Shown: in pieces, positions 1 through 46,526 of the stretch
How the letters are laid out: each line of letters begins with the position of its first letter
Position numbering within the stretch: position 1 is the first letter of the stretch
Assembly: GCA_015231265.1 (NCBI GenBank)
Contig: JADGBX010000006.1
Coordinates: 1 to 46,526, forward strand
Direction: 5' to 3'
Origin: Magnetococcales bacterium
GTDB taxonomy: Bacteria > Pseudomonadota > Magnetococcia > Magnetococcales > JADGBX01
DNA: 46,526 nucleotides
Position numbers and translations under genes: made by a program
The notes under the pieces: generated by a model
Seen by the model: the letters and a program-made list of their open reading frames with translations, nothing else
The model's database searches: none
Told to the model about the DNA's origin: nothing

Positions 1-99
1 CACATTGAAGTGTGTAAGTGGCACCGGACCTAAAGCCGCACAAACCCTCCGTCCCCAAAAAAGACACCGCGGAACCCATGGTTCCACACCTCCTTTTAG

Positions 100-468
<369 letters not shown>

Positions 469-545
469 AGAATCAACACAGTTGCTGGACCTGGGGAGAT
501 CACCCCTTCGGGGCTTGGTCAAAGTCCAAAAATCTGTTGGTTACA

Positions 546-573
546 TGTACAGATTTGAGTTTGAACAACTATA
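546..573. repeat. 28-bp dispersed repeat, copy 1
   Basis: Starts TGTACAGATTTGAGTT and ends CTATA. The copy at 25268-25295 has the same 28-base layout with three substitutions. It lies 78 bases past the transposase stop, so it may be the right end of the IS110 element or its preferred target. Confidence 0.7.
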
Positions 574-679
574 ATAATAGATTTGTAAGGACGCGTTGTT
601 GTGGTGCATGAAGAGCCAAACCATTCCGATTGACCAAAGACTCCGTGCACCAAGGCAGAAATGTATTCCTGATTCAGGG

Positions 680-2437
680 TTAGAGGCACTGCATGAGGCG
701 TTGATTCAATGTGGTAAGAGTGTCTGAGGGACGTGTGCTGAGGATACTTTCCGTGAGGGCGCTGTAGGCATTAAAAAGTGTTGTTGCATCGTTTGGTCTG
801 TTCAGCTGTTCCAGGCAGAGCATTGTTTGATGACATAACTCTTCAGAGAGCGGGGCGACTTCTCGTGCCCGTTGCAGGTATTCAAGGGCATGATCATAGC
901 GGTTGGTGTCCATCAACACTTTCCCGAGTCTCTGAGCATGACGAATATACTTGCGCTCAAGGGTGTCACGAAAGACCTCAGTGAAAGGCGAATTGTCCAA
1001 TGTATCTAAAAAATGCCCTCCATAGAGCGTTATCATGGCACTGCCCAGTGCGATAATCTGCTCAATTGTCTCCTCTTTGCTTGTTCCAGAGATGTGTTGT
1101 GCCAACAGGGGCGATAGGGTCTTGAAGGTGGACTCTAATGCCCATGTATCCAGCCAAAACAGAGAAGGGTTGATGGAGATGCGGCCACTTTTCAGAATCA
1201 ATGCCTCATGCTTTCCAATCACCTTTCTCAAGCGGTGCAGCGTACTATCAAACACCCGTTTCGCATTGTCTCCTTCTGAGTCGGGCCAGATCTGATCCAT
1301 AATGGTTTCGGCAGGGACTTCACGTCCTCCACGGGCAATAATGGAAAGCAGTAATTGCATGGGTCTTCCCATACCCATTTTGCCTTTTTGTAAGGGCTGA
1401 CCCTGACACTCAATGATGAAATTGCCAAGAGTACGCACTGTAAATTCAGGGAGGGTGTGTCCTGGATTCAGTGTTTGAAACAGAAGGGTCGGCGATGTGT
1501 TATCGCGATCAAAGAGAGTGTTACTGTCAGTAGATGTTGGAGGGGGCGCAATAGTAGGAGGGGAGGTTATGGATTGTGGTGTTGCATCAATCACGGTTGC
1601 AAGATGGAGCCAGAGTGTTCCCGAGAGTGAACCGTTAAAAGAAGCTGGAGAGAATAGAACATGTTCCTGAATAACCTTTAGATTATTCTGGCTATCTTTC
1701 AGTGATAAGTGATGCGATTTTGAGAGTATTGCGTCCCGCGTCACGTCCTTACCACCAGAAATGTCTGAGTTCTGCAATTCTGAGATGGCGTTCTGGCCAT
1801 CGGCATGTGTGATGGTTGCCGCAAGTTGAGAATACCTTCTGGGGCTGCTGTCCCCTCCGCCAGTATCGAAGACGCGATACACTTCATCTAAGAGTTTGCC
1901 GCAGGCCTGCTCTGACGACCAGCCGGTAATCTGTTCTGCTGTTGTATTGATGAAGACGATTCTACCGTTGGCAGGATCGACGGCAATGACACCGGTAGGG
2001 CTGATTTGAAGGTTGCGCTGCAATGCGTTACGTTCGCTGAAGAGACGATGTCGTTTTCCGTGATTGATCAAGGCCAATTCAATATTGGTGGAGAGTTCCG
2101 TCTCATCAATGGGTTTGATCAAATAGGAATAGGGCTCTGTGAAGGTTGCCCGTTTGCGTGTATCCCTATCAGAAAAGGCCGTCAAATAGATGATTGGGAT
2201 ATCAATCTGTTTCAGAATATGCATGGCTGCATCAGTACCACGCATCTTGCCTTGCAGTTGGATATCCATGAGGATGATATCCGGTTTGGTGCGCAATGCG
2301 ACGTCAACGGCCCGCTCTCCTTCTGCGACAATATCAATAATTGCATACCCAAGATCTTCCAATGTTACCTGAAGATCCATGGCAACGATGGACTCGTCTT
2401 CGACAATCAAAATGCGCTTTTTATGGGTCTGTTCCAC
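680..2437 (-). CDS. Response regulator: receiver, PAS, winged helix and BTAD
   Basis: A 585-residue protein when started at GTG 2437; a TTG at 2476 would add 13 residues but lacks a ribosome site and would lengthen the normally short lead into the receiver. Residues about 7-125 form a CheY-like receiver: acidic ED at 13-14, phosphoacceptor D58 in ILMDIQ, K108 in LIKP. Residues about 140-200 look like a PAS domain (VIAVDPANGRIVFINTTAEQ). A low-complexity Pro/Ser/Thr linker follows. About 330-430 is an OmpR-like winged helix of the SARP type and about 432-585 is the helical, TPR-like BTAD domain. It is presumably a DNA-binding transcription regulator. No kinase gene is adjacent, so the partner is unknown; it is transcribed alone. 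Confidence 0.85.
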   Translation of the reverse strand: MEQTHKKRILIVEDESIVAMDLQVTLEDLGYAIIDIVAEGERAVDVALRTKPDIILMDIQLQGKMRGTDAAMHILKQIDIPIIYLTAFSDRDTRKRATFTEPYSYLIKPIDETELSTNIELALINHGKRHRLFSERNALQRNLQISPTGVIAVDPANGRIVFINTTAEQITGWSSEQACGKLLDEVYRVFDTGGGDSSPRRYSQLAATITHADGQNAISELQNSDISGGKDVTRDAILSKSHHLSLKDSQNNLKVIQEHVLFSPASFNGSLSGTLWLHLATVIDATPQSITSPPTIAPPPTSTDSNTLFDRDNTSPTLLFQTLNPGHTLPEFTVRTLGNFIIECQGQPLQKGKMGMGRPMQLLLSIIARGGREVPAETIMDQIWPDSEGDNAKRVFDSTLHRLRKVIGKHEALILKSGRISINPSLFWLDTWALESTFKTLSPLLAQHISGTSKEETIEQIIALGSAMITLYGGHFLDTLDNSPFTEVFRDTLERKYIRHAQRLGKVLMDTNRYDHALEYLQRAREVAPLSEELCHQTMLCLEQLNRPNDATTLFNAYSALTESILSTRPSDTLTTLNQRLMQCL

Positions 2438-2738
2438 AGCGTATCTCTTCCTGTCCTGGCTCACCTGTAATCTCAAGCACGAATAGGATCATCTGAAGGT
2501 GTGCAATCGGGCGCCTACAGCAGCGGACACGTGTGAAGGTGATCGTTGCGTTTGGCATAAATATGGTGTGTTTGTCATCTGAGCGGTAAATGGAAACGTA
2601 CATTTCCAATATATATTTAAAATGAACGCTCTATGCCCATATAGACGGTATGTATAGACAATAATGATGGGATATTGATCAGGTGGCGTCAATCGAAATT
2701 TGTAGTATTCCGATAACAAAGATGAGGATGGAAAGCAT
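2438..2738 (-). other. Non-coding region upstream of the BTAD regulator
   Basis: About 300 bases between the atpF terminator and the regulator gene, AT-rich around 2600-2640. It must hold the regulator's promoter, but I cannot place convincing -35/-10 boxes. No supported gene. Confidence 0.5.
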
Positions 2739-2775
2739 AAAAAAAACTCCGCCAGAAATGCCTGACGGAGTTTTT
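2739..2775 (-). terminator. Terminator of the atp F0 operon
   Basis: Near-perfect inverted repeat ACTCCGCCAG...CTGACGGAGT with a short loop, flanked by A8 on the left and T5 on the right, so it could terminate in both directions. It lies just after the atpF stop on the minus strand. Confidence 0.9.
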
Positions 2776-2802
2776 CCGAGTGCTTCAACAACAGAACTAA
2801 GC

Positions 2803-3378
2803 TTAGTGGATGGCTTTGTCGCCTTCTTTAAGCTCAGTGATGGCTTCATTCACCATCTTGTTGGCGTCGGTTTTGTTGACGCTTTTGTTGATCAGCTTCT
2901 CAGTCGCCAGCATGGCGATGTCAACGGCCATGGTTTTGATCTCTTCCACGGCTTTACGTTTTTCTTGATCAATGGCAGCAAGAGCCTGATCCTTGGTTTT
3001 TGCAAGCTCCTGATCAAGCTCACTGAGTGCCTGATCACGATGCTTCGAAGCTTCCTGACGGGCCTGTTCCAGAGTTTCAGCGGACTCTTTGGCAGCATCT
3101 GTGAGCTTCTGTTTATATTCGGTCAGAACCTTGTCCGCCTCTTCCCGCATGGATTTGGCGTTGGTAATTTCGTCCTCAATGGTTTTGCCGCGTGCGTCGA
3201 GGACTTGATTGACCGCTGGGATGACGTGCTTATTCAGAAGGTACATCAGGACCACGAACGAAACGACGGCCCAGAAAGCCTGTGAGCTGAAAAAGTTTGC
3301 GTCAAACTGTGGGAAACCTCCGGAGGAGGCCTCCGCATGTCCCTCAGCGGCCGCGGCTGCGTGCGCGATGGAGATCAT
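2803..3378 (-). CDS. atpF: ATP synthase F0 subunit b
   Basis: A 191-residue F0 b/b'-type subunit, part of the peripheral stalk that joins the membrane motor to F1. The N-terminus carries the FPQFDANFF segment common in b/b' subunits, one membrane helix (about 31-49, AFWAVVSFVVLMYLL), then a long charged, Ala/Glu/Lys/Gln-rich coiled coil to the C-terminus. The start lies 2 bases after the atpE stop, with an AAAGGCGG ribosome site inside the end of atpE. It is the last gene before the terminator. Only one b-type gene is present; many alphaproteobacteria have b and b' here. The F1 genes are not in the window, so they are encoded elsewhere. Confidence 0.93.
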   Translation of the reverse strand: MISIAHAAAAAEGHAEASSGGFPQFDANFFSSQAFWAVVSFVVLMYLLNKHVIPAVNQVLDARGKTIEDEITNAKSMREEADKVLTEYKQKLTDAAKESAETLEQARQEASKHRDQALSELDQELAKTKDQALAAIDQEKRKAVEEIKTMAVDIAMLATEKLINKSVNKTDANKMVNEAITELKEGDKAIH

Positions 3379-3380
3379 GA

Positions 3381-3611
3381 TCAGCCGCCTTTACCCATGA
3401 TGATGAAGGCAACGACCAGACCGTAGAGAGCAACCGCTTCCACGAACGCGGCGCCGATCCAGACGTACTTGGACAGTGAGGATTCAGCGGAAGGCTGACG
3501 GGAGAAGGACTCGATCGCTTTACCAAAGATGTAACCGAGGCCGACACCGGTACCCGCAAAGCCAGCGGCTGCGAGACCCATACCAACAAGAGAAGCGGAG
3601 AGGCTATCCAT
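3381..3611 (-). CDS. atpE: ATP synthase F0 subunit c
   Basis: A 76-residue two-helix proteolipid, normal for a c subunit forming the rotor ring. Helix 1 carries the small-residue glycine motif (GTGVGLG), the polar loop is R38-Q39-P40, and helix 2 carries the ion-binding carboxylate E58 in FVEAVALYG. The pattern around E58 lacks the extra polar ligands of Na+-specific rings, so protons are the likely ion. A GGAGG ribosome site sits 9 bases before ATG 3611. It follows atpB after 89 non-coding bases and directly precedes atpF. Confidence 0.96.
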   Translation of the reverse strand: MDSLSASLVGMGLAAAGFAGTGVGLGYIFGKAIESFSRQPSAESSLSKYVWIGAAFVEAVALYGLVVAFIIMGKGG

Positions 3612-3680
3612 GATTGTATTCCTCCAAAGCGGGGTAAATCGGAAATCGAATTTCCTGTGAGTTCAGATGACCGGCACGGT

Positions 3681-3692
3681 GTCACGCGTGAC
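3681..3692. repeat. Palindrome in the atpB-atpE spacer
   Basis: GTCACGCGTGAC is a perfect 12-base palindrome in the 89-base gap between atpB and atpE. As RNA it could form a small hairpin that affects processing or relative expression of the two genes; this role is only inferred. Confidence 0.35.
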
Positions 3693-3700
3693 CGGGCGTG

Positions 3701-4510
3701 TCAATGCATGTGAATTGCATCGTTGATGTAGACGCAGGTCAGAATGGTGAAGATGTAGGCCTGGACCAGTCCGATGAAGATCTCAAACGCGTTGAACACG
3801 ATGGAAAATCCGAACGGAATGATGCCACCCCAGATGGGCAGAGTCGCACAGTAGAAAAAGAGAATGCCCAACACGGTATGACCGGCTGTCATGTTTGCGA
3901 ACAGACGAACAGAGAGAGAAACAGGGCGTGCCAGATAAGAGATTACCTCAATGGTGACCATCAGGGGCAAGAGCACCACCGGCAGTCCCGAGGGGACAAA
4001 GAAGCCGAGGAACTTGACGCCGTGCTTGTAGAAACCGAGTCCTGTGGAGAAGATGAACACCCCCATGGCCAGGGTTCCTGTCACAATCAACTGTGATGTG
4101 GATGTAAACGATCCTGGAATCAAGCCGATCAGGTTACAGAACATCACGAAGAAGAAGAGAGTGAGGATGCCGGGAAAGAACTTCTTGCCCTCCTCACCGA
4201 TGACCGAGTCCACCATCCCTTTGACCAGCAGATAGAAGATCTCTACCAGACTCTGAAAGCGTCCGGGGACCACGGTCGCGTTGCGAAAAGCGAAAAAGAA
4301 GAAGGCAAAACAGGCGGCGACGGCGGCCCACATCCAGACAACTGAGTTGGAGATGGAGATATCGACGCCGAAAAGGCTCAGATCGACATAGTTCTTAATC
4401 AAAAAGTGGTGCAGTGGATCCAGTTTCGGTTCACCGCCGCCACTGGCCAGTGCCGGAGTGGCAGCCAGTGTGGTCAGGGAAAAGAGAGTCGTTGAGAGTA
4501 CGTTGCGCAT
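3701..4510 (-). CDS. atpB: ATP synthase F0 subunit a
   Basis: A 269-residue multi-helix membrane protein matching F0 subunit a, which forms the half-channels for protons against the c ring. The essential arginine is R202 in LSVRLFANMTAGH, with the conserved ARPVSLS segment just before and the VQAYIFTILTCVYINDA C-terminal helix. The N-terminus (MRNVLSTTLFSLTTLAATPALASGGG) reads like a signal sequence, seen in some bacterial a subunits. Order on the minus strand is atpI-atpB-atpE-atpF with gaps of about 122, 89 and 2 bases. The atpI-atpB gap holds an ACAGCA-G-TGCTGT mini-palindrome near 4609. Confidence 0.95.
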   Translation of the reverse strand: MRNVLSTTLFSLTTLAATPALASGGGEPKLDPLHHFLIKNYVDLSLFGVDISISNSVVWMWAAVAACFAFFFFAFRNATVVPGRFQSLVEIFYLLVKGMVDSVIGEEGKKFFPGILTLFFFVMFCNLIGLIPGSFTSTSQLIVTGTLAMGVFIFSTGLGFYKHGVKFLGFFVPSGLPVVLLPLMVTIEVISYLARPVSLSVRLFANMTAGHTVLGILFFYCATLPIWGGIIPFGFSIVFNAFEIFIGLVQAYIFTILTCVYINDAIHMH

Positions 4511-4632
4511 CCTGTGTTCCCACTCGTTCTTTCCGTTGATCCTGCCTTTAGAAGACCGTCAGGGTCGTTCAGTGGCTGGGATTGGGTGGCGTTGTATCGT
4601 CAACAGCAACAGCAGTGCTGTCTTACTATATA

Positions 4633-4944
4633 TTATTCCGTACCGGATTTCGGTGTATCGGAACTTTTTTCCGTTGCTGACGTCTCATCATCAGCAGAAG
4701 CCGAAAACTGTCGGGCTTTGTCCGGGTTGGCCATGCGATAGACATTCAGCATGCCAGCCGCGAATCCAAGAAACGAAAACAGAGCGATGAACCAGGGTGT
4801 GGTATCGAGTGTTTCGTCCAGCCAGTAGCCTATGCCACAGGCGACAAGCACGGCGGAACCCATCTCTGTTGCGAGGCGAACAGCAAGTTGGCCTCCGGAT
4901 AGCCCCGAGTTCTTCTGCGGTGCCTGGGTTTCAGTTTCTTTCAT
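4633..4944 (-). CDS. atpI: AtpI/AtpZ-family ATP synthase accessory protein
   Basis: A 103-residue protein with two membrane helices (about 23-42 and 51-70), the second carrying the FLGFAAGMLNVYR motif of the AtpI/AtpZ family that precedes F0 genes and helps c-ring assembly or Mg2+ supply. The C-terminal 25 residues are polar and Ser/Glu-rich. It starts 51 bases after the ntrC stop on the same strand, with GGGAG as ribosome site, so it may be read through from the ntr genes or from a promoter inside ntrC. The AtpI versus AtpZ assignment is uncertain; the location makes the general role firm. Confidence 0.85.
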   Translation of the reverse strand: MKETETQAPQKNSGLSGGQLAVRLATEMGSAVLVACGIGYWLDETLDTTPWFIALFSFLGFAAGMLNVYRMANPDKARQFSASADDETSATEKSSDTPKSGTE

Positions 4945-4995
4945 GGCTCCCGTCCAATCAAATCGGAGTTATGCTAAATAATGCGGGCAAAAGTG

Positions 4996-6549
4996 TCAAC
5001 GTTTCGACCGACTGTTTTTGGGTTCCAGGCCCAGATCAGCCATTTTTTTTCGCAGCGTGTTGCGGTTGATGCCCAGAACGGAGGCGGCTTTCAAGCGATT
5101 GCCGCGTGTCTCCGTCAGAACGCGTCCGATCATGGCGTGTTCAACCTGACGCAGGATTGCTGCATGCAATCCCGTGGCTTCAAGGCCATCCAGTGTTGAG
5201 AAAAAACGATCTAATTCAAAGAGAATCGCCTGTTTGATCGATGGGGGTTCATTGGCGGAGATGGGTTGGGACTGGGTGGAGGTCTCGGAGGATTCGGGTT
5301 GGGTTCTGCGTTGAGGGCCGCTGAACAGGATGCGATCGGCAGCGATATTTTCGTCAGGGACCAGGACCATCAGTCGGTGAACAAGATTTTCCAGCTCTCG
5401 CACATTCCCGGGCCAATCGTGCCCCAGCATCCGTTGCATCGCCTCTCCGGAGAACCGTTTCGGGGGAAGAGCCAGCTCCCTGGCCGCCTTAGCGATGAAG
5501 TGTTCGACGAGCAGAGGGATATCTTCGGTGCGTGACCGCAGCGACGGGACGTGGAGGGGGATCACATTCAGCCGGTAGAAGAGATCTTCCCGGAACCGCC
5601 CTTCAGTGATGGCGGCCGGGAGATCCTGATGGGTAGCAGCGATGATGCGCACATTGCCGCGCAGAGTCTCCGTACCGCCGATCCGAGTGTAGGTACCCTC
5701 CTGCAGCACGCGCAGCAGACGAGTCTGGGCATCCATGGGCATGTCGCCGATCTCATCCAGAAACAGCGTGCCCGATTCAGCCCGTTCAAAGTGACCGGGG
5801 CGTCGTGTGACTGCGCCGGTAAATGCTCCCTTCTCGTGACCAAACAGTTCACTTTCGATCAGGTCACGGGGAATCGCCGCCATGTTGATGGCCGTGAACG
5901 GTCCTGAGCGGCGGGGGCTATAGGCGTGGACAGCACGGGCCACCAGCTCCTTACCCGTGCCCGATTCACCGTGGATGAGAACGGTCATCTCGGTGTTGGA
6001 GAGTCGACCGATGGTACGAAACAGCTCCTGAACGGCGCGGGAGGAGCCGATGAAGCCGTGGGAGCGGTCCGACTCAACCACCCGTCGCGACCGCTGTTTG
6101 GGGCTGGCTTTGGTGCGGGTGAGTGCCCGTTTGACCAGATCCACCAGTTTCGTGATGTCGAACGGTTTCGACAGATATTCGAAGGCGCCGCCTTCAAAGG
6201 CGTTGACCGCGTTGGAGAGGGTGCTCTGGGCGGTGATCACGAGGACGGGAAGATCCGGATGGCCCGCCTTGATCTCTTTGAGCAGGTCGAGACCGGAGCC
6301 GTTGGGCATGACGATATCGGTGATCACCAGATCGCCGCCGTGACGGGTAAGATGATCCAGAAGTCCCCGGCTGTCGGGAAAGGCGGCAACCTGATAACCG
6401 GCACGGCTCAACGCCTGTTCCAGAACAAAGCGGATCGCCTTGTCATCGTCGGCTACCAGAATGGTCTTGCCGGTGGTTTTGGTGTCCAGTTCGGACAGGG
6501 AGGAGGCGTAGTTGGGGTCGCTCTCATCGCGGGTACTTGGGTTGATCAT
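4996..6549 (-). CDS. ntrC: Nitrogen regulation response regulator NtrC (NR-I)
   Basis: A 517-residue sigma-54 activator from ATG 6549, which has CGGAG 9 bases upstream; a TTG at 6645 would add an unlikely 32-residue leader. Receiver at about 28-145 with phosphoacceptor D78. The AAA+ domain at about 168-395 has Walker A GESGTGKE (194-201), the sigma-54 contact loop GAFTGA (241-246) and Walker B LFLDEIGD. A Fis-type helix-turn-helix lies at about 484-507 (NRLKAASVLGINRNTLRKKM). When phosphorylated by NtrB it activates nitrogen-assimilation promoters. It follows ntrB and dusB on the same strand, and atpI comes next. Confidence 0.95.
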   Translation of the reverse strand: MINPSTRDESDPNYASSLSELDTKTTGKTILVADDDKAIRFVLEQALSRAGYQVAAFPDSRGLLDHLTRHGGDLVITDIVMPNGSGLDLLKEIKAGHPDLPVLVITAQSTLSNAVNAFEGGAFEYLSKPFDITKLVDLVKRALTRTKASPKQRSRRVVESDRSHGFIGSSRAVQELFRTIGRLSNTEMTVLIHGESGTGKELVARAVHAYSPRRSGPFTAINMAAIPRDLIESELFGHEKGAFTGAVTRRPGHFERAESGTLFLDEIGDMPMDAQTRLLRVLQEGTYTRIGGTETLRGNVRIIAATHQDLPAAITEGRFREDLFYRLNVIPLHVPSLRSRTEDIPLLVEHFIAKAARELALPPKRFSGEAMQRMLGHDWPGNVRELENLVHRLMVLVPDENIAADRILFSGPQRRTQPESSETSTQSQPISANEPPSIKQAILFELDRFFSTLDGLEATGLHAAILRQVEHAMIGRVLTETRGNRLKAASVLGINRNTLRKKMADLGLEPKNSRSKR

Positions 6550-6757
6550 GGCAGCGGGCTCCGATTGGCAGCGGGCAGACGCAGAACAGATACAGGATGG
6601 TGGTTCTATTCCGAGCAGGTCTCCGTTCCCGACCCGCTCTCTCAACCGATGAGGCCGTCTGTCGGCCCGGTTTTCTTACAGGAGACGTCTACCCCGTCAT
6701 TCTCACCGGTTGCAGACAGCCTCGGAAATCATCGAAGCGACCGGTGAGAGATGCGGG

Positions 6758-7891
6758 CTACCCGCCCGGTGGGACGAGTGGGAAGAAGATTCGGAAGGCT
6801 GTCCGGCCACTTCGACTCTCCACTTCCAGGAGTCCGCCGTGGTCGTGAACGATCTTCTGGGCGATGGCCAGCCCCAGCCCGGTTCCCCGAGACTTGGTGG
6901 TAACGAACGGTAGAAACACCCGTTTGCGCAGTTCCGGGGGAATGCCCGGCCCATCATCACGCACCTCGGCAACCACATGACGGCTGCGTCGTCCCTGTTC
7001 AAAGCGCACTCGGTTGGAGATGCGTGTATGAAGGGAGACATGCGCTTCTCCTTCCGAGGCCTCTTGGGCATTCTTGACCAGATTGAGAAAGAGTTGGATC
7101 AGTCGATCCCGGTCCCCTCGAATCGGCGGCAGAGAGGGGTCATAGTCCCGGCTGGGTGATGGGCACCCTTGGGAGGTGATCCTGATCACGTGATCGAGAA
7201 TCTCGTGGATATTGATCTCATCCTCGGAGGTGGCGTGCTCTTCGGCCAGGCCCAGCAGATTGTCCAGCAGTCGGCTGACCCGATCCACTTCGGTACGGAT
7301 CAGATCGGTGCAGGCGGTACCCGTCTCCGAGTTGGCTTCCATCTCCAGAAGTTGTGCGGCGCCGCGAATGCCGGTGAGCGGATTCTTCACCTCATGAGCA
7401 ACGGCCAGGGCGAGACTGCCCATGGAGTCCATGGTGTCGTGCAGGCGTTGGCCCTCTTCCAGACGTTCGGCAGCGCCCACCTCTTCCAGTTGCAGAAGGG
7501 TACCGACCGGGCTGCCGGAGTCATCATCGAGCAGGGGAACTGCGGTGAGCGAGACGGAGAGTCTCTGACCCGGACCGGGGCTGAGGCTGGCGTTACGCGC
7601 CCGGCAAGGCATCAGCAGCTTGCCGGCCCGTTCGATCAGATCGAGGGCGACGGGGTGGCCGGGCAGGATATGGTTCAGCGAACGTCCCATCAGGTGTCGT
7701 CTGGGTTTGCCCAACAGGCGCTCAGCGGCACTGTTGATGCGACAGATGCACCCGGTGCCATCTACGGCGACGATCCCGGTGGTCATGTGGTCTAGGAGAA
7801 AATCCAGCGGCAGGTCGGAAGAGGGGTTCGATGAGGATGATGGCGCGGGAAGATCATTATCGAAATCGAAGGGGTCGGAGATGGCGGTCAT
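6758..7891 (-). CDS. ntrB: Nitrogen regulation sensor kinase NtrB (NR-II)
   Basis: A soluble 377-residue kinase from ATG 7891. PAS domain about 30-135 (MTTGIVAVDGTGCICRINSA), dimerisation/phosphoacceptor helix with H166 in AVAHEVKNPLTGIRGAAQLL, then a HATPase with N box NLVKNAQEA, G1 DDGPGIPPEL and G2 GTGLGLAI. The HEVKNPL motif is typical of NtrB. It phosphorylates and dephosphorylates NtrC in response to PII. A second in-frame ATG at 7945 overlaps the end of dusB. It lies inside a 38-base tandem duplication that copied the start region, so which start is used is open. Confidence 0.93.
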   Translation of the reverse strand: MTAISDPFDFDNDLPAPSSSSNPSSDLPLDFLLDHMTTGIVAVDGTGCICRINSAAERLLGKPRRHLMGRSLNHILPGHPVALDLIERAGKLLMPCRARNASLSPGPGQRLSVSLTAVPLLDDDSGSPVGTLLQLEEVGAAERLEEGQRLHDTMDSMGSLALAVAHEVKNPLTGIRGAAQLLEMEANSETGTACTDLIRTEVDRVSRLLDNLLGLAEEHATSEDEINIHEILDHVIRITSQGCPSPSRDYDPSLPPIRGDRDRLIQLFLNLVKNAQEASEGEAHVSLHTRISNRVRFEQGRRSRHVVAEVRDDGPGIPPELRKRVFLPFVTTKSRGTGLGLAIAQKIVHDHGGLLEVESRSGRTAFRIFFPLVPPGG

Positions 7892-7944
7892 GGCTGGTGC
7901 GCTCCAAAAAGGTTGGAGATGGCGGTCATGGCTGGGGCGCTCCA
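7873..7944. repeat. 38-bp period tandem duplication at the dusB-ntrB junction
   Basis: Bases 7873-7906 and 7911-7944 match with two differences at a 38-base offset. Each copy contains GGAGATGGCGGTCATGG and so, on the minus strand, a candidate ntrB start ATG. The second copy also contains the dusB stop codon. Confidence 0.9.
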
Positions 7945-8984
7945 TTCCGGAGAGGGGGTGTCTGTGCGGTTGGCTGCCGGGGCGGTGTCACTGAGATAGT
8001 GTCGAGGATTTCCAGTGTCTCTTCCGGTGTGCGTGTGCGGTTGATACGGTTACGCAGAGTGGCGGCGTTGGGCAGCCCTTTCAGATGCCAGGCGAGATGT
8101 TTGCGGGCCAGGCGATTGCCGGTCACCGGACCGTGGAAGGCCAACAGCGCCATGAAGTGCTCCCGCCCCACGGCGAGACGCTCTTCGGGAGTGATCGGGG
8201 TCGGCTCTGTTCCATCGTTCAGAAAGTGGGCGATATCGCGGAAGATCCACGGATACCCCATGGCAGCGCGTCCCACCATCACGGCGTCGGCGTTGCTGGT
8301 GTCAAGCAGGGAGCGTGCATCGTGGGGAGTGCGCACATCGCCGTTGCCGATCACCGGGATGGAGAGACTGTTCTTGACTTCGCCGATCGCTTGCCAGTCG
8401 GCAGAACCTCGATACATCTGTGCCCGGGTACGACCATGGACGGTGAGTGCGGCGACACCGCACTGCTCCAGCCGTTTGCCGATCTCCATATAGTTTTTGC
8501 TGGAGGCGTCCCAACCCAGACGAATCTTGACCGTGACCGGTGTCTTGACCTCACTGCGCACCGCCTCCACAATCGCCGTGATGCGGTCGGGGTCGCGCAG
8601 CAGGGCGGCACCGGCACCGTTTTTAATGATCTTCTTGACCGGACAGCCCATATTGATGTCGATGATATCGGCACCACGCTCCACATTGAGGCGGGCGGCC
8701 TGGGCCATGATCTCGGGGTCGGAGCCGGCAATCTGAACCCAGAGCGGCTCTCCCTCCAGGGAGACCGATGCTTTCAGGCTACGCTCCGTGTGACGGATCA
8801 TCGCTTGCGATGCGACCATCTCCGAAACGGTGAAATCGGCCCCGAAGCGGCGACACAAGGCACGGAACGGTGGATCCGTGACCCCGGCCATCGGCGCGAG
8901 AATTAAAGGTTTTTTCTTGTCATTGCACAAGAGTTGTGCAATATCGTCTCTGGTAAGATGGTTCACCGCATCCCGTCCACACAT
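7926..8984 (-). CDS. dusB: tRNA-dihydrouridine synthase DusB
   Basis: A 352-residue FMN enzyme that reduces specific uridines in the tRNA D-loop. The N-terminal barrel begins with LILAPMAGVTDPPFRALCRR and carries the catalytic cysteine C114 in NMGCPVKK, followed by GAGAALL and the FMN-phosphate region VIGNGDV and GRAAMGYPW. A small helical domain ends the protein. ATG 8984 is chosen over an upstream TTG at 9017; neither has a strong ribosome site. It is the first gene of the dusB-ntrB-ntrC series (dusB was formerly nifR3 in alphaproteobacteria) and is divergent from engB. Confidence 0.95.
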   Translation of the reverse strand: MCGRDAVNHLTRDDIAQLLCNDKKKPLILAPMAGVTDPPFRALCRRFGADFTVSEMVASQAMIRHTERSLKASVSLEGEPLWVQIAGSDPEIMAQAARLNVERGADIIDINMGCPVKKIIKNGAGAALLRDPDRITAIVEAVRSEVKTPVTVKIRLGWDASSKNYMEIGKRLEQCGVAALTVHGRTRAQMYRGSADWQAIGEVKNSLSIPVIGNGDVRTPHDARSLLDTSNADAVMVGRAAMGYPWIFRDIAHFLNDGTEPTPITPEERLAVGREHFMALLAFHGPVTGNRLARKHLAWHLKGLPNAATLRNRINRTRTPEETLEILDTISVTPPRQPTAQTPPLRNGAPQP

Positions 8985-9039
8985 TTGTGCATCGAATCTA
9001 ATCACTTTGTACCACAACAGAAACGGTATTCAAAACAAA
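8985..9039. promoter_or_regulatory. Divergent promoter region dusB/engB
   Basis: A 55-base AT-rich gap between two divergent genes must hold the dusB promoter and at least part of the engB promoter. No individual box is clear by eye. Confidence 0.4.
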
Positions 9040-9843
9040 ATGCACAGAAATAAACCAAAAAAGCGTAACAAGGCGCAGAGGAAAACCGGCACAATACGCT
9101 ATGATGGTCTTAAGAAACGCCATGATAAGAAAGATAAAATTCCATCATGGGCGGCAGATGTCCGCTTTGAACTCGGGGCGGCGAGGCCGGAGCAGTTTCC
9201 CGAGGAGACTGAGCCGGAAATTGCGTTTGCCGGACGCTCCAATGTGGGGAAATCGTCGCTCCTCAACCGCCTTTTCAATCGCCGCAAGATGGTGCGGGTG
9301 AGTCGAACGCCGGGATGCACACGAGAGGTGAACTTCTTTCGGGTTGGAGAGGTGTGGCGCTTCGTCGATCTGCCGGGATATGGGTTTGCCCGCGTTAACC
9401 TTAGCCGTCGTCAGGCGTGGGAAGAGGTGATGCAGGCCTATCTTGGCAGTCGTGGTGTGCTGCGCTTAGTGGTCGTTCTGATCGATATCAGACGCGGGGT
9501 GACCGATCTGGATCAGGAGATGTTGGCGTTTCTGGCGCATCATGGACTTCCAGCCCTTGTGGTGTGTACCAAGATGGATGCGGAACGCGGCAACGCCCGC
9601 CGCGCTACTCTGGACCGGATTCGCCGTGAACTGCCGGAGCTGGCACCGACGCTGGTGGGTCCGCCTCTTGCGGTCTCCGCTCGGACCGGAGAGGGGATGG
9701 GGCCGTTGTGGCACCGTTTGTCCGGGTTGCTGAATGTGGAGACCTCTTCCGAGTCGGTTACCGGCTCTGATCCGATCCAGGAGGAGGAGCCTTCCGAGTC
9801 GGTTACCGGTTCTGATCCGATCCAGGAGGAGGAGCCGTCCTGA
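9040..9843 (+). CDS. engB: Ribosome-biogenesis GTPase EngB/YsxC with duplicated tail
   Basis: A 267-residue TrmE-Era-type GTPase needed for large ribosomal subunit assembly. Motifs: G1 GRSNVGKSS (65-73), G2 region RTPGCTRE, G3 DLPGYG (110-115), G4 TKMD (177-180), G5 SARTGEG. The family is usually about 200 residues; this one has a Lys/Arg-rich N-terminal extension of about 40 residues and an acidic tail with a duplicated 15-residue unit (SESVTGSDPIQEEEP). ATG 9040 is the first plausible start; the frame is open further upstream but lies inside dusB on the other strand. The stop overlaps the next start as TGATG. Confidence 0.94.
   Translation: MHRNKPKKRNKAQRKTGTIRYDGLKKRHDKKDKIPSWAADVRFELGAARPEQFPEETEPEIAFAGRSNVGKSSLLNRLFNRRKMVRVSRTPGCTREVNFFRVGEVWRFVDLPGYGFARVNLSRRQAWEEVMQAYLGSRGVLRLVVVLIDIRRGVTDLDQEMLAFLAHHGLPALVVCTKMDAERGNARRATLDRIRRELPELAPTLVGPPLAVSARTGEGMGPLWHRLSGLLNVETSSESVTGSDPIQEEEPSESVTGSDPIQEEEPS
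9747..9836. repeat. 45-bp tandem duplication at the engB 3' end
   Basis: 9747-9791 and 9792-9836 differ at one third-codon base. Each copy encodes the same 15 residues and contains AGGAGGAGG. The second AGGAGGAGG is the ribosome-binding site of the overlapping downstream gene, so the duplication also copied that site. Confidence 0.95.
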
Positions 9844-10982
9844 TGTCCCGACCGGATCAGCCCCCCAACTCCGTGAAGTGTGAGATTCCGCTTCAGCGTC
9901 CGGATCTGACCCGTAAGGATCTGGAGGCGGTGGCGCGAGCGGTACGGAGTCGGCGCTGGACCGATGCTGCCGCCGTTGAGATGTTGGAAGCGGCGTGGGC
10001 CGCTGCATGGGATGGAGAGTCGGGAGACGATGGAGAAAGTGGTGTTTCGGGATCGATGAGATGCGTCGCTTTTGCCACGCCTCAGGCACTGGTGCAGGCG
10101 TTGAAGGAGAGTCTTGGTTGGCAGGATGGGGCGTATGTTGTCTCCGGTCCGCTGCTGCACCCTGCGTGGCGGGAAGCGTTTTCGGCTGCCTGGATCCGGT
10201 TGGCTTATCGGGATCTTCAGCCTGAGAGTGGGATTCAGCAGGGTGAAATCGTTGCCCAAGAGGGGGGAGAGTGTGGTGGCGTTGTCGCCGGGATGCGCTC
10301 TTACCCGTTCGGGCAGGTTGCCGAGACGGTGGCGCCGACATCTCCTCTCCGCAGGGATGACGCATTCACGGTTCTTGATGATCTCTCCGGGGTGGTCACT
10401 CTGGATGAAGAAGGCGTTTTACCGGCGACGCCGTCGGGTGCACACCATCTTCGTCTGATGCTGATGACCGGGGACTCTCCGGTTCCGGTCGGTAATCTCT
10501 GTCTGGTGGCCGGGCGGGATTCCATCGTAATGGAGCGTCTGCAGCGGGCGCGGCGTCAACTGCCCTCCGTGGCATCGACGGCACTGGCTATCTCTCTGAT
10601 ACGGAACTGGCCGGAGCGGGCCGCCCGACGTCGGGCGCTGGCGAGCCGTTACACGGGGCTGATTCGCACCCGGGGATTGATCACGCTACCGGCAGCGGTC
10701 GAGCAGCGCCGCTGGCCGCTCTATCCGATTCTGGCTGCTGACGAGAAGATGTGTGATGCTTTGCGTGCCTTTCTACTGCGGGGTGGTGTCGCTTCCGGAG
10801 CCGTGAGCGGTTTCCGGATGCCTGACGTTTGTCGCGACGCCATGTTAATGAATCATATGCCGGGTGTGCGACATTTGGCATCGCACGGATTGCTCATTCC
10901 GCTCTACGCCTCCCTGACGGAGAGTCGGCAGAAACGCATCATCAATCGTCTCAATCGCTGGTTACAGAGAGCATCTTCATAA
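9843..10982 (+). CDS. DegT/DnrJ/EryC1-like protein lacking the PLP lysine
   Basis: A 379-residue protein with the outline of sugar aminotransferases of the DegT/DnrJ/EryC1/StrS family. The N-terminal IPLQRPDLTRKDLEAVARAV fits the family start, residues about 77-125 follow the small-domain/strand pattern, and the C-terminus (ASHGLLIPLYASLTESRQ) fits the usual LPL.PSLTEEE motif. Where the family has the Schiff-base lysine (SFHPTK..GEGG), residues 209-224 read TGDSPVPVGNLCLVAG with no lysine, and the aspartate region is altered, so catalysis by PLP chemistry is unlikely. Start overlaps the engB stop (TGATG) behind a strong AGGAGGAGG, indicating translational coupling. Function unknown. Confidence 0.65.
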   Translation: MSRPDQPPNSVKCEIPLQRPDLTRKDLEAVARAVRSRRWTDAAAVEMLEAAWAAAWDGESGDDGESGVSGSMRCVAFATPQALVQALKESLGWQDGAYVVSGPLLHPAWREAFSAAWIRLAYRDLQPESGIQQGEIVAQEGGECGGVVAGMRSYPFGQVAETVAPTSPLRRDDAFTVLDDLSGVVTLDEEGVLPATPSGAHHLRLMLMTGDSPVPVGNLCLVAGRDSIVMERLQRARRQLPSVASTALAISLIRNWPERAARRRALASRYTGLIRTRGLITLPAAVEQRRWPLYPILAADEKMCDALRAFLLRGGVASGAVSGFRMPDVCRDAMLMNHMPGVRHLASHGLLIPLYASLTESRQKRIINRLNRWLQRASS

Positions 10983-11009
10983 GAGTGTGCGAGATGGGAG
11001 TGGGGAGTG

Positions 11010-11942
11010 TCACCGGTTCCGGTCGGAATCGGCGCTCCTCTCCTCTTGAGCAAGCAGGTCATCCACCTTCTGTTTCGCCTGGGTGAGATCACAGCCGTAG
11101 ACTGCCCGAGCCATCTCCATGGCGGCGATCATCCCGCCTTCTCTGGCCAGTTGGACGATCTGGGCATCGGCCTCCTTGCCGGGTTGGCGCACCATGGGTC
11201 GCTCCTGCTCACTGTAACGGAGTCGACCCGGAAACAGCCGGTTCAGTATCTCTGCCGCTTCGGTGATCTTCGGGTGGATACGGCTCTCCGGGCTGGACCA
11301 GGTGATCTTCAGGCGATCGCTGCCTTCCATCGTCACCGGATAGTGCTTGACGATGAAGGAGCCGGTCCGGGTGGTGATGCGTCGTTTTCTCTCGGCGTTC
11401 AGATGCCTCTCCAGGGCGGGGATTTCCAGAGCGGACAGGGTCACCAGCAGCGAGATGTGTGTATCGGTGCGGGTGGCCGTATTGAATTTCCGGTCCGCAT
11501 TATCGGCAAAATTATCGATCACCTCCCGTTTCTCCTGCTGGATGGTGAGTCCGAGAACCGCCTCGCGGGGGATCAGGATCACACAGTCATCCTCTTCCGG
11601 CAGGCGGTGATTGCGATAGGAGCGAAATTTGACCGCCAGCCCTTTTTCTGAAGCGCGCAGAAGCCAGTTGGAGTCCCGAAAGAGCGCCGTCACCGTGCCG
11701 CGAAACAGGAGAAACAGCATGAAGGCAAACCCGGCTCCCAGCCCATAGGGCCAGACTGTCTGCAGGGGTTTCAGATCGGGATGGAGTTGATGAACGATGG
11801 GGATCAGCAGCAGAGCGAGAGCACTGCCGCCGAACAGCAGCGCAAAGAGAATCGGGGCAAAGGGGCGCTCGCGGAAGATCACCTCTCCCTGCTCATGGGG
11901 TGTCTGTTTCTCAGGGATAACGGTGAGTGGAGCTGTTGCCAT
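11010..11942 (-). CDS. Membrane protein with L7/L12-C-terminal-like tail
   Basis: A 310-residue protein from ATG 11942 (GGAGAG 5 bases upstream; a longer frame to 12041 lacks support). Two membrane helices, about 28-50 and 66-84, are followed by a soluble region of about 170 residues that I do not recognise. The last 55 residues (KEADAQIVQLAREGGMIAAM onward, through GCDLTQAKQKVDDLL) fit the pattern of ribosomal L7/L12 C-terminal-like modules found in small bacterial proteins (I..L.R.G..I.A...G..L.EAK..V). Role unknown. The gene is convergent with the DegT-like gene 27 bases away, and its upstream gap is shared with the hybrid kinase. Confidence 0.7.
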   Translation of the reverse strand: MATAPLTVIPEKQTPHEQGEVIFRERPFAPILFALLFGGSALALLLIPIVHQLHPDLKPLQTVWPYGLGAGFAFMLFLLFRGTVTALFRDSNWLLRASEKGLAVKFRSYRNHRLPEEDDCVILIPREAVLGLTIQQEKREVIDNFADNADRKFNTATRTDTHISLLVTLSALEIPALERHLNAERKRRITTRTGSFIVKHYPVTMEGSDRLKITWSSPESRIHPKITEAAEILNRLFPGRLRYSEQERPMVRQPGKEADAQIVQLAREGGMIAAMEMARAVYGCDLTQAKQKVDDLLAQEERSADSDRNR

Positions 11943-12166
11943 GGGATCTCTCCGGTCCGTTAATGATGCGGCCACCACCTCACTGTTGCACAATTGGTGA
12001 GAAGAAGTGGATGGTATTGATAACGGGTTGGTAACGATCATGCGTTAATCCATGATAGCATGGCGCACGCATAAAACGGCAAAAAGGGTTCGGCAACAGG
12101 CCTTGGTCATCGCACGAATCGTAGCGTGAGTTTCAGCAGATCGTCATGGATGAGGAGGAAGCGCTA

Positions 12167-14857
12167 GTGTTATGCAACCGAAGAGAGCGACAGGTCAAGA
12201 ATCGGGTACGGTTCGTTGTTCTGTGTATGGTCTTTCTGATCGGGGGCGCTGCCCCTTCCCAGGCGGTGGAACAGGCGGAGGCTCGCTCTATTTCTCTGCG
12301 TCTGCAACTGAAGTGGAAGCATCAGTTTCAATTTGCCGGATACTATGCTGCACTGGAAAAAGGGTATTATAAACAGTCAGGTCTCAGCGTTACTCTGGTC
12401 GAGGCGCAGGCGGGTGAAGAGCCGGTGGAGGCGGTGCTGCACGGCAATGCGGAGTTCGGGGTCGGTTCGTCGGATCTCATCCTGCAACGCAGCCGTGGCA
12501 AACCGGTGGTGGCGCTGGCTGCCCTCTATCAGCACTCGCCGCTGGTGCTGCTGGCGCGTCGTGATGCCGGGATCGAATCCATCCACGATATTCCCGGCAA
12601 GCGGGTGATGCTGGAGCACCAGGCAGGCGCTCTGCACGCCTATATGCGTCAGGAAGGGGTGAGGCTCGACAGTGTGATCCGCCATCCCCACACCTTCAAT
12701 CCCCAATCTCTCATCGATCGCAAGGTGGATGCGCTGTCGGCCTACTCGACGGATGAGCGCTATCTGCTGGATAAATCCGATCTGGACTATCGTCTCTTCA
12801 CCCCCCGTTCCGCCGGGATCGACTTCTATGCCGAAGTGCTGTTCACCACCCAGAACATGGTGGAAAACTCCCCTGATGTGGTGCGCGATTTCCGCCGAGC
12901 CTCGCTCAAAGGGTGGCGCTATGCCGTGGACAACCCCGAGGAGATCATCGAGCTGATTCTTACCCGCTATTCACAGCGACACAGCCGGGATCATCTCCGC
13001 TTCGAAGCGCGCAACGCGGCCCGTCTCATGGCTGCGGATCTGGTGGATGTGGGCTATATGAGTGAGGGGCGCTGGCGCCATATTGCCCAGACCTATGCAG
13101 ACCTGGGGATGATGCCCGGTGGGTTCGATCCGGAGGACTTTCTCTATGATCCCGAGTACGATCCCAATCTGGTACGCCTCTACCTGGCACTGGGTGGCGC
13201 GTTGGCACTGCTGTTTTTGATCGGCGGAACCGCCTTCTATCATCGACGCCTCAACCAGCGGCTGCGGCAGGAGATCGCACAGAGGACAGTGCTCTCCGAT
13301 AAGCTGGTGAAAAGTGAGGAGCAGTATCGGCACATGATCGCCTGGGCACCCTTTCCGGTGATTGTGGTCCAACACGATTCGGCACGCATCGTCTTTGCCA
13401 ACGCCCAGGCGGAGTCGGTGTTGCAGATCGAAGAGCAGGTTCTGCTACAACAAGCGCTGAATGATCTCTTCGACAACCACGATGAGAAGGACCGCCTCTT
13501 CGATCTCTTATGTCAGAAGGATCATGTTACCGAGTATGAAGCGTGCATTCGCACCCCTGCACAACGACGTATCTGGGCCTATCTGTCTGCCAGCCTGATC
13601 ATCTACAACAGTGAGCGGGCGGTGCTGTTGGCGTTCAATGACATCAGTGAACGCAAGGTGATGGAGGAGGCACTGCGCAACGCCAAGGAGGAGGCGGAGT
13701 TCGCCAGTCGGGCCAAGGCGGAGTTTCTGGCCACCATGAGCCACGAGATCCGCACCCCGATGAATGTGGTGATCGGACTGAGTGATCTTCTGCTGGAGAC
13801 ATCTCTGGATGAGGAGCAGGACGCCTTCGTGCGCAAGCTGCGCCATGCCGGTTCGACTCTGCTGGAGTTGATCGACAACATCCTCGATCTGTCGCGCATC
13901 GAAGCGGGCAGAATGGCGCTGGAGGTGGTGCCCTTCAACCTTGTCGAACTGCTCAGAGAGACCGCTTCTGTGGGGGAGATTCATGCCCGGAGTAAAGGGC
14001 TCTCCTTCCATCTCGAACTGCCGGAGAGGGCGCCGGAGTGGGTGAAGGGGGATCGCCTGCGACTGCGGCAGATCTTGCTGAATCTGCTTGGCAACGCCGT
14101 TAAATTCACCGAGTCCGGGAGTATTGAGCTCTCTCTGAAAGTGCGCGAGGAGGAGAGTCACAATCTTCTAATCTGCCTGACCGATACCGGTGTCGGCATC
14201 GGTCCTGAGCATCTGGAGACCATTTTCGACCGGTTCACCCAAGTGGAGTCCCACATGGGCCGACGCCATGGAGGGACCGGTCTTGGTCTGGCCATCTCCC
14301 GGCGACTGGCACAGTTGATGGAGGGACGGCTCTGGGTGGAGAGTGATGTGGATGTGGGCAGTACATTCCATCTGAGTCTGCCGCTGCCGGGGTGTTCCGA
14401 ACCCGTTTCCAAAGCAGGTGAGGGTGTGGATGCGATAGAGGTGTCCAGTGCAACGGCTGCGCAGGGGATCAAAAGATTGCGCATTCTGTTGGTGGAGGAT
14501 TCCGAGGATAACCGGGCGCTGATCCAGGCCTATCTGTCGGGTACGCCCCATGCGTTGAGTATCGCCACCAATGGTGAGGAAGCGGTGACACTGGTCAAAC
14601 AGGAGACGTTCGATCTGGTTTTGATGGATGTGCAGATGCCGGTGATGGATGGGCATGCGGCCACCCGTGCCATCCGCCACTGGGAGCGGCAGCAAGGCCG
14701 AGCTCCTCTCACCATTATTGCTCTGACCGCCTTCGCCCTGGAGGGGGATCGGGAACGCAGTCTGCGCGCCGGGTGTAACGAACACCTGACCAAGCCGATC
14801 CGCAAAGAGCGCCTGCTGAATACTATTGCTGCCCATGCGAATCGTGGCGCTGACTGA
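12167..14857 (+). CDS. Hybrid histidine kinase with NMT1/THI5-like periplasmic sensor
   Basis: About 896 residues from GTG 12167, behind GAGGAGGAA; ATG 12146 is an in-frame alternative adding 7. A signal peptide ends near PSQA. The periplasmic part (about 45-285) resembles NMT1/THI5/SsuA-type binding proteins (LKWKHQFQFAGYYAALEKGYY, FGVGSSDLILQR). A membrane helix lies near 338-360, then PAS (about 380-495), HisKA with H526 in MSHEIRTPMN, HATPase (LLGNAVKF, DTGVGIG, GGTGLGLAI), and a C-terminal receiver with D821 in LVLMDVQMPVMDG. It should bind a small ligand outside and signal by phosphorelay. It sits just upstream of the first pilin cluster in the same direction; no separate output regulator is adjacent. 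Confidence 0.9.
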   Translation: MLCNRRERQVKNRVRFVVLCMVFLIGGAAPSQAVEQAEARSISLRLQLKWKHQFQFAGYYAALEKGYYKQSGLSVTLVEAQAGEEPVEAVLHGNAEFGVGSSDLILQRSRGKPVVALAALYQHSPLVLLARRDAGIESIHDIPGKRVMLEHQAGALHAYMRQEGVRLDSVIRHPHTFNPQSLIDRKVDALSAYSTDERYLLDKSDLDYRLFTPRSAGIDFYAEVLFTTQNMVENSPDVVRDFRRASLKGWRYAVDNPEEIIELILTRYSQRHSRDHLRFEARNAARLMAADLVDVGYMSEGRWRHIAQTYADLGMMPGGFDPEDFLYDPEYDPNLVRLYLALGGALALLFLIGGTAFYHRRLNQRLRQEIAQRTVLSDKLVKSEEQYRHMIAWAPFPVIVVQHDSARIVFANAQAESVLQIEEQVLLQQALNDLFDNHDEKDRLFDLLCQKDHVTEYEACIRTPAQRRIWAYLSASLIIYNSERAVLLAFNDISERKVMEEALRNAKEEAEFASRAKAEFLATMSHEIRTPMNVVIGLSDLLLETSLDEEQDAFVRKLRHAGSTLLELIDNILDLSRIEAGRMALEVVPFNLVELLRETASVGEIHARSKGLSFHLELPERAPEWVKGDRLRLRQILLNLLGNAVKFTESGSIELSLKVREEESHNLLICLTDTGVGIGPEHLETIFDRFTQVESHMGRRHGGTGLGLAISRRLAQLMEGRLWVESDVDVGSTFHLSLPLPGCSEPVSKAGEGVDAIEVSSATAAQGIKRLRILLVEDSEDNRALIQAYLSGTPHALSIATNGEEAVTLVKQETFDLVLMDVQMPVMDGHAATRAIRHWERQQGRAPLTIIALTAFALEGDRERSLRAGCNEHLTKPIRKERLLNTIAAHANRGAD

Positions 14858-15195
14858 CATCCCACTGCAACTCCGCACCATGGTGTAACGCATTTTTTAC
14901 GCCCGCACGCCATTGCTATTCATGCGAATGGTGCCAAGTGTGGAGCATCCATCTGTAAAATAACGCATTCTAGTGTAAATATTTTTTTCCACAATCATTG
15001 GTATTGTGAGGCTTGTGTAATCGTAATACAATGATTTTATTGTGATTGTTGAGTTGGTGCGGTTTTCGCTTTACTCTAAGAAGAAACTGTAGAGGCCGTT
15101 CCAAACTGCAGGGTGTTCGGTTGGTTGATTTCAGATGGTTGGCACATGTTGCTTCTTTGCCATGTCTGAGAGGGCTGCCGTAAAGGGGAATTCAG
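14858..15195 (+). promoter_or_regulatory. Upstream region of the first pilin operon
   Basis: 338 non-coding bases, AT-rich from 14960 to 15060. TAACGCATT occurs near 14886 and again at 14961-14969. CACAAT...ATTGTG near 14991-15009 forms a short hairpin. TTGGCACATGTTGC near 15138 resembles a sigma-54 site, but the GG-GC spacing is 8 instead of 10, so I do not call one. The promoter of fimT should lie here. Confidence 0.5.
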
Positions 15196-15795
15196 ATGCA
15201 TGACTCTTTCCACAGGATGGATCGTTGCAGGGCCGGAGGCTTCTCTCTGGTCGAAGTGATGATCACGCTGTTCATCGCTGCCACCTTCATCACCATGGCG
15301 GTGCCAGCGTTTCAGGAAGTTATCGAGGATACCCGAGCAACATCACAGATCAACACGGTGTCGGCGGCGCTCAATCTGGCGCGCAGCGAAGCCAACAAGC
15401 GAGGGGATGCCGTCTCCATCTGCAAAACGGACGACCAGTCCAGTTGCGGTGATGACACCGTCTCCTGGGCGGAAGGTTATGTGCTCTTTCTCAACAAGGA
15501 TCGAGACGATCCGCCGGAGATCGATGCCGATGAAGAGATCATCCGCTATTTTCCCGCCCTTCCCGGCACCAGCACCCTGGAAGGGGACTGGGGCGGTTTT
15601 GCGGAAGGGGTTACCTTCCTGCCGGACGGCTCAGTGACTGAAACCGGGGTGTTCGTGGTGTGTCAGAACTGGGACCCTCACACGGCCAAAGGGGTGTTGG
15701 TGTCGTTGGTGGGACGTATCCGAACGGCTCGGGACAGCAACGGCGACGGCTATTTGGAAGACTCTTCAGGGAATGTCATGTCATGTTGGCCGTAA
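15196..15795 (+). CDS. fimT: Type IV minor pilin FimT/GspH-like (cluster 1)
   Basis: A 199-residue prepilin-like protein. A short leader ends at G15, and mature FSLVE with E20 at position +5 fits cleavage and N-methylation by PilD. The following hydrophobic helix (about 16-38) and the pattern NLARSEANKRGDAVSICK fit the GspH/FimT family. The C-terminal globular part has several cysteines and a DSNGDGYLED segment like a calcium loop. It is the first gene of a five-gene operon. Minor pilins of this set prime pilus assembly and present PilY1 at the tip. AGGGGAATTC upstream of ATG 15196 is a weak ribosome site. Confidence 0.9.
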   Translation: MHDSFHRMDRCRAGGFSLVEVMITLFIAATFITMAVPAFQEVIEDTRATSQINTVSAALNLARSEANKRGDAVSICKTDDQSSCGDDTVSWAEGYVLFLNKDRDDPPEIDADEEIIRYFPALPGTSTLEGDWGGFAEGVTFLPDGSVTETGVFVVCQNWDPHTAKGVLVSLVGRIRTARDSNGDGYLEDSSGNVMSCWP

Positions 15796-16298
15796 TTCGA
15801 AACAGACTGCCGGTGCATCGCCGGTCTCATGCCTCTGATGGAGAGGCGGGTTTCTCGCTGCTTGAGATTCTGATGACCCTGACGCTTCTCTCCATCGGTT
15901 TTCTGGGTATTGCCAAGCTGCAGTTCACCAGTCTGCGCTATACGCAATCCTCCATGGCGCGCAGTCAGGCGGCGGTTCTGGCGGATGATATTCTCGACCG
16001 GATGCGTGCCAACCGTGACGTGGCCCAGGATACGGACGTGGCGGATGACGACTGTCTCTATGCCATCGCTCTGGCGGAGAGCGTGACCGATCCCCCTGAC
16101 TGTATCAACGGCACCTGTACGGCAGCCAACATGGCCAGTTTCGACCTCTCGGAGTGGAAGACTGCCGTTGCCGATGCTCTGCCCAGTGGTGATGGATCGG
16201 TCAGCCGTAACGGCTCGGTCTTTACCATCACCGTCCAGTGGGACGACTCCCGGGGGCAACAGGCCGCCGCCACCTTTACCAGCACCTCGGAGTTGTGA
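15783..16298 (+). CDS. pilV: Type IV minor pilin PilV (cluster 1)
   Basis: A 171-residue protein with a prepilin site after G23 (GFSLLEILMTLTLLSIGFLGIAKLQ), E at +5, and the RSQAAVLADDILDRMRANRD segment diagnostic of PilV. The ATG at 15783 overlaps the fimT stop by 13 bases, so expression is coupled. Its globular part is short and has a cysteine pair near CINGTC. Function: minor pilin in the priming/tip complex with PilW, PilX, FimT and PilY1. Confidence 0.92.
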   Translation: MLAVIRNRLPVHRRSHASDGEAGFSLLEILMTLTLLSIGFLGIAKLQFTSLRYTQSSMARSQAAVLADDILDRMRANRDVAQDTDVADDDCLYAIALAESVTDPPDCINGTCTAANMASFDLSEWKTAVADALPSGDGSVSRNGSVFTITVQWDDSRGQQAAATFTSTSEL

Positions 16299-16300
16299 GC

Positions 16301-17476
16301 ATGAACACTCTGATACCCAAGCGCTGCGTCGGACGCGCTTCCAGCGAGAGTGGGTTTTCGTTGGTGGAGTTCATGGTGGCCTCGGCCATCGGCCTCTTCA
16401 TGTTGCTGGGAATCATCCAGGCCATGGTGGGGATACGCACCACCACCCGTTTCAATGATGCCATCGAGTATATTCAGGAGGGGGGGCGTTTCGTGCTGTC
16501 GCAGATGACCAAGGAGGTGCGCATGGGAGGCTATGCCGGCTGTGTGCCCAACCTCGCCTGCGACAGCGGTGATACCCGTTGCGTCAACTCCCTGATCAAC
16601 ACTGCGGGAGTTGATTATACCGGTACCATGTTTGATCTGACGGTGGGAATCGGCGGTTGGGACTATGCCGCCACCTCTCCGGGGAACACCATCGATGTTT
16701 CGGATCTGGACCCTGAGGATGAACCGCTGGACAACTGGAACGACATGGATGCCAATCCGCTGCACTCCAGCCTCCAGGATCTGGTGGTTCCCGGCAGTGA
16801 TGTGCTGGTGGTGAAGTACCTCTCCGAACTCTCGGCGTTGACGCTCTCCGCAGCACCCGGCATCAACGACACGCTCTTCTCTCTGACCAGTGCCAGTGAT
16901 GTGGAGGACGGGACGCTCGTCGCCATTTCCGACTGCACCGGAACCAACATTTTTCAGAACCGCAGCGACAGCACCGAGAGCCAGCTCTCCCGGGCGTTCT
17001 CCACCGATTCACCCAGTCCCGGCAATGTAGATCCCACTGCCAATGCCCTGACCCACAGTCCGACCACCACGGCGGAGATCCATCAGTTCATCGTCAAGAT
17101 CTTCTATGTGGGGGAGGGGGGATCCGGAGAGCCGACACTCTACCGGACGACCTATGAAGGGGGAACGCTCAGTGATCCGGTAGAGATCGTCGAGGGGGTG
17201 GAGTCGTTGCAGATTCTTTTCGGCATCGATACCGATTCCGACGGGGTGCCCAATCAATATGTGGATCCCGACGGCGTGGGGGCCGGTGATGTGATCATCT
17301 CTGTCCGTCTCAGCTATCTGGTGCGCAGTCTGGACGCCGTTCGGGACGATGTGGATACGAACACCTACCGGCTCGGGGGCTCTTCAGTCGCCACCGGTGT
17401 CACTGTCAATCCGGCTGATGATCAGCGCCTTCGGCGCATCTTCAGCACAACGATCCAGGTGAGGAATACGGAATGA
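16301..17476 (+). CDS. pilW: Type IV minor pilin PilW (cluster 1)
   Basis: 391 residues from ATG 16301, two bases after the pilV stop. Prepilin cleavage after G18 gives FSLVEFMVASAIGLFMLLGI, the PilW-type helix. The segment IEYIQEGGRFVLSQMTKEVRMGGYAGC is the PilW family signature. The large C-terminal part ends with SYLVRSLDA and LRRIFSTTIQVRNTE, also typical of PilW. Within the tip complex it is thought to link PilX/PilY1 to the other minor pilins. It overlaps pilX by four bases (ATGA). Confidence 0.93.
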   Translation: MNTLIPKRCVGRASSESGFSLVEFMVASAIGLFMLLGIIQAMVGIRTTTRFNDAIEYIQEGGRFVLSQMTKEVRMGGYAGCVPNLACDSGDTRCVNSLINTAGVDYTGTMFDLTVGIGGWDYAATSPGNTIDVSDLDPEDEPLDNWNDMDANPLHSSLQDLVVPGSDVLVVKYLSELSALTLSAAPGINDTLFSLTSASDVEDGTLVAISDCTGTNIFQNRSDSTESQLSRAFSTDSPSPGNVDPTANALTHSPTTTAEIHQFIVKIFYVGEGGSGEPTLYRTTYEGGTLSDPVEIVEGVESLQILFGIDTDSDGVPNQYVDPDGVGAGDVIISVRLSYLVRSLDAVRDDVDTNTYRLGGSSVATGVTVNPADDQRLRRIFSTTIQVRNTE

Positions 17477-18051
17477 GCACCATCCCTGACAGCCATCGCC
17501 CGGATTGCGGGAGCCGGGAGCAGAGTGATCAGCAGGGCTCCGTCCTGGTGATCAGCGTTGTGGTGTTGATGATCCTGTCGATCATCGGCATGCAGAATAT
17601 GTCCACCTCCGTGGTCCAGGAACGCATGGCCGGTAACGAACGCCAGGTTCGACGGGCGTTCCAGGAGGCTGAAACCGCGCTGCGTGCCGGGGAGGAGTGG
17701 CTGGATACTCAGCTCTCGGAACCGATCGCCGTCGACAGTTGTGGCGAACCGCCCTGCTCGGTGTTCACCATCGACAGCGCCGACTACGACACCCACTACA
17801 CCGATGGTGATTGGTGGAGCACCAACACCAACACCTACGACGATACCGATACCAACGCACCGCGCTATGTCATCGAAGAGCTGGATCAGGTGGAGCTGGA
17901 GGCCTCGTCCGGTGGGACTCTGACCATCGGCCAGGGCACCAGCAAACCTACGGGGACTACGCTCTACACCTATCGGGTCACTTCACGGGGGACGAGTCCT
18001 TCGGGCAATGCCGTCATCGTCGTGCAGTCCGTCTATGCGAGGGGGTTCTGA
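17473..18051 (+). CDS. pilX: Type IV minor pilin PilX (cluster 1)
   Basis: 192 residues. The N-terminal QQGSVLVISVVVLMILSIIG helix lacks glutamate at +5, as is common in PilX. The motif QERMAGNERQVRRAFQEAETALRAGEEWL is the PilX/PilY1-associated signature. The rest is acidic and Thr/Asp-rich. The start overlaps pilW (ATGA) and the stop overlaps the pilY1 ATG (TGATG), so the three are translated together. Confidence 0.92.
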   Translation: MSTIPDSHRPDCGSREQSDQQGSVLVISVVVLMILSIIGMQNMSTSVVQERMAGNERQVRRAFQEAETALRAGEEWLDTQLSEPIAVDSCGEPPCSVFTIDSADYDTHYTDGDWWSTNTNTYDDTDTNAPRYVIEELDQVELEASSGGTLTIGQGTSKPTGTTLYTYRVTSRGTSPSGNAVIVVQSVYARGF

Positions 18052-21000
18052 TGGACGACGTAGCGAAGAGACCTTTACCGAACCGATACGATGATCATTT
18101 GAGGGAGAGTGCCATGTTTGCCATGTTCTCACCACACCGATCACTCCGTTCCGCCGCAACGGCGATCGTGGCACTGTTTGCCATCGTCGCACCGGCACAG
18201 GCGTTGGACCTTGCCGACAGACCGCTCTATCTTCAGACACGGGTCGACCCCAACGTCTTCTTCGAAGTGGACGATTCCGGCTCCATGGACTGGACCATTC
18301 TGACCACACCCTACTGGTACTACAGCAGTTATTGGAACTCGGGGGATACCACCTACGTCAGTAATGGCCTGTGGCGGGCCTACGACGGCTCCAGTAGACG
18401 GAGCTACACCTACTGGAAGGATATGGCGGACAACGCCTACGACAGCAGCAGCTATCCGGCATGGGATGGGGATAACGATCCCATCGACCGGGATTGGCGC
18501 GGTCGGGCCTCGGCGATGAATGTGCTCTACTACAATCCGCAGGTCACCTATGAACCGTGGCCCGGATTCCCCGACGCCAATTTCTATGCCGCCAGAAGCG
18601 ATCCGGAACCGAGCTCTTCGGGTTACACCCGTACGGTGGATCTTACGGGATTCATCTATGAACTGGTCACGGATGATGCAGGATTCACCGGCGATAATCC
18701 AGCAGGCCCCACCAGCTACTCCAGTGGCGCCAACGATCTGGTGGATCTCTGGGATACCCATATCCGCTTCACGGTCAACGCCGCTTCAGTCACTCAGGAC
18801 AGCTACGACTACACCGCCCAGACTGTGGGTGCCTGTAGCGGTGTCGACTGCATTACACCCACCATCACCAGCGTGACCAATACCGATGCCAGTACCACCA
18901 ACGATGTGGATACCATCGGTCGCACGGTGGCTGAGGTGCAGCAGAATGTGGCCAACTGGTTCCAGTATCATCGTCGGCGCTCCTTCGCCACCAAGGCGGC
19001 CATCGCCAGTGTGATCACTACTTATCCCGACTATCGCTATGGTCTCAGTGTGATCAACAATCCCGGCACGCTGTTTAAAGAGATGCCGGCGGAAGGTGTG
19101 GAGGATTTCACCACCCACAACGATGAACTTCTGGAAGAGCTCTACGAATATAACTGGCCCGCCTCCGGTACGCCGTTACGAGAGGGGTTGCAGAATGTCG
19201 GCGAGTACTATGAAGGGGATCTGACCGACAGGGACAGCCCCATCACAGCCACCTGTCAGCAGAACTTCGCCGTACTCTTCACCGATGGTTACTGGAATGG
19301 CGATACCCCGTCTCTCAATCCCGATGATCAGGATGGAGATGGTGCCGACAATACCCTGGCCGACGTTGCCTATCGTTACTACATCAACGACCTGCGCGAC
19401 GACTTGGCTGATGAGGTGCCCACCAGTGCCTTCGACGGTGCCAGCCACCAGCACATGGTCACCTTCGGAGTGGCCTTTGGTGTGACCGGGCTGCTGTCGG
19501 ATACAGACAGTGATGGCTGGCCGGACGATGCCTCCACCGATGTCACGGGGGATGGTTTTCCCGATACCGATGGTGACTGGGGTGATCCCAACAGCAGCTG
19601 CTCCGACTGCGGCAAGAAGATCGATGATCTCTGGCACGCCTCGTTCAATGGTCGCGGTACGTTCGTCTCGGCCCGGACACCCCAGGCGGTGAAGAACGCG
19701 CTCAGTGATGCCTTGGCGGATATCGCCGATCGTACGAGTTCCTCTTCCAGTGCGGCGTTGAACTCCGGCTCCCTGAGCGATCTCTCCCGGCTCTATCAGG
19801 CCCGGTTCGACAGCGGCGACTGGAGCGGCAACGTGGTGGCCTTTCCCATCAGCACCGTCACCGGTGAGTTGGACGAGGATAACCCGGCCTGGGAGGCGCG
19901 GGATGTGCTTAATGGCCAGGATTGGAACACCGGTCGCGTGATGTACACGTACAACACGGAGGTCGGACAGGGTATCGCCTTCCGTTGGCCGGAAGATCCG
20001 TCCGATCCGGGTGGCTCCGAACTGACCACCACTCAGATGGCGCTTCTTGAGGATGACCCCGACACCGCGGTCGTCGATGACGATAACAAAGGGGATGAGC
20101 GTCTGGAGTGGATCCGGGGTAACCGAGATGACGAAGGGGTCGCCAGTGGCAAGTTCCGCCCACGCACCTATGTTCTGGGAGACTTGATTCACTCGGCGCC
20201 CACCTATGTATCCCCACCCTCTCTGGACTATCCCGAGTCTCTGGAGAGCTCGTCCTATGCCGAATATAAGGAGAGCTACGCCTCCCGTGATGCGGTGATC
20301 TATGTGGGCGGAAACGACGGAATGATGCATGGCTTCAAAGCCGAAGACGGTACCGAAGTGATGGCCTATCTGCCCAACGAGACCTTCCCCATTCTCAACG
20401 ATCTCACCTCGAACTCCTATGGACACGCCTACAGTGTCGACGGTCAGGTGACGGCGGCGGACGTTTACGGAACGTACCCCGGCTGTACCGATGGGTCCAG
20501 TTGCTGGAGAACGATTCTGGTGGGTGGTCTCGGATCCGGTGGACAGGGGATCTATGCTCTGGATGTGACCGATCCGACCGATTATGTGGAGTCCAACGCC
20601 AACGAGATCGCCTTGTGGGAGTTTACCGACAGCGACGACTGCGTGGGGGTATGCGGGACCGACGCCGACCGCTATAAGATGGGCTATACGTTCAGCGGTA
20701 TCTCCATCGTCAAAGCGGCCAACGGTGACTGGGTGGCCATTTTCGGCAACGGTTATAACAGTACCGACAACGACGGAGCCACGGCGTTGGAAGATGATGC
20801 GGTGCTCTACATCGTCAAGATCGAAGATGGTACGCTACTCAAGCGGATCACCACCGGTGGCAACGGACTGGCCACACCCGCCGTGGTGGATGTGGACAAC
20901 GACTACATCGCCGACTACGCCTATGCCGGTGATCTCAACGGCAACCTCTGGAAGTTCGATCTCACCGATGCCGACCCCTCCAACTGGCAGGTTGCCAACG

Positions 21001-22256
21001 GCGGATCGGCGCTCTTCGTGACCGAAGCACCGGCTGGCGGCGAGTCCGGCTGTGTGTCTGAGGTGACCAGTGGCGCTTCACAGGTGGTGGATAACCGGGA
21101 CTACAGCAATGTCAGCTCCACCGGGTCGTGGTCGGAAACCAGCACCTCCAACGCCTATAACACCTACTATCGCTATCACTATCCCGGCAGTGATGCGACC
21201 TTCACCTTCAATTTCGATCCCGTCTCCCAGACCGGAACCTACTCGGTTTATGGGTGGTGGAGAGGGTACTACAGACGGCACACCAGCTTGCCGATCGAGA
21301 TCTATGTGATGTCCGGTTCCAGTACCGAGATCTCCAGTACCACGGCCACCGTCAACCAGAGTACCGATGGCCGACAGTGGAACTACATGGCCGATGTGGA
21401 AGTGGATTCGGGACAGTGGGTGAAGATCGTGGTGCCCAGCCGCAGTGAGTTCGCCGGTGACTCCTCCGAAGCCGATGCGTTCAAGATCCAGTTGACCGGT
21501 CTGTCGGGTACGGCGGACGGTATTCAACCCATCACCGTGCGGCCGGAAGTGAGTTCACACCCGGTGGAAGGGAGTTCCGGGTATATGATCTACTTCGGCA
21601 CCGGCAAGTATCTGGAGGAGGATGACGCCTCTCAGACCTGCGTCTCCACCCAGAGCTTCTACGGGGTGCTGGATGAGGGATCACCAGTAACCCGGGATCA
21701 ACTGCTTGGGCAGTCGATCGAGAGCGAACAGACGAATGTCACGTTCGGGACGCAGGTGAACGATGTGCGTACCACCAGCTCCAACGAGATCGACTGGTCG
21801 ACGCAGAAGGGGTGGGTGCTCGATTTCGTCAATCCCACCGACAGTTTGAACCATGGTGAAAAATCGGTGCACTCACCGATTCTCTCCAACGGTCGGGTGA
21901 TTTTCACCACCACCATCGCCTCCCAGGATGTGTGTTCGACGGAGGAGTCCGGTTGGCTCTATGAGCTCAACTGGGCGGATGGCGGCGTGCTTGAGTCCAC
22001 CTTCGATCTCGATGAGGACAGTGAGTTCGATGATGACGACAAGACCACCGTCGACGGTGTCACCAAAACCGTGACCGCCAAGAGAAGTACGGTGGGTATC
22101 CCCACCACACCGAGTGTGCTTGAAGATCCCAATGCGGATCAGCAGTACAAGTACATCAGCGGATCACTGGGTGGTGCGCCTGAGAAAACCCGTAACTACT
22201 CGCCCAAGGTGGTGCCGGATGCCGGGCGGCAGTCGTGGCGGCAGATCTTCTTCTAA
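18051..22256 (+). CDS. pilY1: Type IV pilus tip adhesin PilY1 with inserted golvesin-type domain
   Basis: 1401 residues from ATG 18051 (coupled to pilX); ATG 18114 with GGGAG is an alternative that gives a shorter signal-peptide lead. The signal peptide ends near APAQA. The N-terminal von Willebrand A-like region has a complete MIDAS start, D74-x-S76-x-S78, and is followed by Asp-rich calcium-type loops. The C-terminal half is the PilY1 beta-propeller (VIYVGGNDGMMHGF, ITVRPEV, MIYFGTGKYLE) with the calcium loop D947-x-D949-N-D951-x3-D955. Residues 1012-1148, inside the propeller, form an extra domain resembling the golvesin C-terminal/Xly CBD-like domain (VVDNRDYS, TGTYSVYGWW, GRQWNYM, ADAFKI). 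PilY1 primes pili, binds surfaces and takes part in surface sensing. Confidence 0.94.
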   Translation: MDDVAKRPLPNRYDDHLRESAMFAMFSPHRSLRSAATAIVALFAIVAPAQALDLADRPLYLQTRVDPNVFFEVDDSGSMDWTILTTPYWYYSSYWNSGDTTYVSNGLWRAYDGSSRRSYTYWKDMADNAYDSSSYPAWDGDNDPIDRDWRGRASAMNVLYYNPQVTYEPWPGFPDANFYAARSDPEPSSSGYTRTVDLTGFIYELVTDDAGFTGDNPAGPTSYSSGANDLVDLWDTHIRFTVNAASVTQDSYDYTAQTVGACSGVDCITPTITSVTNTDASTTNDVDTIGRTVAEVQQNVANWFQYHRRRSFATKAAIASVITTYPDYRYGLSVINNPGTLFKEMPAEGVEDFTTHNDELLEELYEYNWPASGTPLREGLQNVGEYYEGDLTDRDSPITATCQQNFAVLFTDGYWNGDTPSLNPDDQDGDGADNTLADVAYRYYINDLRDDLADEVPTSAFDGASHQHMVTFGVAFGVTGLLSDTDSDGWPDDASTDVTGDGFPDTDGDWGDPNSSCSDCGKKIDDLWHASFNGRGTFVSARTPQAVKNALSDALADIADRTSSSSSAALNSGSLSDLSRLYQARFDSGDWSGNVVAFPISTVTGELDEDNPAWEARDVLNGQDWNTGRVMYTYNTEVGQGIAFRWPEDPSDPGGSELTTTQMALLEDDPDTAVVDDDNKGDERLEWIRGNRDDEGVASGKFRPRTYVLGDLIHSAPTYVSPPSLDYPESLESSSYAEYKESYASRDAVIYVGGNDGMMHGFKAEDGTEVMAYLPNETFPILNDLTSNSYGHAYSVDGQVTAADVYGTYPGCTDGSSCWRTILVGGLGSGGQGIYALDVTDPTDYVESNANEIALWEFTDSDDCVGVCGTDADRYKMGYTFSGISIVKAANGDWVAIFGNGYNSTDNDGATALEDDAVLYIVKIEDGTLLKRITTGGNGLATPAVVDVDNDYIADYAYAGDLNGNLWKFDLTDADPSNWQVANGGSALFVTEAPAGGESGCVSEVTSGASQVVDNRDYSNVSSTGSWSETSTSNAYNTYYRYHYPGSDATFTFNFDPVSQTGTYSVYGWWRGYYRRHTSLPIEIYVMSGSSTEISSTTATVNQSTDGRQWNYMADVEVDSGQWVKIVVPSRSEFAGDSSEADAFKIQLTGLSGTADGIQPITVRPEVSSHPVEGSSGYMIYFGTGKYLEEDDASQTCVSTQSFYGVLDEGSPVTRDQLLGQSIESEQTNVTFGTQVNDVRTTSSNEIDWSTQKGWVLDFVNPTDSLNHGEKSVHSPILSNGRVIFTTTIASQDVCSTEESGWLYELNWADGGVLESTFDLDEDSEFDDDDKTTVDGVTKTVTAKRSTVGIPTTPSVLEDPNADQQYKYISGSLGGAPEKTRNYSPKVVPDAGRQSWRQIFF

Positions 22257-22270
22257 GGGGTGTGATTGGC

Positions 22271-22294
22271 GGCACAGGGACCGTTCCCTGTGCC
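22271..22294 (+). promoter_or_regulatory. Perfect hairpin after pilY1
   Basis: GGCACAGGGA and its exact reverse complement TCCCTGTGCC enclose a four-base loop. No T-run follows, so it is more likely an mRNA-stabilising or attenuating stem than a classical terminator. Confidence 0.7.
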
Positions 22295-22373
22295 GTCAGC
22301 GCCACGTGAAAGGCCCCATGTTGACGGGCTTGAACGGTATGAAATGACGACGACCAACAGCGAGGTCCAAACC

Positions 22374-22751
22374 ATGCGTAACGCATCTCCATCGAGGATC
22401 TTACTCAGCGTTCTGATCACGATGATCTGTCTCTGGAGCGTTCCGAAAGCGCACGCGGATGAACATAAGGGAATCATCGATCACATGGACTATCAGACGG
22501 ATCTGATCGTCGTGCGCGAAGGCGATACCGGATCCGAGAGTGACTACCGAAGCTATATGCTTGATCCGGCCGGGTCGGTTATCAGGAACAGCTCGGGGTA
22601 TCCCCTGACATCGGGGGATATCGGGGTTGGTGATCTGATCCGGTTTGAAAGCCGTGCCGGGGTGACAGGTGCGGAGAAGGGGCGGACGATCATTACATCG
22701 ATCCATGTCATCACGGCAGTGGATCGACCCGCCATACCCAAACAAGATTGA
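22374..22751 (+). CDS. Small secreted protein between pilY1 and pilE
   Basis: 125 residues from ATG 22374, chosen because GAGGT lies 7 bases upstream and the start directly precedes a good signal peptide (SRILLSVLITMICLWSVPKAHA, cleavage before DE). In-frame ATGs at 22344 and upstream would only lengthen the leader. The mature 100 residues are mixed strand-rich sequence (DLIVVREGD, IGVGDLIRFESR, TIITSIHVI) that could be an OB-like barrel; I do not recognise a family. Its position inside the pilin cluster suggests a periplasmic role in pilus or PilY1 function, which is inference. Confidence 0.7.
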   Translation: MRNASPSRILLSVLITMICLWSVPKAHADEHKGIIDHMDYQTDLIVVREGDTGSESDYRSYMLDPAGSVIRNSSGYPLTSGDIGVGDLIRFESRAGVTGAEKGRTIITSIHVITAVDRPAIPKQD

Positions 22752-22771
22752 ATCTGAAGAGAATCCGGGCG

Positions 22772-22803
22772 CTCCAGGATGTGTCGTGATACACACGCTG
22801 GAG
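22772..22803 (+). promoter_or_regulatory. Hairpin abutting the pilE iterons
   Basis: CTCCAG...CTGGAG outer stem, TGTGT...ACACA inner stem, loop CGTGAT. There is no T-run. It ends one base before the first 20-bp iteron, so it may belong to the same regulatory unit or end the upstream transcript. Confidence 0.6.
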
Positions 22804-22804
22804 G

Positions 22805-22864
22805 CCCAAGTGTAATGCCCATCGCCCAAGTGTGATGCCAATCGCCCAAGTGTGATGTCAATCG
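22805..22864 (+). repeat. Three tandem 20-bp iterons upstream of pilE
   Basis: Units 22805-22824, 22825-22844 and 22845-22864, consensus CCCAAGTGTGATGCCAATCG with up to three differences per unit. They end 29 bases before the pilE start. Tandem 20-base units mean two helical turns per unit, as for a regulator binding one face of the DNA. Confidence 0.9.
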
Positions 22865-22893
22865 ATAGTAAACTGAGGGAGTGATGACGTCCC

Positions 22894-23358
22894 ATGATGA
22901 ATAACGATACCACCTCATCCAGAGGATTTACCCTGCTGGAGCTCCTGATTGCTCTGGCCCTGATCGGAATTCTGACCGCTATCGCGCTGCCCTCCTATCG
23001 GTCACATGTTACGGATGCCCGTCGGAACGACGCTCAAGGGGCGCTGGTTCAGTTCGCTGCGGCCATGGAACGGTACTATACGGTGAACGACTCTTATCTG
23101 GGCGCTGCCGATGGCGGAGCCGATACCGGAGCGCCGGATGCTACTGTTTTTGCAAACGAAGCTCCCCTGGATGGTTCAAACAAGTACTACGACCTGACCA
23201 TCGATGCCGCCACGGCCAGTTCGTTTACCCTGCGGGCAACGCCCAAGGGAGATCAGGACGGAAACGGATTTGTCGAGATGGATCACACCGGTGTCCGCCG
23301 CTGGGATGTCAATGACAATGGCGATGCAACGGAGGCGGGTGAGGACTCCTGGGAGTGA
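22894..23358 (+). CDS. pilE: Type IV pilin PilE-like
   Basis: 154 residues. Prepilin leader cut after G11, mature FTLLELLIALALIGILTAIALPSYRSHV with E at +5, then the DARRNDAQGALVQFAAAMERYYTVNDSYLGA helix-loop typical of PilE minor pilins. The family usually ends with a disulfide-bonded D-region, but this protein has no cysteine at all. It instead ends in an acidic DGNGF..DVNDNGDATEAGED stretch resembling calcium-binding loops. It follows the pilY1 cluster but has its own upstream region with three iterons, so it is probably regulated separately. Confidence 0.88.
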   Translation: MMNNDTTSSRGFTLLELLIALALIGILTAIALPSYRSHVTDARRNDAQGALVQFAAAMERYYTVNDSYLGAADGGADTGAPDATVFANEAPLDGSNKYYDLTIDAATASSFTLRATPKGDQDGNGFVEMDHTGVRRWDVNDNGDATEAGEDSWE

Positions 23359-23403
23359 TGCTTCTCATGACTGATCGATAGGGTTCAATAACGCTTGATT
23401 CTC

Positions 23404-23444
23404 ACGCCCGATTGTTGAGAGGGTCTCAATGGTCGGGCGTTTTG
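23404..23444 (+). terminator. Terminator after pilE
   Basis: ACGCCCGA...TCGGGCGT outer stem, TTGAGA...TCTCAA inner stem with a GGG loop, followed by TTTT. It lies 45 bases past the pilE stop and closes the first pilin cluster. Confidence 0.85.
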
Positions 23445-23526
23445 CGGTCTGCTGCATCCCCTTGACGACGCGTCTCTCCTGCCTCTTAATGCCCCAAAGG
23501 ACGTGACGAGCACGCTCCAGGTGTGT

Positions 23527-23558
23527 GTGATATGACGCAGTATGCTGTGTCATATCAC
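23527..23558 (+). promoter_or_regulatory. Long inverted repeat (operator) upstream of the sco gene
   Basis: Two 14-base arms, GTGATATGACGCAG and CTGTGTCATATCAC, separated by TATG; complementary apart from one G-T pair. TATAAT at 23560-23565 follows at once, so the palindrome overlaps where RNA polymerase would sit. It is a likely repressor or activator operator for the copper genes. Confidence 0.75.
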
Positions 23559-23559
23559 T

Positions 23560-23565
23560 TATAAT
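23560..23565 (+). promoter_or_regulatory. Probable -10 box of the sco-copper chaperone operon
   Basis: A perfect TATAAT 95 bases before the sco start. There is no good TTGACA at the normal distance, which fits an activator-dependent promoter whose operator is the adjacent inverted repeat. Confidence 0.5.
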
Positions 23566-23659
23566 CACGTCGAGTGACTATAAAACACTTTTAAAAACAA
23601 TGGTGTCTGAGTGGCCCGGACATTGCTCACGGTTACCAGGAATCGGAGGAGAAGCAGCG

Positions 23660-24325
23660 ATGACCTCGCGTAAATTCAAAGTGATCTATTGGGGCCTGGC
23701 CCTTGTCGGTATTATTGTTGCCGGTGTCGCCTGGATGGAGATGAGCGCACTGGAAAAACGTCGGGCAGCGTCCGTGTCGTTGATACCCAAGGATCTGGCC
23801 GAGACACTGCTGCCCAAGGCCCGCCCACTCAAACCGTTTGCGTTGCAGAACCACGACGGTGGCCCCTTTACGGAGAATCAGTTCAAGGGTAAATGGGACG
23901 TTGTCTTTTTTGGCTACACCCAGTGCCCGGATGTGTGCCCGCTCTCACTGAGCATCATGGCGGAGGTGTTCAATAGCCTGGAGAAGAGTGATCCCCAGGT
24001 TGCCGAACACTATCGAGGGGTGTTCGTCTCGGTGGATCCCAAACGGGACGATCTCAAGATTCTCAAGGATTATGCCGTCTATTTTCATCCCAAACTGACC
24101 GGCGTGACGGGTAAACCGAAGCAGCTTCAGAACATAGCCCGGCAGATGAATGTCGCTTACATGGTCGAGCCGGGAGACAGACCGGACAACTATCTGGTCA
24201 ATCACACCGCAACCATGTTTCTTGTGGATCCCCAGGGACGCTATGCCGGTGTGCTTCAGACCCCACATGAAGCGGATCAGATCATTGCCAAGTTGAAAAA
24301 GGTCATCGCATTTTCTCAACAATGA
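23660..24325 (+). CDS. sco: SCO1/SenC family copper-binding protein
   Basis: 221 residues from ATG 23660, with GGAGGAGAAG just upstream. One N-terminal membrane helix (about 8-27) anchors a thioredoxin-like domain outside. Copper ligands are present: C89 and C93 in YTQCPDVCPLS and H182 in LVNHTATMFLVDP. The family delivers copper to the CuA site of cytochrome oxidase or acts as a periplasmic thiol reductase. The stop overlaps the region leading into the PCu(A)C-type chaperone, supporting a joint copper-delivery role. Confidence 0.94.
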   Translation: MTSRKFKVIYWGLALVGIIVAGVAWMEMSALEKRRAASVSLIPKDLAETLLPKARPLKPFALQNHDGGPFTENQFKGKWDVVFFGYTQCPDVCPLSLSIMAEVFNSLEKSDPQVAEHYRGVFVSVDPKRDDLKILKDYAVYFHPKLTGVTGKPKQLQNIARQMNVAYMVEPGDRPDNYLVNHTATMFLVDPQGRYAGVLQTPHEADQIIAKLKKVIAFSQQ

Positions 24326-24363
24326 AGTGGTATCTGAACTACCTGAACAGGAGAGAGATCATC

Positions 24364-24939
24364 GTGAATACATGGCGTGAATATGGACGTTCTCTGCGTC
24401 TATTGACAGCAGTTGTTGCACTGGGTGGCGTCTTTGCCATCGGTACGGTCCAGGCCGGCAGCCATGGTGGTCATGGGGGTCATGAAGGACACAAAAAGGC
24501 AGGGCATAACTCCCACAAGGGTGTGCAAGTTCATGATGCCTGGGTTCGTGAAGCGCCGCCCACTGCCCGTGTTCTGGCTGCCTATATGAGTCTTGATAAC
24601 AGCAGCGACAAAGCGTGTGCGCTGGTCTCCGTGGAGAGTCCCGATTTCGAACGGGTGGAGTTGCACAACACCGTGGTACACAACGGTATGGCGCACATGA
24701 TGAAACAGGACGCCATCGACATTCCCGCCAATGCGTGGGCGCTTCTGGAGCCGGGTGGGTATCACATGATGCTGATCGGACGCAAACGCGCTCTGAAGGC
24801 AGGGGATACCGTTCCCTTGAAGCTCACCTTCCGTAACGGTAAAAGCCAAGAGGTGACCGCTACGGTGCGCAAGACCGTCGGTGGTGGGGGCATGAAGCAC
24901 GGTTCCCATGCCGATCACAGTGGCCACATGGGGCACTGA
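24364..24939 (+). CDS. PCu(A)C-family periplasmic copper chaperone
   Basis: 191 residues from GTG 24364, which has AGGAGAGAG 6 bases upstream; ATG 24322 (overlapping sco by ATGA) is an alternative with no ribosome site. A signal peptide ends at TVQA. The mature protein begins with a His-rich segment (GSHGGHGGHEGHKKAGHNSH), then the PCu(A)C cupredoxin-like fold: WVREAPPTARVLAAYM, VELHNTVVHNGMAHMM and GGYHMMLIG supply the His/Met copper ligands. The tail is again His/Met-rich. It probably hands copper to SCO or the oxidase. A strong terminator follows. Confidence 0.92.
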   Translation: MNTWREYGRSLRLLTAVVALGGVFAIGTVQAGSHGGHGGHEGHKKAGHNSHKGVQVHDAWVREAPPTARVLAAYMSLDNSSDKACALVSVESPDFERVELHNTVVHNGMAHMMKQDAIDIPANAWALLEPGGYHMMLIGRKRALKAGDTVPLKLTFRNGKSQEVTATVRKTVGGGGMKHGSHADHSGHMGH

Positions 24940-24970
24940 TTCAGACGTTGAGACAGGTGTCGGGGAAATG

Positions 24971-25002
24971 GACCGGAGTGTTGAACGCTCCGGTCTTTTT
25001 TT
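24971..25002 (+). terminator. Terminator after the copper genes
   Basis: GACCGGAGTG and CGCTCCGGTC pair over 10 bases (one G-T) around loop TTGAA, followed directly by T7. A strong intrinsic terminator. Confidence 0.92.
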
Positions 25003-25223
25003 GGCGACGGTGTATGTGTGCTGTTTTAGGTCCGGTGCCGATTACTCACTTCAGTATGATGCCCGACATGCGGTGCCATCTCCGTACTCTTCCTCTCCAG
25101 AAATAACACCATCAGATCTTTTTTGGCGACGGTGTATGTGTGCTGTTTTAGGTCCGGTGCCGATTACTCGCTTCTGTATGATGCCGGACATGCGGTGCCA
25201 TCTCCGTACTCTTCCTCTCCAGA
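24996..25223. repeat. About 105-bp direct duplication, period 122
   Basis: 24996-25101 and 25118-25223 match with about three substitutions. Each begins with a T-run followed by GGCGACGGTGTATGTG and ends CTCTTCCTCTCCAGA. The first copy starts inside the T-tract of the terminator. No coding function is supported. Confidence 0.9.
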
Positions 25224-25267
25224 TATGAACACCCCATATCTCTTTGAGAAAAGAAGATCGCCAGTAG

Positions 25268-25295
25268 TGTACAGATTTGAGTTGGAACGGCTATA
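25268..25295. repeat. 28-bp dispersed repeat, copy 2
   Basis: Shares TGTACAGATTTGAGTT and the CTATA end with the copy near the IS110 remnant (546-573). No transposase is nearby. It lies 45 bases past the direct duplication and 20 bases before the PilZ gene end. Confidence 0.7.
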
Positions 25296-25314
25296 CCGTT
25301 CGAAAAAAGATGGG

Positions 25315-26991
25315 TCAGAGTACCGTTGAGCGTTTGGAGAGCAGTTCACGCTGTCTGCGCACGATGTGCACGTGCAGCACGTCCAGGGAGGCGGTAGACA
25401 TGTGCGTCGTCTGGCAGGCGATGCGGTAGCGACCATCCTCTTCCGGGGGCAACACGATGACCACTCGGGCCAGGACCGGGTGCAGGGTGTGTTCGGTCCC
25501 TTTCTCACTGAGCCCAAGCTGCATCAGAAGCGGAGCACCGGCTGGAATGATGTTGGAGTCCTTGAGAGTGCGGAATGCAATACCCGTGGCACTGATATTG
25601 ACCGGATAGATGGTCATCAGCGGCAGGTTGGTGCGGTTGGAGACCACCGAGCGATCCAGATGGGTGAAATCCACCTTGCCCATGTCATCGAGAAGCTGCA
25701 TCAGCACTTTGGCCAGATCCGGCTCCTTGCCCTGCTGTTTGCCGATCAGAGACGGGATCTGCTCCTGCAACCGCTCTGCCGAGACACGAATGCGTTCCCG
25801 TCCCTGGGCGGAGAGCAGGCGCCCTGTTCCGGCACTCTGGCGCAGAGCGGTCAGATACTCCCGCATTCTGATGATGATCATGGCGGATTCCGGCGAGAAT
25901 CTCCGCATCTCGGTGATTTTCGACAGACGGAGCAGCATCCGGTAGAAGAGCGTCTCCTCCTGTTCGGTATTGGCGGCATGGACAAGCTGATGGATACGAT
26001 CCCGCATGGCCGCCAACGGCTCCAGAGCCCGGGTACGGGTCGGACGCAGACGCTTGAGATTGCCGTCCAGAGTGGTGAGCAGATCGTCGAACTCATCCAG
26101 TTGAGCCCGTTCGGGAATCTCGTCATGCTCCTGAAACGCTGCTGCTGCTTTGCTGAACTCCTGCTCGGAGATCAGATGCCAGCCAAAGGGCAGATCGTCG
26201 TTGACCCGAAACGCTTCACGTCGGTTGGCACCATCCGTGGGAGGGGCGGGTTTCGGTTGTGGAGGAGGTGGGGCAGGGGAGACGACTGTCGGTTTTTGTG
26301 CCGGTTCGGGTTTTGGTAGGGGTTTGGGAGTGGGTTTCGGGACCGGTTTAGCCGCTGCAGCCTGGGCACGCGCCCGTCGCCGCATTGCAGTGACATGCCG
26401 GAGAATACGTCGTTTATTATCGCCCTCGGCCGAGGCGTAGGAGAGATCGACCCGTGTCAAGCGTTTCGGCCCTTGATCCGGAACCGTGCGCAACACCGTG
26501 GCGAAACAGCGCAGCGGCAGCGCCGCGTCACCCGTCAGGTAGATGTGGCACTCCAGATGATCCCCTTTGGTCGGGGCGTCCTCTTTCGTCAACCAGAGTG
26601 TGAAGCCGTTGGGCCCCACGCGGGCCGGCAGAGGCGTTGGTGTGGGGTTGGGCGATTCGGCCAGACCCGGTGTGAGCGTTGATACCAGATGGTCCAGCTT
26701 GTGATCCAGGGACTCCAAGGCGTGCTGAAGATGTTCTTGACTCTCATCACCGACTCGACCGCTTCGGGGCAGTTCCGCAGGGGTCAGGGCCGTCAGAGTA
26801 GTGACGTCCAGTGGAATGGTGCGCGCCAGGGGCATGTGGCCGTCATGGCGATAGCGACGACGCACGGTGGTCAGTGCCCGTTTTCCCGATAGACGCCGCC
26901 ACCAGACGGGTAGAGTCACCCGAGAGACGGGTGATTTGGTCTCTTTGGAGGGTTTGGCGGTGCGTCGAGGGGGCCAGCGTCGTGATGTCAT
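25315..26991 (-). CDS. Large PilZ-type protein with two PilZ-like halves
   Basis: 558 residues. The N-terminal half (about 90-205) aligns by eye with the second part of the neighbouring 204-residue PilZ protein (LDHKLDHLVSTL, ARVGPNGFTLWL, RLTRVDLSYASAEGDNKRRILRHV) but lacks the c-di-GMP motifs. A Pro/Lys-rich linker follows (about 213-252). The C-terminal half begins with RxxxR (R258-R262, REAFR) and reaches NxSxxG (N465-G470, NISATG) only after about 200 mainly helical residues. Both motifs are those that bind cyclic di-GMP. It is last in a motA-motB-pilZ-pilZ series, 20 bases after the previous stop, so a role in tuning the flagellar motor is likely but inferred. Confidence 0.75.
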   Translation of the reverse strand: MTSRRWPPRRTAKPSKETKSPVSRVTLPVWWRRLSGKRALTTVRRRYRHDGHMPLARTIPLDVTTLTALTPAELPRSGRVGDESQEHLQHALESLDHKLDHLVSTLTPGLAESPNPTPTPLPARVGPNGFTLWLTKEDAPTKGDHLECHIYLTGDAALPLRCFATVLRTVPDQGPKRLTRVDLSYASAEGDNKRRILRHVTAMRRRARAQAAAAKPVPKPTPKPLPKPEPAQKPTVVSPAPPPPQPKPAPPTDGANRREAFRVNDDLPFGWHLISEQEFSKAAAAFQEHDEIPERAQLDEFDDLLTTLDGNLKRLRPTRTRALEPLAAMRDRIHQLVHAANTEQEETLFYRMLLRLSKITEMRRFSPESAMIIIRMREYLTALRQSAGTGRLLSAQGRERIRVSAERLQEQIPSLIGKQQGKEPDLAKVLMQLLDDMGKVDFTHLDRSVVSNRTNLPLMTIYPVNISATGIAFRTLKDSNIIPAGAPLLMQLGLSEKGTEHTLHPVLARVVIVLPPEEDGRYRIACQTTHMSTASLDVLHVHIVRRQRELLSKRSTVL

Positions 26992-27011
26992 GGCAGCGCC
27001 AGTGTCTGAAC

Positions 27012-27626
27012 TCAGGTGGTGGTGCGTCGACTGCGCAACTGCTCAGCCTGCCGTTGAAAGATGTGTGAGATGAGACGCTCCCGATCAGGGCCGAGAATCG
27101 GTTCGAATTGACACGCCACCTTGGTCAGCCCCTCCCGGTTGTTGGGGGCAACATGGACCACGCGTGCATAACAGTCAATAGCCGCCAAGCCATCAGGGCT
27201 CAGCGCAATGCGTACCGATAGAACCTCGCCGTTCTTAACGTCCGGGTTCTCCTCCCAGAAAGCAAGGCCATTACCACTCAGATTGACCGGTGTCGGCACC
27301 ATGGGTTGATCTTTGTCACTGGGATGAAACAGCTTGATGATCATGTTCAGCTTCACATCCAGACGACCGAGAATCGTCGCCATGTTGGGATCGCTGCGTT
27401 CGAGCTGTTTCAGGTTCGTGCCGATATCCAGTGAGGAGAGGAGGGCATCCACATCGTTGGCTTCCGTGGGGAAGGTGCCGTGCTTTTGAAAATGCGACAT
27501 CACATCAGCGATCTCACCGGCATTCACCACCCGCCACGCCAGTGGCAGTTGGTCATCAACACGGACGAACTCGCGTTGCTGCTTGGCAGGGCCTTTCGGC
27601 GTGCTCTTACGGGGTTTTTTTGCCAT
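27012..27626 (-). CDS. PilZ-domain protein, motor-associated
   Basis: 204 residues with a split PilZ signature: REFVR at 18-22 and N115-L-S117-G-N-G120, separated by about 93 residues instead of the usual few tens. The intervening segment is helical (FQKHGTFPTEANDVDALLSSL through LDVKLNMIIKL), recalling PilZ proteins that carry long helices for oligomerisation. GGAG lies 9 bases before ATG 27626. It starts 18 bases after the motB stop, so it belongs to the stator operon and may act like YcgR as a c-di-GMP-dependent brake or adaptor. Confidence 0.85.
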   Translation of the reverse strand: MAKKPRKSTPKGPAKQQREFVRVDDQLPLAWRVVNAGEIADVMSHFQKHGTFPTEANDVDALLSSLDIGTNLKQLERSDPNMATILGRLDVKLNMIIKLFHPSDKDQPMVPTPVNLSGNGLAFWEENPDVKNGEVLSVRIALSPDGLAAIDCYARVVHVAPNNREGLTKVACQFEPILGPDRERLISHIFQRQAEQLRSRRTTT

Positions 27627-27644
27627 CAGTCACTGCTCCACGGC

Positions 27645-28400
27645 TCAGCCCAGTGCCGGGGCCGTCAAAAAGGTGTTGGGAGCGGTCGGGGCGGTCTCGC
27701 GGGAGATCAGAACCTCGATTCTCCGGTTGCGGTTACGGCCCTCGGCAGTCTCATTGCTATCGACAGGGGCGTAGGCACCCATACCACGGACTTGCAGACG
27801 TTCCGGCGCGATGTTCCCCTTTTGGATGAAGTAGTTCACCATAGCCGCCGCCTGGGCTGCTGAGATCGACCAGTTGCTGGGGTAGGGGCTGTTGGGATCG
27901 GTCGGGCTGTTATCGGTGTGACCGGTGACGCGAATCAACTGGTCCGATTCGCTCAACAGATTGCCGATCTGCTGCAGTGTTGCCTCTACTTCCTTGCGTA
28001 CCCGAATAGCGCCTTCCGTGAAGAGCGTATCGTTGTTGAGACGGACGAGAAAACCCTCTTCCAGCTCCAGAACCTCAGCTTCTCCGTTGTCGATCATGTT
28101 GACGAGCATCACTTGGAGCTTCTCTTTCAGATGCACCAACACAACCTCTTGATTGAAGTCGGTGGTGATCATCCGCTCTCCAGTGGGCAGGGGATCGATC
28201 TGTTCGACACGCTGAATACCGAAGGCGTCACGCATGGAGCCCGCCGCTTCTTCGAACTTGACGATATCCAGCTGGGCAAAGGAGAGCAGCAGCACGAAGA
28301 AGGTGAGCAGGAGGGACATGAGGTCGCCGAAGGTCACCATCCAACCAGGCGCACCCTTTTTACATTTTTTGCATTTAACCGGGGGTGGACAGTCAGACAT
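27645..28400 (-). CDS. motB: Flagellar stator protein MotB/PomB-like
   Basis: 251 residues. A short Cys/Lys-rich N-terminus (KCKKCKKG) precedes the single membrane helix GWMVTFGDLMSLLLTFFVLLLSF with the ion-binding aspartate D26. The C-terminal half (about 120-235) is an OmpA-like peptidoglycan-binding domain (VTGHTDNSPTDPNSPYPSNW, ISAAQAAAMVNYF, NRNRRIEVLIS). Together with MotA it forms the ion-driven stator. The compact shape matches PomB/MotB of polar flagella. It starts 142 bases after motA. Confidence 0.92.
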   Translation of the reverse strand: MSDCPPPVKCKKCKKGAPGWMVTFGDLMSLLLTFFVLLLSFAQLDIVKFEEAAGSMRDAFGIQRVEQIDPLPTGERMITTDFNQEVVLVHLKEKLQVMLVNMIDNGEAEVLELEEGFLVRLNNDTLFTEGAIRVRKEVEATLQQIGNLLSESDQLIRVTGHTDNSPTDPNSPYPSNWSISAAQAAAMVNYFIQKGNIAPERLQVRGMGAYAPVDSNETAEGRNRNRRIEVLISRETAPTAPNTFLTAPALG

Positions 28401-28542
28401 GACCGGATACCTTCACGTACGGTAGGGAGAGGGAAGAAACGGGCTCTCCGGGTTGAACAATCAGGTTCGTCAACAGGGTGGGGAGGGGACCGGTGTCATG
28501 ATGACGACAGCCGATGCCCACTCCCGTTCGCATACGAATAAC

Positions 28543-29295
28543 TCAATCGATATCGCGCAGTCTGGGAGGCAGAGCAGCTTTCAGAGCCTCCTGGAGCATG
28601 CGGGGGTTGACACCTTTCTGGATACCGATCATGCCGTCGATGATGATCCGGCGCGACATCTGCTCTTCAGCGCTATAGGCGGAGAGCTTGACCGCAATCG
28701 GCAAGGCAATCACGTTGGCGATGATGGAGCCGTAAAGAGTCGTCAGGAGCGCCACAGCCATGGCAGGACCGATGGCTGAGGGGTCATCCATGGTAGCAAG
28801 CATCTGCACCAGACCGATGAGTGTTCCGATCATGCCGAAGGCGGGAGCCGCATCGCCCACACCTTCCCAGATGGCCACACCCTTTTCGTGTCGTTCACCC
28901 AGATAGTCCAGCTCCTTGTTGAGAACCGCTTCAAGGAACTCGGGATCAGCACCGTCAACGCAGTGGTTGACCGCGCCCTGGAGGAATGGGTCGTCGGATT
29001 TGACCCGTTCCAAGGCGAGGATGCCGTCCTTGCGGGCGATATTGGCCATATCGATCAATTGGCTGATCATCTGTTCAGGATTCTCCTGTTTGATGATGAT
29101 CGCCTTCATGAGAACGCCAACGGAGCCGAACACTTCGCTCATCTTATGCTTGATGAACATCGTCGACACCGTCCCGCCAATCACGATAAGCAAGCTTGGC
29201 GGGTTGACGAACATGCCAAAATCACCCCCTAGCACAATAGCCAGGATGATGAGGGTGAACCCCATTACAATTCCGCCGATGGTAGCCAGATCCAT
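28543..29295 (-). CDS. motA: Flagellar stator protein MotA/PomA-like
   Basis: 250 residues, four membrane helices: about 3-23, 30-48, and the later pair around PAFGMIGTLIGLVQMLATM and AVALLTTLYGSIIANVIALPIAVKL. The cytoplasmic loop (LERVKSDDPFLQGAVNHCVDG) holds the charged residues that meet FliG. Length and sequence are closer to PomA than to E. coli MotA, which suggests but does not prove Na+ use. First gene of the stator/PilZ operon, behind a sigma-54-type promoter. Confidence 0.93.
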   Translation of the reverse strand: MDLATIGGIVMGFTLIILAIVLGGDFGMFVNPPSLLIVIGGTVSTMFIKHKMSEVFGSVGVLMKAIIIKQENPEQMISQLIDMANIARKDGILALERVKSDDPFLQGAVNHCVDGADPEFLEAVLNKELDYLGERHEKGVAIWEGVGDAAPAFGMIGTLIGLVQMLATMDDPSAIGPAMAVALLTTLYGSIIANVIALPIAVKLSAYSAEEQMSRRIIIDGMIGIQKGVNPRMLQEALKAALPPRLRDID

Positions 29296-29404
29296 ACCAC
29301 GGTTTCCCTAAGTTAAGACGTTAGTGCTGACGGCGCCAGACCAGATCTCCTTAACCGGAGCTGGTGACGACGACGGCTGTCGGGTGCCAAGAGTACGACG
29401 GCAC

Positions 29405-29416
29405 ACAACGCGTTGT
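29405..29416. promoter_or_regulatory. Palindrome at the predicted motA transcription start
   Basis: ACAACGCGTTGT is a perfect 12-base palindrome lying about where transcription from the sigma-54 site would begin. It could be an operator; this is inference. Confidence 0.35.
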
Positions 29417-29425
29417 CCTGATGTC

Positions 29426-29441
29426 TGCAAGGAGCGGGCCA
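29426..29441 (-). promoter_or_regulatory. Sigma-54 promoter of the motAB-pilZ operon
   Basis: On the minus strand the site reads TGGCCCG-CTCC-TTGCA, one base from the consensus TGGCACG-N4-TTGCA, with the invariant GG and GC at exactly 10 bases. Predicted transcription start is near 29414, leaving an untranslated leader of about 119 bases before motA. Confidence 0.8.
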
Positions 29442-29725
29442 CTTTTGTCGTGTGTGCATGCTCCCAATGCCATATGGCTTGATGACAGTGTATATATTCT
29501 CAGTTTTGTTGAAAATACAAAGGGTTGCATTTTCTGTTCATGCAACCGTTCTTACAATGGAGTCAGAGGTGTACCTCAGCCAATATCCCGACGGTTTGCT
29601 CTGTGATCAAGCATTTCAATGATCAAGGAGATTCACTGCAACTGATGATTATGCGACAGTTGCTCCAGGAGTCAAACCATTGATCATGTAAACTGGGCCA
29701 TTGACGCCCATATGACCAGTGTCGA
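29442..29725 (-). other. Non-coding region between mtnA and motA
   Basis: About 285 bases downstream of mtnA and upstream of the motA promoter, AT-rich near 29490-29520. It holds a GAGGTGTACCTC palindrome near 29565. No gene and no clear terminator for mtnA seen. Confidence 0.4.
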
Positions 29726-30787
29726 TCACTCGAACAGCGTATCAATTCCTTCTTTCGAAGGGGGGTGTACAGCCCCTTTTTCAGTAACGAGGGCCGTGAT
29801 CAGCTCGGCTGGGGTCACATCGAAAGCAGGGTGGCGGACCTTGACGTTTGCCGGTGCGATAGGTTTGTCGAAAATCTCCGTGACCTCTTTGGCATCACGA
29901 TCTTCGATGGCAATGCCACTGCCGGATGCCGTCTCCCTGTCGATAGTGGAGAGGGGACAGGCCACAAAGAACGGTATGCCATGTCGCTTGGCCAATACCG
30001 AGTGGGTATACGTTCCGATTTTGTTGGCGGCATCTCCATTACCGGCAACTCGATCAGCACCAACGACGATGGCATCGATCTCACCACACTGCATGAGCCA
30101 TCCTGCCATGTTGTCGGTGATCAGAGTGGTGTCGATCCCATCTTCAAGCAGTTCCCACGCCGTGAGACGGGCACCCTGGAGGTAAGGGCGGGTCTCGTTG
30201 GCAATCACATGTACCGAACGACCCATCTCAACAGCCCCACGAATTACGCCCAGAGCCGTGCCGTATCCCGCCGTGGCCAGAGCGCCGGCGTTGCAGTGGG
30301 TCATGATGGTAATGGGCCGATCACCGGTATCCGGAAGCAGTTGTGCACCGATGCGCCCCATCGCCTTACAGGAGGCAACATCGTCGTCAAAGATCTTCTG
30401 CGCGGCAGCCAGGAGTCTTTCCGGCAGCGTTGCCGGGTCAGCTGATCTCTCCTCCACAAGCGGTTTCAGTTCATCCAGTGCCCACATGAGATTGACCGCT
30501 GTGGGTCGGCTGTTGCGGAGAGTCTCCATACCGGGAGCCAGTGCATCGCTCCAGGAGTTCGGAATACCACGACTCTTCATAATGGTGAACGCTTCGGAGG
30601 CCAAACCGTATGCCGCCGTACAGCCGATCGCCGGAGCACCACGAACCACCATGTCACGGATGGCATCAGCAGTCTCACGGGCGCCTTGATAATCCTTATA
30701 ATGCTCCCGGTGTGGCAGATCCCTCTGTTCGAGAAGGCGCACAGCACCATCGTTCCAGGAGACGGCTTGATAGGTTGGCGATGCCAT
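29726..30787 (-). CDS. mtnA: Methylthioribose-1-phosphate isomerase MtnA
   Basis: 353 residues from ATG 30787, which has GAGGAG 6 bases upstream; the frame extends to 30964 without support. It converts 5-methylthioribose-1-phosphate to the ribulose form in methionine salvage. Family marks: RGAPAIG (49-55), catalytic C165 in MTHCNAGALATAGYGTALG, NETRPYLQGARLTAWEL, and D245 in GADRVAGNGDAANKIGTY. No other salvage gene is adjacent. It follows prmA with a 92-base gap on the same strand. Confidence 0.95.
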   Translation of the reverse strand: MASPTYQAVSWNDGAVRLLEQRDLPHREHYKDYQGARETADAIRDMVVRGAPAIGCTAAYGLASEAFTIMKSRGIPNSWSDALAPGMETLRNSRPTAVNLMWALDELKPLVEERSADPATLPERLLAAAQKIFDDDVASCKAMGRIGAQLLPDTGDRPITIMTHCNAGALATAGYGTALGVIRGAVEMGRSVHVIANETRPYLQGARLTAWELLEDGIDTTLITDNMAGWLMQCGEIDAIVVGADRVAGNGDAANKIGTYTHSVLAKRHGIPFFVACPLSTIDRETASGSGIAIEDRDAKEVTEIFDKPIAPANVKVRHPAFDVTPAELITALVTEKGAVHPPSKEGIDTLFE

Positions 30788-30879
30788 GGTCAACTCCTCA
30801 CAGTTGTGTTCGGTAGTGTGAAAATAACGTTCAATAATATGTGTATCTTCAAAGGACTCTGGTGTCGATTCTGAAGGGT

Positions 30880-31836
30880 TTACCCCGAGGGTGCCATTGC
30901 TGTCAGAATCACCCAATCCCCTTTGGTTATCGATTGAATAGTAACAAGGCCCGCTTCTGAACACGCTTCCTGAATCGACTCTTTCTGTTCGACGAGTATG
31001 CCCGAGAGTACAAGGACTCCACCTGGTTGTAGGACATCCGGCAGTGTTCGAGACGCATCCTTCCCGTTGGTATCGGTAACAGGGCGCAAGAACTGAAGCA
31101 GTGTTGATGCCAGAATGTTGGCGACAACCGTGTTGAAGAGGCCATCGGGAATCTGCTCCATCAGGCGAAAGTCGATGGTGTTCAGAGAGGTGTGGTGTTG
31201 CACATTATCTCTATTGAGGGTTCGATTCTCTTCAGCAGTGTCGATGGCGACCGGGTCATTATCAGTCGCCACGACCTCTGTCGCGCCCAGGAGAGCGGAA
31301 GCGATCGCCAGAATCCCCGAGCCGGTTCCCAGATCCAACACTCTGCCCAGTGAATCGGAGCCGGACAGCGCTTCCAATACCTCCAGACATCCCAACGTTG
31401 TTTCGTGACTTCCGGATCCAAAGGCCATTTTGGGATCCAATTGCAGAACCTTACGGTTTGCGTGTTCGCTCGGTATCTCCAACCAGGATGGAAGTATGAG
31501 AAGCCTCTGCCCAATGGGTATGGGGTGATAGTCGGCTTTCCACGCTTCACTCCAATCCTGCTGTTCAATCAATCGCGCATTGACAGGGGCGTGTTCAAGG
31601 CCGGAGGCGGCCAGCATCAACCGTACACGTGTTTCCAATACACCGATCTCGGACTCCTCAATCTGAGCAAACAGACCACGTACACGACACCGCTCAAACC
31701 GCTCCTGTTCGGAAACGACCTGAAGATGTCCGGCATTTTCAATAGTTACAGTTACAGCACCAATCTTAGTCAATGCATCGGAAACTCTCTCAACAAAACA
31801 GTCGTCCACGGTGCATACACATTCCCAAAGAGCCAT
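30880..31836 (-). CDS. prmA: Ribosomal protein L11 methyltransferase PrmA
   Basis: 318 residues from ATG 31836 (GGGGA upstream; the frame is open to 31926). An N-terminal recognition domain of about 110 residues precedes the methyltransferase: QLDPKMAFGSGSHETT, the SAM loop VLDLGTGSGILAIASALLGA, TDNDP, and VANILAS, all PrmA hallmarks. It trimethylates L11. The gene begins just left of tRNA-Phe and outside the putative integrated element. mtnA follows. Confidence 0.93.
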   Translation of the reverse strand: MALWECVCTVDDCFVERVSDALTKIGAVTVTIENAGHLQVVSEQERFERCRVRGLFAQIEESEIGVLETRVRLMLAASGLEHAPVNARLIEQQDWSEAWKADYHPIPIGQRLLILPSWLEIPSEHANRKVLQLDPKMAFGSGSHETTLGCLEVLEALSGSDSLGRVLDLGTGSGILAIASALLGATEVVATDNDPVAIDTAEENRTLNRDNVQHHTSLNTIDFRLMEQIPDGLFNTVVANILASTLLQFLRPVTDTNGKDASRTLPDVLQPGGVLVLSGILVEQKESIQEACSEAGLVTIQSITKGDWVILTAMAPSG

Positions 31837-31936
31837 CTGCGATTCCCCGGTTGACAGACCAAAAACAAAGCCAGTATAGTATGCGCCTTCAGACCGCCAA
31901 GGGATTATCATTCTCCCACATGGCAAGCATGAGGAT

Positions 31937-32012
<76 letters not shown>

Positions 32013-32122
32013 CTTCTTTCCTTAGTAAATTCAAGATATATACACAATCGACTGCCTTGCTCCCTGATCACGTTGTATACTGAATCAGCACAAATTCAGC
32101 ACACCTACGAATCGGAAGAGAG
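32013..32122 (+). other. Spacer between tRNA-Phe and integrase (probable att junction)
   Basis: 110 bases that should include the left attachment junction, beginning at the tRNA 3' end, and the integrase promoter. Two copies of CAGCACA/TCAGCACAC occur at 32087-32103 next to the int ribosome site GGAAGAGAG. Confidence 0.45.
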
Positions 32123-33166
32123 ATGGCAACCATCCGCAAGACACCTTCTGGCACCTGGCAGTGTCAGGTACGGAAACGTGGATACCCTTCTGTTACGAAA
32201 ACGTTCAGAAGGAAGCGTGATGCCGAAGATTGGTCCCGGCAAACCGAGGATGAGATGGCACGCGGACTCTACATAGACCGCAGCCGAGCCGAACGATTGA
32301 CGGTTAGTGAAGCCGTTACCCGTTATCTGAAAGAGGTCTCCCCGACCAAGTCACCAGAGACATCCAGGTCCGAACACTCCAAAGCAAAACATATCATCAG
32401 AGAATTGGGTGGATACTCGCTTGCCGGGCTCCTGCCCGAACGCGTCGCTCACTATCGGGATTCGCGATTGGAAGCGGCCAGTCAGAATCAAGTGCGCCTC
32501 GAGCTTGCTCTGCTCTCGCATGTGTTCACGACTGCGATGATGGACTGGTCCCTTGGGCTGCCTTTCAATCCAGTCGCCTCAATTCGGAAACCTTCCCCAG
32601 GGAAAGGGAGAAACCGACGCCTGACGGGAGACGAGGAAGAGCGTCTCATTACTGCCTGTACCCAACATAGTAATCCGATGCTCGGATGGATCGTCAGGAT
32701 CGCCCTCACCACCGCCATGAGGAAGTCGGAGATTCTGACGCTGGAGCGATCTCAGGTAGACTTGGGGAAGCGAGTTGTCACGCTAACACGCACCAAGAAT
32801 GGGGATACACGAGCGGTTCCTCTGAGCAAAGAAGCGCTGACTGCTTTTCAGGAAGCGTTACATTGGCCGGTACGGGTAATGGGGACAGACCTCCTTTTCC
32901 CCGGAGACCCCGGCAAGGATAGACAGCGCCGACCCTACGTCATCAACAAGGTCTGGCAGACTGCATTGAAGCGTGCAGGAATCGACGGGTTGAGATTCCA
33001 TGACTTGCGACACGAAGCAACATCACGTTTTGTCGAGGCAGGGTTATCGGATCAAGAGGTGTCTTCAATCACGGGGCACCGCTCTATGCAGATGCTGAAA
33101 AGATATACTCATCTTCGCGGGGAAGATCTCGTCAACCGACTCGATCACCTACAAGGAGCTGGTTGA
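32123..33166 (+). CDS. int: Tyrosine recombinase / integrase
   Basis: 347 residues, phage-type integrase. The N-terminal arm-binding part (MATIRKTPSGTWQCQVRKRG, FRRKRDAEDWSRQTEDEM) is the short Arm-DNA-bind form, followed by a core-binding helical domain (about 60-155) and the catalytic domain with the full set R200 (TTAMRKSEIL), K225, H293-x-x-R296 (FHDLRHEATSRF), H319 (TGHRS) and nucleophile Y328. GGAAGAGAG precedes ATG 32123. It lies directly beyond the tRNA 3' end and reads into the foreign-looking region, as in tRNA-integrating elements. Confidence 0.95.
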   Translation: MATIRKTPSGTWQCQVRKRGYPSVTKTFRRKRDAEDWSRQTEDEMARGLYIDRSRAERLTVSEAVTRYLKEVSPTKSPETSRSEHSKAKHIIRELGGYSLAGLLPERVAHYRDSRLEAASQNQVRLELALLSHVFTTAMMDWSLGLPFNPVASIRKPSPGKGRNRRLTGDEEERLITACTQHSNPMLGWIVRIALTTAMRKSEILTLERSQVDLGKRVVTLTRTKNGDTRAVPLSKEALTAFQEALHWPVRVMGTDLLFPGDPGKDRQRRPYVINKVWQTALKRAGIDGLRFHDLRHEATSRFVEAGLSDQEVSSITGHRSMQMLKRYTHLRGEDLVNRLDHLQGAG

Positions 33167-33353
33167 TCGTTGCCAGAGGATATCGATAGGATCGTCCGAC
33201 TCTGATACGAGAATCGTAAATCGCTTTCCAGAAGGGGTCCGGTTTGATGCCGATGGCCCGGTTCCGAAGGAATGCGGAAAAGGAAGAGACTTTTCCAGTA
33301 TACCCAACCAGTTCACACAGTTCTTTAGCGTTGAGAAACATACTCCTGCTCAT
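33132..33353 (-). CDS. Small excisionase-like protein
   Basis: 73 residues, overlapping the end of int by 35 bases on the opposite strand. A strong ribosome site GGAGAG lies 4 bases before ATG 33353. The sequence (MFLNAKELCELVGYTGK, ...RIRVGRSYRYPLATINQLL) has the helix-turn-helix-plus-wing outline of AlpA/excisionase-type or DUF4224-like phage proteins: an ELCELVGYTG helix pair, then a basic RVGRSYRYP segment before the last helix. Position next to int supports a recombination directionality factor. The family match is by eye only. Confidence 0.5.
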   Translation of the reverse strand: MSRSMFLNAKELCELVGYTGKVSSFSAFLRNRAIGIKPDPFWKAIYDSRIRVGRSYRYPLATINQLLVGDRVG

Positions 33354-34517
33354 GTTGCTCTCCAGATTCCTTCTTTCGACTCATATGATGGATCAAGCGA
33401 ACCAACAACGCTGTAATCATTCGACACAGTGCGTTCTCCAATCCGGTCGCGTGCTTTCCAAAATGGTGGTCCAATGTTGCCACATGGTCTGCCGAAATGT
33501 GACTGATATATAATCTAGCACGCCAATGCTGTATCGTCAACAACATATTGATATTAAAGGCAATGTATACGTACACGATTGTAATATACGACGAACGGGC
33601 GATACATCTCTTAAATGAATTTTTTTCATCAACCACGTGCATCTGCACCTGAGCTCATGAGAGGAATAATTGTAAGGATGTGGTGGTCCACAGTGAGAGA
33701 CACTGTTCACCACTCCGTTCGGGAGAATGGCTTGGTCTGACTGAGGATCACCCCCAACCTCGTCGTCTTCGCTGTTGCCTGTATTGCCCTTGTAAGCACG
33801 CTGGCGGATATGATGATCAACCAGATATTGGAGAGCCAACGGGGATTCGACTGCCACGACTCCTGTGGCATCGGCTTCGGTGAAACCATCGAGAAGTCTC
33901 ACTCTCCACCTTTTGCCTTGAGAATGTCCGACCTTGGCACGGAGCAAACCTGCGCAGATGGTTACAGATGATACGGGAGCAGAGGATTTACATGCAGCTT
34001 TGTCCAGCTGGAGATATTCACAGATGAGGTCCTGGAGAACATCAATCAGGAGGACCTCTGGCCACACTTTATGGAGGAGTGTGGCGCGCTGTTCAAGTAG
34101 CGGATGAGACGGTAATCGTTCGTGCCGACAGGGGGCTCACGGGCTTCTGTTGGACTCGGGATCGGAATGCGTTCCCCCACGCCACGCACTCCAACACCAG
34201 CCAGCGCAATGCCCTCTCTCTTGCCCGGATTGCGGACATCAGCAGGTTGGATGTTACCTATGTCACACGCACCTATTGGACTCGGCATAGTAGCGGACTG
34301 TTCCCTGCTGAGATGCCTCTCCTGCCCGGTGTGAACATGCTGACGAGACCAATCGCCCACCCCCTATCAAGGAACACTATGCTACGCTTGGTTGAATCTC
34401 GACCGCCTGGGGTTCCCTCTGATAGCGGATCTGAATATACACCACTGGCATACTTGCCAGCCCCGCTCTTGCGTTCACTTGAATGGACCAACGTTCGGAA
34501 CAGGTCGGAGTGCACAG
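33354..34517 (-). other. Region without a convincing gene
   Basis: About 1.16 kb between the excisionase-like gene and the 202-residue gene. It is AT-rich at 33480-33650. Several short open frames overlap here on the minus strand (34521-34273 coupled by ATGA to the 202-residue gene; 34360-34046; 34067-33537; 33546-33325), plus one of 170 codons on the plus strand (34079-34591). None has family features, and most lack ribosome sites. It could be decayed element cargo or small unknown proteins; I cannot choose. Confidence 0.4.
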
Positions 34518-34521
34518 TCAT
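34273..34521 (-). CDS. Possible 82-residue coupled ORF, unknown
   Basis: Its ATG (34521-34519) overlaps the TGA of the upstream 202-residue gene as ATGA, which is the only support. The protein is basic and glycine/serine-rich, has no recognisable domain, and may be a truncated remnant. Confidence 0.25.
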   Translation of the reverse strand: MTVHSDLFRTLVHSSERKSGAGKYASGVYSDPLSEGTPGGRDSTKRSIVFLDRGWAIGLVSMFTPGRRGISAGNSPLLCRVQ

Positions 34522-35126
34522 GACAGATTGGAACGGTTCAATACGTCGCCTTTTGCATGTATCGTGTCACAACAGGTTTGCTCGTATTTAGGGACAAGGC
34601 GGCGATACTTGTCGAGGAGTCTCTGAGCGTCTTCGTAACAGTATCCACGATCCAACAAATGTTTGCGAGCAACCACACATGATTTATCCCTTGGGTGGAT
34701 TGCGGCACCCTTGACCCTTTTCACGGCAACACCCCGACCAAAAAGGCAGGATCTATTCTCCTTCCTTTCATGGAGAATCAGGAATACCAATGCTTCATCA
34801 GCGTGGGCATCACGAATATCACGTCTGAGGATTCTGTTGGCTTCTGCCTCTGAACGGACCGTCTTGTCCGGCAATGCCCCTCCCAAAGCAACCGTAAGGG
34901 ATGGTGTCTTCCTGCCTGCACAAGTGAAATGCTTCGAGATCTCCCCGGCTTTGTCCCAGGGTCCTTGGAACTGAATGATGCCCTTGTTCTCATACACGTT
35001 TATGATGACGCCGTTGTCGGCGCGAAACTGCTGCAAATCTTCGATCTCCTTCCAGTATCCGGCAATGCCCAACTCCTTTATGCGTTTCCGAACTGGGCAA
35101 CCCAGCTCACTTAATGGAACTATCAT
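34518..35126 (-). CDS. Unknown 202-residue element protein
   Basis: ATG 35126 has GGAGG 5 bases upstream; the frame to 35165 lacks support. The composition is that of a real soluble protein. The N-terminal part (LGCPVRKRIKELGIAGYWKE) leads to a strand pair, NGVIINVYENKGIIQFQGP, which recalls the short beta-rich lead found before some TIR-like or nucleotide-signalling domains and in DUF3378-like folds; this is a weak resemblance. The rest (RSEAEANRILRRDIRDAHAD, LDRGYCYEDAQRLLDKYRRL) is helical. It follows parB on the same strand after 353 bases. No function can be assigned. Confidence 0.65.
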   Translation of the reverse strand: MIVPLSELGCPVRKRIKELGIAGYWKEIEDLQQFRADNGVIINVYENKGIIQFQGPWDKAGEISKHFTCAGRKTPSLTVALGGALPDKTVRSEAEANRILRRDIRDAHADEALVFLILHERKENRSCLFGRGVAVKRVKGAAIHPRDKSCVVARKHLLDRGYCYEDAQRLLDKYRRLVPKYEQTCCDTIHAKGDVLNRSNLS

Positions 35127-35479
35127 CTTGTCCTCCGATATGCTGAGTCCCGTACCAGGTCTCACTGTTATGATTCGTTGAGAATCTGCTCTTCCAATGG
35201 AATCCCTCCCAACTGTCGGATCCCAAATTTCATCGCACCATCAGCTAAGTCGAAAATCAGATCGACTGGGCTCTGCTGACTTCCACATATGATCAGGATT
35301 TACCTATTGCCGCCCTACAGGTGACAGCCTTTGATTGGTTGTTGATCCCCACCAGCTGCACAAAAATCAGCCCCTTCAGATTCCGACAACCGAGTGCAAA
35401 TAATATCGTCTATGTTTGGTTCAGGAGGAGAGTGTTCCCCATGAACCTGGATTAGAGATATTGATCACTGGGAACGCTT
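35127..35479 (-). other. Non-coding gap between parB and the 202-residue gene
   Basis: 353 bases with no supported gene. It should contain the promoter of the 202-residue gene. I see no strong hairpin or repeat. Confidence 0.4.
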
Positions 35480-36490
35480 TCAGGTGTCTGAAACGTCATC
35501 ATCTTTGCCTTCGGTTTCAGTATTCAAATCTTCGGTCTCGTCATCAGTTTCTGAGAACTCAATCCCAAAAGCGTGTTCTGCAAACTCGTAAAAGTCCTCC
35601 TCTCCATCGAAGTCCTCATCAATGACCTGCTTCAAGGCCTTGCCAAACATGACCAACGTACTTTTCTGTGCTTGATCATTCCCTGAGAACCGTGCCAGAA
35701 ACTGTCTAACTTCGTGTTTGTACGACTCCACTTCAAGGACGTCATTTGTGCTGATCCTGTCATGCACCGTCGGCATCAGATCGACAATTGCTCTGTGGAT
35801 AGATTCCTTCTCTTCCGGGACGAGTCCCTCAGCTTTGAGAATCCGCTTCTCCAGGTTGCCAACAGCAGTGAGAATCGCCTCTGCCGGCGATCTCTTCTGT
35901 TGCTCCTCGTCATTCCGTTGAGGTTCGCTCTTCTCATCCAACTTCCTCTTGTATCCGTTGATAATGCGACGCTGCTCCTTCGGGTCCTTGGCCCTTGCCG
36001 CCTTGACCAGAAGCTTCTGAGGTATGTTGTTGTCTTTCCTGAATTCCTGCTTGATCTCGTCTGGCAACTTGGCGAGAGAGTTCAACTCGGAGACCGTCTC
36101 TGGTGATCTATTGATGAGACCAGCCATCTCTATTTGCTTAAGTCCACGACTCTCCATCAACGAGTGCAACGCCTCTCCCATTTCAATGGCCGATAGGTCT
36201 TCCCGTTGGAAGTTCTCGATGATGGCAATCACCGCGGGATCCTTATCGGTGAAATGCACTGGTACTTCCTTCAAGCCGATACGTTTGGCAGCCTCCATCC
36301 TGCGATATCCGCACACAAGGACAATGTCGTCCCCCTCTTTCCGGCAGCCGACTGGATTGATAATCCCGTGATTTTTTATTGAACTGACCATCCCATCGAT
36401 CTTCTCCCATCCCGACTCCTTTCTGGGGTTCACGTCTGCATCAATCCGAATATCCGCAAGCGGGACCATGGCGAGTTTGCTGTCTTTCAT
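35480..36490 (-). CDS. ParB/Spo0J-family partition-like protein
   Basis: 336 residues with a near-perfect AGGAGGT 8 bases before ATG 36490. The N-terminal ParB/Srx CTPase fold is clear: VPLADIRID, CGYRRMEAAKRIGL (61-74, the GxRR box) and IIENFQRED (91-98, the ENxQR box). A helix-turn-helix follows at about 116-140 (LKQIEMAGLINRSPETVSELN). The C-terminal half is charged and ends in an acidic tail rather than a standard dimer domain. There is no ParA nearby, so it may act alone as a DNA-binding clamp or regulator of the element. It follows the rep-like gene by 84 bases. Confidence 0.88.
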   Translation of the reverse strand: MKDSKLAMVPLADIRIDADVNPRKESGWEKIDGMVSSIKNHGIINPVGCRKEGDDIVLVCGYRRMEAAKRIGLKEVPVHFTDKDPAVIAIIENFQREDLSAIEMGEALHSLMESRGLKQIEMAGLINRSPETVSELNSLAKLPDEIKQEFRKDNNIPQKLLVKAARAKDPKEQRRIINGYKRKLDEKSEPQRNDEEQQKRSPAEAILTAVGNLEKRILKAEGLVPEEKESIHRAIVDLMPTVHDRISTNDVLEVESYKHEVRQFLARFSGNDQAQKSTLVMFGKALKQVIDEDFDGEEDFYEFAEHAFGIEFSETDDETEDLNTETEGKDDDVSDT

Positions 36491-36573
36491 TGGATAATAC
36501 CTCCTGAATCAATCATCCGATGTTGTTGGGTCTCTTCTGCACGCACTGCGTGACGAAACGTCCTTTCCTACTA

Positions 36574-37959
36574 TTAATTACGATTGCGACGACGTGGTGT
36601 GTTCCTGCACTTCTGAAGAACGGCGAGCAGAAATGCCTGAATGGTTCGGGCGGACACTCCCTCATCGCTGGAAACGACGTTGAGAGCAGCAATACGTTCG
36701 CGCCTGATCCAGTTGGCAACGGTGGTGACGTTTCTTGATGAATAGGGGATGCGAACGCGTCTGCACGGCGCATCCCATTCACCCAGACGCTGCAATACGT
36801 GCTGCGTCATGGGGTGACGATTTGCCTCGGGATTCAGGAGTACGATGGTTCCGGTGGCAGCATGGATGTTCAGTTCATGGGCCATGACAAGCCGCTTATG
36901 GGCATCCTTGATCCTCCTGTCTACTGGCTTGAGATCAGGGGTTCTGGTATCGCGGACCCGGGCTGTCCAGCCGGTGACGCGCACCTGCTCTTCTGCTCCG
37001 ACTCTCTGAACGACTCTGCCGACAGGGTGGGTGGAGTCCGCGATCAGGCAGACGGGATAGGTATTGATGGGGAGCAGTTCCGCAAGCAGCGTGGGCCACT
37101 GTTGCCACAGGGATTCGTTCTGCACCCACCAGTGGGCACTCTGCCGCAGACGGTGACGGTAGAGTTTCTCGGTCTTCGGTTCCATACTCTTCAGGCGACG
37201 CATGGCGCTGAGCGGACCTCGCAGCCGACAAGCATCCAGGAAGTTGAGAAAGTGGATGTCGTTACTGGAAGTGTCACTGCCGATCTCGCCTATAGAAACC
37301 TTGTCAAAGGGATTGCGTATGGAGAACAACTCATGGTACTTGAGGCCGGTTCCACGTCCGATGACCTCCACCCGTGTAACATCATGAGGGGGAACAGACT
37401 TACGCTTGGACAAGAGGCACTGCCGACGGTTGTAGACAGTGACTCCCCACTTGCTGTTTTTGGAACCAGGATAGATTGTTTCCACACGCCCGAACCGATC
37501 CGAGTAGAGACCTGTGGCTTGCTTCTGTTTGACGTAGACTCGCAAGTTATCCAGGAGCACAGTGGCAATGTCGATGTAGATCTCAATCCTGAGAATCCGT
37601 GCACGAGTCAGTATCCCGATAGGGTCTATGAGGATGCGCTTGAGTTTCGACAGTATGTGAGAGATTACTCGGCTATCGCATGAGGTATGGTTCCACTCCA
37701 GCTTGAGGAAAGCCTTGGAGGAGCGGTAGGGATCACATGCTATTTCGATGGGTGTGGAGAACTCATCGCCATTCATCTTTCCTTGGATAGAGCGAAGGCA
37801 ACGATACCCCCGATGATTCCATGGTGCGGATACTTCTTCGGAGAGCTTTTTGTCTTCCTGTAACCAAGTCAGGATTCCCTCTGCCTCCTCTTCGGTATCC
37901 ACGTCGATACCAATGGAGACTCTGTCTATACCGAGTGTGAGATCAGGTGTTCCAGTCAT
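36574..37959 (-). CDS. Rep_trans-like replication initiator with SLOG-like C-terminal part
   Basis: 461 residues from ATG 37959 (GGAGG 5 bases upstream). The N-terminal 230 residues resemble the Rep_trans replication initiation family of rolling-circle plasmids, CTX-type phages and Tn916-type elements: RIEIYIDIAT, ETIYPGSKNSKWGVTVYNRR and VTRVEVIGRGTG follow the TxYxGSRxS...RiYnK...TRvEv pattern. After a helical linker, the last 130 residues look like the second half of SLOG/YpsA-type (putative molybdenum carrier) proteins: ATGTIVLLNPE, TQHVLQRLGEWDAPCRRVRI, ANWIRRERIAALNVVSSDEG. Probably the replication protein of the element. Both assignments rest on pattern recognition. Confidence 0.55.
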   Translation of the reverse strand: MTGTPDLTLGIDRVSIGIDVDTEEEAEGILTWLQEDKKLSEEVSAPWNHRGYRCLRSIQGKMNGDEFSTPIEIACDPYRSSKAFLKLEWNHTSCDSRVISHILSKLKRILIDPIGILTRARILRIEIYIDIATVLLDNLRVYVKQKQATGLYSDRFGRVETIYPGSKNSKWGVTVYNRRQCLLSKRKSVPPHDVTRVEVIGRGTGLKYHELFSIRNPFDKVSIGEIGSDTSSNDIHFLNFLDACRLRGPLSAMRRLKSMEPKTEKLYRHRLRQSAHWWVQNESLWQQWPTLLAELLPINTYPVCLIADSTHPVGRVVQRVGAEEQVRVTGWTARVRDTRTPDLKPVDRRIKDAHKRLVMAHELNIHAATGTIVLLNPEANRHPMTQHVLQRLGEWDAPCRRVRIPYSSRNVTTVANWIRRERIAALNVVSSDEGVSARTIQAFLLAVLQKCRNTPRRRNRN

Positions 37960-38146
37960 CTGTTCCTCCAATCACGAGAGTTGCTTCGATTGGAGGCAAA
38001 TTAGTAACGAGGGAACTTTGCCCTATTATTAAAAGATATGATGGAATCTGTGGGGGGAATTCCTCACGCCGGTAACCGACGTATCCCACGACAGGAGAGA
38101 GTCAGCGACCCACTCAGGAAGTACCGTCACATGACGGTTTGGAATG

Positions 38147-38224
38147 AGTTCGGCGCGCCGAACTTTCCTCCCATTGATTGCGAAGAGATCGTGGGGAACA
38201 ACACCGAGTTCGGCGCGCCGAACT
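38147..38224. promoter_or_regulatory. Two identical 18-bp palindromes 60 bp apart
   Basis: AGTTCGGCGCGCCGAACT occurs at 38147-38164 and 38207-38224, each a perfect palindrome followed by TT(T), centres exactly 60 bases apart (about six helical turns). They lie about 190-265 bases upstream of rep. Candidates: ParB-binding centromere, replication origin, or Rep operator. Confidence 0.85.
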
Positions 38225-38230
38225 TTTCTC

Positions 38231-38260
38231 TGCGTATACGACATTGCTTTGCGTATACGC
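38231..38260. repeat. Pair of CGTATACG palindromes
   Basis: TGCGTATACG at 38231-38240 and GCGTATACGC at 38251-38260, two turns apart, follow the 18-bp palindromes at once and extend the same symmetric cluster. Confidence 0.75.
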
Positions 38261-38621
38261 CCTCATATCGACACCCTAGCGGAATCGGGAACTCTAAGGG
38301 TATTGTCCGACGCGGGGATGTGCTGGTCGCCGATGTTCGAGAGCAACACTTTTTGGCTCCATCCTCCACGGGAGCAGGCGCTCAAAGTCGTCTCTGGTCT
38401 AAGCTGTGGCCAGCCCATCAAAGACGTACAGATAGGCGAACGATTCCGTGATCTGAATACAGCATGCCGTACTTTTCTTGCACCATGCGGCAATAGGCTC
38501 GGCAGGATCATCCGTAAAGCCATGAAGGCTGTGATTGAGTCGGAGCATGGCAGAGAGAGAGGAAGGCGTTCACGACTATCTCAAAGAGGCATTCGAGATC
38601 ACGAATATCGATGGCGACTGA
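38245..38621 (+). pseudogene. Possible frameshifted ORF broken at an (AG)5 tract
   Basis: One frame reads coherently from about 38245 to 38560 (GTLRVLSDAGMCWSP, GERFRDLNTACRTF, IIRKAMKAVIESEHGRE) and then becomes very arginine-rich. The frame that starts at 38547 instead gives a balanced acidic end, GVHDYLKEAFEITNIDGD, stopping at 38619-38621. The switch falls in the (AG)5 run at 38552-38561: one more AG unit would join both halves into one protein. No family recognised; start codon unclear. Either a decayed gene or a slippage-controlled one. Confidence 0.35.
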
Positions 38622-38648
38622 ATCATGATTTCAAGATAGTGTATTTGC

Positions 38649-38756
38649 ATGAGGGTACTGATGATTGAATGTCCGCCCAAAACGGAAGCGTCGGATGGCA
38701 CCATCCTCCGGAACATCGGCACCCTGATGAACACGGAGCCGACAACAGCTGTATGA
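38649..38756 (+). CDS. Possible 35-residue peptide
   Basis: A short frame (MRVLMIECPPKTEASDG, then a TILRNIGTLMNTEP segment) with protein-like composition but no ribosome site. It may be the start of a truncated larger gene, because other frames downstream (for example VTKGSVGYFEGDTEALSARN near 38777-38839) also look coding and are broken by stops. Confidence 0.2.
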   Translation: MRVLMIECPPKTEASDGTILRNIGTLMNTEPTTAV

Positions 38757-38850
38757 GGCTGCTTTACACCCGATGAGTCACCAAGGGCAGTGTCGGGTAC
38801 TTTGAAGGCGATACAGAAGCGCTCAGCGCCAGGAATCGATAGTCACTGCC

Positions 38851-39003
38851 ATGGTGGTGAAGGACGGACTCAAAAAGGCACACCTTCATTTGGGAAACCG
38901 TATCGAAGTTGCAACCATCTTCGAAGGGGGAGTATTCACCAAACACCCAGCCTTCGGAGATGGTTGCAACTTGGACCCCCACCCCCATGCCGCCAGGACT
39001 TAG
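38851..39003 (+). CDS. Possible 50-residue peptide overlapping the hairpin
   Basis: The frame MVVKDGLKKAHLHLGNRIE continues through FEGGVFTKHPAFGDGCN and ends at TAG 39001-39003. Composition is protein-like, and the frame remains open upstream to 38806. No ribosome site. It spans the large inverted repeat, so it could be a remnant of a decayed gene. Confidence 0.25.
   Translation: MVVKDGLKKAHLHLGNRIEVATIFEGGVFTKHPAFGDGCNLDPHPHAART
38906..38972. repeat. 22-bp inverted repeat, large hairpin
   Basis: Left arm 38906-38927 (AAGTTGCAACCATCTTCGAA plus GG) and right arm 38951-38972 are complementary at 21 of 22 positions, with the last as G-T, around a 23-base loop. No T-run follows. Long arms and loop resemble single-strand origins or recombination hairpins more than a terminator. 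Confidence 0.9.
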
Positions 39004-39044
39004 AAGGCCTTGTAGGCGCAAACAGACCAATGAAAATGATGACC

Positions 39045-39863
39045 ATGTCCTCATCCTCTCATAAACATCATCTTGCCGACAAACAGCCGACACCATCCGT
39101 TTCTCCCGATGTTGTTGCGGATCGGCTTGCACGTGTGACACACCATATCGAGCAACAGAGGGTCATTGAGAATACGCGCAGGCGCAGGATTAGAATGGTG
39201 GTGGCTCTTGTTTTGATAGGGCTTATCGGTGGAGCCGGATATATCGCCAAAGCCCTCCACACAGCCATGGCAGCTCCCGACTTAAACCTGAAACCGGGCG
39301 TCTGGTGGGGACACTCCGACCGTCGTATCGGCAAGGATAGTGCGCAACCACTCTACGATGCCTATGCCTGTCTGCACATTGGTGCTCTGTCCGAAACACC
39401 CGGTCGAGGCACGCTGGCCCCTTCACCGACGTGCAGTTGTGGAGAGTTGGTGCGAAAGGTCTATGCGAAAGCCTCACCAACCCTCCAGACTCAACGTGTC
39501 CGTCAACTTTGTACCCAACCGGACCGACCGAACAGCGTCATTATCTACGATGTTAGACAGAAGCATACCGTGCACGGACAGGGTCGACCTCTACGCTTCA
39601 AGGGCGATCGCATCCACGCTTGGCATGAAGAGATCCCCTTGCGTCGTAACCAGTTTGTCCAGAACCTGTCTCAAACAGACGGCCACAGAGTGGCAGGGCA
39701 CATCACCGAGGCGTCGTCGGCCAAAGTGGCCTACCAGGTGCTCTTGAATGGGGGAGAGGGGGCTGGGAAAAGTGGATGGAGTCTTAAACGTGATGAGTAC
39801 TATAATCTGATCGCTTTGACGATCCAGCCCCAGGAGCTGAGTGGGGGTCGTTCAACTGAATAA
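39045..39863 (+). CDS. Single-pass membrane protein of unknown function
   Basis: About 272 residues from ATG 39045; in-frame ATGs at 39030, 39036 and 39039 are equally possible and none has a ribosome site. A cytoplasmic N-terminus with His and Arg clusters (HHIEQQRVIENTRRRRIR) leads into one membrane helix (VVALVLIGLIGGAGYIAKAL), then a periplasmic domain of about 195 residues with four cysteines (AYACLHIGAL, PTCSCGELVRKVYAKA, VRQLCTQPD) that could form disulfides. No family recognised. It is followed 30 bases later by a small exported protein on the same strand, so the two may form an envelope pair carried by the element or by the second pilin locus. Confidence 0.65.
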   Translation: MSSSSHKHHLADKQPTPSVSPDVVADRLARVTHHIEQQRVIENTRRRRIRMVVALVLIGLIGGAGYIAKALHTAMAAPDLNLKPGVWWGHSDRRIGKDSAQPLYDAYACLHIGALSETPGRGTLAPSPTCSCGELVRKVYAKASPTLQTQRVRQLCTQPDRPNSVIIYDVRQKHTVHGQGRPLRFKGDRIHAWHEEIPLRRNQFVQNLSQTDGHRVAGHITEASSAKVAYQVLLNGGEGAGKSGWSLKRDEYYNLIALTIQPQELSGGRSTE

Positions 39864-39893
39864 CGATGGTAACAGACGTAAGAGGTGACAGTG

Positions 39894-40271
39894 ATGAAGA
39901 AGGGAACAGGTATCATTTTGATGGGGTTGATTCTGACGCAGGGCATCCCTCTGCCGTCATTGGCAGGGTCGCTCTCCTGTGCGCCTTGCACCATCCGTGA
40001 GGGCATTACTTGGCAACCCGACACCTGTCAACGCCCGGAGCCTCCAAAACCTGTCACTGGTGACACGGATGAGGCCAAGCGGCAAAACATCCTTGCCTTC
40101 AATTCTTATGCCGGTCAGGTCAAGAGCTATCTCGACTGCATGGTCAATGAGGCGGAAGCCGATCTCAACACACTCGCTTCCAACATCAATGGCTCCCTTA
40201 AGCAAGCTCAAACCGATCTGCTGCAAGAAGCTGACCGCCAAAAGTCCTTGCTTGTGCCCCAGAAGCCCTAA
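39894..40271 (+). CDS. Small exported protein of unknown function
   Basis: 125 residues from ATG 39894, with AGAGGTGA 5 bases upstream. The signal peptide (KKGTGIILMGLILTQGIPLPSLAG) is followed by a cysteine-containing segment (SCAPCTIREG, DTCQRPEPPKP) and a helical C-terminal part (FNSYAGQVKSYLDCMVNEAEADLNTLASNI) of a type common in small periplasmic proteins with a YxxCV..EA helix. Function unknown. It lies between the membrane protein and the second pilin operon. Confidence 0.65.
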   Translation: MKKGTGIILMGLILTQGIPLPSLAGSLSCAPCTIREGITWQPDTCQRPEPPKPVTGDTDEAKRQNILAFNSYAGQVKSYLDCMVNEAEADLNTLASNINGSLKQAQTDLLQEADRQKSLLVPQKP

Positions 40272-40598
40272 CCCCTCCTCCCCACCACAAGATCCGTCCC
40301 TTTCTAGAATATTAGCACTTTCTGATCCTCGTGTGATACACTCGGTCTGTGCATGATCCCGTCGGGGGGGGGGGGCGTGTAAAGAATATTTTACATGCGC
40401 CATTCTTATGTAACTATAATTACATCTGATTGATAATACATTTTTTATTTATTGTGGTACAGGATTCAAAACCCTTGCACGGCCGATAATGCGTTAAGAA
40501 TAGACAACAAGTGGCCGATAGGTAGTGTAACAGGGTGTCTTTGAATAGTTTCGGAACGTTGGGGATGATTCCGAGCCCGAGAGAACAAACGGGGGACA
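40272..40598 (+). promoter_or_regulatory. Upstream region of the second pilin operon
   Basis: 327 bases without a gene: a 12-G run at 40364-40375, then an AT-rich stretch (40385-40455) with TATAAT-like and TTTTTTATTTATT sequences that probably hold the promoter. About 150 further bases lead to fimT. Confidence 0.6.
40364..40375 (+). repeat. Homopolymer of 12 G
   Basis: An uninterrupted G12 tract, prone to slipped-strand length change, about 225 bases upstream of the second fimT and next to the probable promoter region. Confidence 0.9.
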
Positions 40599-41171
40599 AT
40601 GGGCATGAAGAGACAAACCTCGCCATCTTCCCAAGGCGGCTTCACGCTGGTGGAACTGATCATGGGGGTCGCCATCGTCGCAATTCTAGTGACGGTTGCC
40701 GTTCCCAGTTACAACGAGATGCTCAAGCTCAACCGCCACCGCGTTCAAACCAGTACGCTGGTGCGGGATCTCGGCATGGCGCGCAGTGAAGCGGCGACCC
40801 GCAAGGCCAGAGTGGTGGTGTGTCGCAAAGATCTGGGCACGCAATGCAGTGTTGATGCCTCCCTCGATTGGGAGAACGGCTGGTTGGTGTTCATTGATGC
40901 CGATCTCGATGATGACTACGGGGCCGGCGATACACTGATCTCGCAGATGGATGCCCTGGAAGGCACGTCAAACACCCTGCGTGCCGACAACACCGACTTC
41001 GACGACCTCTTCTATTATGAACCTGACGGCACGGCGGTCTCTACTACCGGCACCCGTGGTGTTACGTTCAATTTTTGTGATGACCGGGGTGCCAGCTCGG
41101 GTATGACCGTCGAAATCAGCCAGTCCGGACGTCCCAAGATCGGCTCCGGGACGCCGTCGGGATGCCCCTGA
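40599..41171 (+). CDS. fimT: Type IV minor pilin FimT/GspH-like (cluster 2)
   Basis: 190 residues. Prepilin leader cut after G14, mature FTLVELIMGVAIVAILVTVAVPSYNEMLK with E at +5. The MARSEAATRKARVVVCRKD stretch and the later ENGWLVFIDADLD and GRPKIGSGTPSGCP motifs are the GspH/FimT signature. First gene of the second minor-pilin operon; GGGGGACA precedes ATG 40599. It matches the family consensus more closely than the cluster 1 FimT. Confidence 0.93.
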   Translation: MGMKRQTSPSSQGGFTLVELIMGVAIVAILVTVAVPSYNEMLKLNRHRVQTSTLVRDLGMARSEAATRKARVVVCRKDLGTQCSVDASLDWENGWLVFIDADLDDDYGAGDTLISQMDALEGTSNTLRADNTDFDDLFYYEPDGTAVSTTGTRGVTFNFCDDRGASSGMTVEISQSGRPKIGSGTPSGCP

Positions 41172-41761
41172 TGATGGGCGGTGAAACCGATAACCGACAG
41201 TCGGGTTTTACCCTGCTGGAGATCCTTATTGCTCTGATCATCCTGGTGATCGGCACCTTTGCCGTCGTTAAGTTGCAGATGACCAGCCGCTCAAGCAACT
41301 ACGACTCCATGCAGCGGGGCATCGCCGGCATCCTGGTGCACGATATCACCGAGCGCATGCGGGCCAATAACGACGCTCTGGAGAGTTACGAAGCCACCGA
41401 TCTCGGCAGCGGCAGTCTCGGCAGCGAACCCTCGCCCGGTTGCACCAACAGCCTCGACTCCTGCTCCGGCAGTCAACTGGCTGCCCACGACCTCTGGGAG
41501 TGGGAGCAGCTTCTGGATGGAGCCTCGGAACTCAGTGCAGGTGGCAACAGTACCGGTGGACTGCTCAAACCCACGGCCTGTATCGCCGGTCCGGGAGGCG
41601 GGGTGTCGGGTACCTACACGGTGGCCATAGCGTGGCGGGGAAAACGGGCGTTGAGCAACCCCACCAGCACCACCTGCGGCGAAGGTAGCGGCAATTATGG
41701 AGCCAGTGACGAGTTTCGGCGGGTCATGGTTCTGGATACCTACATCTCAACCGCGAATTGA
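41162..41761 (+). CDS. pilV: Type IV minor pilin PilV (cluster 2)
   Basis: 199 residues from ATG 41162; ATG 41171, forming TGATG with the fimT stop, is an equally likely start. Prepilin site after G15 (GFTLLEILIALIILVIGTFAVVKLQ), E at +5, and GILVHDITERMRANNDALESY as PilV signature. The middle has a Gly/Ser-rich stretch with two cysteines. Coupled to fimT by overlap. Confidence 0.93.
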   Translation: MPLMMGGETDNRQSGFTLLEILIALIILVIGTFAVVKLQMTSRSSNYDSMQRGIAGILVHDITERMRANNDALESYEATDLGSGSLGSEPSPGCTNSLDSCSGSQLAAHDLWEWEQLLDGASELSAGGNSTGGLLKPTACIAGPGGGVSGTYTVAIAWRGKRALSNPTSTTCGEGSGNYGASDEFRRVMVLDTYISTAN

Positions 41762-41765
41762 TCTC

Positions 41766-42788
41766 ATGATGCCATCTCCCGCACGCCACCCGGTTTACAG
41801 ACACTCGGAATATCCGGCGCATGCGCGAAGATCAAGCGTGTCCGGGTTCTCTTTGATCGAGCTGATGGTCTCTATGGCGTTGGGGCTGTTTTTGACCATC
41901 ATCGCCTTCACGCTCTACTCCAGTACGGCAGAGATCTACGCCCAGAACGAGCAGTCTGCAACCTTGCTGGAGGATACCCGTTATGCGATGCAGTTGCTCT
42001 CCAGCGAACTGAAGATGACCGGTTTCTATGGTAACGTCACCAGTCCCACCGATGTCGATGATACCGAGATGGATGATGCAAGCATGATCACCACCGACTG
42101 TGGCACACTCGACGATAAGGCGACCTGGGCATTCGATCTCGACCCACCCGTCGAGACACTCTCCTACGCCTCTCAAGGAGAGGTGATCACCACCTATCCC
42201 TGCATCGATGCCGCAGAAGTGACCAGTTCCGGGATGATCCTGGCGATCAAACGGGTGTTGGGAACAGAGCAGGCGTTTGCGGATCTCGATAACGGTTCGG
42301 TCTATGTCGGCGGCACCGGCACCAGCGGCACGCTCTTCCACATGGATGTTGCCACGGCGGATCTCGGCGCAGACTACACCTATTGGGAGTACGCAGTCAG
42401 CATCTTCTACGTTGACGACTCCAGCGGCACGCCGATGCTCTATCGCAAGGTGTTGCAGTCGGGCACCCCCAATACCATGACAACGGAGTCCAGCCCGGTC
42501 GCCGAAGGGGTCGAGCGACTCCACGTCACCTTCGGCATCGACAGCGATGACGATGGTTCCGCCAACTACTATCTGTCGACGCCCACCGACACCGAGCGGG
42601 AGACAGCCGTCTCCGCCCGGATCTTCATTCTCTCACGCAGTCTGGACGCCGATACGGACTACACCAATACCAAGACCTACGTCCTGGGCGATACCAGCGT
42701 CGGTCCATTCAATGACAACTACTACCGCAAGGTCTTCTCGACCACGGTGATGTTGCGCAACCCGCGCAACTACATGACATCCACCTGA
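41766..42788 (+). CDS. pilW: Type IV minor pilin PilW (cluster 2)
   Basis: 340 residues from ATG 41766, four bases after the pilV stop. Prepilin cleavage after G27 (FSLIELMVSMALGLFLTIIA), then SATLLEDTRYAMQLLSSELKMTGFYGN, the PilW family segment. The C-terminal motif YYRKVFSTTVMLRNPRNYM matches the cluster 1 PilW end. It is about 50 residues shorter than that paralogue. Confidence 0.93.
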   Translation: MMPSPARHPVYRHSEYPAHARRSSVSGFSLIELMVSMALGLFLTIIAFTLYSSTAEIYAQNEQSATLLEDTRYAMQLLSSELKMTGFYGNVTSPTDVDDTEMDDASMITTDCGTLDDKATWAFDLDPPVETLSYASQGEVITTYPCIDAAEVTSSGMILAIKRVLGTEQAFADLDNGSVYVGGTGTSGTLFHMDVATADLGADYTYWEYAVSIFYVDDSSGTPMLYRKVLQSGTPNTMTTESSPVAEGVERLHVTFGIDSDDDGSANYYLSTPTDTERETAVSARIFILSRSLDADTDYTNTKTYVLGDTSVGPFNDNYYRKVFSTTVMLRNPRNYMTST

Positions 42789-42803
42789 CACGGAGGGGTA
42801 ACG

Positions 42804-43355
42804 ATGAAGAGACAACGGCACGTTGAATCGTCTTCTCCACCATCTCGTGATGCTCGCGGCATGGCCCACCCGGAACGGGGGGCGGTCGTCATCCTCTCCA
42901 TCATGTTTCTGATGATGTTCGTGACCATGTTGGGGTTGACTGCGTCCAACAGCAGTGTGCAGGACTTGCGCATGTCCAGTAACGCCATTGATCGCGTGGT
43001 CGCCCACGAGACTGCTCAGGCGGGCGTGGATGTGATCGTTTCGGATACCAGCTACTTCACCACCTCCGGTGGATCAGGATACACCGTGTGCAGCACCCAT
43101 CATCCAAGTGCCGCCGATACCGATGTTTGCGATGTAGCCGACTTGACCGTGGATGAGGCGGCTCTTTCGGATGATCTCACCTACATCGAGATCAAACAGA
43201 CCGCCACCGGAAGTTCCGCCGCCCGCTCCATGGGCACCAGCGCCGAACTCTACGAGATCTACAGCTATCAGGTCACCAGCACCTACGATGCCACCGCCAA
43301 CAAAGGGGGCAAGACCGGCATCGTTCAGGGTATTCAACTGGTGGTGTCGAAATGA
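42804..43355 (+). CDS. pilX: Type IV minor pilin PilX-like (cluster 2)
   Basis: 183 residues, ATG 42804 behind GGAGGGG. A 26-residue leader ends at RG, followed by AVVILSIMFLMMFVTMLGLTA, a PilX-type helix without glutamate at +5. The SSVQDLRMSSNAIDRVVAHETAQAGVDV segment replaces the usual QE.MAGN....AF.AAE..L but keeps its register. Identity rests mainly on operon position and helix type. The stop overlaps a possible pilY1 start (ATGA at 43352). Confidence 0.85.
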   Translation: MKRQRHVESSSPPSRDARGMAHPERGAVVILSIMFLMMFVTMLGLTASNSSVQDLRMSSNAIDRVVAHETAQAGVDVIVSDTSYFTTSGGSGYTVCSTHHPSAADTDVCDVADLTVDEAALSDDLTYIEIKQTATGSSAARSMGTSAELYEIYSYQVTSTYDATANKGGKTGIVQGIQLVVSK

Positions 43356-43384
43356 GGAGTCTATCCGAACCGGGGAGCAGGCCC

Positions 43385-46300
43385 ATGAGATCACAACGCC
43401 GACAGGGACGAATCATCACCGGAATCACGCTTCTGATTGCGTCGATTCTCTGCCTCACCCCGGCCCCCATGGGCAGCCGGGCTGACGATACCGACATCTA
43501 CATCAACGGCGACTTCTCCGGCGGGTCGGAACCGCTGGTGATGTTCCATCTCGACTACCGCTCCAACCTGGGCTCCACGGTCTGTAGTGGTGGCGACCTG
43601 GCCGGATGTCAGACGCTCCACACTGAAGGCTACATGGTCAAGGATCCGGCCACCGAGACCATCGACTTTTTCGACCTGATGCGGGCAGTGCTGCGCAAGG
43701 TGTTCGACTCGCTGGACGGCATGAAGGTCGGCTTAATGATCAACCATGCCAACAGTAACAACTGTGAAGGTCCCACCGTCGCCAACCGCTGCTCCAACGG
43801 CGGCTATATCATGTACGGCTTCGAGTCGATGGTGGACGGCGACAGCAACGGTAACAAGGCGGCGTTCCTGAACCTGTTGGATAACATCCCGTCACCGGGC
43901 GGATCTGGTTCCCACTCCTACCAGGGCAAGGAGACCTATTTCGAGTTCTTCCGCTATATCACCGGCCAGGCCATCCTCAACGGCCACGTCGGCGAACTGG
44001 ACTACACCGGCAACACCAACCCAGAGAAGAACCAGAATCTCAATGAAGAGGCGGCCCTCATCCCCATCATGTGGGATGAGGACATCGAGTCTGGCGTTGA
44101 CTACATCTCACCCCTGGATGCCAGCTCGGACTGCGGCCAGATCTACGTCATCAACATCATGTTCGGCGTCACCAACCAGGATGCTGATTCTGATGACTTT
44201 ATCGAAGACACCAAAGCTAACGGCGGCCTGGATTCCATCACCCTCTCCGGCGGTTCTGATGCTCAGTTTGAACAAGTTCTGACCTGGTTGCACGACAACG
44301 ACCTGGGCGATGGAACCTATGGCACCGTGCCCGAACTCTCCGGCAACCAGAACGTCACCTCCTACTTCGTCTCTGACCACTCTAAAGCAGACGACTTTGC
44401 CGCTTCCGGTGGAACCGGCAATGCGTATTCACTGGGCACTGACCCCGACGCCATGGTGAGTGTGTTCCAAAACATCTTCAACTCGATCCTGAGCGTCAGC
44501 ACCACCATGGTCTCGGCGACGGTGCCGGTGAACGTCTTCAACCGCTCCCAGGCGTTGGATCGTGTTTACATCGCTCTGTTCAAACCGGATGAGGATCGTT
44601 TTCCCATTTGGAAAGGGAATATCAAAAAGCTGAAGCTGGTGGATCTCAGCGAGGACGAATCGATCCTGGTTGATACCTCTGAAACCGATGCTGTCGCCAC
44701 CGATGGTCGTATCGACAACAACGCTCTGACCTACTGGACCGATGCCGACACCCTGCCCACTGCCGACACCGACGAAGGCGAGGTGGAGGGTAAGGACGGA
44801 CGGTTCGTCTATCGTGGTGGTGTGGGACAGAAGATCCCGGGCTTCACGACCAATGATCTCTCCACGGCCAACTCCGACGGTTACCGAGTCATCTACACGG
44901 AACCCAGCAGCTTTACCAACGGCACTCCGACTGCCTTGCGTGATCTGAACTGGACAACCGGCTCTGCCTCCGACATCAAGAGTGCATTCGGCGGGGTTAC
45001 GACGACGGTTTCCCGGACCTTGATCAAGTTCATTCGAGGCGAGGACGTGGAAGACCATGACGCCGATGGCTCCACCAGCGATATGCGGCCCTGGCTCCTT
45101 GGAGACCCCCTGCACTCCAAGCCGGTGGCGGTCAACTACGGAGCCCGTGGTCTCTTTACTGAAGCCAGCCCGGACATCCGCCTCTTCTTCGGCAACAACG
45201 ATGGCATGATCCGGATGATCGAGGATGTGGACAGCGGCGGCACCCATCAAGGCAGCGAAGGGTGGGCCTTCATGCCGCTGGACGCCATGGGGATTCAACC
45301 GACGCTGCGGGATAACATCGTCAGCGATCCGGTTCACCCCTATGGCGTGGACGGTGCACCGGCGGTCTGGGTCAACGATACCGACAACGACGGCACTATC
45401 GAAGCTGGCGAGACGGCCTATCTCTACATGGGCATGCGTCGGGGGGGGGACTCCTACTATGCATTGGATATTTCAGATCCCGACGACCCGCAGATGCTCT
45501 GGAAAATCACGAAAACCACAGGTGGTGATTTCGACGAGTTGGGGCTCACATTCTCCACACCTCGCTTAACCAGCATCGCCTACGATGATGGCGGCACCAT
45601 CACCACCAAAGTCGTGGTGTTTGCTGGTGGCTACGACACCAACAAGGATGATCGTACAGGCGTTGGAACCGACGACTCCGTTGGCAATGCTATCTACATC
45701 GTCAATGCTTCCGATGGCAGCCTGATCTGGAAAGGGTACTACGGCGCCTCAACCGGACCCGATGCCGGTGATGAGCGGCTTTACACCCATTCAGGATTGG
45801 TAGACAGTATCCCCTCCGAGGTCGCGATATTCGACTCCGACGGTGATGGTCTTTTGGATCGCATCTATGTGGGAGACACTGGCGGCAGTGTTTGGCGCGG
45901 CGACTTCTCCGGCACCGACCGGGCTAACTGGTCCTTGATGAAATTTGCCAATTTCGGGCGCCACGACAGCGCTGCAGCAGCCGATGATCGTCGCTTCTTT
46001 CACCGGCCCGATATCGTTAAGAGTCAGGACTCCACCGGCTCCTTTGATGGCGTCGTTATGGGATCCGGTGATCGCGCCTATCCCCGCGGCGAGACCGTGG
46101 TTAACTGGATGTACATGATCAAGGACCGCAACATCACCAGCGGCTCGCCACCAGGCTCCACTATCGCCCAGGCCGATATGGGTGACGTCACCGACAACTG
46201 TCTTCAGGATGACACCTGTTTCGTGGAACCCAATCTGGTCAATGGCTGGAAACTCCAGATGGAGATCTCCGGTGAGAAGGTACTCTCAACCCCCCTGACC

Positions 46301-46526
46301 ATCGCCAACATCGTCTTTCTGACCAGCTTCCAACCTCCGGGTGGTAGCATCGATACAGCCACCTGTGCCCCCTCCGAGGGGACGGGAACCGTCTGGGCGT
46401 TGGATCTTCAAGAGGCCACTGCGGTCCGCAACTACGATGAAGAGAATGATGGTGACGACGGCTCCATCAACTATTCCAAGACCGACCGGGGTGACTCCCT
46501 CTCCTCTGCGGGCATCCCGTCAGAAG
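43385..46526 (+). CDS. pilY1: Type IV pilus tip protein PilY1 (cluster 2), 3' end outside the window
   Basis: The open frame continues to the last base, at least 1047 residues. ATG 43385 has GGGGAG upstream and a good signal peptide (RIITGITLLIASILCLTPAP); ATG 43352, overlapping the pilX stop, is an alternative. The N-terminal half follows PilY1 layout but has no MIDAS: where cluster 1 has DDSGSM this protein reads MFHLDYRSN. The propeller half is typical, with LLGDPLHSKPVAVNYG, RLFFGNNDGMIRM, YLYMGMRRGGDSYYALDIS and the calcium loop D817-S-D819-G-D821-G-L-L-D825. It shows no golvesin-type insert in the visible part. Confidence 0.93.
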   Translation, partial: MRSQRRQGRIITGITLLIASILCLTPAPMGSRADDTDIYINGDFSGGSEPLVMFHLDYRSNLGSTVCSGGDLAGCQTLHTEGYMVKDPATETIDFFDLMRAVLRKVFDSLDGMKVGLMINHANSNNCEGPTVANRCSNGGYIMYGFESMVDGDSNGNKAAFLNLLDNIPSPGGSGSHSYQGKETYFEFFRYITGQAILNGHVGELDYTGNTNPEKNQNLNEEAALIPIMWDEDIESGVDYISPLDASSDCGQIYVINIMFGVTNQDADSDDFIEDTKANGGLDSITLSGGSDAQFEQVLTWLHDNDLGDGTYGTVPELSGNQNVTSYFVSDHSKADDFAASGGTGNAYSLGTDPDAMVSVFQNIFNSILSVSTTMVSATVPVNVFNRSQALDRVYIALFKPDEDRFPIWKGNIKKLKLVDLSEDESILVDTSETDAVATDGRIDNNALTYWTDADTLPTADTDEGEVEGKDGRFVYRGGVGQKIPGFTTNDLSTANSDGYRVIYTEPSSFTNGTPTALRDLNWTTGSASDIKSAFGGVTTTVSRTLIKFIRGEDVEDHDADGSTSDMRPWLLGDPLHSKPVAVNYGARGLFTEASPDIRLFFGNNDGMIRMIEDVDSGGTHQGSEGWAFMPLDAMGIQPTLRDNIVSDPVHPYGVDGAPAVWVNDTDNDGTIEAGETAYLYMGMRRGGDSYYALDISDPDDPQMLWKITKTTGGDFDELGLTFSTPRLTSIAYDDGGTITTKVVVFAGGYDTNKDDRTGVGTDDSVGNAIYIVNASDGSLIWKGYYGASTGPDAGDERLYTHSGLVDSIPSEVAIFDSDGDGLLDRIYVGDTGGSVWRGDFSGTDRANWSLMKFANFGRHDSAAAADDRRFFHRPDIVKSQDSTGSFDGVVMGSGDRAYPRGETVVNWMYMIKDRNITSGSPPGSTIAQADMGDVTDNCLQDDTCFVEPNLVNGWKLQMEISGEKVLSTPLTIANIVFLTSFQPPGGSIDTATCAPSEGTGTVWALDLQEATAVRNYDEENDGDDGSINYSKTDRGDSLSSAGIPSE

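Follow-up and report, generated by a model that had tools for sequence, protein, structure and literature searches.

A predicted Rep_trans nicking protein with an added, strongly basic cpYpsA-type SLOG domain in an integrated element of a Magnetococcales bacterium

The analyzed window, a contig stretch of 46,526 nucleotides from a Magnetococcales bacterium, carries a gene (here called rep) whose product very probably joins a Rep_trans nicking domain to a cpYpsA-type SLOG domain. Both domain assignments were computed, as were the intact catalytic residues in the first domain and the missing pocket motifs and basic charge of the second, and this combination of domains would be new among replication initiators. 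The rep gene (36574..37959, minus strand) lies within a single uninterrupted frame that spans 36574-37971, with its stop codon at 36574-36576. Translation probably begins at the ATG at 37959, a few bases downstream of a GGAGG; this gives a protein of 461 aa, and residues are numbered from there. A second in-frame start option, the TTG at 37971, is positioned at the Shine-Dalgarno sequence. The open frame, the ATG and the GGAGG bear out the gene limits and protein length given in the original prediction.

The N-terminal domain of the rep protein gave no direct match in Pfam, PHROGs or NCBIfam, and its assignment was derived via its relatives. Three of these (L002, L003 and L004) were found in a search of about 400 genomes of the same phylum; they are 21-22% identical to the rep protein and match the Pfam family PF02486 with E values of 1.5e-6, 0.094 and 5.5e-4, respectively. 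A fourth, L054, which is from a different family of the same order, was added by a profile search. The profile built from the four relatives, with the query left out, matched the rep protein at E 3.8e-24 (the best of 5,000 shuffles scored 5.1 bits) and matched the solved initiator RepSTK1 (4CWC, 4CWE) at 5e-9. As judged by these comparisons, residues 1 to ~300 are a diverged Rep_trans (PF02486) domain that is recognizable only via relatives, and the prediction that the N-terminal part of the protein is Rep_trans was correct. With the helices that the family has at its own C-terminus, this region is taken as residues 1-301 (37057..37959, minus strand), based on the relatives' profile, the alignment and published residue roles (PMC4797284). 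In one further genome a Rep_trans relative was present as three broken or duplicated pieces inside about 3.5 kb.

The catalytic set of the family could be placed in the rep protein as D12, E126, D130, T161/Y163/G165, Y176, R196 and E198, among which D12, D130, Y176, R196 and E198 were invariant in an alignment of nine proteins. These include three acidic metal ligands (D12, E126 and E198), the conserved pair D130/R196, and the T-x-Y-x-G...Y motif with the catalytic tyrosine (T161, Y163, G165 and Y176). In the RepDE/RepSTK1 structures the metal ligands include D9 and E196, and D120, R194 and the catalytic tyrosine were also described (PMC4797284); D12 and E198 of the rep protein correspond to D9 and E196 of RepSTK1, D130 and R196 to D120 and R194, Y176 to the catalytic tyrosine, and T161, Y163 and G165 to T164, Y166 and G168, with the third metal ligand being E126 in the rep protein versus D116 in RepSTK1. 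The rep protein therefore resembles the members of PF02486 (RepSTK1, RepD/RepE, pT181 RepC and the MOB_T relaxases) in its catalytic core, metal-binding acids and tyrosine, but it differs from them in having an additional C-terminal SLOG domain, in the absence of a direct Pfam match and in two active-site residues, R177 and K181 of RepSTK1, which are replaced by T174 and R178. From the alignment, these replacements may alter origin nicking or religation. Proteins of the Rep_trans family nick the origin and remain covalently attached to the 5' end. With its catalytic tyrosine and metal-binding acids intact, the Rep_trans domain of the rep protein would likewise nick the origin of its element and stay covalently on the 5' end.

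The element is an integrated plasmid-like element consisting of a tRNA-Phe gene, an integrase, a possible excisionase, an ORF for a 215-aa protein, parB and rep. The tRNA-Phe (gaa) gene (31937..32012, plus strand) is next to prmA, a pairing that is also present in five relatives, and is the likely integration site. It is followed by a tyrosine integrase gene (32123..33166, plus strand), assigned by database profile matches, and by an adjoining gene for a 73-aa small protein (33132..33353, minus strand) that is possibly AlpA/excisionase-like, based on a weak match to the excisionase family phrog_4764 (E 0.24). A ParB-family partition protein, also identified by a database profile match, is encoded 83 bp downstream of rep (35480..36490, minus strand), and no ParA gene was recognized in the scanned ORFs of the element. 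The 215-aa ORF (34518..35165, minus strand) follows parB in the same orientation; it had no Pfam match, and its residues 26-110 weakly matched PDC-S35, a candidate defence family of PADLOC (2e-6). A search for a direct repeat of the end of the tRNA-Phe gene, which would mark attR and the right end of the element, found none. In another Magnetococcales genome (locus L236, 2563-2849) a contig that carries a tRNA-Phe gene next to prmA ends within the integrase gene that comes after it, of which only the start is present. Since the start of that integrase is similar to that of the element's integrase (53% identity over 38 residues) and follows the same tRNA-Phe/prmA pair, the tRNA-Phe gene beside prmA is probably a shared integration site.

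The location of rep in an integrase-bearing element, together with the active site that Rep_trans and MOB_T proteins have in common (PMC6499999), raises the alternative that the rep protein is not a replication initiator but a MOB_T conjugative relaxase, a group also covered by PF02486. Such a reading bears on the N-terminal domain and would be compatible with the fusion, but we consider it rather unlikely: the N-terminal HTH that is a mark of the MOB_T architecture (PMC6499999) is absent, there being no room for it ahead of a catalytic domain that starts near residue 8, no conjugation genes were recognized among the scanned element proteins, and the rep-parB order is plasmid-like. Our preferred reading is that rep encodes a rolling-circle initiator (or nicking relaxase) belonging to a small integrated element.

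The relatives that are closest in length stop near residue 300 of the query, and the remainder of the rep protein is thus an addition, placed after the family's own C-terminal helices. On comparison with known Rep_trans C-terminal regions it was not one of them. Residues about 302-453 (36601..37056, minus strand) are instead assigned, from profiles, an AlphaFold model and a PDB match, as a SLOG domain of the cpYpsA type in which the ligand motifs are degenerate. The direct match to Pfam cpYpsA (PF12694) was weak, at E 0.026 with the whole protein and E 0.008 with the last 158 aa (profile positions 22-129 of 145), and neither reached the curated cut-off (16.4 bits against a gathering score of 26.2 bits). 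The C-terminal domain scored 27.7 bits (single-sequence E 7.7e-11) against a profile that was built from 31 cpYpsA proteins of Magnetococcales and refined after that first weak match, while the best of 20,000 shuffles scored 11.8, the best unrelated ORF 4.6 and the reversed sequence negative. With a cpYpsA profile from 189 loci the score was 29.9 bits (hhalign 95.6%, E 1e-8), and the cpYpsA alignment covers nearly the whole domain. An AlphaFold (AF2) model of the C-terminal domain had a pLDDT of 89.7, a pTM of 0.84 and the expected alternation of strands and helices, and its top PDB match was the cpYpsA structure 3IMK (E 1e-5, TM 0.71/0.73); as the alignment supplied to AF2 consisted of 70 cpYpsA relatives, neither this fold nor the match to 3IMK counts as evidence separate from the sequence result. 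For the whole protein modeled from its single sequence the pLDDT was 39, too low to be informative. The best named viral matches of the C-terminal domain were a DprA-like protein and a "molybdenum cofactor carrier" protein.

The original prediction had assigned the last 130 residues to the second half of a SLOG protein. The SLOG identity stands, and a Rossmann-like fold is indeed predicted, but the restriction to half a domain does not, as both the alignment and the model span a whole one. On sequence and model together, residues ~302-453 make up an entire SLOG domain of the cpYpsA type, which we describe as diverged, and not as canonical cpYpsA, because the pocket motifs are missing. That the match is due to chance, or that the in-frame join is an assembly chimera, is in our estimation extremely unlikely. 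A sub-threshold direct Pfam match, the refinement of the profile and the origin of the sequence in a fragmented MAG of 459 contigs are what could be said for such an explanation; against it are the far lower scores of shuffles, decoys and the reversed sequence, the nearly domain-wide alignment, and the presence of both domains in one stop-free frame. Moreover, no separate cpYpsA gene that could have been mis-joined was found in this genome (80% complete). Genes for cpYpsA are present in 32 of 48 genomes of the class; in Magnetococcales their products stand alone, at about 155-260 aa. When the C-terminal piece was searched against genomes of the same order, two of the domain-spanning matches were true stand-alone cpYpsA proteins. 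The remaining weak matches to the C-terminus were considered noise, and one at E 5e-4 was dismissed as chance since the protein looks like a GntR/FadR-type regulator.

The fusion is known from one sequence. The SLOG domain was absent from eight intact relatives, the four used for the profile among them, and likewise from all 19 Rep_trans matches (L002 and L004 being two of these) in 399 genomes of the phylum. Direct searches of phages, plasmids, viral contigs and named genomes with the whole protein produced no relative, the sole plasmid match being to a Bacillus plasmid at E 0.04. The earlier statement that no Rep_trans-SLOG fusion had been described also held: no description of one was found in the open-access literature searched, nor were "Rep_trans" and "molybdenum carrier" found in one paper. 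SLOG domains in phages have been reported fused to HTH, HNH, exonuclease, helicase and guanylate kinase domains (PMC9503650). The rep protein resembles those with HTH, HNH, exonuclease and helicase partners in that SLOG has become attached sporadically to a nucleic-acid enzyme of a mobile element, and differs from them in that Rep_trans is not among the partners quoted from that study. Separately, cpYpsA domains were observed at nine loci within phage proteins of about 800-2,000 aa; these very large proteins resemble the polyvalent proteins of the same study.

The C-terminal domain is like cpYpsA (PF12694, "putative molybdenum carrier") in its near whole-domain alignment and predicted fold, but unlike it in being fused to a nicking enzyme, in lacking the ligand motifs and in being much more basic. 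Of the positions that at least 80% of the cpYpsA set have in common, 48 in all, it retains 14, including GW, N364, T371, P398, W417, L426 and N427. Absent are SGGQTGxD, YxxRT, the aspartate of SDGT, GGT and AGPRES, such that no glycine-rich cpYpsA motif is left, in a survey that is biased by the retrieval of the cpYpsA loci with two of those motifs. The net charge of the domain is +14 and its pI 11.4, compared with a mean of +1.5 and a maximum of +12 for 158 cpYpsA domains, net charge being crude evidence for DNA binding. With the pocket motifs lost and the charge strongly basic, a conventional nucleotide sensor is unlikely and binding of nucleic acid is plausible. DprA, which binds ssDNA and loads RecA, is also a member of the SLOG superfamily. 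Its Rossmann domain binds both ssDNA and dsDNA via basic residues (PMC4489622), and the cpYpsA profile also matches DprA structures (1e-4). The C-terminal domain and DprA have the superfamily fold in common and DprA provides an example of a DNA-binding SLOG domain, the resemblance being one of kind only.

In view of the fact that the fold is retained, the pocket is lost and the domain is strongly basic, we infer by analogy that the SLOG domain is a nucleic-acid-binding (DprA-like) or partner-binding module which would help the initiator to hold the origin or the displaced strand. This is the function we prefer, and for the fusion architecture and such a binding role taken jointly we see about an even chance. 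The architecture shows a SLOG fold taken up by a nicking enzyme after loss of its pocket, and DNA binding by the domain would make it a second case, beside DprA, of the SLOG fold being used on nucleic acid. The C-terminal domain could also be a passive remnant, or a plain oligomerization tail without a specific ligand, given its strong divergence from every sampled cpYpsA, its single occurrence and relatives that presumably function without it. We regard this as possible but unlikely in light of a frame that is intact to the end, the retention of structural positions (GW, N, T, P, W and LN) and the confident model.

The original prediction had proposed a nucleotide-sensing module, which is possible but is not indicated by a domain that lacks the cpYpsA pocket motifs and is unusually basic. 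The SLOG superfamily does include sensors of nucleotide ligands, with cADPR binders in the YpsA-like clade (PMC9503650), and domains fused to enzymes often regulate their enzyme, so that the domain might still bind a nucleotide or ADP-ribose-type signal and thereby gate nicking or excision. However, SGGQTGxD, YxxRT, DSD, GGT and AGPRES are all lost, and apart from the weak PDC-S35 match no defence or NAD-pathway gene was recognized alongside, and we judge such sensing to be improbable. It is very doubtful that a rebuilt pocket lets the domain respond to a nucleotide signal of cellular or immune origin and so ties replication or excision of the element to the state of the host. Were the domain to sense a ligand, it would directly link cell state to the rolling-circle replication of an integrated element.

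Upstream of rep, an 18-bp perfect palindrome, AGTTCGGCGCGCCGAACT, is present in two copies (38147..38164 and, 60 bp further, 38207..38224), with no third copy in the genome even when one mismatch was allowed. The 321-base region upstream of rep folds as ssDNA far better than shuffled sequences (z -6.6), a value to which pairing of the palindromes with each other contributes. The palindromes could be ParB sites (parS), operators or origin stems. A copy of the palindrome in a viral contig was considered unrelated as it is inside a tailed-phage region. Beside the second palindrome, at 38222-38259 of the window, are two TGCGTATACG-containing repeats that are 19 bp apart.
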